Part shown: in pieces, positions 1 through 64,000 of the stretch | Layout of the letters: each line of letters opens with the position of its first letter | Position numbering within the stretch: position 1 is the stretch's first letter | Source: an uncultured Algimonas sp. | Lineage (GTDB): Bacteria; Pseudomonadota; Alphaproteobacteria; Caulobacterales; Maricaulaceae | NCBI RefSeq assembly: GCF_947498175.1 | Contig: NZ_CANMJB010000004.1 | Coordinates: 62,001 to 126,000, forward strand | Direction of reading: 5' to 3' | Length of the DNA stretch: 64,000 nt | The notes under the pieces: generated by a model | Databases searched by the model: none | Told to the model about the DNA's origin: nothing | What the model saw: the letters and a program-made list of their open reading frames with translations, nothing else | Made by a program: the position numbers and the translations under genes

Positions 1-2
1 GA

Positions 3-287
3 GCGCTGTTGACGGGTCTAGTGGGGTGGATGCTGCCGGACCGGGCATTGCTCTATGTCGCCTATATCCTCGCCATCGCGCTCTGCCTCAGCGCACTGAC
101 GGGCTTCGGCTATTTCTTCATCGGCAACGCCGAAGTGGCGGGGGCCGAATACCGGTCCGATACGGGCGTGCTCGCCGATCTGTGGGGCGGGCCGTATTGG
201 CTTTGGGGCGGCCTGCTGGCCTTGCTGTCGGTCGGTCTTCTGGCCGTCGGGGTGATCGCCTCCGACCGGTTGGCGCGGCAGCGCTGA
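3..287 (+). CDS. Membrane protein, C-terminal fragment (cut by window edge)
   Basis: The frame is open to the left edge, so only the C-terminal ~95 residues of a longer protein are visible; a TTG at 9 could serve as a start but the frame continues upstream of it. Two hydrophobic segments are visible (around residues 15-40 and 65-85 of the fragment), separated by a short polar loop, and the protein ends in a basic tail. It converges on the DUF1523 gene with only four bases between stops. I do not recognise the family; an inner-membrane location is inferred from hydrophobicity alone. Confidence 0.5.
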   Translation, partial: ALLTGLVGWMLPDRALLYVAYILAIALCLSALTGFGYFFIGNAEVAGAEYRSDTGVLADLWGGPYWLWGGLLALLSVGLLAVGVIASDRLARQR

Positions 288-291
288 ACTT

Positions 292-954
292 CTATCGTCT
301 CGGTTTGGAAGAGCCGAAGATCTTGCGCCAGCGCGACTGCACCCGGTCCGTGCCCGCATCGACCGACCGTCCGACTTCGCGCGCCGCGTCGCCGATGCTG
401 TCGCCGACCGCGTCCAGCGTCGGATCGATGCGCTTGGCCTTCCAGCGCCGGACGCTGCGCCAGATCGTGAACCACAGGCCCAGCAACAGGCCGATGAACA
501 CAATGTTGAACCAGGGGATCAGCATCGCATCCGGCCCGGTGACGCGGCGGAAAGACGTCGCATTGGGATAGACGGAGAACATTTTGATGCGCCAGCCATA
601 ATGGCGCACCGCAACCCATGTGTCGTCCTCGCGCGCCAGGCTTTGCGCATCCGCCGTCAGGTCGCCGCTATCGAACTTGAAATAGGGCGGGAAGCCCCAG
701 CCCGTATCCTCATTGCGGTAGACGCGGGCGCGTCCGGTCTCCGTCCGGGCGTTGATGAAGCGCACGTCGCGCGTACCGCCTTCGACCGTGCCGATGTCCG
801 CGCGGTCCCAGAACGGCGCGCTTGAGCCGACATCGATGCGTTTGACTTCGGTCCCGACGATCTGAACCACGTCCCGGTCGGGAAGGTAGTAGTTGAGCAG
901 CACGGCGCCGACGGTGAACAGCAACAACGCCGGCAAATGTCTGAGATATTTCAT
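292..954 (-). CDS. DUF1523 family membrane protein
   Basis: 220 residues. An N-terminal hydrophobic segment (about residues 7-24) is followed by a 'YYLPDRDVVQIVGTEVKRID' stretch typical of DUF1523, then a soluble domain of ~110 residues, a second hydrophobic segment (about 143-162) and a basic C-terminus. This predicts a domain outside the cytoplasm between two membrane anchors. The family's function is unknown. A GAGGAG ribosome-binding site precedes the ATG. It is the last gene of the minus-strand row headed by the coiled-coil protein at 7643, 15 bases after the small membrane protein, so it probably acts with those genes. Confidence 0.8.
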   Translation of the reverse strand: MKYLRHLPALLLFTVGAVLLNYYLPDRDVVQIVGTEVKRIDVGSSAPFWDRADIGTVEGGTRDVRFINARTETGRARVYRNEDTGWGFPPYFKFDSGDLTADAQSLAREDDTWVAVRHYGWRIKMFSVYPNATSFRRVTGPDAMLIPWFNIVFIGLLLGLWFTIWRSVRRWKAKRIDPTLDAVGDSIGDAAREVGRSVDAGTDRVQSRWRKIFGSSKPRR

Positions 955-969
955 GACAGTCTCCTCGGT

Positions 970-1248
970 CTATCCGTACTGGGCCAGCCAGACCAGAAAG
1001 GTCGCGAGCGCACCGGGGATGGCATAGACGAACAGGAACAGCTTCGGACGCAGGGAGCGGCTGTAATCGGTCATTCCGCGCGCGACATATTCGTCCTCGG
1101 TCCCGGTACGGCGCAACAGGTCCGTTCCGGCCTCGTATTCGTCCCGCAGACGTGCGCGTTCGCGCCAGCGGCTCCATTGGCTGAGCGCGATATAGACCAC
1201 GGTCAGGATCGCGAAAATGATGACGATGCCGCGTATCAGTCCGATCAT
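970..1248 (-). CDS. Small two-TM membrane protein
   Basis: 92 residues with an N-terminal hydrophobic segment (about 4-22), a charged middle rich in Arg/Glu/Asp (24-66), and a C-terminal hydrophobic segment (about 70-90). The ATG overlaps the stop of the DUF6638-like gene by four bases, so the two are likely translationally coupled. It sits between DUF6638-like and DUF1523 genes and is probably an inner-membrane partner of that group. No family can be named with confidence and the function is unknown. Confidence 0.7.
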   Translation of the reverse strand: MIGLIRGIVIIFAILTVVYIALSQWSRWRERARLRDEYEAGTDLLRRTGTEDEYVARGMTDYSRSLRPKLFLFVYAIPGALATFLVWLAQYG

Positions 1249-2732
1249 CGGCGTTTCCCCTTCTTGCGCTTCTTGCCGCTATCCTTCTGGCGCTTGTCGT
1301 AGGCGCGGCGCTGCTTGGAACGGTGGCGCCAATCATCGTCGTCGCGGTCGTCGTCATCGTCATCGCCGCGCCCGGCCCAGCCGCGGCTTTCCGCCCAGGG
1401 ATTGGCGCGCCGGGCCTTGCGGTCACCGCGCGAACGACGGCGGCGTTCCGGTTCTTCCTCCATGCTTGGTTCGCGCCCGAACAGGGCTTCACGCGCGCCC
1501 GCCTTGTCCATCGCATATTCCTCTTCCAGGAATTGCACGACGAAAGCGCGCTTGCTCTCCGACCAGCCGCGATAGGCGTCGTAGAAGAGTGGCTTGTGGC
1601 AGATGTAGAGCTGGCGGAAATCGAGCCGTGACAGATCGGTCAGCAGCATGTTGACCAGATCGCGGTCGCGGTGGCTTGATCCGCGCAGCGCGTAGAAGAA
1701 GGCCGGATGGTCGGGGCCGAGCTTGGGCACGCGCCCGCCCATCGAGGCCCAACGCCACACATCCATCAGCCCGTCATATTCCGGCGGGAGTTTCTTGGCG
1801 TAACGGCGTTCCAGCTGGCGCATGTTGCGCCGTGACAGGCCGTCAAGATCGTGCCCGGCCTCGGCGGCCGTCATGGCGACGATGAAGTCCATCTTCTGGC
1901 GGATGATCAACGCGCTGTCCTGATTGGGCCGCTGCACGATCAGTTCGGTCAGCCCCTCGGCATAAAGCCAGTCGGACATCTCCGCGCGCTGATCGAAGGT
2001 CAGGACTTGTGCGATGTCCAGCTCGCGCAGGCCCGGCACCTCTTCGCGCGCGATCACGGTCGGGGTGTCCGCGTCGCGGAACACATAGACACCGCCCAGA
2101 TGGGTCGTGAAATAGTTGCCCTGCGTGAAAACCTGATTGTCCAGCTTTACCGGGTTGCGCTGGATGTCGCCGGTGCGCTTGGCCAACTCAATCATGTCGG
2201 CGATCAGAACGTCGTCCCACCAGGCATCCGGCTCGGCCATGAAACGATCGATCCGTTCGGACAGCTGGCCTGCTTCCTTGACGTGGCTCTGCGTCGTGTC
2301 GGCCGACACCTCGATCCGGTTGATGTCTAGCAGGTCCGCCGGATCGTCGATCTTGAACACGGAGTCCAGAAGTTCGCCCGCCACCGCTTCGCGCGCCGTC
2401 AGGGCGAAGAGCTGATCCTCGTTATCGTCCATGTAGCGCCGCAGGATCGACCGCGAGGTCGAGAATTTCGACCCCAGCAACGGCGCCGTCTTCTGATCTG
2501 TGCTCAGCAGGATGAACATCTGGTTCGCGCCGTGCGGGTTGAGGTAGTAGTCATCCCCGAACTCGTCCGCGATCTCCGGCGAAAACCCGGCAATGTCGAT
2601 GTGAAAGTCCGGCAACTCCGTTCGCCGCCCGATCAGATGCTCCAGCGCGCGGTTATAGCGTTCGACCATGGCCGGGCTGCGCACCTCGAAGAGGTTGCCA
2701 TACATGAGGCCGGCTCTGACGAGGCGCATCAT
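1245..2732 (-). CDS. DUF6638-like protein with charged C-terminal tail
   Basis: 495 residues from the tandem ATG-ATG at 2732/2729. A longer frame reaches 2804, but those extra 24 codons run through a dispersed palindromic repeat, so I use the internal start. The body is soluble and shows no nucleotide-binding motif. The last ~70 residues are low complexity: Arg-rich, then an Asp-rich block, then Lys/Arg-rich, giving a disordered polyampholyte tail. The match to DUF6638, a family I associate with DUF1523 and AAA+ neighbours in marine alphaproteobacteria, is by recollection. Four-base overlap with the next gene supports an operon. Function unknown. Confidence 0.7.
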   Translation of the reverse strand: MMRLVRAGLMYGNLFEVRSPAMVERYNRALEHLIGRRTELPDFHIDIAGFSPEIADEFGDDYYLNPHGANQMFILLSTDQKTAPLLGSKFSTSRSILRRYMDDNEDQLFALTAREAVAGELLDSVFKIDDPADLLDINRIEVSADTTQSHVKEAGQLSERIDRFMAEPDAWWDDVLIADMIELAKRTGDIQRNPVKLDNQVFTQGNYFTTHLGGVYVFRDADTPTVIAREEVPGLRELDIAQVLTFDQRAEMSDWLYAEGLTELIVQRPNQDSALIIRQKMDFIVAMTAAEAGHDLDGLSRRNMRQLERRYAKKLPPEYDGLMDVWRWASMGGRVPKLGPDHPAFFYALRGSSHRDRDLVNMLLTDLSRLDFRQLYICHKPLFYDAYRGWSESKRAFVVQFLEEEYAMDKAGAREALFGREPSMEEEPERRRRSRGDRKARRANPWAESRGWAGRGDDDDDDRDDDDWRHRSKQRRAYDKRQKDSGKKRKKGKRR

Positions 2733-2756
2733 GGGAGAGGCTTTCGCAAGCCGCTT

Positions 2757-2845
2757 GGATCGCACAATCGAGTTGTGCGATGACGGAAATAAAGGGGCCG
2801 CCACTCTGTATATTTTCTGTCATAGCACAGCTTGACTGTGCCATC
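2757..2845. repeat. REP-like palindrome pair, left of the GIY-YIG gene
   Basis: Two copies of a ~23-base palindrome in opposite orientation. The first has arms CGCACAA/TTGTGCG (2761-2779) and the second GCACAG/CTGTGC (2825-2841), each with a 5-base TCGAG/CTTGA loop. Outside the stems both carry the tract TGACGGAAA or its complement, so the pair forms one large imperfect inverted repeat. A matching pair lies at 3254-3349 on the other side of the GIY-YIG gene. Confidence 0.85.
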
Positions 2846-2866
2846 CCTCTGTCCGAGGCCGTCCAC

Positions 2867-3175
2867 ATGAGTATGCGTTTCGGCTTCTGCTACATGATGG
2901 CGTCGGGTTATCACGGAACGATCTATCTGGGCATGACCTCGGACCTTCCCTACCGCGTCTGGGAACAAAAATCCAAAGCCGACCCTGACAGTTTCACGGC
3001 GAGATATGACTGCAACCGGCTCGTCTGGTACGAACGCTACGACCTCGTCATCGATGCCATCGCGCGGGAAAAACAGATCAAGCACTGGAAGCGCGCGTGG
3101 AAGACCGCCTTGATCGAAGAGCTCAATCCGCGCTGGGACGACCTGCCGCTGGACTGGACGATTTATGAGCGGTGA
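2867..3175 (+). CDS. GIY-YIG nuclease family protein
   Basis: 102 residues from ATG 2867 (ATG 2873 is also possible). It has the small stand-alone GIY-YIG fold: the FCY...YLG pair in place of the canonical GIY...YIG, then TSDLPYRVWEQ with the catalytic Arg, and AIAREKQIKHWKR with the metal-binding Glu. Length matches UvrC-like single-domain nucleases (~90-100 residues). It is the only plus-strand gene within a minus-strand row and is bracketed by inverted pairs of REP-like palindromes, suggesting the nuclease and repeats arrived together. DNA cleavage is expected from the family; target and role are unknown. Confidence 0.85.
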   Translation: MSMRFGFCYMMASGYHGTIYLGMTSDLPYRVWEQKSKADPDSFTARYDCNRLVWYERYDLVIDAIAREKQIKHWKRAWKTALIEELNPRWDDLPLDWTIYER

Positions 3176-3253
3176 TCGAAAGCTGCATGGATTGCGAGGT
3201 CTTAGCGCAAGGCGATGATATAAACGCATGCCATGACGCTCCCTTTTTCCGTC

Positions 3254-3349
3254 ATGGCACGACTTGATCGTGCCATCCATGCGGCTTGCAGGATCGCCTG
3301 CGTCGGAGTCAGACGCGAGCAGGGGGATGGCACAGTCGAGCTGTGCCAT
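3254..3349. repeat. REP-like palindrome pair, right of the GIY-YIG gene
   Basis: Two inverted copies: arms ATGGCACGA/TCGTGCCAT (3254-3276) and ATGGCACAG/CTGTGCCAT (3327-3349), each with a 5-base loop. The flank GCGGCTTGC after the first copy also occurs, inverted, beside the leftmost copy near 2744-2760. The whole 2744-3349 block is therefore roughly symmetrical around the nuclease gene. Confidence 0.85.
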
Positions 3350-3378
3350 GACGGAAGAGAGGTGTGTGGGGGCTGGGC

Positions 3379-5322
3379 TCACCCTTTCCCCTCCAAGTAA
3401 CGCCGTTTCGCTTCCTCCATCCGCTCCATCTCGCGGACCGCATTCTCGATCGCCACTTCGTCGCTCTTGTCGGCGTACCGAAACTCGCTGTCGGCGTAGC
3501 GGTTGATTTCCTGGATGACCATGTCGACCGTGATCTCGCTGGCGAGGTCGGCGATCATGGCTTTCTTGGTCTCGTAGTCCTTACGCAGGAACAGCTCCGG
3601 ATCCTCCATCCATTCGTCGGGCAGTTCGAAGTCCATGGCGCGGACCTTGATGGCGTCGGTGATGTTCTTGACGGCACGGCCGGTGAAGCGCGGGTCGGCG
3701 GCCTGGATGGCTTTCAGGTAGGTGCCGAGTTCGGCGATGGTGTCGAGCTTGCCATGCGATTTCGTAACCCTATCGAACACGGCTTCGAGCGCTTCTTCCT
3801 TGGGGCGAGCATAGCTCTCATAGCTGGCCGCGACGGCCTTCTTGATTTCCTGCGCTTCGAACAGGTCGTGGTCGCCGACCGGAATATCGTGGTTCTTGCC
3901 CATCAGCAGATGAAGGATGTCGATATAGTCTTCGCGCGTCTGCGGGCCGTCCACGAGGAAGCGCGCGGACGCGCGCTGGCGAAGCGCGTCGTCCACCTTC
4001 TCCGGATAGTTGGAGAACATGCCGAAGGTGCAGTTGCCGCGCACCACCGTGTTGGCCCCGGCGAAGCTCTCCATCAGGACCGCCGTGATCTCCAGCTGGC
4101 CTGCACTGCTCTGCCGGTCGCCGCGAATACCGGCCAGCTGGTCGATATCGTCGATGGTCCCGAAGCCGATCACGGCGGGGTCGATGATCTGGCGGATGAA
4201 AGCCTTGGCGTTCTGCGCCGATTTGCCTTGATAGGAGTCGATGCTTTCCGTCGAAAGATTGGCGTAACGGAACGGATAGTCCGCCACCGCACAGTAATCG
4301 TTGATCAGCCCCGCCATCATCTGGATCAGAATCGTCTTGCCGGTCCCGGGCAGGCCGTCGCCCATGAAGGTGAAAATGAACCCGCCCAACTCCGCGAACG
4401 GGTTCAGCCGCCGGTCGAAATCATAAGCCATCAGCATCTTGGACAGCTTCATCGCCTGGTATTTGGCGATATGGTTGCCCACGACCTCGTGCGGCTTCTT
4501 GAAGTCCATGGTCAGGGTGGTGGACCGCGCTCGACTGGCGGCTTCGAAGCCGCGGATTTCGAAGTCGTCTTCCTCCACGCGGTAGGCGACCGACGTGAAC
4601 GCCTCCAGTCGCGGAAGGTTCGCGGCGCGCATCTGGGCGCGGTCGAGCAGTTGCTCGAGGAAGGCCGTGACGGTCGGGACCAGCTTGTCCTCGCTGTCGG
4701 CGAAGAGGGCGAGCGTCTGGTCGAGCTCCCACAGCGCGCCGGAAAGCGCCGTCTGCGCATTGTCGGTCAGCACTTCCTCCACGTCGCCCACATCGACGGA
4801 CAGTTCAGATGTCTCGTGCAAGGACGACAGGAGGTAGCTCGCCATGTTCGCGAAGACGTGCAGGGCGATGACCGATCCGGCGGCGAGGCCTTCGTTGAAC
4901 TCGGACTTGCGCACCTCGGGCAGGCGGCCTTCCAGATTGTCCTTCATCAAAGCCGACAGGCCGGTCGCGTCGGAGTATTGGTCCACGACGGCCAGCGCGG
5001 TCGCCAGCGCGCGCCTGAGCGCGTGCAGTACACCCGCCTGCACCGGGCTGGTCAGCGCATCGTCGGGCGTGGTGGCTTCGACGCGCGCGATCAGGTTCAC
5101 GCCTTCGGCGCGCGCCGTGCTCTGCGTCACCAGTCCGGGCGTGGTGGACCGGAAGCGGCGGCGACCCGGCAAGCCGGCGGACTTGCCAGGCGCGGGCGAA
5201 ACGTCGCGGGCCTTGGCCAGACGCGGCGTATGGTCGAACCCGTCCAGCAGCGATTGCGCGGCCGGAATCTTGTCCGCGATCGCGCTCTCTTTCAATTCCA
5301 TCAGGTCGGACGGTTCGGACAT
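3379..5322 (-). CDS. AAA+ family ATPase
   Basis: 647 residues. The N-terminal ~270 residues are mostly helical with no named domain. The AAA+ module begins near 310: Walker A GDGLPGTGKT at 321-330, Walker B around 385-394 with an IDDID core (Asp-Asp instead of Asp-Glu), a polar sensor-like Asn in 'FGMFSNYP' near 438, and an arginine-finger candidate in RQRASARF near 449-456. A ~190-residue helical C-terminus follows. An energy-driven remodelling role is expected; the substrate is unknown. The unknown-function gene upstream ends six bases before this start. It belongs to the coiled-coil/DUF6638/DUF1523 row. Confidence 0.85.
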   Translation of the reverse strand: MSEPSDLMELKESAIADKIPAAQSLLDGFDHTPRLAKARDVSPAPGKSAGLPGRRRFRSTTPGLVTQSTARAEGVNLIARVEATTPDDALTSPVQAGVLHALRRALATALAVVDQYSDATGLSALMKDNLEGRLPEVRKSEFNEGLAAGSVIALHVFANMASYLLSSLHETSELSVDVGDVEEVLTDNAQTALSGALWELDQTLALFADSEDKLVPTVTAFLEQLLDRAQMRAANLPRLEAFTSVAYRVEEDDFEIRGFEAASRARSTTLTMDFKKPHEVVGNHIAKYQAMKLSKMLMAYDFDRRLNPFAELGGFIFTFMGDGLPGTGKTILIQMMAGLINDYCAVADYPFRYANLSTESIDSYQGKSAQNAKAFIRQIIDPAVIGFGTIDDIDQLAGIRGDRQSSAGQLEITAVLMESFAGANTVVRGNCTFGMFSNYPEKVDDALRQRASARFLVDGPQTREDYIDILHLLMGKNHDIPVGDHDLFEAQEIKKAVAASYESYARPKEEALEAVFDRVTKSHGKLDTIAELGTYLKAIQAADPRFTGRAVKNITDAIKVRAMDFELPDEWMEDPELFLRKDYETKKAMIADLASEITVDMVIQEINRYADSEFRYADKSDEVAIENAVREMERMEEAKRRYLEGKG

Positions 5323-5328
5323 GGCTTC

Positions 5329-6462
5329 CTATCTGTAGCTGAGGATGGTGTCGTTGCGGCCGACGACATATTTGCGCACGCCGTCGAACCGCTCGGAATA
5401 TTTCTCTTCCAGCACCTGGTAGGCACGGTGGGGCAGGATCAGGGCGCGGTCGATGCGGGTATAGCCGTCCGTCTTGCCGTCCAGCCCGTAGGCGTCGAGC
5501 GTGTAGACCTGCCGCCAAGCCGCGTTAAAAATGCCGGTCTTGACCCATTCCTGACCTTCGGACAGCAGCGTCTCGACTGTCCAGGCAAGCGACCAGTCGA
5601 GTCCCGGAGGGCTGTCGGCTTCGGCCAGCACGTCGCGGATCGGGCCGTGCTGTTCGGTGAAGGCATGGCTGTGCATGGGCCCCAGATGGAACCGCCGCAG
5701 GCTCTTGGGGGCCAGGTCGCGGAAATCCGTATCGAACCCCTTGGCGATGGTCAGCAGTTTCAGCTCTGACACGGCTTGGGCCATCAGCGCGTCCTGCACG
5801 CGCGGCCAGCGGCGTTCATCCTGCGGCAGGGCGCGGCTGCCCGTATCGTCCACCTTCATCAGGTAGACGACCGGGATGTTGGTCTTGGAATCATAGACCG
5901 CCCAGTGAAGAATGTAGCGGCGTTTCTTCTTCTTGATGTCCTTGCCGACCCAGACGGCCTGCGGATGGTTCTGCGACAGGAAGAGCGGCTGGCCGTCCAA
6001 CGTTTCGTAATAGATGCGCTGCGCCATGGCGTATTGCAGGTCGATGGGTGCGGTCTGTTCGGACAGGATGTGGTTGACCATGTCCTTCTTCAACCGGTCC
6101 TGTTCGGGCAGCGACCCGAGGTGCAACTTGGCCTGTCTGGCATCGGTCGCGAGCTGGATCAGTTCGGAAAAGACGGGAAAGCCGCTCTCCGTCTTGTCGA
6201 GGCTCATCTTGCCCGACCCCGACGCCCGGTTGGTCATCAGATATTTGTAGGACAGGGCCGTGAAGCTGTTCGACAGGTCGGACAGGTACTGGCCGAGAAT
6301 GTCGCCTTCGGTCTTGCCGATCTGGCGTTCTTCGACGGACAGGCGCGTAACGGAGCGCATATGTCCGATGATACGTTCGAATTTAGCGAAATAGCGCCGC
6401 GCCGCCCGCGCATTGTCCAGGACGCGGTGTTCGTAGGTGAGGTCGAATTTGGGTGCGGCCAT
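5329..6462 (-). CDS. Conserved-cluster protein of unknown function
   Basis: 377 residues with no signal peptide, no clear membrane segment and no motif I recognise. It looks globular, with basic patches such as KDIKKKKRR near the middle (about residue 175). It lies immediately upstream of the AAA+ ATPase (six-base gap) and downstream of the coiled-coil gene (98-base gap), so a shared transcript is likely. The tight spacing suggests it may be a partner or substrate adaptor of the ATPase; that is inference from position only. Confidence 0.75.
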   Translation of the reverse strand: MAAPKFDLTYEHRVLDNARAARRYFAKFERIIGHMRSVTRLSVEERQIGKTEGDILGQYLSDLSNSFTALSYKYLMTNRASGSGKMSLDKTESGFPVFSELIQLATDARQAKLHLGSLPEQDRLKKDMVNHILSEQTAPIDLQYAMAQRIYYETLDGQPLFLSQNHPQAVWVGKDIKKKKRRYILHWAVYDSKTNIPVVYLMKVDDTGSRALPQDERRWPRVQDALMAQAVSELKLLTIAKGFDTDFRDLAPKSLRRFHLGPMHSHAFTEQHGPIRDVLAEADSPPGLDWSLAWTVETLLSEGQEWVKTGIFNAAWRQVYTLDAYGLDGKTDGYTRIDRALILPHRAYQVLEEKYSERFDGVRKYVVGRNDTILSYR

Positions 6463-6560
6463 CTAGAGCGCACCCAGCCGCGTCGGAGTCGGTTTGCTCG
6501 CTGGATGCCCGCATGTGGGGGGAAGAGCGAAGTCGAAACAGGTCATCGGGACAGGCCGCT

Positions 6561-7643
6561 CTAGGACGCCTCCCCATATGCGTTCGCATCATGCTTCTCG
6601 ACGATCGCCTCGAACCGGCGGGCGAAGCGCTCATCGGCCTTGGCTTTCTCTTCCAGCACCTTCCGGGCGAAGACGATATGGTCCTCATGGGCTTCCATCA
6701 TTTCGGCCATCTTGTTGTTCGTCGCCGAGCCGATGGCGGCCATGGCCACCTGGGCTTCCTGATCGGTCGCGACACCGATTTCGTTGATCTTGTGCGCGAC
6801 ATCCTGCTGCTGCGCGGTCTTCAGCGACTTGGACAGCGCATCATAGAGCACGACCCGCTGCTTGGTGTCGGTCTGGAGCTTGTTGAGCAAGACCATCTGC
6901 GTGGCGATCTGGTTCTGCAAGCTATCCATCCAGGTCTTGCCCTTCTCGATATAGCGTTCCAGCGTCTGGGACTCCGATAGCTTGACCTGTTCGAGTTGGG
7001 CTAGCTCGTTATGGCGCGAATTGACTTCCGCCAGCTCGGACTCCAGCCGGGCACGTTCCTTGGCGTCGGTCGCGACCGACAGCTTGTTTTCCAGCTCGAT
7101 GATCTGCGGGTCCAGCGCGGTGATCTCGGTCTTGATCTGCTCCAAACTCTCCACGGCGGCCTCGCGGTCGGCCAGCGTCTTCTGCAGATTGCCCTCGACC
7201 TGCGTCTTGTGGCGGCCCAGCTCGTTCAGCTGTTCCTGCAGCATGGCCTGTATGGTGTTGGACTTGGCGATCAGATCCTGCAGCTTGTCTTCGATGGTGG
7301 CGGCGCGGATACGCTCGCTGCGCAAGGATTCCGAGCGCTGCTTGGAAAAGATGCCGACGAACTTCTCCCAGCCGGTCTTGTTGCGCATCGCGTCGAAATC
7401 CTTGGAGAACCCGGACGTCACATCGTCCAGCCCCATGATCAGCTCGGCGATGTTGGCGTTCATCAACTCCGTATGCGCATGGACATCGTCGAGTGAGGCG
7501 GTTTCAAGGTCGAGCGAGATATCCGTTCCCTTCGCCATCTTGGATCGGGCCGTGTCGATGCGCGAGGACAGTTCGGCGATCCGGCTCTGCGCTTCGGCGA
7601 CTTCCTTTTTGGATTGTTCGATTTGAGCGTCGAATGTCGGCAT
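6561..7643 (-). CDS. Coiled-coil protein heading the AAA+ cluster
   Basis: 360 residues, almost entirely predicted helical, with heptad-like Leu/Ile spacing from about residue 5-45 and 110-260 and very high Glu/Gln/Lys/Ala content. There is no signal peptide or membrane segment. The general look recalls TelA/SMC-like coiled coils, but no diagnostic motif supports an assignment. It is the first gene of the minus-strand row; a GGAG site lies about ten bases before the ATG and a sigma-70-like promoter candidate is at 7676-7704. A structural or filament role with the AAA+ protein is plausible but untested. Confidence 0.8.
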   Translation of the reverse strand: MPTFDAQIEQSKKEVAEAQSRIAELSSRIDTARSKMAKGTDISLDLETASLDDVHAHTELMNANIAELIMGLDDVTSGFSKDFDAMRNKTGWEKFVGIFSKQRSESLRSERIRAATIEDKLQDLIAKSNTIQAMLQEQLNELGRHKTQVEGNLQKTLADREAAVESLEQIKTEITALDPQIIELENKLSVATDAKERARLESELAEVNSRHNELAQLEQVKLSESQTLERYIEKGKTWMDSLQNQIATQMVLLNKLQTDTKQRVVLYDALSKSLKTAQQQDVAHKINEIGVATDQEAQVAMAAIGSATNNKMAEMMEAHEDHIVFARKVLEEKAKADERFARRFEAIVEKHDANAYGEAS

Positions 7644-7675
7644 GATCGGTCGTCTCCGTCTCTTGAGTTTGAATC

Positions 7676-7704
7676 CTTATAACAACATAGCTGGGGATTG
7701 TCTT
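7676..7704 (-). promoter_or_regulatory. Promoter candidate for the AAA+ cluster
   Basis: Read on the minus strand: AAGACA, a 17-base spacer, then TATAAG, about 30 bases upstream of the coiled-coil gene's ATG. The surrounding 7660-7860 stretch is much richer in A/T than the rest of the window. The -35 box is a poor match to TTGACA. Confidence 0.35.
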
Positions 7705-7912
7705 ATCGCTATTCAATAAATATTCGAGCGGAATGCGTTCTTTCGGCGATCGGCCGCCTGAAATTGCCGGTTTCACCGGACATCCGAGCTCAACGTCGAT
7801 CGCTAGGTTGCGTTACACCCATACACATTTCCAGATTTAATCTAGAAGTAACTCGGTGATCCTACAGGGGCTCTCCATGTCGCTGCCACTGGCGTCGTTT
7901 GCAGGGTGATCC

Positions 7913-8761
7913 ATGAAAAAACTGCGCTCATTGTCCGTGATCGTCGTAGGGCAGACGGCATTCTTCGCTCTGACGGTCCTGATGGCTGTGCTGGTTGGAA
8001 CGGGTGCGGCCGAACCGTGGATCGTCTGTCTGGCAGGCGGCGCATTGCTGGCGCTGGCATCGGCGGGGACGATCGTCGCATCGCGTCGCCTCGACGCGGA
8101 ATTCGACCGGATGATCGCAGCTGTGGAAGACGTCGCCACAACGGCAGCGGCACAGGCCGTGCCGGACAGCCGAGACGGCGAAACCTCCCGATTGCACAAT
8201 GCCTTGAAGAAAGGCTTGCGCCGGATCGCCCAAGGCAAGGTCTCGCACAGGATTGCAGGGTCGTTCGCCGCCGATCACGAAGATCTGGTGAGCGGTTTCA
8301 ACGCCATGGCCGCCGAGCTCAATTCGGTCGTGTTCCGAGTCGGGACCGGCACGAGCGGCGTTGAGGCCGGGATCGCCGAGATCGAAGCCGAAATCGTGGA
8401 GTGGATCGCTGCCTTGGAACGGGGGTCGGCCGTGCGGAGCATGATGGAACAGACTTTGGAGCGCGCGCTCGAAACATGCGACGCGGCGTCGTCGGAACGC
8501 GGCAGGGATCCGGAAGATCCGCTGCGGACTGATCTAGACCGTGTGGCGGAAGGTATGCGCCTGGCGATCGGCCAGGCCGGGGAACTTGCCGCCCTATCGC
8601 GCGACGGCTTGATGTCGGCAGGGCGCGCGTCAGTCGCGGTCGGTTATCTGACGACCGACAATCAGGGTGTGCGGTGGGTGCTGGCCCGGTTCAGCCCGGA
8701 AAGCCTTGTCGGTGCGCCCGCCGATGCGGATAGGGTGACGCCTCGGCTCAGGATCGTCTGA
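7913..8761 (+). CDS. HAMP-containing membrane protein lacking an MCP signalling hairpin
   Basis: 282 residues. Two hydrophobic segments (about 8-30 and 36-57) form a membrane hairpin with almost no periplasmic loop. Residues ~95-155 ('LKKGLRRIAQGKVSHRI...FNAMAAELN') resemble the second HAMP/linker repeat of Caulobacter-type methyl-accepting chemotaxis proteins. The conserved glutamate-rich hairpin tip that binds CheW/CheA is absent; instead ~100 residues of unrelated sequence follow. An AGGGTGA site precedes the ATG. It could be a decayed chemoreceptor or a small membrane sensor; no chemotaxis genes are nearby. Confidence 0.7.
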   Translation: MKKLRSLSVIVVGQTAFFALTVLMAVLVGTGAAEPWIVCLAGGALLALASAGTIVASRRLDAEFDRMIAAVEDVATTAAAQAVPDSRDGETSRLHNALKKGLRRIAQGKVSHRIAGSFAADHEDLVSGFNAMAAELNSVVFRVGTGTSGVEAGIAEIEAEIVEWIAALERGSAVRSMMEQTLERALETCDAASSERGRDPEDPLRTDLDRVAEGMRLAIGQAGELAALSRDGLMSAGRASVAVGYLTTDNQGVRWVLARFSPESLVGAPADADRVTPRLRIV

Positions 8762-8808
8762 GACGGGTCGGCCATTGTCGGCGGCGTCCGCTGTGCTATC
8801 GGCAATCC

Positions 8809-9591
8809 ATGCCCGTTCAACGCAGACCCCGCACGATCCTGAAACTCTCCGGCGACGGCTTTCAGGACTGGTTTTCAGGCCTCGTCACCAATTCGCTCGG
8901 CGCGCCGGTGACGTTCGCGGCCCTGCTGACGCCGCAGGGCAAGATCATCGCGGATTTCTTCGTCACTGATCGCGGCGACCATTTGTTGATCGACACGCCT
9001 GTCCATATGGGCCCGGCGTTGCAGAAGCGGTTGAAGATGTACCGCCTGCGCGCACCCATCGAGATCGAGGATATGTCGGAGTCACTGCACCTGCACTGTT
9101 TTTGGAATATGGACGACGAGGCGGCCATAGGCGCCGCCGATCCGCGCTTGCCCGCCTTGGGCCGGCGGTCGATTTCGGACGTGCCACGCGACGATACGGG
9201 TGACTGGGACGCGCATCGCTTGTCGCTCGGCGTGCCGGACAGCGAATGGGACTTCGGGGTCCAGACGACCTTCCCGGCCGACGCCTGCATGGACCAGCTG
9301 AACGGCGTGGATTTCCACGGCGGCTGTTTCGTGGGCCAGGAAGTGGTCTCGCGCATGCGCCGGATGACGACGGTGCGCAAACGGATGCGCGGCCTGGTGC
9401 TGGACGGCCCTGCGGAACAGGGAGACAAGATCACCGCGGTCGGGCGGACGGTCGGCAACGTGCTGCACGTCCACGGCTCTATCGCCATGGCGCTCGTCCG
9501 CCTCGACCGGCTGCGGGAGGCGACCGACGCGCCGGAGGTTCGCGGTCGGCGCGTTCAGGTGATGAAGAGCGTCATCGGAACGGACGACTAG
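8809..9591 (+). CDS. ygfZ: YgfZ/GcvT-type folate-binding protein
   Basis: 260 residues. The family supports iron-sulfur cluster enzymes and binds tetrahydrofolate. The signature K-G-C-[FY]-x-G-Q-E appears as GGCFVGQE around Cys173, with Gly in place of the usual Lys. N-terminal elements 'LVTNSLGAP' and 'FAALLTPQGKIIADFFV' match the GcvT-fold folate domain. Length is shorter than E. coli YgfZ (~326) but normal for alphaproteobacterial versions. The gene converges on the RHH-membrane protein gene; both stop codons share the bases CTAG at 9588-9591. Confidence 0.9.
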   Translation: MPVQRRPRTILKLSGDGFQDWFSGLVTNSLGAPVTFAALLTPQGKIIADFFVTDRGDHLLIDTPVHMGPALQKRLKMYRLRAPIEIEDMSESLHLHCFWNMDDEAAIGAADPRLPALGRRSISDVPRDDTGDWDAHRLSLGVPDSEWDFGVQTTFPADACMDQLNGVDFHGGCFVGQEVVSRMRRMTTVRKRMRGLVLDGPAEQGDKITAVGRTVGNVLHVHGSIAMALVRLDRLREATDAPEVRGRRVQVMKSVIGTDD

Positions 9592-10229
9592 GTTTCGGTT
9601 TCATTCGGCGGGTCGATGCGGCGCGTGGAAGTGCCGATTTCGATTTCGAGTTCCGTCAGGTTTTCCAGTCGCGCCGACGTCTCCGCGCGCGAGCCATGCA
9701 CCGGGCGCATTTCGACGGCGATAGAGGGCATCGGCTCTATCAAGCACTCATCCCCGGCAACAAGGCAGGATTCCGCCTCGATGTGCAGCAGCAGGCCATC
9801 ATCGCCGGGCCGCGTGCGCAGCACGGTGCGCACGACGTGCCCGTTGCCGCTGTCGAGGTCGAAGCGGCGCTCCTCTGCGCGGTGCAAAGGTATGTCGAAG
9901 CCGATTTCCTGATGGCCCATGATCCCGCCCATTTCGGACCGCGTCCATGACTGCGCCCGGACCTGAGCCGTTTCCGGGTAGATGACGGAGGCCACCGCGC
10001 CCGGCGCGGTCCTGGCCGAGACGATCAACGCCACGGCGGAAAGGGCCAGCGCCCCGATCGCGACGGCACCCGGCCACTTCGGAAAAGCGGGCGGCAGCGC
10101 ACCGAGCTCCCCGGCCAGTGCCTCGCGCACCACGTCGCTGACGGTCTGGCCGCGCCGCTCCGCGATGGATGACAGTCGCTCCTTCTCGGCATGATCGACG
10201 CGCAGCTCGATCTTTTCGGTCTTCTTCAT
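9588..10229 (-). CDS. Membrane-anchored ribbon-helix-helix protein
   Basis: 213 residues. Residues 1-45 look like a ribbon-helix-helix DNA-binding domain (KIELRVD strand, then two helices with 'SVSDVVREAL'-type spacing). A single hydrophobic segment follows at about 54-72, then ~140 residues predicted to lie outside the cytoplasm, with two Cys in 'ESCLVAGDECLIEP'. This is an unusual order: RHH repressors are normally small soluble dimers. It suggests a one-component transmembrane regulator analogous in layout to ToxR/CadC, which use winged helices. Targets are unknown. A GAGG site precedes the ATG. Confidence 0.75.
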   Translation of the reverse strand: MKKTEKIELRVDHAEKERLSSIAERRGQTVSDVVREALAGELGALPPAFPKWPGAVAIGALALSAVALIVSARTAPGAVASVIYPETAQVRAQSWTRSEMGGIMGHQEIGFDIPLHRAEERRFDLDSGNGHVVRTVLRTRPGDDGLLLHIEAESCLVAGDECLIEPMPSIAVEMRPVHGSRAETSARLENLTELEIEIGTSTRRIDPPNETET

Positions 10230-10368
10230 GAGGCATCCTCGCGGGCATTTTCGTGTCCGACATTTCGTTATGACACGCGGGCGACCCCGCCAAATCTTTC
10301 CGCGTCAGACATCGCGTCGGTCGTGTCAGGACATTGCGAAGCGGCGCGGATCGGCTATTCAGGCCCCC

Positions 10369-10848
10369 ATGCCACCTGCCGTCGACATCCGCCGCAACGA
10401 CCGCGCCGCCCTGCCGCGCTTCGCGGCGCTGAACGCCGAATGGATCGAGGAGCTGCATCACCTTGAAGAATCCGACAAGGCGATGGTCGCGCGACCCGAA
10501 CTCTATCTGGAGAATGGCGGGCAGGTCTTCTCGGCGCATCTGGACGGCCGGGTGGTCGGGGCTTGCGCGCTCAAGCCGCATGTCGACGGCCCCAAGGCCG
10601 GGCAGTGGGAATTGACCAAGATGGCGGTGGACCGGACGGCCCGCGGGCACGGGATCGGGCAAAAGCTCATGGACGCGGTCCATGCCTATGCGCGCGACAG
10701 GCTGGGGCTCAGATCGATCTTCCTGCTGTCCAACACGCGCAACGACGCCGCGCTGCGCCTCTATGCGCGCAATGGCTGGACCGTGAACCATGAAGGCCCG
10801 CATCCGATCTATGCGCGCTGCAATATCGGCATGGAGAAGATGTTGTGA
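10369..10848 (+). CDS. GNAT family N-acetyltransferase
   Basis: 159 residues from ATG 10369; an upstream in-frame extension exists but lies in sequence with no gene-like character. The acetyl-CoA-binding motif is visible as 'RTARGHGIGQKLMDAVHAYA' (R/Q-x-x-G-x-G/A), preceded by the 'LTKMAVD' strand and followed by 'NTRNDAALRLYARNGW', the usual GNAT C-terminal pattern. The acceptor substrate cannot be told. Its stop overlaps the GTG start of tag by four bases, so the two genes are likely co-translated. Confidence 0.85.
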   Translation: MPPAVDIRRNDRAALPRFAALNAEWIEELHHLEESDKAMVARPELYLENGGQVFSAHLDGRVVGACALKPHVDGPKAGQWELTKMAVDRTARGHGIGQKLMDAVHAYARDRLGLRSIFLLSNTRNDAALRLYARNGWTVNHEGPHPIYARCNIGMEKML

Positions 10849-11462
10849 TCACGGCCGTGCCCGATGATTACGACCATCCAGACCTGCCGCGCTGCGGCTG
10901 GGTGCCGCCGAACGACCGCCTTTATTGCCATTACCACGACACGGAATGGGGCTGCCCGATCCGCGATTCCAAGGCGCTGTTTTCCAAGTTGATCCAGGAC
11001 GGGCAGCAGGCGGGGCTCGCCTGGATCACGATCCTGCGCAAGCGCGACAACCTGCTCAAAGCCTATGACGGATTCGACCCGGACATCGTCGCGCGCTATA
11101 CGGACGCCGACCGCGCGCGATTGCTCGGCGATCCTGGCATCATCCGTTCACGCGCCAAGATCGACGCTGCGATCGGCAATGCGAAAGCCTATCTGGCCAT
11201 GCGCGAGGCGGGGACCGATTTCTCCGACTATCTCTGGGGTTTCGTGGGCGGCAAACCCATTATCAATGACTGGCAGCGCTTCTCGGACGCCCCGGTCAAA
11301 TCCGCAGAGTCAGAAGCGATGAGCCAGGACATGAAAAAGCGCGGCTTCAAGTTCGTCGGCCCGGTGATCCTCTATGCCTTCATGCAGGCCGTCGGGATGG
11401 TCAACGATCACGAAACCGGCTGTTGCGCCCGCGATGGCAGCCTCAGGGAACGCCGCCTGTAG
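10845..11462 (+). CDS. tag: DNA-3-methyladenine glycosylase I
   Basis: 205 residues, GTG start overlapping the GNAT stop. Tag removes 3-methyladenine from DNA in base-excision repair. Family features are visible: N-terminal 'RCGWV' and 'HDTEWG' (zinc-site residues and recognition Glu), 'GLAWITILRKRDN', 'IIRSRAKIDAAIGNA' and the C-terminal zinc residues in 'NDHETGCC'. Length is close to E. coli Tag (187) with a slightly longer N-terminus. The stop codon directly abuts the stop of the convergent gtrA-like gene. Confidence 0.95.
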   Translation: MITAVPDDYDHPDLPRCGWVPPNDRLYCHYHDTEWGCPIRDSKALFSKLIQDGQQAGLAWITILRKRDNLLKAYDGFDPDIVARYTDADRARLLGDPGIIRSRAKIDAAIGNAKAYLAMREAGTDFSDYLWGFVGGKPIINDWQRFSDAPVKSAESEAMSQDMKKRGFKFVGPVILYAFMQAVGMVNDHETGCCARDGSLRERRL

Positions 11463-11873
11463 TCAGGCAGCCCCCGGCGCGAACGCCCAGAAGCGCGACA
11501 GCAGATAGCTCAGTCCCGGAACGATGGCGACGGCGACGGCTTTGGCAAAGGCCGGATCGACGCCGACCGGATCCACCAGCAGATAGAGCGCGCCGTTGCT
11601 GACGCAGAGCAACAGGACGGACAGGACGAAATAGCGCGTCACGGCCGCGGCACGATTGCGGGCGATCCGGAAGGTGTACAGGCTGTGCCCCAGCGCCGCG
11701 ACGGCGAACGCGATCAGGAATGCCGAGCTGTTCATGACCACGGGCGGCCAAGCCGTATTCAAGGACAGGATTACGACGCAGGCGGCATGGACGAAGGTCG
11801 CGACGATCCCGACGGCCCCGAACCGGATTGTGGTGAACGCTTCACGTTTCAGGGCGGATTTTCTGCTCGTCAC
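11463..11873 (-). CDS. GtrA-like membrane protein
   Basis: 136 residues with four hydrophobic segments typical of the GtrA family (about 18-37, 45-62, 78-97 and 105-125). These proteins are thought to flip or help present undecaprenyl-linked sugars made by a GtrB-type transferase. The start overlaps the stop of the upstream GT2 gene by four bases, so this is the last gene of a coupled three-gene operon (GT39-like, GtrB-like, GtrA-like) for surface glycan modification. Confidence 0.85.
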   Translation of the reverse strand: MTSRKSALKREAFTTIRFGAVGIVATFVHAACVVILSLNTAWPPVVMNSSAFLIAFAVAALGHSLYTFRIARNRAAAVTRYFVLSVLLLCVSNGALYLLVDPVGVDPAFAKAVAVAIVPGLSYLLSRFWAFAPGAA

Positions 11874-12865
11874 GGATCGTCCGTCCGGCGGTATTCGCCT
11901 TCGAGAATGTAGACGGGTCTGCGTTTGGTTTCGATGGTCAGGCGCGAGACATATTCACCGATGAGGCCCAACACGAAAAACTGCGCGGCCGCCGCGCAGA
12001 GCACGACGACCATCAGCGACGCATAGCCGGGCAGGTCGACGCCGAAGACCAGCGTCCTGACAATCAGATAGGCTGCATAGATCAGGGCGCCGGCCGCCAG
12101 GAGTCCGCTCAGATATGTGCTCAGTTTCAACGGGACGGTGGAAAAGCCGAAAATGCCGTCCAGCGCGAAACGGGTCAGCTGGCGCCATTTGAACTTGGTC
12201 CGGCCGGCTTGCCGCGCCGGCCGTTCATAGGGCAGGGACGCGGTCGGGAAGCCGACCCATGTGTAGAGGCCTTTCATGAACCGGTTGCGTTCCTCCAGAC
12301 GACGGATCGCGAGAACCACGCGACGGTCGATAAGCCGGAAGTCGCCGACATTGGGCGGTATCTTGATGGAAGAAAGCCTGTTGAAGACATTGTAGAACAG
12401 GCGCGCCGTCATGCGCTTCATCCAGCTGTCGGATCGTCGCACCACGCGTTCCCCGACCACGACGTCGTAACCGGACCGCCATAGGTGCAGGAACTCCGGG
12501 ATCAGTTCCGGCGGGTCTTGCCCGTCGACATCCATGATGATGACGGCGTCCGCGTCGCAATGGTCCAGACCGGCGCTCATCGCCGCTTCCTTGCCGAAAT
12601 TGCGTGCCAGGTTCAGCACGGCGATCCGGCGGTCTTCCAGGGCGGCGTCGCAAAGCCTGTCGAGCGTTCCGTCCCGGCTGCCGTCGTTGACGAAGAGGAT
12701 TTCGCAATCGGCAACGCCGTCCAGAAAGGGTCTGACGGCTTCCAGGAACGGACCAACGGCCTCGGCTTCGTCATAGACGGGCACGATGAGCCCCAGCGTT
12801 CCGCTCCGCCTCTCCGGTAGAGGAGCGACACGCAGCGATTGGCGTAAGGACGATGTCTGGGTCAT
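11870..12865 (-). CDS. GtrB-like family 2 glycosyltransferase
   Basis: 331 residues from ATG 12865. The GT-A fold is clear: 'LIVPVYDEAEAVGPFLEAV' at the N-terminus, 'FVNDGSRDGT' and the metal-binding 'MDVDGQDPPE', followed by 'VGDFRLIDRRV' and an 'RNRFMKGLYTWVGF' segment. Two hydrophobic helices lie near the C-terminus (about 245-270 and 280-305). This is the layout of DPM1/GtrB enzymes that move a sugar from UDP- or GDP-sugar to a polyprenyl phosphate in the inner membrane. It overlaps neighbours by four bases on both sides. A longer open frame upstream is only the antisense of the GT39 gene. Confidence 0.9.
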   Translation of the reverse strand: MTQTSSLRQSLRVAPLPERRSGTLGLIVPVYDEAEAVGPFLEAVRPFLDGVADCEILFVNDGSRDGTLDRLCDAALEDRRIAVLNLARNFGKEAAMSAGLDHCDADAVIIMDVDGQDPPELIPEFLHLWRSGYDVVVGERVVRRSDSWMKRMTARLFYNVFNRLSSIKIPPNVGDFRLIDRRVVLAIRRLEERNRFMKGLYTWVGFPTASLPYERPARQAGRTKFKWRQLTRFALDGIFGFSTVPLKLSTYLSGLLAAGALIYAAYLIVRTLVFGVDLPGYASLMVVVLCAAAAQFFVLGLIGEYVSRLTIETKRRPVYILEGEYRRTDDP

Positions 12866-14328
12866 GTCGGAGTCTGGCCTCCATCTTCGGCGTCCGGATC
12901 GATCCAGATACGGTTCCGCCCCTGGCCGAAGCTCATTGGAACCAGGGTTTGAATATCGAGGCCGGCGCGGGAGAAGACGGCATCCATGTCCGCCTGCTCG
13001 TCCGGCTGTCGGCTTAACAGGACGCCAACGGCCCTGACGGGGCAATCCGTGGCCGGGGCCGAGCGGACTTGGCGTGCATCCAGCAGGTCCGGCGCGAAGA
13101 CGGGATCGGCATCCCACCCTTTCATGATCGACCGTGTGGCGTCGGGATAGAAATGCCGTTGTGCGTTTTGCCGGTAGTAGGCCAGCACGGGCTGTCCGTC
13201 GCAAGCTCCGGCATACCGCGCCAGATAGGCCTGCATGTCGGGGATGCCTTCGCGGTTTTTGAAATATTCTGGCGCGAAGAGAAGCGGCGTGAGCGCCGCC
13301 GCCCACGGAACGAACGCCGTCCATCGGGACTGTCGCTTTGCCAGCCGGGCCGCAAGAATGTACAGGATGGCGGGCATGATGACGATGAAGGCGCGTTCCT
13401 TGATCAGTTCGACGGCGAACATATGAAGGGCGAAAGCCAGTCCGACGCTCAGCAGCGCTGCATAGAGCAACACGCCGCCGATATGGTCGCGCCACCGGAT
13501 CGCCCCGATCAAGCCCGCAACTCCCAGCAAGGTGACGACCGGATTGGACAGGAATGTCTTCACGACCAGCCCGCGCGACAGTTGCTGCATCCCGGCCGCG
13601 AACTTCTCGGCCGCGCTGCGTTGCGTCATCTCGTCGGACAGGTCGAGGACCGGCAAGCTCCAGACGAGCCAGCCGATAAGCGGCACGAGCGCCGCTATGG
13701 TAAGCGCCCCGACTGTGAGGAAGCGTCCTATCCGTCTCGCGCGCAATGCGTCCAGACCGATCACGAGCCCGAGGCAAGCGAACCAGAGGGCCCCGAAATA
13801 ATGCGTCAGTGCCATCATTGCGCCGACGGTCGTCCAGCACAGACAGACTGCCCAACCGGGCGGATCGGCCTGCACCCACTCACGTGTGAGCAGGACCGAC
13901 AGGCCGGTCAGGCAGAATAGCAATGTGTAGGGCCGGATTTCCGTCGCGAAATAGATGACCCAATAGGATCCCAGACAGACGAGGAGGAATGTCGTCACCG
14001 TCCGGCGATGAGACCGGGGCGCATGGCGCAGCGTCAGCGCGCCGGTGACGATCAGCAATAGCGGCGACATCAGGCGCAAGGCGAACGGGTGGTCGAAGAC
14101 ATGCCGCCAACCATGGAGAAGGACGTAATAGAGCGGCGGATGGACTTCGTTGCGCCAGCGGCCGCCAAACAGTTCAGCCAACGGCAAAGACGGATCGGAA
14201 AAGAACAGGCTCCAATATTCGTCGCGCCAGAGCGGCTTCAGCGCCATTGCGGCAATCATGACCGCGACGGGGACGAACGTCGCCACCGCGAAATGGCGCA
14301 AGTTCAAGACTGTGGGGGCGCCTTTCAC
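12862..14328 (-). CDS. GT39/ArnT-like membrane glycosyltransferase
   Basis: 488 residues with about ten hydrophobic segments. The first extracytoplasmic loop holds 'LWRDEYWSLFF', the acidic motif that GT-C fold enzymes use to bind the lipid-phosphate sugar donor, and 'HPPLYYVLLHGW' follows, as in PMT/ArnT-type transferases. A soluble C-terminal domain of ~120 residues has several Cys. It probably transfers the polyprenyl-linked sugar made by the adjacent GtrB-like enzyme onto a surface glycan, lipid or protein; the acceptor is unknown. Confidence 0.85.
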   Translation of the reverse strand: MKGAPTVLNLRHFAVATFVPVAVMIAAMALKPLWRDEYWSLFFSDPSLPLAELFGGRWRNEVHPPLYYVLLHGWRHVFDHPFALRLMSPLLLIVTGALTLRHAPRSHRRTVTTFLLVCLGSYWVIYFATEIRPYTLLFCLTGLSVLLTREWVQADPPGWAVCLCWTTVGAMMALTHYFGALWFACLGLVIGLDALRARRIGRFLTVGALTIAALVPLIGWLVWSLPVLDLSDEMTQRSAAEKFAAGMQQLSRGLVVKTFLSNPVVTLLGVAGLIGAIRWRDHIGGVLLYAALLSVGLAFALHMFAVELIKERAFIVIMPAILYILAARLAKRQSRWTAFVPWAAALTPLLFAPEYFKNREGIPDMQAYLARYAGACDGQPVLAYYRQNAQRHFYPDATRSIMKGWDADPVFAPDLLDARQVRSAPATDCPVRAVGVLLSRQPDEQADMDAVFSRAGLDIQTLVPMSFGQGRNRIWIDPDAEDGGQTPT

Positions 14329-14499
14329 CCGCGCGGGATTAACACCGTGCCGCGCGCCAAGTAAACGACGCGGTTACTCAGCTCGAAACGGATGGGGCGA
14401 TGAAAACCCGCGACAGCCCGCTCATTCGCCGCAAAGGGCTTTCCTGCGCCCGTCCGCCCCGCTAGACGGGGCGGATAGCCAAATGGGACGGACTGCGAC

Positions 14500-15654
14500 G
14501 TGAAAGCCGTTATTTCCTCGACCGGTCTGTGGACTCCGGACGACAGCATCTCCAACGACGAACTGGTCGAGGCGTTCAACGCCTATGTCGATAAGTGGAA
14601 CGCGCAAAACGCGGCCGCGATCGAGGCGGGCACGCTGGACGCGTTGGCGCCGTCCTCGGCGGAATTCATCGAAAAGGCGTCGGGCATAAAAAGCCGTTAC
14701 GTTCTTTCCAAGGATCCGATCCTGGATCCGGACATCATGGCCCCCCGCATCCCCGCCCGTCCTGACGGTGAGCCGTCCGTGCTTGCGGAAATGGCTGTCG
14801 CGGCCGCGCGCGATGCGCTGAACCGGGCCGGCAAGTCGGCCTCCGACGTGGACGCCGTCATCGTCGCCTGTTCCAATCTGCAGCGCGGCTATCCGGCGAT
14901 CGCGGTCGAGGTCCAGGCCCTGCTCGGCATAGACGGGTTCGGCTTCGACATGAACGTGGCGTGCTCGAGCGCGACCTTCGGATTGGAAGCGGCGCGCGGG
15001 TTGATCTATGGCGGGCAGGCGGGATCCGTGCTGGTGCTGAACCCCGAAATCTGCACGGCGCATCTGAACTTCAAGGACCGCGACAGCCATTTCATCTTCG
15101 GCGACGTCGCCACCGCCATCCTGGTCGAGCGCGAAGACATCGCGCCGGACAGCCATTGGGAGATCATCGGCGCGAAGCTGGTCACGCAATTCTCCAACAA
15201 CATCCGCAACAATTTCGGCTTCCTCAACCACACCGCGCCCGAAGATGACGGTTTCCACGGCGAGCGCGGTCGAAAGGGCCTGACCGACAAGCTGTTCGTC
15301 CAGAACGGCCGCTCCGTCTTCAAGGAAGTCGTGCCGATGGTCGCGCGGCTGATTTCGACTGAAGCGCAGAAGCTCGGTCTCGACCCGAATACGCTCAAGC
15401 GACTGTGGCTGCACCAGGCGAACCTGAACATGAATGTGCTGATCGCCAAAAAAGTGCTGGGCAAGGAGGTTTCGACCGAACAGGCGCCGGTCGTGCTCGA
15501 CGAATACGCCAACACGTCCTCAGCCGGATCGATCATCGCCTTCCACAAACATTCCGGTGACTTCGCCGACGGGGAGACGGGTCTGATCTGTTCCTTCGGG
15601 GCCGGATATTCGGCGGGCGCGGTGTTCGTGCGCAAGGTCGGCCAAACCCAATGA
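14500..15654 (+). CDS. Beta-ketoacyl-ACP synthase III-like enzyme
   Basis: 384 residues, thiolase fold. The catalytic triad is visible: Cys155 in 'NVACSSATFG', His in 'LWLHQANLNM' and Asn in 'DEYANTSSAG'. The C-terminal 'CSFGAGYSAGAVFVRK' is also typical. It is longer than E. coli FabH (317), matching the ~370-residue alphaproteobacterial subfamily. It should condense an acyl-CoA starter with malonyl-ACP; whether it starts general fatty acid synthesis or a special product is not clear. It stands alone, followed by a terminator-like hairpin. Confidence 0.85.
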   Translation: MKAVISSTGLWTPDDSISNDELVEAFNAYVDKWNAQNAAAIEAGTLDALAPSSAEFIEKASGIKSRYVLSKDPILDPDIMAPRIPARPDGEPSVLAEMAVAAARDALNRAGKSASDVDAVIVACSNLQRGYPAIAVEVQALLGIDGFGFDMNVACSSATFGLEAARGLIYGGQAGSVLVLNPEICTAHLNFKDRDSHFIFGDVATAILVEREDIAPDSHWEIIGAKLVTQFSNNIRNNFGFLNHTAPEDDGFHGERGRKGLTDKLFVQNGRSVFKEVVPMVARLISTEAQKLGLDPNTLKRLWLHQANLNMNVLIAKKVLGKEVSTEQAPVVLDEYANTSSAGSIIAFHKHSGDFADGETGLICSFGAGYSAGAVFVRKVGQTQ

Positions 15655-15672
15655 AACCGGACCTCGAGAAAA

Positions 15673-15693
15673 AGCCCGGCGCGAAGCCGGGCT
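15673..15693 (+). terminator. Terminator-like hairpin after the KAS III gene
   Basis: Eight-base perfect stem AGCCCGGC/GCCGGGCT with loop GCGAA, 18 bases after the stop. A run of A precedes it and a weak T-rich tail (CTGTCTC) follows, so it could act for both converging genes. Confidence 0.55.
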
Positions 15694-15717
15694 CTGTCTC
15701 ATAGCGGTGAATTTGGA

Positions 15718-16062
15718 CTAACGCTTCTTCCGCGCCTTGCGGGCCGCATATTTCGCGTCGCGGGCCGCCTTCTGCTGTTTGACGAGCTCTTCCTTGGCTT
15801 TCTTGCGGGCCGCGTCAGCGAGGTTCTTCTTGCGCTCGCGTTCGGTCTTTTCCGCCTTCTCCTGTTCGCGCTTGGCGGCCTTCTCGGCAGCCCGCTGCTT
15901 TTCGCGTTCTTCGCGCGCAGTGTTGCGGGCGGCGCGCTCCTTCATCAGCCGTTCCTTCTCGGCCGGGTCGAGTTGCTTCTCCTTGGCGCGCTTCAGCATG
16001 TCGAGCTTCGCCTCTTTCTGCGCTTGGAGGCGGTCGTTGAATGTCTGACCGGGAATGCTCAT
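15718..16062 (-). CDS. DUF6481 family protein
   Basis: 114 residues, highly charged (Lys, Arg, Glu, Ala), predicted as one long helix after the N-terminal 'MSIPGQTFNDRLQAQKEAK', which matches DUF6481. No membrane segment or catalytic motif. These small basic helical proteins are common in alphaproteobacteria, and nucleic-acid binding has been guessed only from composition. It converges on the KAS III gene. Confidence 0.8.
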   Translation of the reverse strand: MSIPGQTFNDRLQAQKEAKLDMLKRAKEKQLDPAEKERLMKERAARNTAREEREKQRAAEKAAKREQEKAEKTERERKKNLADAARKKAKEELVKQQKAARDAKYAARKARKKR

Positions 16063-16368
16063 GAGAAATCGGGTCTTTCGTGATCGGGGGCGTGGGTTCG
16101 TGCGTCTGGTCGGGCGTCATGTCCGGGCAGGGGCGCTATATCGCGGTCCCGGCGCGATAAATCAAGATGGGGCGCCGTGAAAGATTGCGGGAATTCCATT
16201 TTCGCCACGGATGGGCGGTCCAAAGCCCGCTCATCGGTCGAACGCGGCGTCAGAGCGACGAACTGGGACCGGGAGAGTTCGGCGATCATGGAGCGGGCTC
16301 CGTGAGAACGGTCCTTCCCGGCATCTCTCCCTGTCGCTGCGTCAAGGGTGCGTCGAACAGTCTCCAGC
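16063..16368. other. Intergenic region without a supported gene
   Basis: 306 bases between the DUF6481 start and the RidA stop, both minus strand. A 76-codon minus-strand frame (16059-16289) exists, but its Pro/Arg/His-rich translation looks like non-coding GC-rich DNA. The part next to 16100-16160 probably holds the DUF6481 promoter, though I cannot fix -35/-10 boxes. Confidence 0.5.
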
Positions 16369-16842
16369 TCAGTGTCGGGCGCCGATTTCCGCCACGCAAT
16401 CGATCTCGACCGCCACGTCGAGGGGCAGGCTCGGCGCGGACACGGCGAAGCGCGCGTGACGGCCCGATTCGCCGAACAGGGCGACCATCAGGTCCGAACA
16501 GCCATTGACGATCTGCGGGATGGCCGGACCCGTCGCGTCCGGCGTCGCCTGGACGAAACCGCCCAGCTTGACGATGCGCCGCACGCGCGACAGATCGCCG
16601 TCGCAGGCGGCCTTGAGCTGCGCGACGATGTTCAGCCCGCACAGACGCGCGGCGCGTTGGCCCGCCTCGACCGTCAGACCGGCGCCCAGACGCCCCCGCA
16701 CGATATCGTCGCCGATCTTGCTGATCTGGCCGGACACGAAGACCAGGTCGCCACTGACGACATAGGGCACATAGTTCGCGACCGGCGCCATGGGCTCGGG
16801 CAGGGACAGGCCCATTTCCGTCAGTTTTTGCGCGATACTCAT
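16369..16842 (-). CDS. RidA/YjgF-family protein
   Basis: 157 residues from ATG 16842, chosen because GGGAG lies seven bases upstream; a longer frame begins at 16869. Members hydrolyse reactive enamine/imine intermediates or have related roles. The fold is shown by 'YVPYVVSGDLVFVSGQISK', 'QAARLCGLNIVAQLKAA' and 'RIVKLGGFVQ'. The usual C-terminal catalytic Arg/Glu region appears as 'HARFAVSAPSLPLDVAVEIDCVAEI'. It belongs to the longer ~150-residue subgroup. The start is divergent from the nitroreductase gene with ~70 bases between. Confidence 0.85.
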   Translation of the reverse strand: MSIAQKLTEMGLSLPEPMAPVANYVPYVVSGDLVFVSGQISKIGDDIVRGRLGAGLTVEAGQRAARLCGLNIVAQLKAACDGDLSRVRRIVKLGGFVQATPDATGPAIPQIVNGCSDLMVALFGESGRHARFAVSAPSLPLDVAVEIDCVAEIGARH

Positions 16843-16913
16843 ATTGAAGCTCCCGTTCTGTGGCCCCACCTATGGGTTCACCGATTATCCGTCCAGCCCG
16901 AGGGGCCTTGTTC

Positions 16914-17510
16914 ATGTCCGATGCCTTCCCGCTTCCGCGCCGCCAAGATGCCGTCGTCGATTTCCTGGCCCACCGGCGCAGCAATCTGGCCAAGGCGATG
17001 GACGATCCGGGGCCGGACGCGGATACGCTTGAGGCGATCCTGCGCATCGGGACGCGCGTGCCGGACCATCGCAAGCTCTCGCCCTGGCGGCTGATCGTCT
17101 ACCAAGGCGAGGCCCGCGCCGTCTTCGGACGCACGCTCGAAGCCGCCTACCGCGCCGACAATCCCGATCACCCCGAAGACCGGCACAGGTTCGAGGCCGA
17201 GCGCTTCCTGCGCGCGCCCGTCGTGATCGCCGTCATCAGCGCGCCCGTGGACTGCGTGCGCGGCACGCCGGTCTGGGAGCAGCAGCTCTCGGCCGGGTCG
17301 GTCTGCCTGAAACTCTGTCTGGCAGCGCAGGCCCACGGCTTCGGCGCGCAATGGCTGAGCGAGTGGTATGCCTACGATCCGCGCATCCACGCCGAGATGG
17401 GACTGGCCGAGGGCGAACAGGTCGCGGGCTTCATCTATATCGGCACCGCGACGCAGGCGGCCACGCCGCGCCCCCGGCCCGACCTGTCCGATGTCGTGAC
17501 CCATGTTTAA
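16914..17510 (+). CDS. Nitroreductase family protein
   Basis: 198 residues from ATG 16914. FMN-dependent NAD(P)H reductase fold of the small YdjA-like type: 'FLAHRRSNLAKAM' for the FMN phosphate region, 'RIGTRVPDHRKLSPWRLIV', and 'GAQWLSEWYAYDPRIHAEMGL' with 'VAGFIYIGTAT' at the C-terminus. The natural substrate is unknown. It overlaps the CIA30 gene by eight bases, suggesting coupled translation. Confidence 0.9.
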   Translation: MSDAFPLPRRQDAVVDFLAHRRSNLAKAMDDPGPDADTLEAILRIGTRVPDHRKLSPWRLIVYQGEARAVFGRTLEAAYRADNPDHPEDRHRFEAERFLRAPVVIAVISAPVDCVRGTPVWEQQLSAGSVCLKLCLAAQAHGFGAQWLSEWYAYDPRIHAEMGLAEGEQVAGFIYIGTATQAATPRPRPDLSDVVTHV

Positions 17511-18078
17511 TCGCTTCGTCGTCTCTGCTCTTTTCACCGTCGCCGCAGCGCTGGCGGCGCCTTCCGTCGCCAGCGAGGCCAGTCCCATGACTATCAACTT
17601 CACAGACCCCGAAGCCGTCTCCTCTTGGCGCGTCGTCAATGACGGCGTCATGGGCGGCCGGTCCGAAGGCACGCGCTTCCACGAGGACGGCGCGATGGTC
17701 TTCCGCGGCACGATCAACACGCAAGGCGGCGGCTTCTCCTCCATCCGCACCGATGTCGAACCCGGCGCGCTGGCCGGCGCGGACGGGGTGCGGCTTCGCC
17801 TGCGGTCCGACGGCCGCGCCTACCGCATGACATTCCGCACGTCCGAGCGCTGGCGCGGCCGCTCCGTCTCCTACCAGGCCGCCATTCCGGCTTCGCCGGA
17901 CGGCGAATGGACCGAGGTGACGGTCCCGCTGACCGGTATGGACACGTCCGTCTTCGGCCGTTCCGTTCGCGCCGCCCCGTTCGATCCGGCGGACGCGCGC
18001 GAACTGGGGATCATCCTGGCCGACGGCCGCGACGGCCCGTTCCGGCTGGAAATCGCGAAGATCGAGGGCGCGGATTAG
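17503..18078 (+). CDS. CIA30-family protein, probably exported
   Basis: 191 residues. An N-terminal signal peptide (about 1-24, cleavage near ASEA) is followed by the CIA30-type beta-sandwich: 'WRVVNDGVMGGRSEG', 'GTINTQGGGFSSIRT' and 'WTEVTVPL'. In mitochondria CIA30 is a complex I assembly factor, but a predicted periplasmic bacterial version cannot be assumed to do that; a carbohydrate-binding-like fold is another reading. The stop codon shares bases with the convergent thioesterase stop (TTAG at 18075-18078). Confidence 0.85.
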   Translation: MFNRFVVSALFTVAAALAAPSVASEASPMTINFTDPEAVSSWRVVNDGVMGGRSEGTRFHEDGAMVFRGTINTQGGGFSSIRTDVEPGALAGADGVRLRLRSDGRAYRMTFRTSERWRGRSVSYQAAIPASPDGEWTEVTVPLTGMDTSVFGRSVRAAPFDPADARELGIILADGRDGPFRLEIAKIEGAD

Positions 18079-18479
18079 AGGTCGCCCAGCGACGCGCTGG
18101 CCGTCGCGGTCGCGGCCAGCCGCCCGTCGGCATCGAACAGATCGCCCTGCAGGAACGCGACCCGCGCGCCCAGCTTGACCACGCGCCCCTTCGTGGTGAC
18201 GCGGCCCGGCTTCACGGCCCGCAGATAGTGGACGTGCAGGTCGATGGTCGAGCCGAACCGTTTGCCGTCCGTCATGGCGAACAAAGCCGGGCCCATCGTA
18301 TCGTCCAACATGGCGGCGAGGAACCCGCCCTGCACGTGTCCGGTCGGGTTGCAGAAGGCGGGCTTCGCGTCGAACGCCAGCTCGATCGTGCCCGCCTTCG
18401 GATCGACGGCGATCAGCTCCCAGCCCAGCGTTTCGGCGGCAGGCGGGGCGGGCAGGCGGTCGAAGATCGTTTCGGTCAT
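18075..18479 (-). CDS. PaaI-type hotdog thioesterase
   Basis: 134 residues from ATG 18479, with AAGGAAAG upstream; the longer frame to 18596 runs through a REP element. The hotdog fold is shown by 'NPTGHVQGGFLAAMLDDTMGPALFA', which contains the HVQGG motif and catalytic Asp, followed by 'TIDLHVHYLRAVKPGRVTTKGRVVKLG'. It should hydrolyse acyl-CoA thioesters; the chain type is unknown. It is near isovaleryl-CoA dehydrogenase on the same strand but separated by repeats. Confidence 0.85.
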   Translation of the reverse strand: MTETIFDRLPAPPAAETLGWELIAVDPKAGTIELAFDAKPAFCNPTGHVQGGFLAAMLDDTMGPALFAMTDGKRFGSTIDLHVHYLRAVKPGRVTTKGRVVKLGARVAFLQGDLFDADGRLAATATASASLGDL

Positions 18480-18497
18480 GCTATCGCTTTCCTTACC

Positions 18498-18653
18498 GTG
18501 AATGCCGGGGACGAACGCTTTAGCATCCGTCGTGGTCTCCATTACCGCTTCGGTCTTTATCCTCATCCCGGGCCCGACCCGGGATCCATCTCCCAACCGT
18601 CTCGGCGAACCTGTCGGTCCTGTGATGGATCCCGGATCAAGTCCGGGATGAGG
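18498..18653. repeat. Composite REP unit (half C element plus inverted B pair)
   Basis: A 'GAATGCCGGGGACG' half-palindrome at 18500-18513 is followed by two inverted copies of a ~30-base element at 18561-18590 and 18624-18653. Each has a CCCGGG-type stem, a TGAT/CGAC loop and a GGATCCATC tail. The same C-then-B order recurs near 20.05 and 20.9-21.03 kb. Confidence 0.85.
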
Positions 18654-18675
18654 GGCCTTTAATGCGACGATCGCT

Positions 18676-19848
18676 TCAGCGCGTCTCCCCGAAAAGCTCC
18701 CGCCCGATCAGCCAGCGGCGGATCTCGCTGGTCCCGGCGCCGATCTCCATCAGCTTGGCGTCGCGCAACAGGCGGCCCGTGGGGTAGTCGTTGATGTAGC
18801 CGTTGCCGCCCAGGATCTGGATCGCGTCCAGCGCCATCTGCGTGGCCTTCTCGGCCGCGTAGAGGATGCATCCGGCGGCGTCCTTGCGGGTTGTCTCGCC
18901 CCGGTCGCAGGCAGCGGCCACGGCGTAGGAATAGGCGCGCGCGGTGGAGAGGCTGACATACATGTCGGCCAGCTTGCCCTGGATCAGCTGGAATTCGCCG
19001 ATGGCTTTGCCGAACTGTTTGCGCTCGTGGATGTAGGGCGTGACCACGTCCAGACAGGCCTGCATGATGCCGATGGACACGGCGCTGAGCACGACGCGTT
19101 CATAGTCCAGCCCGCTCATCAGGATCGCCGCGCCCTGGCCGACCTCGCCGACGAGGTTGTCTTCCGGCACGAAGCAGTCCTCGAACACCAGCTCCGCCGT
19201 GTCCGACCCGCGCATGCCCAGCTTGTCGAGCTTCTGCGCGGTGGAGAACCCCTCGAAAGACGGCTCGACGAGGAAGGCGGAGACGGACTTTGATCCCGCA
19301 TCCGGATCGGTCTTGGCATAGACCAGCAGCGTGTCGGCGGTCGGCGAATTGGTGATCCACATCTTCGTGCCGTTGAGCAGATAGCCGCCTTGCGCGCTCT
19401 CGGCTTTCAGTTTCATCGACATGACGTCCGATCCCGCGCCCGCTTCGCTCATGGCGAGGCTGCCCAGATGTTCGCCGCTCACCAGCTTGGGCAGGTACTT
19501 CTCCTTCTGCTCCGCATTCCCCCAGCGTTCGATCTGGTTGATGCAGAGATTGGAATGCGCGCCGTAGGACAGGCCGATGGAGGCGGACGCCCGGCTGACT
19601 TCCTCGATGGCGATGGTGTGCTCCAGATAGCCGAGGCCCAGCCCGCCATTCTCTTCCGCGACCGTGATGCCGTGCAGGCCCAGCGCGCCCATGTCGGGCC
19701 AGAGATGGCGCGGAAATTCGTTGGATGCATCCACCTCGGCCGCGATCGGCGCGATCTTGTCCTGGGCGAACTGATAGACGGTCTCGCGGATCGCCTCGGT
19801 CGTCTCCGAATGGCCGAATTGCAGCGTGGGGTAGGGCGTGGTGGGCAT
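18676..19848 (-). CDS. ivd: Isovaleryl-CoA dehydrogenase
   Basis: 390 residues, full-length acyl-CoA dehydrogenase. Converts isovaleryl-CoA to 3-methylcrotonyl-CoA in leucine breakdown, passing electrons to ETF. Family features: '[16 protein letters not shown]', '[20 protein letters not shown]', the catalytic base Glu in '[11 protein letters not shown]' (the IVD position, unlike the C-terminal Glu of other ACADs), and '[33 protein letters not shown]'. Assignment to IVD rests on overall similarity and the 'LDYERVVL' Glu. The usual neighbours (methylcrotonyl-CoA carboxylase) are not within the window. Confidence 0.85.
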
Positions 19849-20030
19849 GATCGTCTCGTCGGTTGAATATGTATCGGCTCGGCCGCCTCCCTAGCGCGGG
19901 AGATGTCGGCATGTCTTGCCCCAAAACGCTGAAAGGAGGCGGCGCGTCATGCGGTCTCATGTCGCGAAGGGACCCTGAAGAATCCTTTGGCGTACAGTGC
20001 GGCCTTGTCTCGCGACAAAGACGCAGCGCA

Positions 20031-20180
20031 GACCCGGCCATGAGTGCCGGGGACCTCGTTTCCCTTTCTTCCTCATCCCGGACTCGATCCGGGATCCATC
20101 TCTTGCCATCTCGTCTGGCTGCAAGGGGTGGGCGATGGACCGCACGGGACCGTGCCAACGCGTTCCTGTCCGGGGTGAGG
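20031..20180. repeat. Composite REP unit (C plus B, partly decayed)
   Basis: C element at 20031-20054 (CCCGGC/GCCGGG arms around CATGAGT), then a B element at 20071-20100 (TCATCCCGG...CCGGGATCCATC). A degenerate inverted B-like piece ends near 20180 (GTCCGGGGTGAGG). The stretch 19849-20030 shows nothing I can annotate beyond the ivd promoter region. Confidence 0.75.
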
Positions 20181-20239
20181 GGCTGATGATCTTCAGGCGA
20201 GTTTCATCGTACGACCGGGCATCGGGGCCACGGCGGGGT

Positions 20240-20760
20240 GTGTGTCGCGTCCTGTTTCGTGTCGGATGACACGAGGCGCGGGCTTGCCCTGCCGAAGGCA
20301 GAACGAAAGAGTTACCTGTTTACGACGGGACAAGCCCGCGCGAAGGAGTGTCGGCCCGACATCGCCGCCCGGCGTGCGGCCCACCGCCTGCGCTCCACGG
20401 CCTCCCCCCGACCGCCGACCCTGGCGAGAGCGGGGATCTTAAGCGCGCGCGGAGCCCAGGGACCAGCCACACGTCGGGGCGAGACGTCGGAGGACGCCAG
20501 CCGCTGCGTAGATCGGCTGGCGACTCCACCCGGCGGTGCGCGGTCCTCTCCGGGGCTACGATTGCACCGGGGGTGTCAGACCCCGGCGTCGGCTCTCCCG
20601 GAGACGACCCGCGGACTGCTCTTCACAGTCCTTGTGCGGCGGGAGGATCCCCGCTCACACCACCGAGCCCTCGCTCCTGTTCCCCGCACCGAGGGTTACG
20701 CCCCTCCTCGTGTCCTGCAGCGAACGGGAGCAACATACACCAGGTTTGGAAAGCGAGGAT
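20240..20760 (-). ncRNA. Hairpin-rich region, candidate structured RNA (class unknown)
   Basis: About 520 bases hold many near-perfect stem-loops and no frame with convincing protein character. Read on the minus strand: GAGGG/CCCTC around 20695, GGACTG/CAGTCC around 20620, CCGGGG/CCCCGG around 20570-20590, CGCCAGCC/GGCTGGCG around 20500-20530, and a closing GCGCGGGCTTG/CAAGCCCGCGC pair (20278-20344) that encloses a CTGCC-TTCG-GCAG hairpin. The stable TTCG tetraloop favours the minus strand. I looked for RNase P, tmRNA, 6S and SRP hallmarks and found none. An uncharacterised RNA, a decayed mobile element or plain GC-rich repeats are all possible. Confidence 0.4.
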
Positions 20761-20900
20761 CTAATTGTCGATTCTTTCGGATGGGCGGGAGAGGACATCA
20801 AGCAGAACAAGGGCTTGGTGTGGGCAAAGACGCGGAAGGTTTGTGCGATAAACGAGGATGGGCGTCGGGAAAGGGCGGCCTGTGCGGTCTTCTCCCGTCT

Positions 20901-21033
20901 GTCCCCGGCCACGAATGTCGGGGACGGCGTCTCCCATACCCCTCACCCCGGACTTGATCCGGGGTCCATCACGGGACGGCTGGGCCAGCTGGAACCGTTG
21001 GGAGATGGATCCCGGGTCGAGCCCGGGATGAGG
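20901..21033. repeat. Composite REP unit (C plus inverted B pair)
   Basis: C element at 20901-20924 (GTCCCCGGC/GTCGGGGAC arms), B element at 20941-20970, and a second inverted B at 21004-21033. This is the most complete copy of the composite. The following stretch to 21227 contains a G10 run at 21171-21180 and a CCCTGCGG/CCGCAGGG stem (about 21187-21213) just after the DUF4167 stop. Confidence 0.85.
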
Positions 21034-21227
21034 AGAGGAGGCCGGCAAAACGCCGTCCGGGCTTGCGGGGCGGTGTTGCCTTCGCGTCCTTTGGGACGCG
21101 TGTCCGTGCCGGACAAGGTTTGCGACGATTGCCGTTGGCAATCTTAGACCCGCACACGGGACGCAAACCTGGGGGGGGGGTCTTGGGCCCCTGCGGGGAA
21201 GCCGGTCCGCAGGGCTGGTTCCGGCGG

Positions 21228-21851
21228 TTACTCGGCCGCTTCGACCGCATCCCCGTCCGGGTTGCGCGATGGGGCGCGGCGGCGGCGTTTGGGCTTGTCT
21301 TCGTCGCCCGTATCGGATGCACCCGTATCGGACGCCTCCGTGTCGCTCCGGCCCGCATCGCCGGATCCGCTATCGGCAATGTCGTCCGACTTGCGCGAAC
21401 GGCGCTTCGGCTTGTCGTCGTCGGACTTCGCGCTCTCGGACCTCGTATTGTCCGGCTTGGCATTGTCGGACTTGGAAGGATCGCGATTGTCCGGATTCGC
21501 GCCGTCCTCGTCGCGGCGCGGGCGGCGGCGGGAGCGGGCGGCGCGCTCGTCGCCGTCATCCTTGTTGTCGTTGCGGTCGCCGCGCTTGGATTCGCGCGCT
21601 TCGCGTTCGGCCTCGCGGGCGGCTTCCTGTTCGTTCATCAGGCGCAGATAGTGTTCGGCGTGCTGGCGCAGGCTTTCCGCCTTGACCCGGTTGCCGCCGG
21701 TCTTGGCGTCGCGTGCCAACTGCGTGTATTTTTCGTAGATGGTCGAGGCGTTGCCGCGCACCTTCACGTCCGGACCGTTGGATTCCATGGACCGGTTGGA
21801 GTTGTTGCGATTATTGTTGTTGTTGCGATTGCGGCCGCGCTGACGCTTCAT
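21228..21851 (-). CDS. DUF4167 domain protein
   Basis: 207 residues. The conserved DUF4167 core lies at ~25-80 ('VRGNASTIYEKYTQLARDAKTGGNRVKAESLRQHAEHYLRLM' region). Before it is an Arg/Asn-rich leader, and after it ~125 residues of charged, repetitive, disordered sequence (Asp, Ser, Lys, Arg). A role with RNA or ribosomes has been suggested from gene context with prmC/prfA; direct evidence is lacking. prmC lies upstream on the same strand, the usual alphaproteobacterial order. Confidence 0.9.
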   Translation of the reverse strand: MKRQRGRNRNNNNNRNNSNRSMESNGPDVKVRGNASTIYEKYTQLARDAKTGGNRVKAESLRQHAEHYLRLMNEQEAAREAEREARESKRGDRNDNKDDGDERAARSRRRPRRDEDGANPDNRDPSKSDNAKPDNTRSESAKSDDDKPKRRSRKSDDIADSGSGDAGRSDTEASDTGASDTGDEDKPKRRRRAPSRNPDGDAVEAAE

Positions 21852-22088
21852 CGAATTGTCCTAAACACGCTGGGTCGAAGTGGGCGGCGAAGGCCGCGCA
21901 CATTCCGTCCGTGGGTGGTGTGGCCGGCACTCTTGCGTGGGTTCGGGACGTCGTGTCCCAGCGGATAACCGCCCCTGCCGACGCAGGATGCCTAACATCG
22001 GATCGCCCGCTGTCAAAGGGGTTTTTCCAGCCGCCTTCGGCCGTCGCCGACTTATCCCCGTGAAATAGCGGGATTCAGAGCCGGATCG

Positions 22089-22979
22089 TCAAGGCTTGCG
22101 GCCCTGAACCACCCGGTCCAGACCGGCCGGGTCCGACCTCGTCCGGACATCGCGGTAGCCGGACGCGTGGAACAGCGCTTCGACCGCAGTCCGCTGATCG
22201 AACCCGATCTCCACCCCCAGCCAGCCGCGGGGCCGCAGATAGTCGCGCGCGCCGGGCACGAGGATGCGGTAGGGGTCCAGACCGTCCGTCCCGCCATGCA
22301 GGGCATGATGCGGATCATGCGCGCTGACCTCGCGCTCCAGCGCATCCATGGCGTCCGTTGCGATATAGGGCGGATTGCTGAGCACGGCGTCGAACGCGCC
22401 GGGTCCGAGCGCGCCGAACCAGTCGGACCGCGCCAGGTCCACCCGGTCCGCGACGCCGAGCGCGTTCGCATTGCGCGCCGCCGTGGCCAGCGCGTCGGGA
22501 TCGACATCGGTCGCGACGGCGCTCGCGTCGGGCCGTTCGGCCAGCAGGCTGAGCGCCAGCACGCCCGATCCGGTCCCCAGATCGAGCACGCGCGGCGCGT
22601 TCACATCGCGCACGGCCGCCAGCGCGGCGAGCAGCAGCACTTCCGTATCGCCGCGCGGCGACAGGACGTTGTCGATGGCGAAACGACGGCCGTAGAAGTC
22701 GCGCCGCTCCAGGATGCGGTCCACGGGCTCGCCTCTCAGGCGCCGGTCCGCCGCTTCCAGGACGGCCGCGAACCGGTCCTGCGGGACGAACTCCGTCCCG
22801 CGCAGGGCGTAGTCCGTTCGCGACAGGCCGGTCAGGCCCAGCACCAGGTCGAGCGCGTCCTCGTCGGCGAAAGACAGGCCGGCGGCTTCGAACCGGCGGG
22901 CCAGGACCCGCTTGGCCGACCGGTAGGTCAGGCCGGAATAGGGACCGGAACGGGGTCTTTCAGACAAGGGGACGACCAT
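22089..22979 (-). CDS. prmC: Release factor glutamine methyltransferase PrmC
   Basis: 296 residues from ATG 22979; an upstream extension to 23111 is not supported. PrmC methylates the Gln of the GGQ motif in RF1/RF2. Visible are the SAM-binding 'VLDLGTGSGVLALSLL', the acidic 'VATDVDPDAL', and the catalytic NPPY in 'VLSNPPYIA'. The N-terminal helical domain is present (RSAKRVLARRFEAAG). prfA, its usual partner, is not in the window. DUF4167 follows on the same strand. Confidence 0.95.
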   Translation of the reverse strand: MVVPLSERPRSGPYSGLTYRSAKRVLARRFEAAGLSFADEDALDLVLGLTGLSRTDYALRGTEFVPQDRFAAVLEAADRRLRGEPVDRILERRDFYGRRFAIDNVLSPRGDTEVLLLAALAAVRDVNAPRVLDLGTGSGVLALSLLAERPDASAVATDVDPDALATAARNANALGVADRVDLARSDWFGALGPGAFDAVLSNPPYIATDAMDALEREVSAHDPHHALHGGTDGLDPYRILVPGARDYLRPRGWLGVEIGFDQRTAVEALFHASGYRDVRTRSDPAGLDRVVQGRKP

Positions 22980-23144
22980 GGGCCGCCCATAGGACGGCTT
23001 TGCGAGGCGGCCAAGGCGTCTTCGGTCCTCGCGACGATCCGCGCCGCATCGTAGGCCTCCGTCACCCTGGAGACGGATCCTTTGACCGTCCATGTCCAAC
23101 AGCGGCTTCATAGAAGGACCACAGGCCCGCTACACGGGCAAGAG

Positions 23145-23199
23145 CGCTTTGGGGCAAGAGCGCCTTGTGCCACGAGCGTCTTGGGGCGCGCCTCTTGTT
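23145..23199. repeat. Short imperfect tandem repeats before the hydrolase stop
   Basis: Three degenerate ~17-base units of the form (A/C)GAGCGYYTTGGGGC lie side by side between prmC and the hydrolase gene. The rest of 22980-23144 shows no gene or clear promoter. Confidence 0.4.
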
Positions 23200-23955
23200 T
23201 CAGAGTCTGGCCAGAACGTGATCGACCGCGCGCCACAGGCGGTCCAGATCGTCGGGGCGCGACAGGGAATGGTCGCCGCCCTTGATCAGCGTGTAGCCGA
23301 CGCGCTCGCTCGTGACCGCTTTCACGATCAGGCGGGAATAGGCCGGCGGGACGACGTCGTCGGCCGCGCCCTGCAGGATTTCAACCGGGCCGTCGAAGGG
23401 GATGGGCGCATCGAGGATCTGGCGGCGGCGACCGTCCTCGATCAGAGCGCGGCCATAGGCATAGGGTTCGCCGTAATCGGACGGTTCGTACACCACCCCG
23501 TCCTCGACCAGCATCTGCCGCTTGTGATCGTCCCAGCCGGTCCAGACCATCTTTTCGGTGAAGTCCGGGGCGGGATTGACCAGGATAAGGCCCTTCACGG
23601 CCTTGGGCCGCTCCATGCCGGCGAGCAGCGACGTCCAGCCGCCCATGGAGGAGCCGATCAGGACGACATCGCCGTCGCCGAACGCGTCGACTATGGCGAC
23701 CGTGTCCGACGCCCAGCGCGAGATCGTGCCGTCGATGAAATCGCCCTCGCTCGCCCCGTGTCCGAAATAGTCGAACCGGACGAAGGCGCGGCCATCCGCG
23801 TCGCAACGTTCGTGCAGGAAGGCCGCCTTGGTGCCGTCCATGTCGGATTTCAGCCCGCCGCACCAGATCAGGACCGGGCCGGACCTGTCCGCGGCTCCAT
23901 CCACACGGCGATAGGCCAGTTGCGCTCCATCATGGTTGATGTGTTGGATGCTCAT
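23200..23955 (-). CDS. Alpha/beta hydrolase
   Basis: 251 residues. The nucleophile elbow GSSMGG (Ser ~103) follows 'DVVLI'; an oxyanion region 'LIWCGGLKSDMDGTKA' and 'RFDYFGHGAS' precede it; the acid lies in 'GAADDVVPP' and the His in 'GGDHSLSRPDDL'. This resembles the mitochondrial ABHD10/BEM46-like group of small serine hydrolases. The substrate cannot be told. It is divergent from the glycosyltransferase gene, with at most 15 bases between start codons. Confidence 0.85.
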   Translation of the reverse strand: MSIQHINHDGAQLAYRRVDGAADRSGPVLIWCGGLKSDMDGTKAAFLHERCDADGRAFVRFDYFGHGASEGDFIDGTISRWASDTVAIVDAFGDGDVVLIGSSMGGWTSLLAGMERPKAVKGLILVNPAPDFTEKMVWTGWDDHKRQMLVEDGVVYEPSDYGEPYAYGRALIEDGRRRQILDAPIPFDGPVEILQGAADDVVPPAYSRLIVKAVTSERVGYTLIKGGDHSLSRPDDLDRLWRAVDHVLARL

Positions 23956-23970
23956 GCTACGGCCCGCCTC

Positions 23971-25125
23971 GTGTCTGATGTTCGTCCATACAATGTCCTG
24001 CAGGTTCTGCCAGCGCTAGAGGCGGGCGGCGTCGAACGGACCACGATCGAAGTCGCGGACGCGCTGGGCCGGGCCGGGCACGGCGCGTTCGTCGCCAGCG
24101 GCGGCGGGCGGCTCGTGTCGCGCCTGGCCAAGACCGGGGCGACGCATTTCACCGCCAATGTCGGATCCAAGCGGTTGCTGTCCTTCCCGTGGCGGGTGGC
24201 GGCGATCCGCAAGCTGATCGTGCTGAACGGGATCGACATCGTCCATGCGCGCTCGCGCGCGCCCGCCTGGGCGGCCTGGCGCGCGGCGCTGGCCGAAGGC
24301 GTGCCGTTCGTGACCACCTATCACGGCATCTACAATGAGGGCTTCGCCGGCAAGCGGCGCTACAATTCGGTCATGGCGCGCGGCGACCTGGTGATCGCCA
24401 ATTCGACCTTCACCGCGCGGCACATCATGGACACGCACGGCACGCCGGAAGCCCGCATCCGCATCATCCCGCGCGGCGTGGACATGGCGATGTTCGATCC
24501 CGACGCCGTGCCGCCGCGCCGCATCGAAGCGGTCTGGAAGAAGTGGTCCGTCAACGAATCCGACCGCGTCGTGCTGCTGCCCGCGCGCCTGACCCGCTGG
24601 AAAGGGCAGACCGTCGCGATCCGCGCGCTCGCCCAGCTGCCCGACGATACGGTGCTGGTGTGCGCGGGCGATCCGCAGGGGCGCGACGCCTATGTGGCGG
24701 AACTGCGCGCGCTGGCCGAAGAGCTGGGCGTGGCCGGGCGGCTGCGCCTGCCGGGGCACGAGGCGGACATGCCGGCCGCAATGCTGGCGGCGGACCGGGT
24801 GCTGACGCCGTCCACCGATCCGGAAGCCTTCGGTCGCACGGCGGCCGAAGCGCAGGCCATGGGCCGCTGGGTCGTGGCGTCCGGCCATGGCGGGGCGGTC
24901 GATGTGGTCGAAGACGGGGTGACGGGCACGCTGGCCGCGCCGGGCGACCCGCAGGCGCTGGCACGCGCGCTGACGTCCGCGCCGGACGATCACGACGCAG
25001 CCTATGCGCGGGCGCGGATCGGGGCGCGGTTTTCCAAGGCGGCGCTGCAGCAGGCGACGCTGGATGTCTATGCGGAGGTGCTGCCGGAAAGGCCGGCGGG
25101 GCGCGAAAGCGCGGAAACGGCGTGA
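23971..25125 (+). CDS. Family 4 glycosyltransferase
   Basis: 384 residues if GTG 23971 is the start; ATG 23932 is in frame but overlaps the divergent hydrolase gene. GT-B fold: N-terminal 'VLQVLPALEAGGVERTTIEVADAL', 'DIVHARSRAPAWAAW', then 'IPRGVDMAMFDP', 'LLPARLTRWKGQ', and the nucleotide-sugar-binding 'TDPEAFGRTAAEAQAMGRWVV' with its E-x7-E-like pattern. A sugar nucleotide donor and a cell-surface acceptor such as LPS are expected; neither is specified by the sequence. Confidence 0.88.
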   Translation: MSDVRPYNVLQVLPALEAGGVERTTIEVADALGRAGHGAFVASGGGRLVSRLAKTGATHFTANVGSKRLLSFPWRVAAIRKLIVLNGIDIVHARSRAPAWAAWRAALAEGVPFVTTYHGIYNEGFAGKRRYNSVMARGDLVIANSTFTARHIMDTHGTPEARIRIIPRGVDMAMFDPDAVPPRRIEAVWKKWSVNESDRVVLLPARLTRWKGQTVAIRALAQLPDDTVLVCAGDPQGRDAYVAELRALAEELGVAGRLRLPGHEADMPAAMLAADRVLTPSTDPEAFGRTAAEAQAMGRWVVASGHGGAVDVVEDGVTGTLAAPGDPQALARALTSAPDDHDAAYARARIGARFSKAALQQATLDVYAEVLPERPAGRESAETA

Positions 25126-25239
25126 AACCGGAACGATTCGGCTCCGAATGCGCTTGAAAAAAGCCGGTCCGCCCGCCATATCCCCTCATTGACGGCGTTC
25201 CGGCGCCGTGAACATCATTGATCCCGCGATCGTTACCTC

Positions 25240-25256
25240 AGGAGAGCACCCCCATC
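25240..25256 (+). promoter_or_regulatory. infC ribosome-binding site and ATC start codon
   Basis: A strong AGGAG (25240-25244) lies nine bases before ATC at 25254-25256, from which the conserved IF-3 N-terminus ARRPH reads. The in-frame ATT at 25218 has no such site. IF-3 is known to discriminate against non-AUG starts and so to repress its own gene; ATC here fits that scheme. Confidence 0.85.
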
Positions 25257-25793
25257 GCCAGACGTCCCCATGCCGCCCAACCGGCCAAGAAGCCGAAGGG
25301 CCCGCGCACCAACCGTGAAATCACATCCGAATCCGTCCTGCTGATCACCGAAGACGGCGAGAAGCGCGGTATCGTCCCCATCGCCGAAGCCCTCGCCGCC
25401 GCGCAGAATGCCGGTCTGGACCTCGTCGAGGTCGCGCCGGGCGACCAGCCCGTCTGCAAGGTGCTCGACTACGGCAAGATGCGCTTCGAGGCGCAGAAGA
25501 AGAAGGCCGCCAACCGCAAGAGCCAGCGCACCAGCGCGCTCAAGGAAATCAAGATGCGGCCGAACATCGACACGCACGACTACGAGGTCAAGACGAAGAA
25601 GATGAACGAATTCTTCGAACGCGGCGACAAGGTCAAGGTCACGGTCCGCTTCCGCGGCCGCGAGATGGCCCACATGGACCGCGGCACCGACCTGCTCAAC
25701 CGCGTCAAGGAAGACTTCGACGAAGTCGCCAAGGTCGAATTCGCGCCGAAGACCGAGGGCCGGTTGATGGTGATGGTGATGGCGCCCCGCTAG
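25254..25793 (+). CDS. infC: Translation initiation factor IF-3
   Basis: 179 residues from the ATC codon. IF-3 binds the 30S subunit, prevents premature 50S joining and checks the start codon. N-domain motif '[22 protein letters not shown]', linker rich in Lys around '[15 protein letters not shown]', and C-domain '[19 protein letters not shown]' with '[12 protein letters not shown]' are all present, at normal length. rpmI-rplT, the usual partners, lie 6 kb downstream beyond an acquired-looking block. Confidence 0.97.
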
Positions 25794-26058
25794 CGGAAAT
25801 ACCCGCTCCGAGCGCAGCGAGGGGCTGTAGTGGTATTTTCGCTACACCCGAAGGGCGAGCGCCCAAGGGGCGCTTTCACTCCACATTCGCTCCGCGAGCC
25901 CCCAAACATCGACGGCTAGCGCCGCCTCCTTCAATCTTGTCCCCCTCCACCACAGCCTAGCGGCTGCGGTCCCCCTCCCTCTTGCGGGGGAGGAACTCAC
26001 CGATAGCCTTTAATTATCGCTGACAGGCGTCGCCATCCCGTCTAAAGCCCGCCGCGTC
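25794..26058. other. Intergenic repeats and terminator candidate after infC
   Basis: Directly after the stop, AGCGGAAATACC (25793-25804) and GGTATTTTCGCT (25832-25843) form an 11/12 inverted pair. A compact hairpin AGCGCCC-AAG-GGGCGCT with a TTTC tail (25858-25877) is a plausible terminator. At 25941-25994 lies a copy of the CCCCCTCCACC...GCGGTCCCCCTCC...GGGGGAGGA repeat also found at 36.5 kb. Confidence 0.6.
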
Positions 26059-26442
26059 GTGTTGCGCCTGCCACCATACCGCTTGCTTCTGCGCCTGATC
26101 CTGGCCATCGCCCTGGCGGTGCCGTCGTCCTTCGCGGTCGCCGCGCCGGGCGCCTCCTTGATCTGCAATCCGTCCGGACAGCCGGTCACGGCCGAGGCCC
26201 GCGCGGCATTGGGCGAATTGGAAGTTCTCCTGCGCGCTGCGACGGACGGGCCGGACGATTTGGACAGGCCTCCCGATTGCGAGGACTGCCTGCCGTCTTT
26301 CGTCGCTATTGCCGGGGCGCTCGCCGGTCCAGTCGTGCCGTCACGTCGCGCGACGGCGGCGACGGTCCTGTCCGCCACGGCCCTGCGGCCGTTCGCGCGC
26401 GGTCCGCCGCTCGGGTCCCGCGCCCCGCCCACGACCGTCTGA
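26059..26442 (+). CDS. DUF2946-like secreted protein
   Basis: 127 residues from GTG 26059 (TTG 26062 is an alternative). N-terminal signal peptide to about residue 29 (SSFAVAA). The mature part has three Cys, including a CEDC pair near residue 75, and the C-terminal 'FARGPPLGSRAPP' that resembles DUF2946 proteins. That family is often found beside metal, especially copper, uptake receptors. It precedes the TonB receptor gene by 60 bases on the same strand. The assignment is tentative. Confidence 0.55.
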   Translation: MLRLPPYRLLLRLILAIALAVPSSFAVAAPGASLICNPSGQPVTAEARAALGELEVLLRAATDGPDDLDRPPDCEDCLPSFVAIAGALAGPVVPSRRATAATVLSATALRPFARGPPLGSRAPPTTV

Positions 26443-26502
26443 TCGACCCAGAACCCATCCGGCGCGTCCGCGCCACTTCCCGATCAACGGACCTCTTCCA
26501 TC

Positions 26503-28611
26503 GTGACCCATCTTTCTTTCCGCCGCGCCTGCGCGCTCGGCGCGTCTCTCTGCGCGCTCTCCAGCGCCGCACACGCGCAATCCTCCCAACCACCGACCTG
26601 GCAAGCCGACGAAATCGTCGTGACCGGCGAGCGGCTGTCTCTCTACGATGCCAGCCAGGCCAGCCTGACCCGCACGCCGACCCCGCTCATCGACGTGCCG
26701 CAATCCATCCAGGTGCTGACGCGCACCCTGCTGGACGAACAGGAGCTGACGACGCTGTCGGACGCGCTGGTCAACGTCTCCGGCGCCGTGCCGCAGGACC
26801 CGATGGAGGCGGTGCTCGCCAACCCGATCCTGCGCGGCTTCGAAGCCGAGATCTTCGTCGACGGGCTGATCGGCTATGGCGACACGGCCACGCTGGATCC
26901 GTCCTCGCTGATCGGGGTGGAGCGCATCGAAATCGCCAAGGGCCCGACCTCGGTTCTGTTCGGCGGCGGCACCGGCGCGCCGGTCGGCGGGCTGATCAAC
27001 CTCGTCTCCAAGCGGCCCGTGGCGGACGATTTCGCGGTGCTCGGCGCGCGGATCGGCAGTTTCGGCGAACGGGCCGTCAATTTCGACGGCAATGTCGACG
27101 TCCAGGACGGCCGCGCCGGTTTCCGCCTGGCCGGGGAATGGTCCACGCAGGACAGCCATATCGACGCCGTCGATGCGGACCGCCTCGCGCTCTACCCCTC
27201 CTTCGCCATCGGCTTTTCGCCCGAAACGGAGTTGCTGGTCCGGGGGCAGTATTCGCGCGTCGAACAGCTCGAATATCCCGGCCTCCCCAGCGCGGTCGTC
27301 GGCCGGCCCGGCGTGGACGCGCGGCAATTCGGCGGCGCGGCGGACGCGCCCGACACGGTGATCGAGACAAAGATGGTCACGGCGGAGCTGACCCACGATT
27401 TCGGCGGCGGCCTGTTCGGACAGGTGAGGGGGCGCTATTACGACATGGCGTTCGACGAGTTCGCCTCCTTTCCGTTCTTCCGTTTCTTCCCGCTGGACGG
27501 CACGCGGGCCGACATCATCCGGGGGCAGCTTCCGACGGCTCTGGACGAAGCCACGCTGGATGCGAGCCTGCTCTGGACGGCCCGGTTCGGCCGGGCGGAC
27601 AACACGCTGCTGGCCGGGGCGACCTATGACCGGGTCGATTACGGGGTCGGCAGCGGGTTCGACTTCGCGCCCATCGGCACGCTGGACTATACGGTCGTCA
27701 ATGCTGGCCTTTCGTTCGGGGCCGTTCCCGCGGTCAATAGCGAGCAGTTCAACGACTACGAGACGCTCGCAGCCTATGTGCGCAACGAACTCGCGGTCGG
27801 GCGATGGACGGTGGTCGCGTCCGCGCGGCTGTCGGAATACCGCCTGCGAGAGACCGTGGCGGGCGCGACGGGGACCGACGAGACCTACACGGAACTCGAT
27901 CCGCGCCTGGGACTGAGCGTTCGTATTACGGACGGCTTGTCGCTCTTCGGCGGCTGGGCGGAAGGCTCCCGCCTGGCCCTTTTCTTCAACGGCGACCGGG
28001 GCCAGCCGCCCGTGCCGGAGACCTCCGAGACGGTCGATGGCGGGGTGAAGTTCGACATGGCCGGGATCGGCCTGTCCGGCACGCTGGCGGCGTTCGAGAC
28101 GACCCGCCGCGACATTCCGGTGACGTCCTTCATCGACCCGTTCGCCTCCGTCCAGGGCGGGGCGCAGCGCAGCCGGGGCGTGGAGGCCGACCTGCTCTGG
28201 GAGCCGTCGCCCCGGCTCTCCGTGCTGGGCGCGCTGGCCTATACGGATGCGCAAACGACGCAGGACAGCTTCGAGGATGGGCGATCCGTCGTCGGCAATC
28301 CGCTGGCCCGCATCCCGGACTGGAGCGGCCGCGTCGCGGCGCGCTACCGCTGGGACAACGGGTTGGGGCTGGGCGCGGGACTACGCTTCGCGGACGGCGC
28401 GCCGACCAACGATGCGGCCGTCTCTGTCACCGACAGCTACGCCGTGGTCGATATCCAGGCCTCCTACAACTGGCGCGACACGCGATTGAGCCTGTCCGTC
28501 ACCAACCTGTTCGATGCCGACTATGTCGTGCCCTACCAATATCTCAACCAGGACGTCGTCGCCCCCGCCGCGCCGATCGGCCTTCGCGCCTCCCTCTCCA
28601 CCCGTTTCTAA
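26503..28611 (+). CDS. TonB-dependent receptor (siderophore-type)
   Basis: 702 residues from GTG 26503. Signal peptide to about residue 25 (SAAHAQ), TonB box 'DEIVVTGERL', plug domain with 'PQSIQVLTRTLLDEQ', 'ILRGFEAEIFVDGL' and 'IEIAKGPTSVLFGGGTGAPVGGLINLVSK', and a beta-barrel ending in Phe ('LRASLSTRF'). The layout matches FhuA/FpvA-like siderophore or metallophore receptors of the outer membrane. The start of the exported DJ-1-family gene lies 12 bases after its stop, and a DUF2946-like gene precedes it, suggesting one metal-complex uptake unit. No Fur box was identified. Confidence 0.93.
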   Translation: MTHLSFRRACALGASLCALSSAAHAQSSQPPTWQADEIVVTGERLSLYDASQASLTRTPTPLIDVPQSIQVLTRTLLDEQELTTLSDALVNVSGAVPQDPMEAVLANPILRGFEAEIFVDGLIGYGDTATLDPSSLIGVERIEIAKGPTSVLFGGGTGAPVGGLINLVSKRPVADDFAVLGARIGSFGERAVNFDGNVDVQDGRAGFRLAGEWSTQDSHIDAVDADRLALYPSFAIGFSPETELLVRGQYSRVEQLEYPGLPSAVVGRPGVDARQFGGAADAPDTVIETKMVTAELTHDFGGGLFGQVRGRYYDMAFDEFASFPFFRFFPLDGTRADIIRGQLPTALDEATLDASLLWTARFGRADNTLLAGATYDRVDYGVGSGFDFAPIGTLDYTVVNAGLSFGAVPAVNSEQFNDYETLAAYVRNELAVGRWTVVASARLSEYRLRETVAGATGTDETYTELDPRLGLSVRITDGLSLFGGWAEGSRLALFFNGDRGQPPVPETSETVDGGVKFDMAGIGLSGTLAAFETTRRDIPVTSFIDPFASVQGGAQRSRGVEADLLWEPSPRLSVLGALAYTDAQTTQDSFEDGRSVVGNPLARIPDWSGRVAARYRWDNGLGLGAGLRFADGAPTNDAAVSVTDSYAVVDIQASYNWRDTRLSLSVTNLFDADYVVPYQYLNQDVVAPAAPIGLRASLSTRF

Positions 28612-28623
28612 AGGATCCCTATC

Positions 28624-29490
28624 ATGAAAGATTTCATTCCCTCCCGCCGCAGCCTCCTCGCCGCCGCGCCCTTCCTGGCTCTTGCCGGTGCCGTGCGCGC
28701 CCAAGATTCCAGGGAAATCCCTTACCGTTTCGGCGAAACGCCGGAGGAGGCGGAACGGATCGCCTTCGACGCGCATGAAGAGTTGATGGACCTCCCCGAC
28801 CTCCACATGCATGGAAACGAAAAGATCGCCATGCTGGCCTATCCCGGCATGACGGTGCTGGACCTGATCGGGCCGCAATACATGTTCGCCTCCATGATGG
28901 GGGCGAGCGTGCAGGTCGTCAGCGCGGACAAGGCGCTGGCCCCGATCGTGTCGGATACCAAGGTCGCCCTCGTGCCTGACGTGCATTTCGACGACTGCCC
29001 GGAAGAGCTCGACATATTGTTCGTGCCGGGCGGCACGTCGGGCACGGTCGCGGCCATGCGCGACCCGGCGACGATGGAGTTCCTGAAGGACCGCGCGCCC
29101 AAGGCGAAGCTGGTCACGGCCGTCTGCACGGGATCGCTGATCCTGGGCCAGGCGGGGCTGCTGGACGGCAAACGCGCGACCTGCCACTGGGCGGCGCGGC
29201 ACCTCCTGCCGGAATTCGGGGCGACCGCCGTCAATGCGCGCGTGGTCGAGGACGGCGATCTGATCACGGGCGGCGGCGTCACGGCCGGGATCGATTTCGG
29301 GCTGAGCATCCTGGCGCGCCTGCGCGGGGAGGGCTATGCCAAGGTGGTGCAGCTACAGGCCGAATACGCCCCCGCTCCGCCCTTTGATTCCGGCACGCCC
29401 GAAGCGGCCGGACCCGCCGTGACCGAGCCGATGCAGGGCATGTTCGCGAGCTTCCTGCATTCGGTGCGCGAGACGGCGCGGTCGAGATAG
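28624..29490 (+). CDS. Exported isonitrile-hydratase-like DJ-1/PfpI protein
   Basis: 288 residues. The N-terminus 'PSRRSLLAAAPFLALAGAVRAQ' looks like a Tat-type signal (twin Arg, but no full consensus). The catalytic domain matches isonitrile hydratase: Asp80 in 'MTVLDLIGP', nucleophile Cys168 with Thr169 in 'TAVCTGSLILGQAGLLDGKRATCHW', and 'GGGVTAGIDFGLSILARL'. Characterised isonitrile hydratases convert isonitriles to N-formamides and are cytoplasmic; an exported one is unusual. The start lies 12 bases after the TonB receptor stop, so the pair is probably co-transcribed. Substrate is inferred, not shown. The IS1-like element inserted right after its stop. Confidence 0.8.
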   Translation: MKDFIPSRRSLLAAAPFLALAGAVRAQDSREIPYRFGETPEEAERIAFDAHEELMDLPDLHMHGNEKIAMLAYPGMTVLDLIGPQYMFASMMGASVQVVSADKALAPIVSDTKVALVPDVHFDDCPEELDILFVPGGTSGTVAAMRDPATMEFLKDRAPKAKLVTAVCTGSLILGQAGLLDGKRATCHWAARHLLPEFGATAVNARVVEDGDLITGGGVTAGIDFGLSILARLRGEGYAKVVQLQAEYAPAPPFDSGTPEAAGPAVTEPMQGMFASFLHSVRETARSR

Positions 29491-29498
29491 GCCTACCG

Positions 29499-29521
29499 GG
29501 TGGTGGGTCAGTTTGAAATCT
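29499..29521 (+). repeat. IS element left terminal inverted repeat
   Basis: 23 bases starting GGTGGTGGGTCAGTTTGAAA. It begins right after the 8-base duplication GCCTACCG, itself directly behind the stop codon of the isonitrile-hydratase-like gene. The 87-codon gene's stop lies inside it. Confidence 0.92.
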
Positions 29522-29771
29522 TCTCAGGCTTCCAGTTCCAATAGGAGTAGAGGTGTTCGCCTTGGCCTTCGCGATACTTCAGTTTTACATCCATCCAAAA
29601 CTGAGTGCCAACAGGATTTTCGTCAGCAATCGCCGAGTTGCATTCAATGTCGAGACTTTGCGGAAATGGTTGATTCGGGGCAGGTCGAACGTGCTGCGTT
29701 CCGTGTTTACCTGAGACACGGCCGGAGTCATAAACTTCAACCTTGATCCGCTGATAGCCTGATTTAGTCAT
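29508..29771 (-). CDS. Small protein encoded in the IS element
   Basis: 87 residues, soluble-looking, with aromatic-rich C-terminus ('LYSYWNWKPEKISN'). No family recognised. Its ATG overlaps the transposase stop by four bases, so it is likely translated with the transposase. Its last codons and stop are supplied by the terminal repeat. It may be a transposition accessory protein or a chance frame; the coupling and the composition shared with the transposase favour a real gene. Confidence 0.55.
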   Translation of the reverse strand: MTKSGYQRIKVEVYDSGRVSGKHGTQHVRPAPNQPFPQSLDIECNSAIADENPVGTQFWMDVKLKYREGQGEHLYSYWNWKPEKISN

Positions 29772-30646
29772 TTTTTGTAGGAGCCGCGTTTCTTAGGCGC
29801 TTTGTCTTCTTCCGCCTCGATCAGCTTTACCACGTCTTCCATGTTCCAAAGGTTCAGCGTGACACCAGCCGCCATAGCGGGTGTGCATTTTAGCGTCTTA
29901 TGGATTTTGACGAAGTTGTAATACATGAAGTGAAGCGCGATTGACGCTTCGTGGTTGGCGACCTTTTTCGAGAAGGCGTTTGTCAGGCGCGTGAAACGGC
30001 GCATGTGCATCCGCATGGTCAGGTTCTGACGCTCAACGTAGGAAGTGCTGACCTTCTCAATATCGGGATCGCCTTCGACGCGACGCTTCTTGATCCCGGT
30101 GCATTCCGCAGGGCTGTAGCGACCCTTCGCCTCGCCCGGCGCATTGCCATACATCTTTATCAGCTGGGCGTAGTCAACATCCGCGCCGAACGCTTCCTCG
30201 ACGGCCTCCAGGTAAGCCTTGTGCCCATCCGACGTGAGTTGGACGCGGTTCGCCAGACGGCCCTTGAGGTTATCCATGAAGGCTAGCGCGTACTCGCTGT
30301 CACGGCCGCCAACTAGCCACGACATTACTAGCTTGCTATCGGCGTCGATGGCTGTCCACGTCCACACGTCGCCAGCACCTTCTGGCGCGGAGGTAGCAGT
30401 CGCTACATTCTTATTCTTGGCGTAAACAAACGACCAAATCTCATCGACTTCGACCCGTTTAGTTTGCAGGTCGCGGAGTGCCGTGTCTTGGTAAGAACTA
30501 CAGACCTTGCCAGCGTTTACCAGCAGCTTTGTGATCGTGTTCTTTGACTTGCCCGTAACGCGGGCAACGGCGCGAATCGCCATGCCTTCGCACAACATAT
30601 TAAGAATTTGCGCTCGTTCAGATGTTGCCAGCTTGTTCATGGGCAT
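29768..30646 (-). CDS. IS1-family transposase
   Basis: 292 residues in one frame (no programmed frameshift as in classical IS1). N-terminal helix-turn-helix 'ERAQILNMLCEGMAIRAVARVTGKSKNTITKLL'. DDE domain: Asp in 'RVEVDEIWSF', Asp in 'WTAIDADSKLVMSWLVGGRD', 'LTSDGHKAYLEAV', and the IS1-characteristic 'YVERQNLTMRMHMRRFTRLT' with the catalytic Glu, then 'SKKVANHEASIALHFMYYNF'. All key residues appear intact, so it may be active. Confidence 0.92.
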   Translation of the reverse strand: MPMNKLATSERAQILNMLCEGMAIRAVARVTGKSKNTITKLLVNAGKVCSSYQDTALRDLQTKRVEVDEIWSFVYAKNKNVATATSAPEGAGDVWTWTAIDADSKLVMSWLVGGRDSEYALAFMDNLKGRLANRVQLTSDGHKAYLEAVEEAFGADVDYAQLIKMYGNAPGEAKGRYSPAECTGIKKRRVEGDPDIEKVSTSYVERQNLTMRMHMRRFTRLTNAFSKKVANHEASIALHFMYYNFVKIHKTLKCTPAMAAGVTLNLWNMEDVVKLIEAEEDKAPKKRGSYKK

Positions 30647-30757
30647 CGTATGCCAGAGCGAGCGGTCAGTTTCAAGCGCATTGTTTGAGTTTCACACAGA
30701 AAAATGCGGGGTGAGTGATTCAGCGCTTGTGTCGGAATGGGATTCGCGTAAAGAAAA
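30647..30757. other. Intergenic part of the IS between transposase and leader
   Basis: The divergent control region of the element. A partial terminal-repeat-like GGTCAGTTTCAA occurs at about 30666-30677 in the same orientation as the left end, which hints that the passenger half may once have had its own end. No firm promoter is seen. Confidence 0.4.
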
Positions 30758-30914
30758 GGGACCGGGGTGCAACCCGGTCCCTGAAACATCCAGTCGTAAT
30801 GGAGGTTATATTATGCAGACTAGGAGAGATTAAGCCCCTCGCAACGATGAGCGAGCGAGGGAAATCATGCCTAACCACATATTGCGTTCGGGGGCGCGTT
30901 AGCGCTTCCGAACG
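30758..30914 (+). promoter_or_regulatory. Structured leader with possible attenuator before the HTH passenger gene
   Basis: Three hairpins in order: GGGACCGGG/CCCGGTCCC (30758-30781, loop GTGCAA), CCCTCGC/GCGAGGG (30836-30861) and CGTTCGG/CCGAACG (30885-30914). The last is followed by ACTTTTCTTC, resembling an intrinsic terminator upstream of the gene. Between the first two lies a six-codon frame with a strong Shine-Dalgarno site. The layout suggests translation-coupled attenuation or a regulatory RNA. Confidence 0.55.
30813..30833 (+). CDS. Six-residue leader peptide MQTRRD
   Basis: ATG at 30813 lies seven bases after a perfect GGAGG (30801-30805), one of the best ribosome-binding sites in the window, yet the frame stops after six codons. 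The stop is two bases before the second hairpin of the leader. Such a good site for so short a frame suggests that the act of translation matters, not the peptide. Confidence 0.5.
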   Translation: MQTRRD

Positions 30915-30948
30915 ACTTTTCTTCTATCGAAAACGCTAGGAAGAAGCA

Positions 30949-31506
30949 ATGGGAAATGAGCACTACGCGGCGGTCATCGCCGATCTGATAAAAAAGCGTG
31001 ACGCGCTGAACGCCACGATTTCAAGCCTTCAAGCGCTGTCGGGTGGCGATATTCCAACAACTTTGGGAGCCGCTAAACCCGGCGCGGCGGCTACTTCCGC
31101 AACGATGCAGGCTCATCCCAAGGAAGGGCAATTTCTCGGCATGAGTATTGTCGAAGGAGCCGACATCATACTCAATGCGGCACGCCGTAAGATGAAGACA
31201 TCGGAGATCGTGGAGCAGCTAGAAGCTGGCGGCATGGAGTTCACGAGCGCCAATGTGACCAATACGGTTGGGTCGGTGCTTAACCGCCGAATGCACAAGC
31301 ATGGCGATATCGTGTCGCCCGAGCGAGGCTATTGGGGACTAAAGGAGTGGTACCCAGGCCGGACTTTCGGGAAGAAGGCATCAAGCGACGACAGCGCAGA
31401 TTCAGAGTCTCCTATGTCTTCGACCAACGAGCCTTCGCAGCCTTCTCCGCAAGAGAACGTCGTTCCGATGCAGAAAGCTGTGATGCCCGGGTCGGACCTC
31501 CTTTAA
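30949..31506 (+). CDS. HARE-HTH-like winged-helix protein, IS passenger
   Basis: 185 residues with AGGAAG upstream of the ATG. An N-terminal coiled helix (about 5-30), a short linker, then a winged-helix-like domain at ~62-130 ('MSIVEGADIILNAARRKMKTSEIVEQLEAGGMEF' onward to 'ERGYWGLKEWYPGR') resembling HARE-HTH/HB1-ASXL modules, which bind nucleic acid or sense modified DNA. The C-terminal ~50 residues are Ser/Pro-rich and disordered. Its role in the element is unknown; regulation of transposition or of host genes is possible. Confidence 0.7.
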   Translation: MGNEHYAAVIADLIKKRDALNATISSLQALSGGDIPTTLGAAKPGAAATSATMQAHPKEGQFLGMSIVEGADIILNAARRKMKTSEIVEQLEAGGMEFTSANVTNTVGSVLNRRMHKHGDIVSPERGYWGLKEWYPGRTFGKKASSDDSADSESPMSSTNEPSQPSPQENVVPMQKAVMPGSDLL

Positions 31507-31645
31507 GGCCGCCCTTGCGCCCCGCTTCTTGAAGTCGAGGATTCTTCTCGCCAGTCGGCGCATCCTCTTCTTCGCCGGTCGCAATGTCCACGATCAGCTT
31601 AGCTAGCGCATTTGTGTCTTTTGGTCTTCGGCGGCGGTCTGTCAT
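31412..31645 (-). CDS. Small basic protein with RKGGLKGG motif, IS passenger
   Basis: 77 residues: 'NALAKLIVDIATGEEE' then 'EAGRKGGLKGGPTRASQLS' and 'LAEKAAKARW'. This pattern is common in small alphaproteobacterial proteins of unknown function with histone-H1-like composition, so I take the frame as real. Its 3' end overlaps the 3' end of the HTH passenger gene on the other strand by 95 bases. Nucleic-acid binding is a guess from composition. Confidence 0.65.
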   Translation of the reverse strand: MTDRRRRPKDTNALAKLIVDIATGEEEDAPTGEKNPRLQEAGRKGGLKGGPTRASQLSASERRSLAEKAAKARWSKT

Positions 31646-31685
31646 ACCTACAACATACGGACTGGCCGCCCCATCCGCTAGAGCT

Positions 31686-31708
31686 AGATTTCAAACTGAC
31701 CCACTACC
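31686..31708 (-). repeat. IS element right terminal inverted repeat
   Basis: Complement of the left end, differing at one base. Followed by GCCTGCCG (31709-31716), a 7/8 match to the left target duplication. Confidence 0.92.
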
Positions 31709-31723
31709 GCCTGCCGCACACGC

Positions 31724-31751
31724 TTGAAACGCGGGCGCGCTCGTGTATAGG
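31724..31751 (+). promoter_or_regulatory. Promoter candidate for rpmI-rplT
   Basis: TTGAAA (31724-31729), 16 bases, TATAGG (31746-31751) with an upstream TG, about 100 bases before rpmI. It begins only 15 bases from the right end of the IS element, which thus spared it. The leader that follows contains a CCGGGC/GCCCGG stem at 31797-31821. Confidence 0.5.
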
Positions 31752-31851
31752 GCGCGCTTGCCTTTTCCGGGAGACCGGGACGGGCCAACGGCGCATCCGG
31801 GCCAAAGTGGCATTTGCCCGGCCGCCGTGACACTCACATCAGGAGAAAACA

Positions 31852-32064
31852 ATGCCCAAGATGAAGACGAAGTCTGGAGCGAAGAAACGCTTCAAGATCA
31901 CCAAGTCAGGCAAGGTCCTCGCGGGCCAGGCCGGCAAGCGCCACGGCATGATCAAGCGCTCCAACGACCAGATCCGCCGCCTGCGCGGCACCACGGTCGT
32001 CGAGCCATGCGACGCCAAGGTCATCAAGAAGAAGTTCCTGCCTTACGGCCGGAAGAAGAAGTAG
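31852..32064 (+). CDS. rpmI: 50S ribosomal protein L35
   Basis: 70 residues, full length. '[22 protein letters not shown]' and '[22 protein letters not shown]' are diagnostic. Part of the large subunit. AGGAGA lies six bases before the ATG; rplT follows after 10 bases. Confidence 0.98.
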
Positions 32065-32074
32065 GAGCGGGTCC

Positions 32075-32452
32075 ATGTCACGAGTCAAACGCGGCGTCAC
32101 CAAGTCCGCCCGCCACAAGAAGGTTCTCGCCCAGGCCAAAGGCTATCGCGGCCGTCGCAAGAACACCTTCCGCATCGCCAACCAGGCCGTCGAGAAGGCC
32201 GGTCAGTACGCCTATATCGGCCGCAAGCTGAAGAAGCGCCAGTTCCGCGCCCTGTGGATCCAGCGCATCAACGCCGCCACCCGCGCCGAGGGCCTGACAT
32301 ACGGCCGCTTCATGGACGGTCTGAAGAAGGCCGGCATCGATCTCGATCGTAAAGTGTTGGCCGACATGGCCATGCACGAGCCGGACAGCTTCAAGGCGCT
32401 GATCGACACCGCCAAGAAGAACCATAGCCAGCCGCACACGGTCGACGCCTAA
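32075..32452 (+). CDS. rplT: 50S ribosomal protein L20
   Basis: 125 residues, including '[24 protein letters not shown]' and '[40 protein letters not shown]'. L20 binds 23S rRNA early in assembly and in many bacteria represses the rpmI-rplT message. Here pheS does not follow; the operon ends at a good terminator. Confidence 0.98.
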
Positions 32453-32480
32453 GGCGACCTTTCAGCGGTGATTTGGATGA

Positions 32481-32507
32481 GGTCCGCTCCGGCGGGCCTT
32501 TTTCTTT
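32481..32507 (+). terminator. Rho-independent terminator after rplT
   Basis: Stem GGTCCGC/GCGGGCC (one G-T pair) around a short loop, then TTTTTCTTT. Its tail reaches the stop codon of the convergent metallopeptidase-like gene. Confidence 0.85.
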
Positions 32508-34050
32508 ATTCGGACGCCGGTCGCTCCGATCCGACATTGCGCCGCAGCCGGTCGATCACCCACTGATCCTCCGCACGCTCCGTCCAGCGCGCGGCGCTGT
32601 CCAGCACGGCGTCGGCATGGTCGAACCGGTCTTCGTAGATCAGCGCCGGGATCATCATCAGAGACAGGTGAGGCAGGCGCAAATGGATGTCGCGCGCCTG
32701 CAACCAATCGAGCGAGGCCCGCGCACCGGGCGACAGGCGCTCCGTCGTCGGCAGGCTGACCGCGACTCGGAACAGGTGCAGCTCCGGATCGTCGGGTCGG
32801 GCTTCCAAGGCGCGGATCGCCGCGCTTTCCGCCGCGTCCCACAATTCCTGCTCCGACTGTCGTCCCGCCACGCGGCCATAGGCGATCTTGGTCCTGAGTT
32901 TCAGCGCGGTCGCATCGCCGGGGTTGCGCGCCAGCACACGGGTGACGGCCGCGTCCGCGCCGTCCCAATCCTGCAAGCGCCAGGACCGCTGACTTCGCGC
33001 CAGGTCGAGCGCGGCCGTGCTTTCCGTCGGGCCCAGCCGGTCCCGCACCGCATCGATCTTCGCCTGCGTGGCCGCGCTCGTCCGGCCATGGGCCAGCAGC
33101 AGGCGCAGATGGTTTTCGAGCCGGTCGAGACGGGCGGCAGGCGAGACGGAAACGGCTGCACCGGCGCGCCGGACAGCGGGAGCCAGGCGCAGATGGCCGC
33201 CGTCCCGGACGATGTCGCGCCGGATGCGCGCTTCCAGCGGATCGTAGCCCAAACCGAAGGCGGCTTCGAAACTCGCTTCGCTGTCGTTGGCGGGCGACCA
33301 CTCGTCCACGAAACGGTGAATGCTGGCCAGCCCGTCCGGTTGGTCCATGACGAAATGGGCCAGCGCCCAGCTCTGCCCGTAATAAAGGCGCTGCGCCCGG
33401 AAGGGCGGGTCGTCAGGCCCGGACACCAGACGGAAATCGGGATAGCTCGCCAGGTTCTCGATCACGGTGCGCATGGGCAGCCAGTGCTGCGTTTCCGATA
33501 GCGGATCCTGCTCCGGCAAGGCGCGGCCGAAGGTGACGCGACCGTCCGCGCCGCGCTCATAGGTCGAATAATATTCCGCCAGCCCTTCGCCGAGCCAGAT
33601 CGGCAGCTTGCGCGCATAGCGCGTTTCCAGAATGTGGTGGACGACCTCGTGGCGCAGGACGAGGCGCAGCCAGCCCGGTTCCAGCGCGCGCGATAGGAAA
33701 TGACCGGGTGTCGGGTCATAGCCCACGACGATGTCGTGCCCGGCCGCGCTTTGGCGGTAGATCGCCGCCGTGATCCCGCCAGGCGTCACGGCGTCGAAAA
33801 CCTGCGTGTCGTCGATGATGTTCAGGCGCAGCGGAACGGGATCGGGTCCCGGATCGAGGCCAAGATCGGCCATCACTGCGAGACGGAAATCCTCCAGGTC
33901 TGTCAGCAGGCTTCGCGCGTCGACGGGGGCGTCCGACATCAGGACGAAATGGTCCGACCGGGCGGACACGCCCTGCGCGGCGGCCGGTCCGGCGAACATG
34001 GCGGCCAGCATGCTCGAAAGGATCGCGATCGGGAAGAGGAGGCGAAGCAT
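32506..34050 (-). CDS. Exported MA-family peptidase-like protein
   Basis: 514 residues from ATG 34050; the frame extends to 34269 but the signal peptide (about 1-26, PAAAQG) fixes the start. A gluzincin-type zinc site is visible: HEVVH at 134-138 and 'WLGEGLAEYYS' with the likely third ligand Glu ~159. This is the peptidase-MA-like arrangement. The C-terminal half (about 280-514) is helical and TPR-like. Expected in the periplasm or on the outer surface. Substrate unknown. Convergent with rplT. Confidence 0.75.
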   Translation of the reverse strand: MLRLLFPIAILSSMLAAMFAGPAAAQGVSARSDHFVLMSDAPVDARSLLTDLEDFRLAVMADLGLDPGPDPVPLRLNIIDDTQVFDAVTPGGITAAIYRQSAAGHDIVVGYDPTPGHFLSRALEPGWLRLVLRHEVVHHILETRYARKLPIWLGEGLAEYYSTYERGADGRVTFGRALPEQDPLSETQHWLPMRTVIENLASYPDFRLVSGPDDPPFRAQRLYYGQSWALAHFVMDQPDGLASIHRFVDEWSPANDSEASFEAAFGLGYDPLEARIRRDIVRDGGHLRLAPAVRRAGAAVSVSPAARLDRLENHLRLLLAHGRTSAATQAKIDAVRDRLGPTESTAALDLARSQRSWRLQDWDGADAAVTRVLARNPGDATALKLRTKIAYGRVAGRQSEQELWDAAESAAIRALEARPDDPELHLFRVAVSLPTTERLSPGARASLDWLQARDIHLRLPHLSLMMIPALIYEDRFDHADAVLDSAARWTERAEDQWVIDRLRRNVGSERPASE

Positions 34051-34280
34051 GAAGCGACTGGATAACACTCGCCCGGACGTGCCGCAAATGACGGCTGCAT
34101 GACGGTCGGCCCGGTGATGTCCGGCGGTTGACAGAATGGTCCGTCTTGCCTTAGGGGCGCCGCCAATCAGCGCAGTTTCAATTCTGCGCTCCGCGCTGTG
34201 CACGATGCAGACGGGGTCCCGTGGTCGACGAGTATTCGTTCGCCGCGGCTCTTTGCGTTGTGCCGACATGAGGTGAGCAT

Positions 34281-35888
34281 TTGTTCGAGGCTCTTGGAGA
34301 TCGATTAGGCGGCGTTTTCGACACGCTGACGGGCCGCGGCGCGCTGACCGAGCGCGACGTGGATGCCGCCATGCGCGAAATCCGCAAGGCGCTGCTCGAA
34401 GCCGATGTCGCCCTGCCGGTGGTCAAGCAATTCGTCGCCAAGGTACGCGAAGAAGCCGTCGGCGAACGCGTCATCAAGGCCGTCAAGCCGGGCCAGCAGG
34501 TCGTCAAGATCGTCAACGATGCGCTGATCCAGACGCTCGGCGGAACGCTGTCCGACGACGATGCCGACATGGCGGACGTCCGTGCGGCCTCCGAGTTGAA
34601 CCTGTCCGCCAAGCCGCCGGTCGTCATCCTCATGGCGGGCCTGCAGGGCTCGGGCAAGACCACGACGACGGGCAAGCTGGCTCTGTTCCTGCGCGAAAAG
34701 CGCAAGAAGAAGGTCATGCTGGCCTCGCTCGATACGAACCGTCCTGCGGCAATGGATCAGCTCGGCATGCTGGCGGAAAAATCGGGCACGGGCTTCCTGC
34801 CCATCGTCAAGGGCCAGAGCGCGACCGAGATCACAAAGCGGGCGCTGAAGGAAGCGGCCAAGGGCGGCTATGACGTGCTGTTCCTCGACACGGCGGGCCG
34901 GACCACGATCAATGAAGAGTTGATGGCCGACGTCATCGAGATCGCCCGCATCGCGCAGCCGACCGAGACGCTTCTGGTTGCCGACGCTCTCACGGGTCAG
35001 GATGCGGTCGAGACGGCGCGGCGCTTCGACGAGGCGCTGCCGCTGACCGGCCTGGTGCTGACGCGGATCGACGGCGACGGGCGCGGCGGCGCGGCCCTGT
35101 CGATGAAGGCCGTCACGGGCCTGCCGATCAAGTTCCTGGGTACGGGCGAGAAGCTCGACGGGCTGGAAGCCTTCGACGCCGAACGGCTGGCCGGACGCAT
35201 TCTGGGCCAAGGCGACGTGGTCGCGCTGGTCGAGAAGGCGAGCCAACTGATCGACGAAAAGCAGGCGGCCCTGGCCGCCGAGAAGATGGCCAAGGGCGAG
35301 TTCGATCTCGACGATCTCGCCAATCAGCTGGGCCAGATGTCCAAGCTCGGCGGGATGGGCGGAATCATGAAACTCATGCCCGGCATGGGCAAGATGAAGA
35401 AGCAGATCGAGGCGTCCGGCGGCGTGGACGACAAGCTGCTCGCCCGCCAGCGCGCCGTCATCCTGTCCATGACACCGTGGGAAAAGAAGAACCCCAAGCT
35501 GATCAAGGCGTCGCGCAAGAAACGCATCGCCGCCGGCTCCGGCGTGGACGTCTCGGACGTCAACAAGCTGCTCAAGATGCACCGTCAGATGTCGGACATG
35601 ATGAAGAAGATGGGCCAGAAAGGTCGAGGGGGCGGCATGGCCGGAATGGCCGCGCAGATGGCCGGGATGCCCGGCATGCCGAAGGGCATGATGAAGGGTC
35701 TCGGTGGCGGAAAGGGCGGCATGCCCAATCCCGCCGACATGGACCCGGCGCAGCTCGAAGAGCTCAAGAAACAGATGGGATCGGGCCTGCCCGGTCTCGG
35801 CAAATTGCCCGGACTGGGGGGCGCGAAGCTTCCCGGTCTCGGTGGCGGCCTGCCCGGCTTGGGCGGCGGTCCGAAATTCAAGAAATAA
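34281..35888 (+). CDS. ffh: Signal recognition particle protein Ffh
   Basis: 535 residues, TTG start with GAGGTGA upstream. Binds 4.5S RNA and signal sequences and delivers ribosomes to FtsY. N domain, then G domain with 'GLQGSGKTTTTGKLA', 'DTNRPAAMDQL', 'LDTAGRTTINEELM' and 'TRIDGDGRGGAALS'; the Met-rich M domain starts near 330. The C-terminus is ~50 residues longer than E. coli Ffh and ends in repeated LPGLG units separated by Gly/Lys. rpsP follows after 31 bases. Confidence 0.97.
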   Translation: MFEALGDRLGGVFDTLTGRGALTERDVDAAMREIRKALLEADVALPVVKQFVAKVREEAVGERVIKAVKPGQQVVKIVNDALIQTLGGTLSDDDADMADVRAASELNLSAKPPVVILMAGLQGSGKTTTTGKLALFLREKRKKKVMLASLDTNRPAAMDQLGMLAEKSGTGFLPIVKGQSATEITKRALKEAAKGGYDVLFLDTAGRTTINEELMADVIEIARIAQPTETLLVADALTGQDAVETARRFDEALPLTGLVLTRIDGDGRGGAALSMKAVTGLPIKFLGTGEKLDGLEAFDAERLAGRILGQGDVVALVEKASQLIDEKQAALAAEKMAKGEFDLDDLANQLGQMSKLGGMGGIMKLMPGMGKMKKQIEASGGVDDKLLARQRAVILSMTPWEKKNPKLIKASRKKRIAAGSGVDVSDVNKLLKMHRQMSDMMKKMGQKGRGGGMAGMAAQMAGMPGMPKGMMKGLGGGKGGMPNPADMDPAQLEELKKQMGSGLPGLGKLPGLGGAKLPGLGGGLPGLGGGPKFKK

Positions 35889-35919
35889 CCAAACTCAGAA
35901 CTCACCTTAAGGAAACATC

Positions 35920-36459
35920 ATGGCTCTGAAACTCCGCCTCGCGCGTCACGGCGCGAAAAAGCGTCCCTATTACCGCATCGTCGTCGCCGACTCGCGCTCC
36001 CCGCGCGACGGCCGCTTTATCCAGATCGTGGGCCGCTACAATCCGATGCTGCCCAAGGACGACGAGAACCGCGTCCAGCTGCAGGTCGACGAGATCAAGG
36101 AATGGCTCGGCAAGGGCGCCCGCCCGACCGAACGCGTCGCGCGCTTCCTCGGCGCCGCCGGCCTGTGGGACTGGAAACACGGCAACAATCCGGAAAAGGG
36201 CAAGCCCGGCGCCAAGGCGCTAGAGCGCATCGAAGAGAAGAAGGACAAGGCCGAAGCCCGCGCCGAAGCCGAGAAGGAAGCCAAGGAAGCGGCGGCCGAG
36301 GCCAAGAAGGCCGCGGCTGAAGCGGCCAAGGAAGAAGCGGCCGCGGCGAAGGCGGCGGCGGAAGAGGCCAAGAACGCGCCTGCGGAAGAGGCAGCGCCTG
36401 CGGACGAAGCGTCTGCTGCCGAGGTCCCCGCTGCGGACGCCAAGAGCGAAGAAGAGTAG
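35920..36459 (+). CDS. rpsP: 30S ribosomal protein S16 with long Ala/Glu/Lys tail
   Basis: 179 residues. The first ~85 are a normal S16 ('[26 protein letters not shown]', 'IQIVGRYNP'). The rest is an extension of ~90 residues of Ala/Glu/Lys, predicted as a long helix, ending in an acidic segment. Long S16 tails occur in several alphaproteobacteria. The usual downstream genes rimM, trmD and rplS are absent; a terminator and repeats follow. Confidence 0.95.
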
Positions 36460-36491
36460 GCCTCTCTTTTCAATTATAGAGCTGATTAAAA

Positions 36492-36516
36492 GGCCGCCCG
36501 GTGGGCGGTCTTTTTT
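36492..36516 (+). terminator. Rho-independent terminator after rpsP
   Basis: Eight-base stem GGCCGCCC/GGGCGGTC, 3-base loop, then TTTTTT. AAAA precedes the stem. Confidence 0.9.
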
Positions 36517-36523
36517 GTTCGGT

Positions 36524-36655
36524 CTCCCCCTCCGCCTCGTTTCACTCGGCACCTCCCCCTGTCCGGGGGAGGGACAAAGAGATAACGCTTTCTATCAAAG
36601 TTCCTCCCCCGGACAGGGGGAGGGGGACCGCGCCGTAGGCCTGGTGGAGGGGGAG
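36524..36655. repeat. Inverted pair of CCCCCTCC-type dispersed repeats
   Basis: Two copies in opposite orientation of the element also seen at 25941-25994. The facing arms CCTCCCCCTGTCCGGGGGAG (from 36552) and CCTCCCCCGGACAGGGGGAG (from 36603) are inverted versions of each other around an AT-rich spacer. Outer parts carry CTCCGCC / GGTGGAGGGGGAG. Confidence 0.8.
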
Positions 36656-36684
36656 ACGAACAATCAAAGCGCGCGAAGCGCCCC

Positions 36685-37347
36685 TCAGCTAAAAAAGCTC
36701 ACGCCCTCGGCCAACCCCACCCGATCCGTCCGGCAATCATTCGCCGGATGGTCGTCTGCATAGCCGAAGCTCATCCCGAACAGGATGCCGTAATCGTCCG
36801 GAATGCCGAGCAGTTCTTTCACCGGCCCCGGGAACTGCCCCAGCGCGCCCTGCATGCAGCTCTGTATCCCGTTCTCCTCCAACAGCAGGCTCAGCGTCTG
36901 GGCGTAGATGCCCATGTCGACGGCGCCCATGATGCCGAGATATTTTTCCATGGTGAAGAAGGCCCCGTGCGGCGCGCCGAAGAACTGCCAGTTGCGGCCC
37001 ATGGCCTGCATCCGGGCGGGCTTGTCCTCGCGGGCGATATCCATCGCGCCGTAGAGCGCCATGGCGGAGCCCCACTGCCGGTCCTTGTGCTCGCCTTGGT
37101 AGCGCACATTCCAGTCGAACTCCGGCGACGGACCCTTGCCGCTCATCACCTCGGCCAGCATGGCGTTGCTGACCCGGTCGCGCATCTCGCCGGACACGAC
37201 ATAGGTATGCCAGGGTTGGGTGTTGCAGTTGGATGCGGCTCTCAGGCTCTGCGTGAAGATCGTTTCCAACAGCTCCTGCGGCACGGGATCGGGCTTGAAC
37301 CCCCGAACGGAATAACGGTTTTCGAGGATTTGCGGCAGAGCGGACAT
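36685..37347 (-). CDS. Nitroreductase family protein
   Basis: 220 residues from ATG 37347; a longer frame to 37527 has no coding character. FMN-binding reductase fold with N-terminal 'ILENRYSVRGFKPDPVP', 'SLRAASNCNTQPWHTYVV' and 'GIYAQTLSLLLEENGIQSCMQGALGQFP', and C-terminal 'GILFGMSFGYADDHPAN' with 'DRVGL'. This is the NfnB-like ~220-residue group. Substrate unknown. Transcribed alone, towards the rpsP repeats. Confidence 0.9.
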   Translation of the reverse strand: MSALPQILENRYSVRGFKPDPVPQELLETIFTQSLRAASNCNTQPWHTYVVSGEMRDRVSNAMLAEVMSGKGPSPEFDWNVRYQGEHKDRQWGSAMALYGAMDIAREDKPARMQAMGRNWQFFGAPHGAFFTMEKYLGIMGAVDMGIYAQTLSLLLEENGIQSCMQGALGQFPGPVKELLGIPDDYGILFGMSFGYADDHPANDCRTDRVGLAEGVSFFS

Positions 37348-37427
37348 GGACCGGGCCTTAGCCCGCACGATCGTGCAACGCCAAGGCCCGTGCGCTCCGT
37401 TACGGCAATGTATCGGAAATGTGTTGG

Positions 37428-37907
37428 CTAGCTCGCCTGGAGTTTTTCGTAGACGGCGGTCAGCGTCTCGACGAAGCCGTCGCGGCTCATGCCGAAACCG
37501 GCGTCCGTCTTGTTGGCTTCGGCGCAATTATTGACCTTCATGACATGGTCCATATAGAGCCGTCCCTCTTCCATGGTCGAGGTCACCATGCCCTCGCGTA
37601 TGGCCTTGTTGTTGGCCGCGACCATTTCGTCCACTTTCGCCTTGTCCCAGCCAAACGCTTCGGAGTCCTTGTAGGATTGCGCCATACCGGCATCGACGAT
37701 GGCCTGCTGCGCGGCCGAGAAGGTACGGAAATCGCGTATTGCGTTCTTCTCCAGTGCGCCGTCGAAGCGTGGATCGGCATCGATGATGTCCGCAATCACG
37801 TCGAGTGAGATCGCGCAGTTGCCTGCGACGTTGGATGCAACTTGCGCTTCGGCGGATATGGCGGTGGTCGCCGCCAGCAAGGCGGTCAGAGCGATGAGTT
37901 TTTTCAC
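37428..37907 (-). CDS. Secreted protein of unknown function
   Basis: 159 residues from GTG 37907, with GGGGAA upstream. A clear signal peptide ('KKLIALTALLAATTAISAEAQ') is followed by a helical mature protein of ~138 residues with two Cys (in 'GNCAISLDV' and 'NNCAEAN') that could form a disulfide. No family recognised; likely periplasmic. Confidence 0.75.
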   Translation of the reverse strand: MKKLIALTALLAATTAISAEAQVASNVAGNCAISLDVIADIIDADPRFDGALEKNAIRDFRTFSAAQQAIVDAGMAQSYKDSEAFGWDKAKVDEMVAANNKAIREGMVTSTMEEGRLYMDHVMKVNNCAEANKTDAGFGMSRDGFVETLTAVYEKLQAS

Positions 37908-37995
37908 GGTTGTTCCCCAAAGGATGATGTGTGCGGCCCTAGCTACACATATCGGGGCGCCGTCCCATGTCCCAGATGGGCTATCGGTCGCAACA

Positions 37996-38778
37996 TCACC
38001 GGCCCTTGAACGCCGGTTTCCGCTTTTCCACGAACGCCGTAATGCCTTCGAGCGAGTCCGCGCTATTGGCCATCTGCATCTGGTATTCGCTTTCCACCCG
38101 CGCCGTCTGTTCCTGTGTCGAATGCGTCGCCTCGCGCAGGATCTTCTTGAGCGCCCGCAGGGCGAGCGGCGCTTTCTCGGCCAGGGATTGCGCCCATTCC
38201 AGCGTTTCGTCACGCAGGTCGGCGGCCGGGACGACCTTGTTGACCATGCCCATGTCGAGACAGGTCGCAGCACTCAGCCGCGTGCCTTCGGCCATGGCGG
38301 CAAAGGCGCGCTTGTAGCCCAGGTGATGCAGGTAGAACCAGCTCGCGCCGCCGTCCGGAACCAGGCCGATGCCGATGAAGGGCGAGAACACGGTCGCGTC
38401 GTCCGCCATCACGGCGAGGTCGGACCCGAGCGCGAGGCCCAGCGCCACGCCGCCGGCAAAGCCGTTGATGGCGGCGATGTAGATCTTCTCGGACTTGGCG
38501 ACCCCGTCCACCAACGGCTTGTAGTCCCGGATCGAATTGTCGAACAGGCCGTGCTCCGGCGTGCCGCCCAGCCCTTCCTTCAGGTCCGTGCCGGAGGAGA
38601 ACGCCCGGCCCGATCCGGTCAGCACGACCACGCGCACGGTGTCGTCGCTTTCGGCTCTGGCTTGCGCCCCGGCCAGCCTGGCGCGCAGCTCCCGGTTCAT
38701 GGCGTTCATCGCGCCGGGACGGTTCAGCGTGATGATGGCGACATGGCCGAGGGTTTCGTATGTGACGAGGTCTGTCAT
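37996..38778 (-). CDS. Enoyl-CoA hydratase/isomerase family protein
   Basis: 260 residues, crotonase fold: 'ITLNRPGAMNAMNRELRARL', 'GRAFSSGTDLKEG', 'AAINGFAGGVALGLALGSDLAVM' and 'IGLVPDGGASWFY'. The two catalytic Glu of true enoyl-CoA hydratase are missing, while the Asp in VPDGG matches PaaG-type isomerases. Double-bond or epoxide isomerisation is therefore more likely than hydration. The gene starts three bases after the AMACR-like gene and shares its strand, so the pair probably acts on the same acyl-CoA. Confidence 0.85.
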   Translation of the reverse strand: MTDLVTYETLGHVAIITLNRPGAMNAMNRELRARLAGAQARAESDDTVRVVVLTGSGRAFSSGTDLKEGLGGTPEHGLFDNSIRDYKPLVDGVAKSEKIYIAAINGFAGGVALGLALGSDLAVMADDATVFSPFIGIGLVPDGGASWFYLHHLGYKRAFAAMAEGTRLSAATCLDMGMVNKVVPAADLRDETLEWAQSLAEKAPLALRALKKILREATHSTQEQTARVESEYQMQMANSADSLEGITAFVEKRKPAFKGR

Positions 38779-38781
38779 GAT

Positions 38782-39906
38782 CTATTCCACGAGAATGTTC
38801 GACTGGATGAGGGCGGCGGTCTTGGCGTCGTCATAGCCGAGTAGGGCGGCGACCGCATCGCGCCCGCCATTGATGACGGGCAGGACGGGGTCTGGAACCT
38901 CGTAGTCGCCACCGAAGACCGGCGCGGGGCGTGGGTGGACGAAGGGGCCGTGTTTTTCCAATCCATCGCGCGCGCGGTTCTGCGGATGGTCGGGCGCCTC
39001 GGTATAGTCCAGCACGGGCGTGGTGCAGGCGTCCGTGCCGTCGAAGACGGCGGCCCATGCGTCGCGCGTCTTCGTCCGGAACAGGGCTTCGAGCCTTTCG
39101 GCCTGCGCGGCGTGTTCGCGCCTGTCCATCTGTCCGCCGAAATCTCCCGCGTCGATCTCCAGCAGACGCAGGAATTCGGCGAAGAATTGCGGCTCGTAGC
39201 AGGCGACCGCCATGAACCGGCCGTCGGACGTTTCGTAACAGCGGTAGAACGGCATGCCGCCGTCCAGCAGGTTGGTTTCGCGCTCTGGCGTCCATTGCCC
39301 CAGGCCGGCAAGGGAATGGAACAGGCTCATCATGGAGTTCACCCCGTCGATCATGGCGGCGTCCACGACCTCGCCGTGGCCCGTCCGTTCGGCTTGCAAC
39401 AGCGCGGCCAGCATGCCGGTGACGAGGAACATCGACCCGCCGCCATAATCGCCGATCAGGTTGAGCGGAGGCATGGGCGGTTCGCCCTTGCGCCCCATCG
39501 CGGCGAGCGCTCCGGTGATGGAGATGTAGTTGAGGTCGTGACCGGCGGACCGGGCCCACGGCCCCGTCTGGCCCCAGCCCGTCATGCGGCCATAGACCAG
39601 TTTGGGATTGACCGCGTGGCAATCGTCGGGTCCGACGCCCAGCCGTTCCGTCACGCCGGGGCGCAAGCCTTCGATCAGCGCATCGGAGGTCGCGACGAGG
39701 TCGAGCAGCACCTGCGCCCCGCCGGGCTGGCGTAGATCGATCGTGATGGAGGTCTTGCCCCGGTCATGCACGGTCGGCACGGCGAAGCCGGGACGGTTCA
39801 CCAGAACGACTTCCGCGCCCATATCGGCCAGCAACATCCCGGCATAGGGACCGGGTCCGATCCCGGCGAGTTCGATGACGCGGTATCCGTCGAGGGGTTT
39901 GCTCAT
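38782..39906 (-). CDS. Alpha-methylacyl-CoA racemase (CaiB/BaiF family)
   Basis: 374 residues from ATG 39906. 'GYRVIELAGIGPGPYAGMLLADMGAEVV' opens the class III CoA-transferase fold. The racemase residues are in place: His123 in 'SAGHDLNYISITG' and Asp153 in 'IGDYGGGSMF' (His126/Asp156 in the mycobacterial MCR), which favours racemase over transferase. It epimerises 2-methylacyl-CoA esters so branched chains can enter beta-oxidation. Coupled with the crotonase-family gene downstream. Confidence 0.88.
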   Translation of the reverse strand: MSKPLDGYRVIELAGIGPGPYAGMLLADMGAEVVLVNRPGFAVPTVHDRGKTSITIDLRQPGGAQVLLDLVATSDALIEGLRPGVTERLGVGPDDCHAVNPKLVYGRMTGWGQTGPWARSAGHDLNYISITGALAAMGRKGEPPMPPLNLIGDYGGGSMFLVTGMLAALLQAERTGHGEVVDAAMIDGVNSMMSLFHSLAGLGQWTPERETNLLDGGMPFYRCYETSDGRFMAVACYEPQFFAEFLRLLEIDAGDFGGQMDRREHAAQAERLEALFRTKTRDAWAAVFDGTDACTTPVLDYTEAPDHPQNRARDGLEKHGPFVHPRPAPVFGGDYEVPDPVLPVINGGRDAVAALLGYDDAKTAALIQSNILVE

Positions 39907-39992
39907 GCGCGGCGTTGTGGCGGATGGGAGGCGGAGCGGCAAGACAGGCGCGGGGCGTTATCAAGCTGCGGATGGAGACGGTTGGACGGTTT

Positions 39993-40019
39993 CGTTCCCG
40001 GCCATGAACGCCGGGGACG
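39993..40019. repeat. Type C REP palindrome
   Basis: Arms CGTTCCCGGC (39993-40002) and GCCGGGGACG (40010-40019) around CATGAAC. It is a single C element without the B pair. It lies in the 243-base gap 39907-40149, which also has a GGTCTGCCC/GGGCAGGACC hairpin just before the cyclo-ligase start. 6S RNA is often encoded here, but I see no 6S hallmark. Confidence 0.75.
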
Positions 40020-40149
40020 TTCATCGATCGAACGAGCCATGCCCGATGGCCGAATATTCATCGCAAATCCTGCAATCGACTGGTCATCGCCACAAGACCG
40101 TCCTAGATGGTCTGCCCATGGGCAGGACCGACCTTCGCAGAACGGCGCT

Positions 40150-40716
40150 ATGAGCCTGGCGACCCGCAAGGCGCAGGCACGCGAGCGCGCAAGGGCGGTG
40201 CGAGCGACCCTGTCGGCCGATCCGAAGGATTTCGTGCGGCACTGGCCGGGACTGGAACCGTCGGCCGTGATTGCCGGATACTGGCCGATCAACAGCGAAG
40301 TGGATGTGCGTCCTCTGCTCGAAAAGCTCGCCGCCACGCACCGCATCGTGCTGCCGGTCACGCCGCGCGACCGGTTGCATCTGTCATTCCGGCGCTGGAC
40401 GCCGGGCGCGGCCATGGAAGCCGGGCCGTTCGGCACGCAGCATCCGGTCGGCGCGCTGGGCGACGGCGCCGATCCGCTCGTGCCCGATGTGGTCATGGTG
40501 CCGTTGCTGGCGTTCACGCGGCGCGGCGACCGGCTGGGGTATGGCGGCGGCTACTACGATGCGACACTGGCGGAACTGAAAGCGGGCAATCCCGGCCTGC
40601 GCAGCGTCGGCGTCGCCTTTTCCGGCCAGATGGTCAACGCCTTGCCGCTGGAAGAGACGGATATGGCGCTCGACCATGTGTTGACCGAAAACGGGCTGCT
40701 GACGACCCGGCTCTGA
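40150..40716 (+). CDS. 5-formyltetrahydrofolate cyclo-ligase
   Basis: 188 residues from ATG 40150. Converts 5-formyl-THF to 5,10-methenyl-THF with ATP. N-terminal 'SLATRKAQARERARAVRATL', 'IAGYWPINSEVDVRPLLEKLA', 'LPVTPRDRLHLSFRRW', 'VPLLAFTRRGDRLGYGGGYYD' with the YGGGYYD nucleotide-binding signature, and 'ALPLEETDMALDHVLTE'. Normal length. Convergent with the methyltransferase gene after it. Confidence 0.95.
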   Translation: MSLATRKAQARERARAVRATLSADPKDFVRHWPGLEPSAVIAGYWPINSEVDVRPLLEKLAATHRIVLPVTPRDRLHLSFRRWTPGAAMEAGPFGTQHPVGALGDGADPLVPDVVMVPLLAFTRRGDRLGYGGGYYDATLAELKAGNPGLRSVGVAFSGQMVNALPLEETDMALDHVLTENGLLTTRL

Positions 40717-40719
40717 ACG

Positions 40720-41556
40720 CTATTCTTCGTCCCTGATCCGGCGCAGCGCCTCGTTCAGGCCGCGCTTGGCCGAGCCGGGCGCAAGCGGTTTCTGCTGGCT
40801 TTCGTGCGGCGCCCAGCCGGTCATCCAGACGATTTCCCAACTCAACGGCATGGGCTCGCCGGGCGCGGGCCTGAGCCTGTCCTCGAGCGTCCGTGCCAAT
40901 CCGGGCACATGGGAACGCACCCGATCGTTCAGCGCATTGGTCAACCCCAGATCGCGCAGGTCGCCCGCCAGCGTGGCGAGTTCGCGGTAGCGCACGGTGA
41001 ACCGGTCGCTGTCCGTCACCGGAATGGCCAGCCCGGCATGGCCGAGCAGTTGCGCGGCCGCCCGCACCTCGATCATCGGATGGATGCGCGGCGCGGGCGA
41101 ACCGAGCGCGTCCGTATCCACGGCGTAGAGCGCTTGTCGCAACTCCGTCAGGCTGGTGCCGCCGATCAGCGCGGCGACGAACAAGCCGTCCGGGGCCAGC
41201 ATGGCGCGCACGCCCTGCATCCATCCGCCGACCGCATTGACCGATTGCAGGTGCAGCAGGCTGATGACCAGATCATGGTCCGTCCCGCCAGGGTCTTCGC
41301 GCCAGTCGAGCGCGCCGATCTTGCCAGGCGGTAGCGTATCCATGACGGCGTCCCGCCAGTCGAAGGGCCCGACCAGGCAGGCGCGGGCGAAGTTCCGGTT
41401 CACGTCCTGCAACCGCTCGGACAGGTCCTCCAGACAGCGTTGCAGCAGGAAGGGGCGCTCGCCGGTCGCGGCTTGGCGCCGCCGCGCCCGGGCGACGCGC
41501 TGCGCCTGGGCGGTCGCGTCGAACAGGGCGGTCGGCGTGGCTTGTGCGCGGGACAT
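40720..41556 (-). CDS. NDUFAF5-like SAM-dependent methyltransferase
   Basis: 278 residues from ATG 41556. 'TALFDATAQAQRVARARRR' at the N-terminus is diagnostic of the BioC-like group that includes mitochondrial NDUFAF5, a complex I assembly factor that hydroxylates an Arg. The SAM fold is modified: 'DHDLVISLLHLQSVNAVGGWMQGVRAMLAPDGLFVAALIGG' matches that family. Its conserved place beside comF-grxC-nitrilase-DUF1178 is typical of alphaproteobacteria. Enzymatic role here is inferred. Confidence 0.88.
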   Translation of the reverse strand: MSRAQATPTALFDATAQAQRVARARRRQAATGERPFLLQRCLEDLSERLQDVNRNFARACLVGPFDWRDAVMDTLPPGKIGALDWREDPGGTDHDLVISLLHLQSVNAVGGWMQGVRAMLAPDGLFVAALIGGTSLTELRQALYAVDTDALGSPAPRIHPMIEVRAAAQLLGHAGLAIPVTDSDRFTVRYRELATLAGDLRDLGLTNALNDRVRSHVPGLARTLEDRLRPAPGEPMPLSWEIVWMTGWAPHESQQKPLAPGSAKRGLNEALRRIRDEE

Positions 41557-41576
41557 GGTCGGGCGATAGTCCGCGC

Positions 41577-42308
41577 GTGGCGGGCTTGCAATCACGACTG
41601 GCGGAGATGGGACGATGGGTCGTCGATACGGTTTTGCCGCCGACCGACGACACGGACCTGTTCACGCAGCTGACATTCCTGGACGAGCCGTGCTGTGCGT
41701 CGTGCGGCTATCCGTTCGATCACGAAGTCACGGGCCTTGCGGGCATCAGCGCCTTCGACCTGCTCTGCGCGGCCTGCCTGGCCCGGCGCCCGGCCTATGC
41801 GACGGCCCGCTCGGCGCTGCAATATGACGACGCGTCGCGCTCGCTCGTGCTGGCGTTCAAGCATGGCGGGCACACGGACCGGCTGCACACATTCGCCGCG
41901 CAGATGCACCGCGCCGGACGGGTCGCGCTGGCCCATGCGGATCTGATCGTGCCGGTCCCGCTGCACCGGACCCGGCTGGTCAAACGGCGTTACAACCAGT
42001 CGGCCCTGCTGGCCCGCGCCCTGTCGCGCCGGTGCGGCGTGCCGATGGACGCGCACATGCTGCTGCGCCCGCGCAAAACGCCGAGCCAGGGCGGTCTGTC
42101 GGCGGCCGGTCGGCGGCGCAATGTCCAGGGTGCGTTCGAGGTCGCACGGCCCGAGGCGGTCGCCGGGCGGCGGCTCGTCCTGGTGGACGACGTCATGACG
42201 ACCGGGGCGACGCTGGAAGCCTGCACCCGGACCTTGAAGCGCGCCGGTGCGGCGCGCGTCGATGCGCTGTGCCTGGCGCGCGTTGTAAAGCCGCTCCCGG
42301 CTCCTTAA
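41577..42308 (+). CDS. comF: ComF family phosphoribosyltransferase-like protein
   Basis: 243 residues from GTG 41577 (ATG 41607 also possible). N-terminal zinc-finger-like Cys set ('CCASCGYPF', 'LLCAACLARRP') and C-terminal PRT domain with 'VPVPLHRTRLVKRRYNQSALLA' and the PRPP loop 'VLVDDVMTTGATLEACT'. In competent bacteria ComF aids DNA uptake; elsewhere its role is unclear. Divergent from the NDUFAF5-like gene; grxC follows after 37 bases. Confidence 0.9.
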   Translation: MAGLQSRLAEMGRWVVDTVLPPTDDTDLFTQLTFLDEPCCASCGYPFDHEVTGLAGISAFDLLCAACLARRPAYATARSALQYDDASRSLVLAFKHGGHTDRLHTFAAQMHRAGRVALAHADLIVPVPLHRTRLVKRRYNQSALLARALSRRCGVPMDAHMLLRPRKTPSQGGLSAAGRRRNVQGAFEVARPEAVAGRRLVLVDDVMTTGATLEACTRTLKRAGAARVDALCLARVVKPLPAP

Positions 42309-42345
42309 GTCCGCACCACATTCCTCCGTCCACAAAGGGTCTTCC

Positions 42346-42606
42346 ATGGCTGCCAAAGTCGAAATGTATTCCAAGATGTTCTGTCCCTACTGCATCCGCG
42401 CCAAGGCGCTGCTGGAGAAGAAGGGCGTGGAGATCATCGATATCCCGGCCGCGGCCGACAAGACCAAACGCGCAGAGATGAACCAGCGGTCGAACGGCCG
42501 GAACACCTTCCCGCAGATTTTCATCAATGGCGAGCATGTCGGCGGGTCGGACGATCTGGCCGCGCTGGAGCGCGCGGGCAAGCTCGACGCCCTGCTGGCT
42601 GGCTAG
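42346..42606 (+). CDS. grxC: Glutaredoxin 3 (GrxC)
   Basis: 86 residues, dithiol glutaredoxin. Active site CPYC at residues 13-16 ('MFCPYCIRAKALL'), cis-Pro in 'NTFPQIFINGEHVGGSDDL', full length. Reduces disulfides and glutathione adducts in the cytoplasm. Fifth gene order partner in the comF-grxC-nitrilase-DUF1178 row. Confidence 0.97.
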   Translation: MAAKVEMYSKMFCPYCIRAKALLEKKGVEIIDIPAAADKTKRAEMNQRSNGRNTFPQIFINGEHVGGSDDLAALERAGKLDALLAG

Positions 42607-42619
42607 GGCAGGCTTCGCC

Positions 42620-43402
42620 TTGAAGGCCGCCCTGCTCCAGCTGACGTCCGGCACCGATCCGGCGGAGAACTTCGCGGCGGTCGCCGCGATGGTGCGCGAC
42701 ACGGACGCGGCCTTCGTGCTGAGCCCGGAAATGACTCCGCTGCTGCAGAAGGACGCGGACGCGCTGCAGGCGGCCGTGCGGCCCGAAGACGAAACCATCG
42801 CGCCCTACCGCGACCTGGCGCGCGACCGGGACATCCATTTCCTGCTCGGCTCGGCCGCGATCCGGCGCGAGGACGGACGCATCGCCAACCGCTCGGTCCT
42901 GATCGACCCGGACGGGGCGGTGATCGCCCGCTATGACAAGATCCACCTGTTCGAAGCAGCGCTGCCCGGAGGCGAGAGCTACCGGGAAAGCGATGCCTAC
43001 GCCCCCGGTGATGCACCGGTCACGACATCGGTCGGCGGGCTGAAGCTCGGCCTGTCCATCTGCTACGATGTGCGCTTCCCGTCACTTTATATCGGCTACG
43101 CCTTGGACGGGGTGGACATGATCGCCGTGCCGTCCGCGTTCACGCGCGCGACCGGCAAGGCGCACTGGGAAACGCTGCTGCGTGCCCGGGCGATCGAAAG
43201 CGGAGCCTGGGTGCTGGCGCCCGCGCAGGCGGGATCCCATGCGGATGGCCGCCGGACCTGGGGCCGCACGATGGCCGTAGCGCCCTGGGGCGAGGTGGCG
43301 GGCGTGCTGGATCACGACCGGCCCGGCCCGCTGAAGGTGGACATTGATCCGAAAGCCGTAGGCGATGCCCGCGCGCGCATCCCGGCCTGGCGGCAGCGGT
43401 GA
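42620..43402 (+). CDS. Carbon-nitrogen hydrolase (Nit family)
   Basis: 260 residues from TTG 42620, the only start that fits the conserved N-terminus KAALLQL. Nitrilase-superfamily triad: Glu in 'LSPEMT', Lys in 'RYDKIHLF' and Cys in 'LSICYDVRFP'. The closest described relatives are the Nit1/Nit2-like omega-amidase or deaminated-glutathione amidase group, which would suit its place next to grxC. TTG start and 13-base gap after grxC; four-base overlap with DUF1178. Confidence 0.9.
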   Translation: MKAALLQLTSGTDPAENFAAVAAMVRDTDAAFVLSPEMTPLLQKDADALQAAVRPEDETIAPYRDLARDRDIHFLLGSAAIRREDGRIANRSVLIDPDGAVIARYDKIHLFEAALPGGESYRESDAYAPGDAPVTTSVGGLKLGLSICYDVRFPSLYIGYALDGVDMIAVPSAFTRATGKAHWETLLRARAIESGAWVLAPAQAGSHADGRRTWGRTMAVAPWGEVAGVLDHDRPGPLKVDIDPKAVGDARARIPAWRQR

Positions 43403-43800
43403 TCAAATACGACCTGACCTGCGCGCACGGCCATGCCTTCGAAGGCTGGTTCGCCTCGATGGGCGATTATGACGACCAGAAGGAATCCGGCCTGCTGAGT
43501 TGCCCGGAATGCGGATCCGGGTCGGTCGAGAAGGCCATCATGGCGCCGGCCGTGCGCTCATCCGGTCGACGTGCCGCCATCGCCGCGGCGATCCGCAGCG
43601 AAATCGCGCAGAACTGCGACGATGTCGGCAAGAACTTCGCGCAGGAAGCCCGCGCCATGCATGAGGGCGAAAAGCCCGCCCGCGGCATCTACGGCCAAGC
43701 GACGGCGCGGCAGGCGCGCGACATGCTGGCGGACGGCATTCCGGCCTTGCCGCTCCCGGCCGCGCTCGATCCGAAACGGGCCAAGGACAAACTGAACTAA
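43399..43800 (+). CDS. DUF1178 family protein
   Basis: 133 residues, GTG start overlapping the nitrilase stop. 'IKYDLTCAHGHAFEGWFASM' and a CPECGS pair give a zinc-ribbon-like N-terminus (C-x-H / C-x-x-C). The rest is helical. Conserved beside nitrilase and grxC across alphaproteobacteria; function unknown. Confidence 0.93.
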   Translation: MIKYDLTCAHGHAFEGWFASMGDYDDQKESGLLSCPECGSGSVEKAIMAPAVRSSGRRAAIAAAIRSEIAQNCDDVGKNFAQEARAMHEGEKPARGIYGQATARQARDMLADGIPALPLPAALDPKRAKDKLN

Positions 43801-43801
43801 G

Positions 43802-45163
43802 TTACGCGACCGCGCAGGTCTTGATGTTGCAGAAGGCGAGCAAGCCTTCGCGCGCCAGCTCCCGGCCGTATCCGCTATGCTTGATGCCGCCGAAGGGCAG
43901 ACGTGGATCGGACGAGGTCATGGCGTTGACGAAGGTCGATCCGGCCTCGATTTCGTCGAAGGCGCGCTCGATTTCCGCTTCGTCCTGCGTGAAGATGGAC
44001 GATCCCAGCCCGAAGTCGGAATCGTTGGCCAGTGCGATCGCCGCATCAAGACCGTCCACCTCGAACAGCATGGCGACGGGGCCGAACAGTTCCTGGGCAT
44101 AGGCGTCCATGTCGGACGTAATGCCTTCGAGTATGCCCGGCTGGAAATAGCTGCCATCCCGGTCGAGCGGCACGGCGCCGGTCAGGCGGCGCGCGCCTTG
44201 CGCCACGGCGCGCTCGATCTGCTCCGACAACTCCGTCGCGGCGTCCGCGCTCACCAACGGGCCGATATCGGTGTCCGCATCCATCGGATCACCGACGCTC
44301 AACGCCTCGAACGCGCTCTGCAGGCGGTCGCGAAACGCGTCGTAAACATCGGCATGGACGATGAAGCGCTTGGCGGCGATGCAGCTCTGGCCGTTATTCT
44401 TGGTGCGGGACGCCACGGCCGTTTCCACGGCGGCGTCCAGATCGGCGCTCGGCATGACGATGAAGGCGTCCGATCCACCCAGCTCCAGCAGAGTCGGCTT
44501 GATCTCGCTGCCGCAGATCGCCGCGACCGACGCCCCGGCCGGTTCGCTGCCGGTCAGGGTGGCGGCGCGCACGCGCGGATCGCGCAGGACGCGCTCCACC
44601 TTGGATCCGCCGATCAGCAACGTCTGGAACGCGCCGTTGGGAAAGCCCGCCCGTTCGAACAGGTCTTGCAGCGCCAATGCGCATTGCGGCACGTTGGACG
44701 CGTGTTTCAACAGGCCGGTATTGCCCGCCATCAGGGCCGGGGCGGCAAAGCGCACCACCTGCCAGAACGGATAGTTCCAGGGCATGACGGCCAGCACGGG
44801 CCCGAGCGGCAGGATGCGGCGGAAACTGCGCGCCCGCTCCGTCGGGACCGGTTCGTCGGCCAGAATGTCGGCCGCATTGTCCGCATAGTAGCGGCAGGCG
44901 CGGGCGCACTTGCGCGCTTCGGCTTCGGCCTGGACGAGCGGCTTGCCCATTTCCACCGTCATGAGGCGTCCGAACAGGGACGCGTCCGCCTCCAGAATGT
45001 CGGCCGCCTTGTTCATCCAGGCGGCGCGCTCGGCGATGGACGTCTGCTTGAGGCGCTCGAACGCGACGACCGACCGGGCGATCGCCAGATCGACGTCCGC
45101 GTCCGTATGCGGCCGATACGTCTCTTCGACGCGGCCGGTGGCGGGGTTCGTCGTGGCGATCAT
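43802..45163 (-). CDS. Succinate-semialdehyde-type aldehyde dehydrogenase
   Basis: 453 residues from ATG 45163, with GGAG eight bases upstream; the frame runs further to 45343 without support. NAD(P)-dependent ALDH with Glu227 in 'LLELGGSDAF', nucleophile Cys261 in 'NNGQSCIAAKRF', 'MPWNYPFWQVVRFAAPALMAGN' and 'PFGGIKHSGYGRE'. The 'NNGQSCIAAKRF' region and short length fit the GabD2/Sad-like group acting on succinate semialdehyde or similar aldehydes. Confidence 0.9.
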   Translation of the reverse strand: MIATTNPATGRVEETYRPHTDADVDLAIARSVVAFERLKQTSIAERAAWMNKAADILEADASLFGRLMTVEMGKPLVQAEAEARKCARACRYYADNAADILADEPVPTERARSFRRILPLGPVLAVMPWNYPFWQVVRFAAPALMAGNTGLLKHASNVPQCALALQDLFERAGFPNGAFQTLLIGGSKVERVLRDPRVRAATLTGSEPAGASVAAICGSEIKPTLLELGGSDAFIVMPSADLDAAVETAVASRTKNNGQSCIAAKRFIVHADVYDAFRDRLQSAFEALSVGDPMDADTDIGPLVSADAATELSEQIERAVAQGARRLTGAVPLDRDGSYFQPGILEGITSDMDAYAQELFGPVAMLFEVDGLDAAIALANDSDFGLGSSIFTQDEAEIERAFDEIEAGSTFVNAMTSSDPRLPFGGIKHSGYGRELAREGLLAFCNIKTCAVA

Positions 45164-45424
45164 GAAGGACTCCGAAAGCGGGTGTGGCGGCACAAGGGGA
45201 ACTCTAAGGCATACGCGCCCGGCTGGCTGCAAGTTTCTAGGCCACAGAGCCGAAAGCCGGAAGACCCGAAAGGTTTGCGAAAGCTTTCCGACATAGAGGC
45301 TGCCGGTACCGCAACGGTCCCGTCGGATCATGGACGGGAACAATGGCGCGCTACAGCGCCAATCATGGTCGTTCCGTTAACGATATGTTTTCATCCGTCA
45401 TAAAGTTCTGTGCGCCATTCTGTG

Positions 45425-45448
45425 CATGCCGGTCCCGATACCGGCATG
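45425..45448. promoter_or_regulatory. Perfect inverted repeat upstream of a small gene
   Basis: CATGCCGGT (45425-45433), loop CCCGAT, ACCGGCATG (45440-45448): nine perfect base pairs ending just before the ribosome-binding site of the 101-residue gene. It could be an operator or a leader hairpin that affects translation. The gap 45164-45466 otherwise holds the aldehyde dehydrogenase promoter region and an AT-rich stretch near 45375-45405 that may hold the promoter of the small gene. Confidence 0.5.
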
Positions 45449-45466
45449 GCAGAAAGGAGCTGTTTC

Positions 45467-45772
45467 ATGGCTTCGTTACCCATCACTCCGTCAAGGACGG
45501 ACACCGCAACCGCGTCCAAAACGGCCCACACCGCCTTGCGCGATCCCTTCGACCTGTCGGCCGCCGCATCGGCGACGCCGAAGGACACGCCGCTGGACGC
45601 GGCCCTGTCGCAAGTCCGGCCGGTCATCGAACGGCTGGACGGCGCGAAGGACGTACCCGACGCGCTTGAGGCGGAAGAACCCGACGAAAAGGACCGCGCC
45701 CTGCAGGCCAGCGAAGCCTACCGCACCTTGCGCGAACCCGATATGGCGCTGACCCCGGTCGGCATCGTCTAA
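45467..45772 (+). CDS. Small acidic protein of unknown function
   Basis: 101 residues from ATG 45467, chosen for AAGGAG seven bases upstream. Rich in Ala, Asp, Glu and Thr, no Cys, no membrane segment, probably partly disordered at the N-terminus with helices around 'AALSQVRPVIERLDGA' and 'KDRALQASEAYRTL'. No family recognised. Its stop shares bases CTAA with the stop of the convergent FAD oxidoreductase. Confidence 0.65.
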   Translation: MASLPITPSRTDTATASKTAHTALRDPFDLSAAASATPKDTPLDAALSQVRPVIERLDGAKDVPDALEAEEPDEKDRALQASEAYRTLREPDMALTPVGIV

Positions 45773-46992
45773 ACCATTGCGGATTTCAGGTCCGCGTCCG
45801 GATCCGACAGTGTCGCCTTGTCGAGCGTCCGGCCCTTGGACAGGGCCATCTTGGCCAGCATGAAATCGCGCGGGGCGTTCACCGCATCGACGGCGAGCAG
45901 CGTTTCGCCCTTGAAATAATAGGCGGCGAAGCTGCGCGATGTTTCCGGATCGCCGCGCACCACTATGTCGTCATGACCGTCCGACAGGCCCGCAATCTGA
46001 AGCTTCAGATCGAACTGGTCCGACCAGAACCAGGGCAGGGCGTCATAGGGCTTGGCCGCGCCGGTGATATGGCGGGCGACGGTCTTGGCCTGCTCGGTCG
46101 CGTTGGGCACCGATTCGAGCCGGACATCGCGGTCGTAGAAGTCGTTATGGTGCCAGGACACGTCGCCGATGGCGTAGATGTCCGGGTCCGTCGTCTGGCA
46201 ATATTCGTTCACCGCGATGCCGTCGCCAATATCCAGCCCGGCGAATTCGGCCAGTTCGATATTCGGGAGGACCCCGATGCCGATGACGATCATGTGCGCG
46301 TCCCAGGACCGGTCGCAGGACGTGCGCACGCTGAGCGTGTCGCCGTTGGCGACGATGGAGGACGCGATGCAGCTCTCGATGATCTCCACCCCTTCTTCGG
46401 TATGGACGCGGCGGTAGAAGTCGCTCATCCGTTCCGAGGTCACGCGCTGCAGGATGCGCGGCTGGGCTTCCAGCAACGTCACCGCCATGCCGCGCTGGCG
46501 CAAGGAGGCCGCCGTCTCCAGCCCGATATAGCCGCCGCCGATGATGACGGCGCGCTTTCCGGGACGCACGCGCGCGCGGATCGCATCCACATCGGCGGTG
46601 TTGCGCAGGTAGAAGACATTGGGCAGGTCCGCGCCCTCGATCGGCAGCGGGCGCGCCCGCGCGCCTGTCGCCAGGATCAGATTGTCGTAAAGCAGCGCAT
46701 CGCCGTCTTCGGTCTGCACGGTCTTGTTGGCGCGGTCGATCGCCCCGGCGCGCACCCCCAGCCGCAGCGCGATATCGTGTTCCGAATAACTTTCGGCCGG
46801 GCGCAGCAGGATGTCGGCCTCATCGCGGTCGCCGGACAGATAGTCCTTGGACAGAGGCGGGCGGTGGTAGGGGGCGACCTCTTCCTCGCCCAGCAGCGTG
46901 ATGCGTCCGCCATAGCCCGCCTGGCGCAGGCTGACGGCGGCTTGCGATCCGGCGTGAGAGGCGCCGATGATGAGCGTGTGCGGTTCGGGCAT
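45769..46992 (-). CDS. FAD-dependent ferredoxin/rubredoxin reductase-type oxidoreductase
   Basis: 407 residues from ATG 46992. FAD site 'TLIIGASHAGSQAA' (one Gly of GxGxxG replaced by Ser), NAD(P)H site 'RAVIIGGGYIGLETAASLRQRGM', and FAD-ribityl Asp in 'DIYAIGDVSWHHNDF'. 'APYHRPPLSKDYL' is typical of reductases that feed electrons to ferredoxins or rubredoxins for oxygenases such as P450 or AlkB. No partner ferredoxin is adjacent; AlkB lies 13 kb away. Divergent from putA with 107 bases between starts. Confidence 0.9.
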   Translation of the reverse strand: MPEPHTLIIGASHAGSQAAVSLRQAGYGGRITLLGEEEVAPYHRPPLSKDYLSGDRDEADILLRPAESYSEHDIALRLGVRAGAIDRANKTVQTEDGDALLYDNLILATGARARPLPIEGADLPNVFYLRNTADVDAIRARVRPGKRAVIIGGGYIGLETAASLRQRGMAVTLLEAQPRILQRVTSERMSDFYRRVHTEEGVEIIESCIASSIVANGDTLSVRTSCDRSWDAHMIVIGIGVLPNIELAEFAGLDIGDGIAVNEYCQTTDPDIYAIGDVSWHHNDFYDRDVRLESVPNATEQAKTVARHITGAAKPYDALPWFWSDQFDLKLQIAGLSDGHDDIVVRGDPETSRSFAAYYFKGETLLAVDAVNAPRDFMLAKMALSKGRTLDKATLSDPDADLKSAMV

Positions 46993-47099
46993 GGGCGGGT
47001 CTCTAGCAGGGCTATCCCGTGCTAACAAAGGAATGACTTTTCCGTTCCGCTTGCGCATGGGTCGGCGACAGTCGGCCGGGGCCGCGATAGGAAAGACGG

Positions 47100-50000
47100 A
47101 TGAACGCACTCAGACAACGGATTCGCGACCGATCGCGGCAGACGACGGCGGATTTGCCGGACGCGTCGCGCCTGACCGACCCGGTCTTGCGCGATGACAT
47201 ACAGGACCGGGCGCGCACGCTCGTCAGGCATCTGCGCGAGGATTCCAAGCCGGGCCTGATGGAGCTGATGCTGGCCGAATACGGCCTGTCCACAGACGAG
47301 GGCATCGCGCTGATGTGCCTGGCCGAAGCCTTGCTGCGCGTGCCGGACAGCGAGACGATGGACGACTTGATCGAGGACAAGATCGCGCCCTCGCAATGGG
47401 GCCGCCATCTGGGCCGGAGCTCCAGCCCGCTGATCAACAGCTCGACCTGGGCGCTGATGATGACCGGCCGGGTTCTCGATGACGGTGCGCCGGTCAAGAC
47501 CACGCTGCGCGGCATGATCAAGCGGCTGGGCGAACCGGTCATCCGCCGCGCCGTGCGCGAAGCGATGAAGGTGATGGGTCGCCAATTCGTGCTGGGCGAG
47601 ACCATCCAGGGCGCGATCCGGCGCTCGTCGGGCAAGTATCGTTACAGCTACGACATGCTCGGCGAGGCGGCGATGAGTATGCCGGATGCGGATCATTATT
47701 TCGGCGATTACGCGGACGCGATCCGGACGCTGGCCGCGCGCTGCAATTCGGACGACATTGCCGACAATCCCGGCATTTCCGTCAAGTTGTCGGCGCTGCA
47801 TCCGCGCTACGACGCATTCCAACGCGACCGCGTGATGGACGAATTGCTGCCGCGCGTAGCCGAGCTGGCGAAGATGGCGGCCGACGCACGGATGGGTTTC
47901 AACATCGATGCCGAAGAGTCCGAACGGCTGGAGTTGAACCTGGACATCGTCGAAGCGCTGGCGCGCGATCCCCTGTTGGAAGGCTGGGACGGGCTCGGTC
48001 TGGTCGTGCAGGCCTACGGGCCGCGTAGCCCGGCCGTGATCGACTGGGTCGCCGCACTTGCGGAGGATACGGGCCGCCGCCTGATGGTGCGCCTGGTCAA
48101 GGGCGCCTATTGGGACACGGAAGTCAAGCGCGCTCAGGTCATGGGGCTGGACCGCTATCCCGTCTTCGAAACCAAGGCCGATACGGACCGGAACTACATT
48201 CTGTGCGCCGAGAAGCTGCTGGCCGCGCGGCCGGCGCTCTATCCGCAATTCGCCACGCATAACGCCCACACGGTCGCCGCCGTGCTGGAACTGGCCCGCA
48301 ACCAGGATGGCCAGAGTCAGCATGGCTACGAATTCCAGCGCCTGCACGGCATGGGCGAGGCGCTGCATGCCTATCTGCGCGAAAAACTGGACAAGCCCGT
48401 GCGTATCTACGCGCCGGTCGGCGAACATGAGGATCTGCTGGCCTATCTCGTCCGCCGCCTGCTCGAAAACGGCGCGAACAGTTCCTTCGTGGCCAAGGTG
48501 ACGGACAAGGATGTCGGGATCGACGAGATCATCGCCGACCCGTTCGAGGATCGTCATGCTTCGATGCTGCCCGCTCCACGCGACACGACGGAGCCGCATG
48601 AAAACAGCCGCGGCTACGACCTACGCGATCTGATGACGGTGGAGCGTATGCTGGGCCTCTCCCATACGTCGTCCCCGGCAGTGAATGCCGGGGACGAGAG
48701 TGATGTGACGCGTGAGAGCTTCCGCACGCATCGTTGGGACTTCGGATCGGGCGTGGACATCACCGATCCGGCCCGCCCCGACGAGGTCGTCGGCACGGTC
48801 GCTTTCGCCGATGCGGTCGCCACGACCGAGGCCATCGCCCGCGCCGAACCCTGGTCCGCCGCCGCCGCCGAACGCGCGCGTGTCCTGACCGCCGCCGCCG
48901 ACGCGATGGAAGCCGCGGCCCCCGAACTGCTCGCCCTGCTGGCGCGCGAAGCCGGGAAGACGGCCGAAGACGCCATCGCCGAGTTGCGCGAGGCGGCCGA
49001 CTTCCTGCGCTATTACGCGACCTTCGCCGACGATGCGGACGAACCGCTCGGCACGGTGTCCGCCATCGCGCCGTGGAACTTCCCGCTGGCCATTTTCGTC
49101 GGCGAAGTGGCCGGGCCGCTGGCGGCAGGCAATGCGGTCATCGCCAAGCCGGCGGAGTCGACGCCGCTGATCGCGATGCGCGCGACGCAGATCCTGCACG
49201 AGGCCGGCGTGCCGGAGACCGCGTTGCAGACCCTGCCGGGCGAAGGCGCGGTGGTCGGGGCGGCGCTGACGTCCGATCCGCGCGTCGACGGGGTGGTCTT
49301 CACCGGTTCGACGGCCACGGCCATGGCGATCCATCGCAGCGTGGCGCGCCATCTGGCGCCCGAAGCGCCGCTGGTCGCGGAAACCGGCGGGATCAATGCC
49401 ATGATCGTGGACAGCACCGCGCTGCCCGAACAGGCGGTGGCCGATATTCTCGCATCCAGTTTCCAGAGTGCGGGCCAGCGCTGCTCGGCGCTCAGAGTGC
49501 TGTTCGTGCAGTCCGACATCTACGATCCGTTCGTGCGGCTGCTGAAGGACGCTATGGCGGAACTTCGCCTCGGCGATCCCTGGTCGCTGTCGACCGATGT
49601 CGGCCCCGTCATCGACGACCGGGCGCGACGAGGCCTGCTCGACTATATCGCCGAACACGATCCGCTGTTCCAGCTGGACGGGCCCGCACAGGGCCTGTTC
49701 GTCCCGCCGACCCTGATCGAAGTGGACGGCTATGAGGACGTTACCCGCGAAGTCTTCGGTCCCGTCCTGCATGTCACGCGTTTCGACGCGGAAGATATTC
49801 CGTCCATCATCGAGGCCGTGAACGCGCGCGACTATTCGCTGACCTTCGGTCTGCACACGCGCATCGACGGCCGGGTGGAGGAGACCAAGCGCGCCCTTCG
49901 CGTCGGCAACATCTACATCAATCGCAACCAGATCGGCGCCGTCGTGGGTGTGCAGCCCTTTGGCGGCTCGGCCCTGTCCGGGACGGGTCCGAAGGCGGGC

Positions 50001-50501
50001 GGTCCCGACTATGTGGAGCGTTTCACGAAGCAGGACGTGCGCCGCGTGGATATCCCGGAAGCGCCCACGCCGGATCCGCAGGCCGTCATCGACGCGGCGC
50101 CGCCTGCACGGCTCGACCCGCTTTCCACGACGGAGCTTCCCGGGCCGACGGGCGAGGACAACCAGCTCTCCGTTTATGCCAAGGGCAAGGTGCTGTGTCT
50201 GGGCCCGGGCGAGGCGGCCCGGGCGGCGCAGGCCGAACTGGCGCAGAGCTACGGCAACAGCGCGGTGCTGCTGGCTGCCGATCCCGGGTCGCTGCGCACG
50301 CTGGACGGTTTCGCCGTCGCGATGCATTGGGGCACGCAGGACGAACAGCGTGCCTGCCGCGTGGCGCTATCGGAACGCGACGGCCCGATCCTGCCGCTGA
50401 TCGTCTCGGACGACCCGCTGATGCTGGTGCGCGAAGAGCATGTCTGCATCGACACGACGGCGTCCGGCGGCAATGCGCAGCTGCTGGCCGCGGCGGAGTA
50501 G
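47100..50501 (+). CDS. putA: Bifunctional proline dehydrogenase / P5C dehydrogenase
   Basis: 1133 residues. Oxidises proline to glutamate in two steps with channelling. There is no N-terminal RHH DNA-binding domain, so it should not act as a repressor. PRODH barrel ~60-500 with 'GISVKLSALHPRY', 'RLVKGAYWDTEVKRAQ' and 'FATHNAHTVAA'; ALDH-like domain ~550-1000 with 'APWNFPLAIFVGEVAGPLAAGN', 'ETGGINAMIVD' and nucleophile Cys795 in 'SAGQRCSALRVLF'; C-terminal flap to the end. The linker around residues 524-533 is encoded by a perfect palindrome of the type C REP family. Confidence 0.97.
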   Translation: MNALRQRIRDRSRQTTADLPDASRLTDPVLRDDIQDRARTLVRHLREDSKPGLMELMLAEYGLSTDEGIALMCLAEALLRVPDSETMDDLIEDKIAPSQWGRHLGRSSSPLINSSTWALMMTGRVLDDGAPVKTTLRGMIKRLGEPVIRRAVREAMKVMGRQFVLGETIQGAIRRSSGKYRYSYDMLGEAAMSMPDADHYFGDYADAIRTLAARCNSDDIADNPGISVKLSALHPRYDAFQRDRVMDELLPRVAELAKMAADARMGFNIDAEESERLELNLDIVEALARDPLLEGWDGLGLVVQAYGPRSPAVIDWVAALAEDTGRRLMVRLVKGAYWDTEVKRAQVMGLDRYPVFETKADTDRNYILCAEKLLAARPALYPQFATHNAHTVAAVLELARNQDGQSQHGYEFQRLHGMGEALHAYLREKLDKPVRIYAPVGEHEDLLAYLVRRLLENGANSSFVAKVTDKDVGIDEIIADPFEDRHASMLPAPRDTTEPHENSRGYDLRDLMTVERMLGLSHTSSPAVNAGDESDVTRESFRTHRWDFGSGVDITDPARPDEVVGTVAFADAVATTEAIARAEPWSAAAAERARVLTAAADAMEAAAPELLALLAREAGKTAEDAIAELREAADFLRYYATFADDADEPLGTVSAIAPWNFPLAIFVGEVAGPLAAGNAVIAKPAESTPLIAMRATQILHEAGVPETALQTLPGEGAVVGAALTSDPRVDGVVFTGSTATAMAIHRSVARHLAPEAPLVAETGGINAMIVDSTALPEQAVADILASSFQSAGQRCSALRVLFVQSDIYDPFVRLLKDAMAELRLGDPWSLSTDVGPVIDDRARRGLLDYIAEHDPLFQLDGPAQGLFVPPTLIEVDGYEDVTREVFGPVLHVTRFDAEDIPSIIEAVNARDYSLTFGLHTRIDGRVEETKRALRVGNIYINRNQIGAVVGVQPFGGSALSGTGPKAGGPDYVERFTKQDVRRVDIPEAPTPDPQAVIDAAPPARLDPLSTTELPGPTGEDNQLSVYAKGKVLCLGPGEAARAAQAELAQSYGNSAVLLAADPGSLRTLDGFAVAMHWGTQDEQRACRVALSERDGPILPLIVSDDPLMLVREEHVCIDTTASGGNAQLLAAAE
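48671..48695. repeat. Type C REP palindrome inside putA
   Basis: GTCCCCGGCA (48671-48680), loop GTGAA, TGCCGGGGAC (48686-48695): ten perfect pairs. It encodes residues ~524-533 of PutA, in the interdomain linker, without breaking the frame. Confidence 0.85.
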
Positions 50502-50504
50502 CGT

Positions 50505-51311
50505 TCAGATGTCGTAATCGTCCGGCCGGTAGCCCGGATCGGGATAGTGCAGATCCATGTCCTCTAAGGCTTGGTGGACGATCTGCGCGATCAGGGCGTT
50601 GCGGGTTTTCTTGTCGTCGGACGGAATGACGTACCAGGGCGCATGCTCGGTCGAGGTGCGCCGCACCATCGTCTCGTAGGCGTCCATATAGTCGTCCCAC
50701 AAGGCGCGGTCGTCCAGATCGCCCGGATTGAACTTCCAGCGCTTGCCCGGATCCTCCAGACGGGCGCGCAAGCGTTCGCCCTGTACGTCTCGGCTGATAT
50801 GCAGCATGAATTTCAGGATCGTCGTGCCGGTCTCCGCCAATAGCCGTTCGAAGTCGTTGATCTGGCCGTATCGCTGCTCGACCGTTTCGGCGTCCGCGAT
50901 CTCCCGGACCTTGACGACCAGAACATCCTCGTAATGGCTGCGATTGAACACGGCGATTTCGCCCTGGCCCGGGACGACCTTGTGCACGCGCCAGAGGAAA
51001 TCGTGCGCCAGTTCCGGCTTGGTCGGCGCCTTGAAGGGCGCGACGCGCACATTGAGCGGCGGCGTCTGCCGGAACAGCGCCTTGGTCGTGCCGTTCTTTC
51101 CAGCCGTATCGATGCCCTGCAGCACGATCAGCAATTTCGGCTCCGACAGGGCGTAGAGCTTGTGCGCCAATTCCGCGATGTCCTCGCCGCAACTGCGCGC
51201 CACCGCTTTGGCTTCGCTGCGGCTCTCGAAGGCGTCCATGGCGGTCGGCCGGTCGGATAGATCGAAGGGCTGGCCGGGCACGGCGAGGAAGGGGCTGTCA
51301 GGATGCGGCAT
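50505..51311 (-). CDS. ppk2: Polyphosphate kinase 2 family protein
   Basis: 268 residues. P-loop-type PPK2 with Walker A 'LQGIDTAGKNGTTKALF', 'NRSHYEDVLVVKVREI' (Walker B and lid region), and 'ALWDDYMDAYETMVRRTSTEHAPWYVIPSDDKK'. Uses polyphosphate to phosphorylate nucleotides; size and motifs fit class I or III single-domain enzymes, but nucleotide preference cannot be read off. Convergent with putA (three bases between stops). Confidence 0.92.
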   Translation of the reverse strand: MPHPDSPFLAVPGQPFDLSDRPTAMDAFESRSEAKAVARSCGEDIAELAHKLYALSEPKLLIVLQGIDTAGKNGTTKALFRQTPPLNVRVAPFKAPTKPELAHDFLWRVHKVVPGQGEIAVFNRSHYEDVLVVKVREIADAETVEQRYGQINDFERLLAETGTTILKFMLHISRDVQGERLRARLEDPGKRWKFNPGDLDDRALWDDYMDAYETMVRRTSTEHAPWYVIPSDDKKTRNALIAQIVHQALEDMDLHYPDPGYRPDDYDI

Positions 51312-51355
51312 GGAAGGTCCTTGGATGACGGATCGTTCCGCGCTACCACATCGCC

Positions 51356-51967
51356 ATGCGCGCCGTCATCCTGCCCCTTCTCTTCAGTGCCGCAGTCCCG
51401 CTATTCGCCGCCTGCGGCGAAACCGCCTCCGCGCCGGACCCTATCAGCGCGGGCTCGGCGTTCGAGACGAATTATGCAGTCGTGGCGGCAGAAAGCCATC
51501 TGCGCTTCACCACGACCCAAGAGGGCGAAGCTTTCACGGGCGAATTCTCCGATTTCGATGCCGACATCGCCTTCGACCCGGCCGCGCCGGAGACGTCTCG
51601 CGTCGTCGTGCGCGTTCCGCTGGCATCGTTCGAAGGCGGTTCGACCGACCGCGACAGCACGGCGCCCAGCGCCGTCTGGCTCGACGCGCGAAACTTCCCG
51701 GTCGCAATGTTCGAGACGGATGCGATCCGCGCCGACGGAGGTCAATTCGTCGCCGACGGCACGCTCACCCTCAAAGGTCGGAGCCTGCCGCTCTCTTTCC
51801 CATTCACGCTCGAAGAAACCGGCGACCGCGCCGTCATGACCGCGACCGTCCCGCTCGACCGGACCCGCTGGAACATCGGCGCGGACCCATGGAATACGGA
51901 CGAACATGTCGGGCGCGAGGTGCGGCTGGACATCCGGGTGGTGGCTGATCGGTCGAAGCAGGAATGA
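51356..51967 (+). CDS. YceI-like periplasmic or lipoprotein
   Basis: 203 residues. N-terminal hydrophobic segment ending in LFAAC (Cys20), a weak lipobox. YceI lipocalin-like fold: 'YAVVAAESHLRFTTTQEGEAFTGEFSDFDADIAFDP', 'VWLDARNFPVAMFETDAI', 'TLTLKGRSLPLSFPF' and 'LDRTRWNIG'. The family binds isoprenoid-like lipids. Either a lipoprotein or a secreted protein. Short gap (44 bases) and divergence from ppk2. Confidence 0.87.
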   Translation: MRAVILPLLFSAAVPLFAACGETASAPDPISAGSAFETNYAVVAAESHLRFTTTQEGEAFTGEFSDFDADIAFDPAAPETSRVVVRVPLASFEGGSTDRDSTAPSAVWLDARNFPVAMFETDAIRADGGQFVADGTLTLKGRSLPLSFPFTLEETGDRAVMTATVPLDRTRWNIGADPWNTDEHVGREVRLDIRVVADRSKQE

Positions 51968-52010
51968 CTTTCTTCCTCGGGCAGAGGCAAGATTTCAGGG
52001 GAAAGCCGGT

Positions 52011-53828
<1,818 letters not shown>

Positions 53829-53892
53829 GCGGCACCGCATATGGGCGCGCTCTTCGCTTTACAATGCGCGCGAAAGCCCGAAAACAGCCCTC

Positions 53893-56800
53893 ATGAACGG
53901 GTCGATGCATATCCGCGCCGGATTGACGGCGACAGGTCTGGCCTTGATCTGGACGATGCTGAGCCTGTTCACGCTCATTCCGGTCGCCGCCACGGCGCAG
54001 GATGCTCCCGCCGCGACCACGGCGCCAGACTTCACCACCCAGTCCTTGCGCGCCCAGATCGAGGCGCTGGACGCCGCCGACCCTGAAGGCGACGACGCGC
54101 TGACGGCAGAGCAGACCGAACAGCTGCGCACGTCCCTGACGGCCGCGTTGGAACGTCTCGAAGGCGCGGCGGAACAGAGCGAGATTGCCGCGCAATTCAA
54201 CAGCGATGTCGAAACCGGCCGCGCGACGCTGGCCGCTTTGCGCGACGAGATCGACGTCCTGCAGCAGGAATTGCGCGAACGTCCCGCCCTGAGCACGGAT
54301 GCCGCCTTGGTCGGCGAAGCCGCCATGTTCGCGACCGAACAGTCCCTGCTGGCCAAGGAAAGCCAATTGCGAGTCCTGCAGGCGGAACTGGAAGGCTACC
54401 GCACGCAGACCTCCGACATCGGCGCGCGGCTGACGGCGGCGCCGCGCGAACTCAACCAGGCGCGCACGCAGCTGGGCGAAGTCAGCGCGGCCCTGACCGC
54501 GCTCGGCACGGGCGAGCTGGACCGGATAGGACAGGCGCGGCGCAAGGCGCTGCGCGCGCGCGAATATTTCCTGCGCCGCCAGATCGCCGCGCTCGAAGCC
54601 GAGATCGCCAGCCTGCCCGTGCGGCAGGAAATCGTCACGGCGCGACGGAATCTGGCGGAACTGCGCGCCGAAGCCCTGACTGAGGAAATCCTCGCGCTGC
54701 AGGACATGACGGGCCAGCGCAAGGTGGTCGAAGCCACGCAGCAGGCCCAGCGCATGCGCGACTTCGTCGCCAGCCTGGACGAGACCCATCCGCTCATCGA
54801 GCAGATGGCACGGGAAAACCTGCGCCTTGCGGACGTGTTGACGAATATGGCGCGCGACGAATCCGTCACGTCCCGCCGTCTGGCCGCCGTGCGCGGGGCG
54901 ACGGCCAACGTCCAGAACGACCTGACGGCGGCGACCGAACTGGTCAGCCTCGGCCAGCTCGACCGCGAAGCGGGGGCGACCTTGCGCCGTCTGGGCAATC
55001 AGCTCACGCCGGCCCCGCAGCTGCGCGCCGATCTGCGAGACACGCAGCGTGCTTTGTCGCAACTGACGCGCCAGCGCGTCGTGGCGCAGGAACAATTGCG
55101 CGACATGCCCGTCGGCGCCGTCGATCCGGAGTCCTTGTTGCAGGCCGCGCGCCGCGCCAATCCGGCGCTGGGGGCGCTATCGCGCGGCGAGGCATCCGCC
55201 ATTCGACAACTCGCCGAACAGCGCCGCGCTTTCCTGCGCCAGATTTCGGCCAATGCGACGGGCCGCATCAACGCCGTGGCCGAATTGCAGACCGCGCAGA
55301 ACGAACTCGCCAAGCGGGCCCAAGAGCTGCGGACCGTGCTGGATGAAAACCTGCTTTGGGTGCCCAGCGTTCCGGCCATCGGGCTCGACTGGCCCGGCAA
55401 AGTCGTGCGCGGGGCGACGGAGCTGTTCTCGCCGACCCAACTGCGCACGGCGGCGGTCGTCCTGCTGGACGAAGCCAGGCGGCTTTGGCCGGTCGTGCTG
55501 TTCTTCGGTCTGGCGGTGGCTTTGGCGTACCGGTTGCGCGTTCCGCTCTGGCAGGACATCAAGCACCGCGCCGACGATGTCGGCCGGGTCAAGCAGGACA
55601 GTCTCTGGCACACGCCGGCCGTGATCGGCGCCTGCCTGGTCATGGCGCTGCCTTGGCCGCTCATCTTCGGACTGTTGTCGATCCTGTTCGGGGCATCGGA
55701 CAATCCGGACCTGTTGGTCGACGGCCTGTCGGACGGGTTCGGCTATCTGTCGCTGTTTTCACTGATCATCGTGTCCTGGCGCTATTTCGACCGCGACCGG
55801 TCGGTTTTCGGCGCCCATTTCAAGCTGCACAAATCGCTGCGCCATTCGGTGCAGGACAATCTGCGCTGGTTCCTGCCGGTCGTGGGAACGACGTCCTTCC
55901 TGCTGGCGGTGATGTCCAACATGCGCGGCGACAATATCTACGAAGGCTTCTCGCTGGCCGTTTTCATCGTCACCGCGTCCGCCTTGGCGGCCTTCTTCTT
56001 CATGGTGCTGTGGCGCACCCGCGACAGCTATGCGTCCGCCGTGTCTGACAATAACGTCCTGACCCGCTACCGCGTGCCGATGGCGGTCTTCGCGATCGGC
56101 CTGCCGGTCTTCGCGGCGCTGATGGCGGGGGCGGGCTGGTATGACAGCGCCGACGACATCCTTGTCCGCCTGTTCGCCAGCCTGTGGGTGCTGCTGCTGA
56201 GCTACGTCCTCTACGGTGCGGTGCGGCGCGCCATCACCGTGTCGCAGCGCCAGATCAAGTACCGCCAGGCGGTCGAACGGCGCGAAGCGCAGATCAAGGC
56301 ACGCCAGGAACAGCAGGACGCCGAAGCCCGGGGCGAGGACATGCCCGCCCCGCCGCCGGTCGACACGGACGCGATCGACGTGTCCGCCATGAGCCGCCAA
56401 TCCGCGCAGCTGCTCAAGACGCTGGTCGTGATCGGACTGGCCGCCATGCTCTGGTTCATCTGGTCCGGCCTGCTGCCGGCGTTGACGATATTCGACGGAT
56501 TCCAGCTGGGCGAGATCGGCACGGGCGACGTCAATTCCGATACGGGCGAGGAGATCACCCGGAGCATCACGCTCTGGACCGTGTTGCAGGCCGTGGTGAT
56601 CGCCGTATTGACCATCATCGCGGCGCGCAACCTACCGGGCTTCCTGGAAATCTTCATTCTCAACCGGATGGGCGTCGATGCGGGTGCGCGTTACGCCGTC
56701 GTCACCATTCTCGGCTACATCATCATCGCGACGGGCATCGTGTTCGCCTTCCAACGGATCGGCCTGCAATGGGGCCAGCTGCAATGGGTCGTCGGTGGCC

Positions 56801-57504
56801 TGTCGCTCGGCATCGGCATCGGTCTGCAGAAGATCTTCGCCAATTTCGTGTCGGGCCTGATCATTCTGTTCGAACGCCCGATCCGAATCGGCGATTTCGT
56901 CACGATCGGCGACAATTCCGGGACGGTCACGCGCATCAAGATCCGCGCGACCACGCTGGGCGATCTGGACAATCGCGAAATCCTGATTCCGAACGAAAAC
57001 CTGATCAGCCAGGAAGTGACCAACTGGACGCTGTCCAATTCGGTCACGCGCGTCATCGTCTATGTCGGCGTGGCGTACGGGTCGGATACGGACCGGTCGC
57101 GCGAAATCATGATGGACATCGTCAAGTCCAACAACAAGATTCTGGAAACTCCGCCGCCGCAGGTCTTCTTCCTGGGCTTCGGCGACAGCTCGCTGGACTT
57201 CGAAGTGCGGGTCTTCCTGCGCAATTTCGAGGACCGCTTCCCGGTGCGCCACACCTTGCATACGGAGATCAACAAGGCCCTCGCCGAGGCCGGGATCGAG
57301 ATCCCGTTCCCACAGCGCGACCTGCATATCCGGTCGCAGGACATGCCGCTGGGCATCGAGTCCAAGACGGTCGCCCCGGCACGACCCGGTCAGGGTTCCA
57401 GCCTGGATGCCCAGATCGAGGCGGAGGCGAAGAAGTCACCGGCGAAGAAAACGCCGGCGAAAAAACCGCCGGCGGAAAAACCGTCTGCCAAGACGAAGAG
57501 CTAG
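53893..57504 (+). CDS. MscK/MscM-like mechanosensitive channel
   Basis: 1203 residues from ATG 53893 (ATG 53905 also possible). Signal peptide (cleavage near ATAQDA), a long coiled-coil periplasmic region (~40-500), about eleven membrane helices (~520-970), and the MscS core: pore helix 'VVGGLSLGIGIGLQKIFANFVSGLIILFERP' then 'IRIGDFVTIGDNSGTVTRIKIRATTL' and 'IPNENLISQEVTNWTLSN'. Ends in a Lys/Pro/Ala tail. Such channels release solutes on osmotic down-shock. The stop shares CTAG with the helicase stop. Confidence 0.92.
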   Translation: MNGSMHIRAGLTATGLALIWTMLSLFTLIPVAATAQDAPAATTAPDFTTQSLRAQIEALDAADPEGDDALTAEQTEQLRTSLTAALERLEGAAEQSEIAAQFNSDVETGRATLAALRDEIDVLQQELRERPALSTDAALVGEAAMFATEQSLLAKESQLRVLQAELEGYRTQTSDIGARLTAAPRELNQARTQLGEVSAALTALGTGELDRIGQARRKALRAREYFLRRQIAALEAEIASLPVRQEIVTARRNLAELRAEALTEEILALQDMTGQRKVVEATQQAQRMRDFVASLDETHPLIEQMARENLRLADVLTNMARDESVTSRRLAAVRGATANVQNDLTAATELVSLGQLDREAGATLRRLGNQLTPAPQLRADLRDTQRALSQLTRQRVVAQEQLRDMPVGAVDPESLLQAARRANPALGALSRGEASAIRQLAEQRRAFLRQISANATGRINAVAELQTAQNELAKRAQELRTVLDENLLWVPSVPAIGLDWPGKVVRGATELFSPTQLRTAAVVLLDEARRLWPVVLFFGLAVALAYRLRVPLWQDIKHRADDVGRVKQDSLWHTPAVIGACLVMALPWPLIFGLLSILFGASDNPDLLVDGLSDGFGYLSLFSLIIVSWRYFDRDRSVFGAHFKLHKSLRHSVQDNLRWFLPVVGTTSFLLAVMSNMRGDNIYEGFSLAVFIVTASALAAFFFMVLWRTRDSYASAVSDNNVLTRYRVPMAVFAIGLPVFAALMAGAGWYDSADDILVRLFASLWVLLLSYVLYGAVRRAITVSQRQIKYRQAVERREAQIKARQEQQDAEARGEDMPAPPPVDTDAIDVSAMSRQSAQLLKTLVVIGLAAMLWFIWSGLLPALTIFDGFQLGEIGTGDVNSDTGEEITRSITLWTVLQAVVIAVLTIIAARNLPGFLEIFILNRMGVDAGARYAVVTILGYIIIATGIVFAFQRIGLQWGQLQWVVGGLSLGIGIGLQKIFANFVSGLIILFERPIRIGDFVTIGDNSGTVTRIKIRATTLGDLDNREILIPNENLISQEVTNWTLSNSVTRVIVYVGVAYGSDTDRSREIMMDIVKSNNKILETPPPQVFFLGFGDSSLDFEVRVFLRNFEDRFPVRHTLHTEINKALAEAGIEIPFPQRDLHIRSQDMPLGIESKTVAPARPGQGSSLDAQIEAEAKKSPAKKTPAKKPPAEKPSAKTKS

Positions 57505-59042
57505 CGGCCCCGCCGCTTCGGCGGGCGGTTGCCGCCATCGTTTCGGCTCGGAGCCTTGCGGCGTGTCGTGCTGCGCGACTGGTCGGGTTTGGCGGTTTGC
57601 GCGGCAGGCTTCGGGGCGTCGGATCCGCGTTTCGGGGCGGACTTGCGGCGACGGTAGCCCTGATCGTCCGTGCGCGCGGCGCGCTCTTCCCGTGGTGCTG
57701 CCGGACGCTCGGACGGGGCGGACGAAGACGCCGGGTTGCGGCTCTTGGACCGGCCGCCGGACCCGGGCCGACTGCCGCCGGACGGCTTCTTGCCCCGCGA
57801 CCTGTCCTTTTTCTTTCCGGACTTGCCGCGGCCCGTCCGGGCTTGATCGGGCGTCAGATCGACCCGGTCGACCTTGTCCCGGGCTTCGATGGCCTTGATC
57901 CGCGCCGCCATGTCGGCAGGCATCGGCTCGACCGGGATGGTCTCTTTCAGAAGCTTCTGGATATCTTTCAGATACGGCTTTTCGTCCGGCGCGACGAAGG
58001 CGATGGCCCGGCCTTCCGCTTCCGCGCGCGCCGTGCGTCCGATCCGGTGGACATATTGTTCCGGCACGTTCGGGATTTCGTAGTTGATGACATGGGTGAT
58101 GCCGGGAATGTCGATCCCGCGTGCCGCCACGTCGGTCGCGACGAGGATGTCGACCGCCCGACTCTTGAAGGCGTCGAGCGCGCGCTGCCGCTGGCCCTGG
58201 CTCTTGTTGCCGTGGATGGCGATGGCCCGCAGTCCGTTCTGGGCGAGGCGTTTCACCACCCGGTCGGCGCCGTGCTTAGTGCGGGTGAAGACGAGCGTGC
58301 GTTCGACATCCGGCTGCAGCAAAGTGTCGGCCAGCAGCATCGGCTTTTCGTCCTTCTTGGCGAAGATCAGAGACTGCTCGACCTTGTCGGCCGTCGTATT
58401 GGGCGGCGACACGGTAACGCTGACGGGATCGGTCAGGAACTGGTTCGCCAGCGTCTTGATCTTGGGCGGCAGGGTAGCGGAAAAGAACAGGGTCTGGCGC
58501 TCACTGGGCAGCAGGGGGATGATCTTCTTGAGGGCGTGGATGAAGCCCATATCCATCATCTGGTCGGCCTCGTCGAGGATCAGGATTTCGACGTCCTTGA
58601 GCGTGATCGCCTTGCGATCCAGCAGGTCGATCAACCGTCCCGGCGTCGCGACCAGCACGTCGTTGCCCGAAACCAGTTTCTTGATCTGGTTGTTGATGGA
58701 TACGCCGCCGACCACCTTGGCCGCGGACAGGTCCATCATGAACCGGCCGTAGGAAACGAAGCTGTCATAGATCTGACCGACCAGTTCGCGGGTCGGAGCC
58801 AGGACGAGGACGCGCGCGCCGCGCTTGGGCGGATCGCCGGCCTCGGTGAAGATCCAGTCCAGCGACGGCAGGGCGAAGGCGGCCGTCTTGCCCGTGCCCG
58901 TCTGGGCGATGCCGAGCAGGTCGCGGCCGTCTAGCAGATGCGGGATGGCCTGTTTCTGGATCGGGGTGGGGCTGTCGTAGCCCAATGTGGTGAGCGCGCG
59001 CGATAGCGGCTCGGCGAGCTTGAGCTCAGAAAAAGATGTCAT
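57501..59042 (-). CDS. DEAD-box RNA helicase (RhlE-like)
   Basis: 513 residues. Q motif 'YDSPTPIQKQAIPHLLDGRDLLG', motif I 'AQTGTGKTAAFALP', Ia 'APTRELVGQI', II DEAD in 'LILDEADQMMDMGF', III SAT, and C-terminal 'LVFTRTKHGADRVVK', 'ATDVAARGIDIPGITHVINYE' and 'YVHRIGRTARAEAEG'. The last ~130 residues are Arg/Ser/Gly/Pro-rich and disordered, as in RhlE-type helicases that bind rRNA or the degradosome. Upstream 59043-59223 holds only a promoter region. Confidence 0.93.
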   Translation of the reverse strand: MTSFSELKLAEPLSRALTTLGYDSPTPIQKQAIPHLLDGRDLLGIAQTGTGKTAAFALPSLDWIFTEAGDPPKRGARVLVLAPTRELVGQIYDSFVSYGRFMMDLSAAKVVGGVSINNQIKKLVSGNDVLVATPGRLIDLLDRKAITLKDVEILILDEADQMMDMGFIHALKKIIPLLPSERQTLFFSATLPPKIKTLANQFLTDPVSVTVSPPNTTADKVEQSLIFAKKDEKPMLLADTLLQPDVERTLVFTRTKHGADRVVKRLAQNGLRAIAIHGNKSQGQRQRALDAFKSRAVDILVATDVAARGIDIPGITHVINYEIPNVPEQYVHRIGRTARAEAEGRAIAFVAPDEKPYLKDIQKLLKETIPVEPMPADMAARIKAIEARDKVDRVDLTPDQARTGRGKSGKKKDRSRGKKPSGGSRPGSGGRSKSRNPASSSAPSERPAAPREERAARTDDQGYRRRKSAPKRGSDAPKPAAQTAKPDQSRSTTRRKAPSRNDGGNRPPKRRGR

Positions 59043-59223
59043 GATGTTCCGATTGAATAGGGGCCGTTAGCCGCTCATCGTTGGCGCTACAAATCCGGCC
59101 CGGATAAGCAGCGCACATGGGCGCGCAGACGAGACTTGTCAACGCGAGTCCACGGTTGGACGACTCGTCCCCGGCCGCATAGAGCACGGGTCTGTCCGGT
59201 CGTCGATGCGATCCGACGTTCGG

Positions 59224-59775
59224 CTATGACCGCAGATAGGCAAACATGTGTGGAACGTAATCGGCCTTTCCGAGCTCCACCCCCTCCTTACGCAATATGG
59301 CGTAGGCCGTATTCAGGTGGAAATAGAATTGCGGCAGCGCCCAATCGCGCACGTAATCCGGCCCCGAGAGATCGAACGTCATGCCGTTGGGAAGGTCGAG
59401 CGTGACGGTGAAGTCGTCACGCAGCGCCAAGGCGTCCGGTGACAACGTGTCGAGAAACGCCACCGCGTTGCCGATCCTCTTCTGTGCCTCTTGAAGCGTG
59501 CCGGGTCTGTCTCCCGCATTCCGGCCAGTTTCGGCCAAGACCTCAAGATGTGAGGGCAGGGCTTCGTTGCGCAACCTATGGACCGGTTCCTGGGCTTGCA
59601 AGCAGGCGAAGGCGATCTGCGATGATAATGGCAGCATGTCATCGATCAGGCGTGCGGAGAGATGCGCCTGGGCCGTCTCCGTTGGGCTTTCCTGGTCCGC
59701 TTTATCGAGCCAGGCCGACAAGGCTTTCAGCATGTTCCGATAGGTCGGGACAAGCAGAGCGTAGGCGTCAGTCAT
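59224..59775 (-). CDS. DUF1993 family protein
   Basis: 183 residues from ATG 59775, with GGAG nine bases upstream. All-helical DinB-like fold of DUF1993: 'LLVPTYRNMLKALSAWLDKAD', 'SARLIDDMLPLSSQIAFACL' and 'WALPQFYFHLNTAYAILRKEGVELGK'. The DinB-like metal-site His pattern is only partial. Function unknown. Last gene of the acyl-CoA ligase / hydroxyacid dehydrogenase / AlkB row, 37 bases after AlkB. Confidence 0.88.
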   Translation of the reverse strand: MTDAYALLVPTYRNMLKALSAWLDKADQESPTETAQAHLSARLIDDMLPLSSQIAFACLQAQEPVHRLRNEALPSHLEVLAETGRNAGDRPGTLQEAQKRIGNAVAFLDTLSPDALALRDDFTVTLDLPNGMTFDLSGPDYVRDWALPQFYFHLNTAYAILRKEGVELGKADYVPHMFAYLRS

Positions 59776-59812
59776 GAAAGCGATCTCCGGGACGGGTCGT
59801 CGGCCCGGTCTA

Positions 59813-60955
59813 TTACCGCTTCGCCCCTTCCGCAATCGCCAACTCCTTCGTCAGCACCTTGCTCATGTCGCCGTCGACATGGGCGAGCACCAGCGGGTCC
59901 ATGACGCGGCGCCAGAGGGGCGGGACGTAGGCGAGCAGATACATGACGCCGTAGCCGTAAGGCAGGGTCGGCACGTCGTCGAAGCTGCGCAAATACTGGT
60001 AGTGGCGCGACGGGTTGGCGTGGTGGTCGCTGTGCCGGGCGAGGTTGTAGCTGGTGATGTTGGTGACCAGGCTGTTCGTGTTCCAGCTGTGCTGCGGCCG
60101 GGCGGGCAGGTATTTCCCGTCCGCGCGCTTGTCGCGCAGCAGGCCGTAATGGGCCAGGTAGTTCTGGCTCGACAGCGCCGTCGTGGAGATCGCGGCGGCG
60201 ATGATCATGTAGGGCAGGGCGGCCCAGCCCAGCCAGGCGATGACGGCGCCCCAGATGACGACCTGCATAAGCACGGTCTGGACGACTTCATTCTTGAGCG
60301 ACCATCTGGAATAGCCCTTGCGCGCGGCGCGCTTGGACTCGATGCGCCAACTGCGTTCCCAGGCGCCGGGCACTTCGCGGGTGATGAAGGCCCAGTAGCT
60401 TTCGCCGAAGCGCGCCGTGGCGTGGTCGCGCGGCGTGGCGACGTCGCTGTGATGGCCCGTATTATGTTCGACCCGGAAGTGGCCGAGAAAGGACGGGGCG
60501 AGCATCAGCAAGGCGACCCATTTGCTCAGCCTGTCCGGCTTGTGACCGGTTTCATGCGCGCTGTTGATGGCGAAGGTCAGCCCCCAGCCATGGCCGATGC
60601 CCAATCCGACATAGGCCCAGACCGGCCAGCTATGGGTCGCCGCCGCCCAAGCTCCCAGCAACCAGGTCAGATAGATCAGCGGGAGCAGGCCATGGACCAT
60701 GTAGCGGTAGAAGAGCGACTGCGAGGCTTCGTCCTCGATCAGGCCGAGCAAGTCGTCTTCGTCGTCGCCGATGAAATGGTCCAGCAGGGGGGCCAGGCCG
60801 AAGACGATAGCCGTGGTGAGCCAGACCCAGGCGGGCTGGTCCAAGCTCAGCGCCAGCCAGAGACCGAGCAGCGGCACGGTCGGATAGGTCAGCGAGATCA
60901 GCCAGAGATGGCGTTTGGCGGAGGGGCGGGCGTGCAGCGGCGCGGCGGTCGTCAT
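59813..60955 (-). CDS. alkB: AlkB-type membrane alkane/fatty acyl hydroxylase
   Basis: 380 residues from ATG 60955, with AGGAAG upstream; the frame continues to 61060 without support. Non-haem di-iron membrane monooxygenase: His boxes HETGH at 134-138, EHNTGHH at 163-169, 'LARHSDHHANPSRHYQYLR' and 'NYLAHYGLL'. Six hydrophobic helices. These enzymes hydroxylate terminal methyls of medium-chain alkanes or similar, with electrons from rubredoxin. Rubredoxin genes are absent nearby. Follows the 2-hydroxyacid dehydrogenase gene by 46 bases. Confidence 0.93.
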   Translation of the reverse strand: MTTAAPLHARPSAKRHLWLISLTYPTVPLLGLWLALSLDQPAWVWLTTAIVFGLAPLLDHFIGDDEDDLLGLIEDEASQSLFYRYMVHGLLPLIYLTWLLGAWAAATHSWPVWAYVGLGIGHGWGLTFAINSAHETGHKPDRLSKWVALLMLAPSFLGHFRVEHNTGHHSDVATPRDHATARFGESYWAFITREVPGAWERSWRIESKRAARKGYSRWSLKNEVVQTVLMQVVIWGAVIAWLGWAALPYMIIAAAISTTALSSQNYLAHYGLLRDKRADGKYLPARPQHSWNTNSLVTNITSYNLARHSDHHANPSRHYQYLRSFDDVPTLPYGYGVMYLLAYVPPLWRRVMDPLVLAHVDGDMSKVLTKELAIAEGAKR

Positions 60956-61001
60956 GATGGTCTTCCTTTGCAAGCCTACCATACAATTGCTGATAATGTT
61001 G

Positions 61002-61940
61002 TCAATAACCGGCTTCCGGATCCACAACGAGGTCCGGTCTGCGCCCGTCTTCGAGCGCACGGTAGGCCGCGACGAAGGCTGCGGCCGTGTCGTCGGGCAA
61101 GGTCAGGCCCGACACGTGCGGCGTGATGGTGATGCCCGGATGATCCCAGAGCGGGCTGCCGGGCGGCAGGGGTTCGGTCGGCACCACATCCAGCACGGCA
61201 TGGCGCAATCGCCCGGCAGCCAGCGCGGCCGTCACCGCGTCGATATCGGCCGTTGCGCCGCGCCCGACATTCACGAACAACGCGCTGTCAAGACGGTCGA
61301 AAACGCGCGCGTCGATGCGGCCTTGCGTCTCCGGCGTCAGCGGCAAGGCGCCGACGACCAAATCGGCTTCCTGCCTCTTAGGGAGGGCGTCCATCGCGAC
61401 GACCTGCGCGAACGGATCGCGCGCCCGTCCGCTGCGGCTGGCCCCGGTGCAGTTCACACCGAGCGCGCCGATCACCAGCGCCACGCCGGACCCGATCCCG
61501 CCCGTGCCGAGGATCAGCGCCGTCTTGCCGTCGATCAGGTCCGGGGTTCCGGCCGCCACGTCCCAGTCATGGTCGCGCTGCAGCCGCCGCCGCACCGCGT
61601 GTCTTTGCGCGTCGGCCAGCAGGTAGGACAGCACATATTCCCCGATCTGCCGCCCCATCCGACCGACGGTCCGAGTGATGAGCGCAGGTGGCGTCGAAGC
61701 CGTGTCGGACAAGGCGCCCAGCATGCCGTTCGCACCCGCCCCGCTGATGTGGATCCAGTCGGCGGAACCGTAATCGGCGATCGCCTCACCGGGCGCGAAC
61801 CCGATCACGGCGTAGGGCGCATCCGGTGCCGGTCCGCCGATCCGCACATCGAGAGTGGGCAGGGCGGGCGAAAGATGCGCGGCGATATCGTTCGCATCCT
61901 CGCCCAAGATGACGACGGAGCCGGGCGGCGCTATGTTCAT
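61002..61940 (-). CDS. D-2-hydroxyacid dehydrogenase
   Basis: 312 residues. NAD(P) site 'ALILGTGGIGSGVALVIGALG' (GxGxxG), substrate Arg in 'ALFVNVGRGATADI', acid in 'LDVVPTEPLPPGSPLWDHP' and catalytic His in 'ITITPHVSG'. Resembles GhrA-type glyoxylate/hydroxypyruvate reductases. Only one base separates it from the upstream ligase stop, so they are co-transcribed. The substrate in this context is unclear. Confidence 0.9.
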   Translation of the reverse strand: MNIAPPGSVVILGEDANDIAAHLSPALPTLDVRIGGPAPDAPYAVIGFAPGEAIADYGSADWIHISGAGANGMLGALSDTASTPPALITRTVGRMGRQIGEYVLSYLLADAQRHAVRRRLQRDHDWDVAAGTPDLIDGKTALILGTGGIGSGVALVIGALGVNCTGASRSGRARDPFAQVVAMDALPKRQEADLVVGALPLTPETQGRIDARVFDRLDSALFVNVGRGATADIDAVTAALAAGRLRHAVLDVVPTEPLPPGSPLWDHPGITITPHVSGLTLPDDTAAAFVAAYRALEDGRRPDLVVDPEAGY

Positions 61941-61941
61941 T

Positions 61942-63606
61942 CTATCGGTCTCTCACCTGCGCGCGCATGGCTTTCTTGTCGATCTTGCCGACGGGTGTCA
62001 GCGGGATCGCGTCCACGACATGGATATGTTTCGGCACCTTGTAGGGGGCCATGTTGGCGCGGATCCAGTCGCGGATGCGGTCTTTCGCATCACGGTCTGA
62101 GCCCGCGCTGTCCGGGGCGCGCTGCACGAAGAGGTGCACGATATCGTTGCCGGGACGCGCTTCGTCCGGTGCGCCGACAACGGCGCTCTCGGCCACGTCC
62201 GGATGCGCCTTCAGCTTGTCCTCGACTTCCACGGAGAACACCTTGAACCCCCCGACGACCAGCATGTCCTTGGCGCGGTCGCACAGGAAGACGTACCCGT
62301 CCGCGTCCAGATATCCGACATCGCCGGTGAACATGTAGCGCCGCCCCTCGATCTCGCGCAGGGCTCGCGCGCTCTCGCCGGGCAGGCCGAGATAGCCGCG
62401 CATCACCTGCGGTCCGGCGGTGACGATCTCGCCCGGTTCGCCGGCCGGCATCTCGGTCGTGCCGGTTTCGACATCCATGATCTTCAGGTCGGTTCCGGGC
62501 ATGGGCACGCCGATGCTGCCCAGCTTGTAGCGGCTGACGGGATGGGCGATGTGGCAAGGGCCGGTTTCGGTCATGCCGAATACGTCGGCGATCTTGTTCG
62601 CGCCGATCACCGCGGACAGTTTGTCATACGTCGTGCGGGTCAGCGGCGCGGCGCCGGATTTCGCCACTTTCAATCGCGACCAATCCACTTGCGCAAAGCC
62701 CGGATGGGCCAGCAGCATGTCGTAGAGCGCAGGCACGCCCGCCAGGATCGTCGGCGGATGAGCCCGCATCATGTCCACGAAATGATCCACGTCGCGCGGA
62801 TCGGGCAACAGGAACAATTCCGCGCCGTGGATCACGGCGCTGCAGATCATCGACAGACCCGCAATATGGAAGAAGGGAAAGGCGGAGGCGTAGCGCTCCG
62901 CATAGGCTTCCAGATCCGGGTCGAGCGCGGCGACCATGCGCGGATTGTGCATCACGTTGCGATGGCTCAACTCCGCGCCTTTGGGCCGGCCGGTCGTCCC
63001 GCCCGTATACTGGATCATGAAGGTGTCGTGCGGGTCGACATCGACCTGGGCGAAGGTGTCCGGCGCCTCCGCCGTCAGATTCTGCCACGTATGGCCGTCC
63101 ACGCCCGCCAGGTCCATCGGCGCAATGTCCGGCGCGCCTAGCGTGTCGCCCGCCCCGACGCTGATGAGGTGCTCCAGACCGTCCGGCACATGTGGCATGG
63201 CGGCCAAGGCAGGCGCGAAGTCCGACAGGGTGACCAGCAGCGAGATGCCCGCATCGTCGATCTGGTGGGCCAGCTCCGGCGGAGCCAGCAAAGGCGACAC
63301 GCCAGATCCGATCGCGCCCAGCTTCGACAGGGCGGCGACAGCGACAGCGTATTGCGGAATGTTGGGCATGTGCAGCCCGACCACATCCCCGCGCCCCACG
63401 CCCAGTCCGGCCAGTACATTGGCGAAGCGGTTGGCCAGCCGGTCCAGCTTGCCATAGGTCGTCGCGGACTGCATGAAGCGCAGAGCCACGGCGTCCGGAT
63501 TGTTGCGGGCATGGCGTTCGACATAGCCGCCGAAGGGCAGGTCCTGGAAGTCGGGCGGCACCGCGCCCAACGCCTCGTGAACTTTCAACCAAGCCCGCTC
63601 CGCCAT
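61942..63606 (-). CDS. Long-chain acyl-CoA ligase (AMP-binding)
   Basis: 554 residues from ATG 63606, preferred over GTG 63612 because GGGAG lies seven bases before the ATG. P-loop-like 'IQYTGGTTGRPKGAELSHRN', 'AAPLTRTTYDKLSAVI', 'GMTETGPCHIAHPVS', 'YMFTGDVGYLDADGYVFLCDRAKDM' and the catalytic Lys in 'LTPVGKIDKKAMR' are all present. Activates fatty or related carboxylic acids to CoA esters. First gene of the row that leads to AlkB, suggesting handling of alkane- or fatty-acid-derived substrates. Confidence 0.93.
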   Translation of the reverse strand: MAERAWLKVHEALGAVPPDFQDLPFGGYVERHARNNPDAVALRFMQSATTYGKLDRLANRFANVLAGLGVGRGDVVGLHMPNIPQYAVAVAALSKLGAIGSGVSPLLAPPELAHQIDDAGISLLVTLSDFAPALAAMPHVPDGLEHLISVGAGDTLGAPDIAPMDLAGVDGHTWQNLTAEAPDTFAQVDVDPHDTFMIQYTGGTTGRPKGAELSHRNVMHNPRMVAALDPDLEAYAERYASAFPFFHIAGLSMICSAVIHGAELFLLPDPRDVDHFVDMMRAHPPTILAGVPALYDMLLAHPGFAQVDWSRLKVAKSGAAPLTRTTYDKLSAVIGANKIADVFGMTETGPCHIAHPVSRYKLGSIGVPMPGTDLKIMDVETGTTEMPAGEPGEIVTAGPQVMRGYLGLPGESARALREIEGRRYMFTGDVGYLDADGYVFLCDRAKDMLVVGGFKVFSVEVEDKLKAHPDVAESAVVGAPDEARPGNDIVHLFVQRAPDSAGSDRDAKDRIRDWIRANMAPYKVPKHIHVVDAIPLTPVGKIDKKAMRAQVRDR

Positions 63607-63798
63607 CTCCACTCTCCCACGATCACCGGGCCGTTATCGGCCTCTCGGATATGAGGATTGCCAGTGCGGGCGGGGCGAGGGCAAGGACAATCGGTGCAGA
63701 TGGGTATGGCTATCTGTAGGGTGATGCGTAGAGATAGAAAAGCGTTGTCTTCCATCAGTTCGTTTCGATAACGCTATGTGACAAAAGGCTTAAGAGAA

Positions 63799-63999
63799 TT
63801 AGATTTCCAGATAATGGTCACAGAAATGGGACAAGCTCTGTTCCACAAGATCTATAACACTTTTCCGGCTGCTGACTTTGCTTGCAACACCAATTGGGCA
63901 ATACTGTAACTCAACGTATTGAACCGTATCCTTATCGTTGTTTATTAGCCGGTTTTTTGACAATTCGCCATTTGAAACATCCTGCATAGCATCAAATAG
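63799..63999 (-). CDS. AT-rich partial gene cut by the right edge
   Basis: The frame is open to the window edge, so only the C-terminal ~66 residues are visible ('NGELSKNRLINNDKDTVQYVELQYCPIG...'). Composition is strikingly AT-rich (Asn, Lys, Ser, Ile codons) against the ~64% GC background, typical of acquired DNA. No family recognised. The region 63613-63798 before it has no gene; AT content rises from about 63700. Confidence 0.5.
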   Translation of the reverse strand, partial: LFDAMQDVSNGELSKNRLINNDKDTVQYVELQYCPIGVASKVSSRKSVIDLVEQSLSHFCDHYLEI

Positions 64000-64000
64000 T

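Follow-up and report, generated by a model that had tools for sequence, protein, structure and literature searches.

To our knowledge, classical AAA motors with known jobs are few in bacteria. The locus described here lies in a 64,000-nucleotide stretch of DNA, called the window. It recalls Vps4 and ESCRT-III in that a coil-rich helical protein (CC) and membrane-linked genes lie beside a classical AAA protein, whose pore loop is of the aromatic-x-Gly type; by sequence, the solved structures nearest to the window AAA protein include Vps4. However, Pfam scans found no MIT domain in the window protein or in 28 relatives, its Walker B motif has Asp for Glu, and CC has no Snf7/PspA match (Pfam E up to 1; 25 of 28 families listed). 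The locus also has two further linked partners, U2 and a DUF6638 protein, that set it apart from Vps4/ESCRT-III. Elsewhere in bacteria, PspA/Snf7 genes adjoin classical AAA genes (PMC11237479).

Other described systems resemble single components of the locus. The TRIP13/Pch2 AAA protein of CBASS loci is represented by a PADLOC TRIP13 profile that the window AAA protein matches weakly over its AAA domain (E 4.6e-05), but none of the six proteins has a CD-NTase, HORMA or effector match in PADLOC or Pfam. FtsH and the i-AAA protease have a similar AAA core and a Y-x-G pore loop, whereas the ATPase described here has neither a protease-domain match nor a hydrophobic stretch. The toxic-anion-resistance protein TelA (PF05816), like CC, is a long helical protein, with a WEK motif similarly placed in the hhalign alignment; CC nevertheless has no significant sequence match to it, and no TelA match was found in the window's genome.

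Layout of the locus

ORF inspection placed all six genes on the minus strand of the window. They encode, in order, CC (6561..7643, 360 aa), a candidate for the motor's principal client or for a scaffold; U2 (5329..6462, 377 aa), a protein without family and a candidate adaptor; the classical AAA ATPase (3379..5322, 647 aa), the candidate ring motor; the DUF6638 protein (1245..2732); a small protein, sTM (970..1248); and a DUF1523 protein (292..954). The gaps between them, in the same order, are 98, 6, 646, -4 and 15 bases, in agreement with the original prediction, which had put the third at about 650. The longest ORF of the DUF6638 gene starts at a GTG at 2804, and the start common to its relatives is the ATG at 2732. 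The spacer between AAA and DUF6638 (2733..3378, assigned to neither strand) holds a plus-strand GIY-YIG gene (longest ORF, 2780-3175) together with four imperfect palindromes, located near 2759, 2815, 3247 and 3327. This insert is regarded as foreign and is not taken as a component of the machine discussed below.

A search for sigma-70-like promoters found 0, against a mean of 2.0 in shuffled sequence, and terminator-like sites numbered 7, against a mean of 6.9; neither count is informative. Among 41 related loci, the gap between CC and U2 exceeded 100 bases in 18, while that between U2 and AAA was 81 bases or less in 34, U2 being closer to AAA than to CC. Given the 18 long CC-U2 gaps and the 646-base insert in the window, separate transcripts are possible, and the core genes need not share a single one.

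A four-gene core and its accessory genes

In all 49 loci collected by means of the AAA protein, CC, U2, AAA and DUF6638 form a core in the same order and on one strand, with core genes missing only at the starts or ends of records. Because the order was identical in 49 loci, the arrangement is not attributable to chance, although all of these loci were found with the AAA protein. Presence and absence were then surveyed in 61 genomes of a single family, one per genus. CC and AAA were present in an identical set of 28, and DUF6638 in those 28 and in one more (G332, at a contig end). The presence of DUF6638 tracks the CC-U2-AAA trio despite a small membrane gene, c9, that sits between AAA and DUF6638 in 12 of the 49 loci. 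The four genes are kept in order, in Alphaproteobacteria as on Vibrio plasmids, and are present or absent as a set, and the motor motifs of the AAA protein are retained. The original prediction had named a neighbourhood survey as a check, and would have been refuted had the families neither co-occurred nor kept order, or had each a separate known role; the core families co-occur and keep order, and the refutation fails for the core. Literature searches found no separate known role for any of the families.

DUF1523 behaves differently. It was found in 52 of the 61 genomes, including 24 of the 33 that have no CC and AAA; one of these 24 is G332, with its DUF6638 gene. For this reason we divide the cluster into core and accessory genes: the single six-gene cluster originally proposed stands as a core of four, from which DUF1523 and sTM are separable. 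The c9 gene adjoins the DUF1523 locus in 4 of the 10 core-negative regions examined, out of 24 available. Downstream of DUF6638, all 44 loci whose record extends that far have either DUF1523 (31 loci) or a DUF2333-like gene (13 loci), and tblastn never found the two together. The 13 are Rhizobiales-type loci, in which the DUF2333-like protein replaces both DUF1523 and sTM. On the two Vibrio plasmids examined, both carrying the core, no DUF1523 or DUF2333 gene adjoins it. The occurrence of DUF1523 in 52 genomes, its DUF2333-like replacement and its absence beside the core on the two Vibrio plasmids mark DUF1523 and sTM as separable accessories, and the two could be bystanders. In the literature collection searched, DUF1523 is named in 4 papers and DUF2333 in 1, and none of their titles or abstract beginnings dealt with this operon.

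The DUF1523 protein is assigned with ease (PF07509, 5e-61; 205.5 bits against a cut-off of 23). By a hydropathy threshold only, it and sTM each have two hydrophobic stretches of membrane-span length, in line with their original description as two-TM proteins, and by the same threshold CC, U2, AAA and DUF6638 have no such stretch.

The candidate motor and its partners

The AAA protein passes the Pfam PF00004 cut-off (E 2.3e-11), a family matched by 29 of 29 members, and no family was matched by its N-terminal half. In the Walker A motif, GDGxPGTGKT, every position except the fourth is invariant in the 29 sequences. Walker B is Asp-Asp (D391 D392) in all 29, with Asp replacing the catalytic Glu, a substitution that could slow or alter hydrolysis; since the PF00004 match stands, we call the protein a classical AAA ATPase with a Walker B departure. 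Four residues of the second region of homology, S437, N438 (sensor-1), R448 and R450, are likewise invariant in 29 of 29 and align with their counterparts in Vps4 and fidgetin-like 1; R448 and R450 are each presumed to have an arginine-finger role. The pore loop, Y364 Q365 G366, is invariant throughout the same set. It aligns with the aromatic-x-Gly loop of the i-AAA protease, Vps4 and AFG2 in three of the four chain alignments listed; in the best-scoring of those listed, with fidgetin-like 1, a gap shifts YQG off the pore loop. An aromatic-x-Gly loop of this kind suggests a motor of the threading type.

CC has no Pfam family in a scan to E up to 1. Of its alignment columns, 48 are invariant in 29 sequences, and 25 of these fall within residues 226-305. 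The AlphaFold2 model is all-helical, with a mean pLDDT of 70.8 that drops below 50 at residues 279-320. The matches in fold searches were helical bundles of a generic kind (ClyA-type pore formers, syntaxin, and coils of SMC and F-BAR proteins), the best VIA match having Z 13.3 and rmsd 7.8 over 203 aligned residues, a level of which the tool warns for helical bundles; all Foldseek E values were above 0.001. In Rhizobium leguminosarum, a locus that lacks U2, AAA and DUF6638 retains a diverged CC relative. At this single locus the relative lacks the equivalent of window residues 270-291, a block that ranks among the most conserved in CC, but has kept block 241-262, which is just as conserved.

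Profile searches with CC, U2, DUF6638 and DUF1523 against proteins of known structure brought up no convincing relative. U2 is predicted to be an alpha/beta protein with confidence (pLDDT 90.2); it has no Pfam family, no good match among the PDB chains compared and no match in BFVD at E 0.001 or less. Its best PDB match is urate oxidase (Z 4.8, rmsd 3.6, 119 aligned), and among the 50 listed there are many entries for urate oxidase, DHNA, GTP cyclohydrolase I and QueF/QueD, which are tunnelling-fold proteins; a tunnelling-fold likeness of the U2 model may serve as a lead only. The TelA profile gave many weak matches to U2 orthologues, the best (E 0.17) ranking behind a reversed sequence at 0.14, and one U2 member matches TelA in Pfam at E 0.097, below significance. 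The DUF6638 assignment is secure (PF20343, 2e-181; 604 bits against a cut-off of 27), and the literature collection searched has no mention of the family. The polyampholyte tail originally noted is present in the window protein, but among 20 aligned proteins a long charged tail occurs only there and in three Hellea-type relatives; being so restricted, it falls outside the conserved machine.

A possible remodelling machine and competing readings

We tentatively propose, at a little less than an even chance, that CC, U2, AAA and DUF6638 form one ATP-driven machine that acts at the inner membrane to remodel a helical assembly of CC. The AAA protein would assemble into a ring, and its YQG pore loops would pull CC, probably by way of conserved residues 226-305. 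Pulling would dismantle or remodel this assembly on the membrane's inner face, with U2 and DUF6638 serving as adaptor or regulator and with lineage-specific proteins, either sTM and DUF1523 or the DUF2333-like protein, tethering the assembly to the membrane. The action would resemble that of Vps4 on ESCRT-III, with components drawn from other families. Counting against this reading are the moderate confidence of the CC model, the lack of a match of CC to any filament family in the searches above, ESCRT-III and PspA included, the shifted YQG in the fidgetin-like 1 alignment, the Walker B substitution, the long gaps between genes, the Vibrio plasmids with neither candidate anchor beside the core, and the single Rhizobium locus with its second conserved block intact. 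Of the energy-driven envelope or filament machine first envisaged, the ATP-driven part is supported by the motor motifs, which suggest remodelling; a membrane location is suggested only by neighbour genes that differ between lineages, and filament formation by CC by no more than its predicted all-helical model. In a bolder version, which we consider unlikely, the locus would be an independent bacterial counterpart of ESCRT-III/Vps4, in which an AAA ring, loaded by the new-fold adaptor U2 and by DUF6638, dismantles an unrelated coiled-coil polymer on the inner membrane, the four-gene block moving between lineages and using host-dependent anchors (the DUF1523 pair or DUF2333).

The AAA protein may instead be a chaperone-type remodeller of U2, DUF6638 or a membrane complex, for which MoxR/RavA-like or Pch2/TRIP13-like logic is a model, with CC a fixed scaffold or tether. 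The TRIP13 profile match and the tight U2-AAA spacing point this way, as does the distance correlation of U2 with DUF6638, the tightest found (0.977), although shared descent alone also raises such correlations. It is made somewhat unlikely by CC, which equals the motor in conservation (over 39 loci, CC has a mean pairwise distance of 0.408 and AAA one of 0.381) and is the partner that lacks a conserved block at the motor-less Rhizobium locus; in addition, no HORMA-like match is listed for U2, in a fold search of limited power here. If the genes were unrelated in function and stood side by side merely through chance or common ancestry, the independent occurrence of DUF1523 and the effect of descent on distance correlations would be accounted for. 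Such a reading is disfavoured for the core, and indeed scarcely credible, when its order is the same in Alphaproteobacteria and in Vibrio, where identity to the window is 23-42%, and presence matches across 61 genera.

A horizontally spreading conflict or anti-phage system would agree with the patchy distribution of the core, which is carried by 28 of the 61 genera surveyed in a single family and by 1 of 43 genomes within the order of genome G211. A genome of another class also has the core, with AAA and CC 64% identical to the window, and the AAA tree nests window-type copies inside Rhodobacteraceae; however, the CC tree does not, and neither tree has support values. Phage records, queried with the window AAA and a Vibrio CC, and viral contigs gave no match, and PADLOC returned only generic AAA and coil matches for the six proteins, none of them specific. 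Strong conservation is unusual among defence genes, and CC and AAA are well conserved, all of which renders the defence reading improbable. More improbable still is that CC is a remote homologue of PspA/ESCRT-III or TelA in a divergent envelope-stress system, even though bacterial PspA/Snf7 genes lie beside AAA genes elsewhere, as noted above. TelA homology was first suspected on visual inspection and from a low score in hhalign (16.5, nearly full length, against 5.9 and 5.5 for reversed controls), and CC-PspA scored 12.2 against 2.6 and 2.2. The corresponding probabilities are 3.8% and 1.1%, and TelA scored 7.4 against reversed PspA, used as another control. Searching with the CC profile recovered no TelA and a single PspA (E 8.9), no CC is among the 25 matches listed for the TelA profile (E up to 7.4), and for the PspA profile a reversed sequence (0.003) outranks the best CC match (E 0.051). 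No ESCRT-III, PspA or TelA appears among the 25 of 28 families listed for 29 CC members. TelA homology was dropped as these profile searches gave no support, and PspA/ESCRT-III homology is likewise without sequence support.

A motor accompanied by an equally conserved coiled coil and two partners, extending from Rhizobiales to Vibrio plasmids, suggests an undescribed ATP-driven process, and the core offers a defined CC block and natural loss variants for direct comparison. The AAA gene of S. meliloti could be SMc02733, a tentative assignment made by counting gene numbers from choX. An intragenic fragment of SMc02733 is reported to be bound by ChvI (PMC3687685).

Organization of the cluster

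The minus strand of the window carries all six genes: a coiled-coil protein (CC, 6561-7643), a protein we call U2 (5329-6462), a classical AAA ATPase (AAA, 3379-5322), a DUF6638 protein (1245-2732), a small two-TM protein (970-1248) and a DUF1523 protein (292-954). The intergenic gaps are 98, 6, 646, -4 and 15 bases, so the same-strand arrangement and spacing of the original prediction were confirmed, its gap of about 650 bases being 646. Pfam families were assigned for the AAA domain, DUF6638 and DUF1523; CC and U2 had only weak or generic coil matches and no family in Pfam, NCBIfam, PADLOC or PHROGs. Between AAA and DUF6638, the spacer of 646 bases (2733-3378) carries a GIY-YIG gene on the opposite strand and, around it, four imperfect palindromes at about 2759, 2815, 3247 and 3327. 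There are three other GIY-YIG relatives elsewhere in the genome, and no palindrome copy with seven or fewer mismatches was present in the 2-kb stretches around them.

Several neighbors were noted by eye. A divergent gene upstream of CC (7913-8761) resembles a membrane-anchored HAMP-type fragment that lacks a signalling domain, a plus-strand frame from -345 to 287 relative to the window start has an M50-type peptidase-like beginning, and an FlhB-like frame lies farther out, within the 2 kb before the window (L114). The window's genome also has a PspA gene (L065, G000:C3, about 384512), near which frames resemble, by eye, PspC and PspF.

A co-inherited four-gene core

When the genome collection was searched once with the AAA protein as query, 49 loci were recovered. 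They come from records of Hellea, Robiginitomaculum, Rhodobacteraceae, Roseibium/Stappia and Rhizobiales, plus two labelled only Proteobacteria. CC was found by tblastn in 42 of them, the remaining 7 records starting at or within U2 or AAA, and DUF6638 in 46, the other three records ending right after AAA (two) or inside it (one). As far as the genes are present in the records, the order CC-U2-AAA-DUF6638 and the single strand are constant throughout. Spacing varies: the CC-U2 gap exceeds 100 bases in 18/41 loci, the U2-AAA gap is at most 81 bases in 34/41, and, for loci with both ends set, the AAA-DUF6638 spacer ranges from -4 to 1,350 bases. Unrelated genes have entered this spacer in the window and in Sinorhizobium meliloti and, judging by eye, may also have done so in Hellea balneolensis. 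Beyond DUF6638, DUF1523 follows in 31 of the 44 loci that extend far enough and a DUF2333-like protein (named from the S. meliloti annotation) in 13; the other five records end too early to show the next gene. The small two-TM gene was detected by tblastn in 24 of the 31 DUF1523-type loci.

Because these loci were chosen by AAA, a fixed set of genomes is the fairer test. Among 61 genomes of one family (that of genome G022, one per genus), CC and AAA occur in an identical 28, and DUF6638 occurs in the same 28 plus G332, where the match begins at base 529 of its contig and an assembly break is therefore likely. DUF1523 is present in 52/61, comprising all 28 core-positive genomes and 24 of the 33 others (Fisher p 0.0026, kinship ignored). 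In the ten of these 24 core-negative regions that were opened, the DUF1523 locus persists. A small TM gene was called in 7 of the ten, and several have flanking gene clusters in common with core-positive genomes. In 12/49 loci AAA and DUF6638 are separated by a small membrane gene, c9, which adjoins the DUF1523 locus in 4 of the ten opened core-negative regions; CC, U2 and AAA therefore co-vary with DUF6638 even when not adjacent to it.

The cluster is real and its core conserved, the core families keeping a constant order across the 49 loci and CC and AAA occurring in the same 28 of 61 genera. The original six-gene boundary was too wide: CC-U2-AAA-DUF6638 form the core, and DUF1523 and the small TM protein are an attached, separable pair. 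The four core genes are co-inherited, and the adjoining membrane proteins switch between lineages. The cluster was not found in the literature searched under its family names.

The motor, its partners and a possible mechanism

In an alignment of 29 AAA proteins (41-75% identical to that of the window), Walker A except for one position, Y364-Q365-G366, D391-D392, S437-N438, R448 and R450 are invariant. In direct alignment with solved AAA proteins, YQG coincides with the pore loop (aromatic-x-Gly) of Vps4, AFG2 and an i-AAA protease; in fidgetin-like 1, the best-scoring chain, a gap displaces it. D391-D392 sits on the Walker B DE, a fixed Glu-to-Asp change. Judged from these motifs, the motor is a classical AAA protein with features of the substrate-threading members, and the co-inherited core has retained its motor motifs.

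Mean pairwise distances over 39 loci were 0.381 for AAA, 0.408 for CC, 0.537 for DUF6638 and 0.547 for U2, so that CC is almost as conserved as the motor. Its invariant columns number 48, of which 25 fall in residues 226-305. Between the four core proteins, pairwise distances show correlations of 0.948-0.977, shared descent included, as expected for genes inherited together. AlphaFold2 models CC as all-helical (pLDDT 70.8); residues 117-190 and 194-285 form long helices, and the model is of low confidence across 279-320. U2 is modelled confidently as alpha/beta (pLDDT 90.2); no PDB match exceeded Z 4.8 among the chains compared, which is not proof of a new fold. For residues 176-340, many of the weak structural matches were to urate oxidase, DHNA, GTP cyclohydrolase I, QueF or QueD (Z at most 4.8), and this half is possibly tunnelling-fold-like.

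PMC11237479 describes bacterial PspA/Snf7 genes adjoining classical AAA genes, a precedent for motor-client logic. Such loci resemble the core in placing a classical AAA gene beside a partner gene; the sequence tests made here did not place CC in the PspA/Snf7 families. We hypothesize that CC would build an assembly at the inner membrane, that the motor would pull on CC by way of the conserved C-terminal half of CC, and that U2 and DUF6638 would act as adaptors or regulators; the mechanism as a whole we rate at a little under an even chance.

Distribution and divergent loci

AAA is patchily distributed, occurring in 5 of 289 genomes of the class and 26 of 398 of the phylum (the window's own included in each) and in 1 of 43 of the order of genome G211. 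G429, one genome from the phylum draw outside the class, has CC, U2, AAA, DUF6638 and DUF1523. The patchy presence and this distant copy fit horizontal transfer, in either direction, plus losses. FastTree trees (midpoint root, no support values) conflict on the window group: in the AAA tree the window joins Hellea, and that group, together with Roseibium/Stappia, is nested inside Rhodobacteraceae; in the CC tree the window group lies outside a grouping of Rhodobacteraceae and Roseibium/Stappia.

CC, U2 and AAA are in core order on plasmids of 0.88-0.94 Mb in Vibrio parahaemolyticus and V. vulnificus (4 records). On the two opened (L092, L093), DUF6638 follows in the same order and neither DUF1523 nor DUF2333 was found beside the core; nearby are mfd and a gene of the RNase H family. 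The S. meliloti locus reads CC, U2, AAA, an endonuclease-domain gene, an IS4 element, DUF6638 (assigned by similarity) and DUF2333, the AAA-DUF6638 spacer (L094:11106-12851) holding the endonuclease-domain gene and ISRm16. This record is labelled pSymB, yet is 3.7 Mb and carries choline-transport genes, which are chromosomal.

On Rhizobium leguminosarum pSK03 (L095:8794-11148) only a CC relative and DUF2333 are left of the set. The genes on either side, thymidine kinase and formate-tetrahydrofolate ligase, are those of the S. meliloti locus; the case is a single locus. The relative is 32% identical to the S. meliloti CC (alignment over 92% of its length), differs at its C-terminus and lacks 22 residues of a strongly conserved block, equivalent to 270-291 of the window's CC, of which 8 positions are invariant among 29 full-system CC proteins. 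Block 241-262, with nine invariant positions, is retained, and the two blocks are equally conserved.
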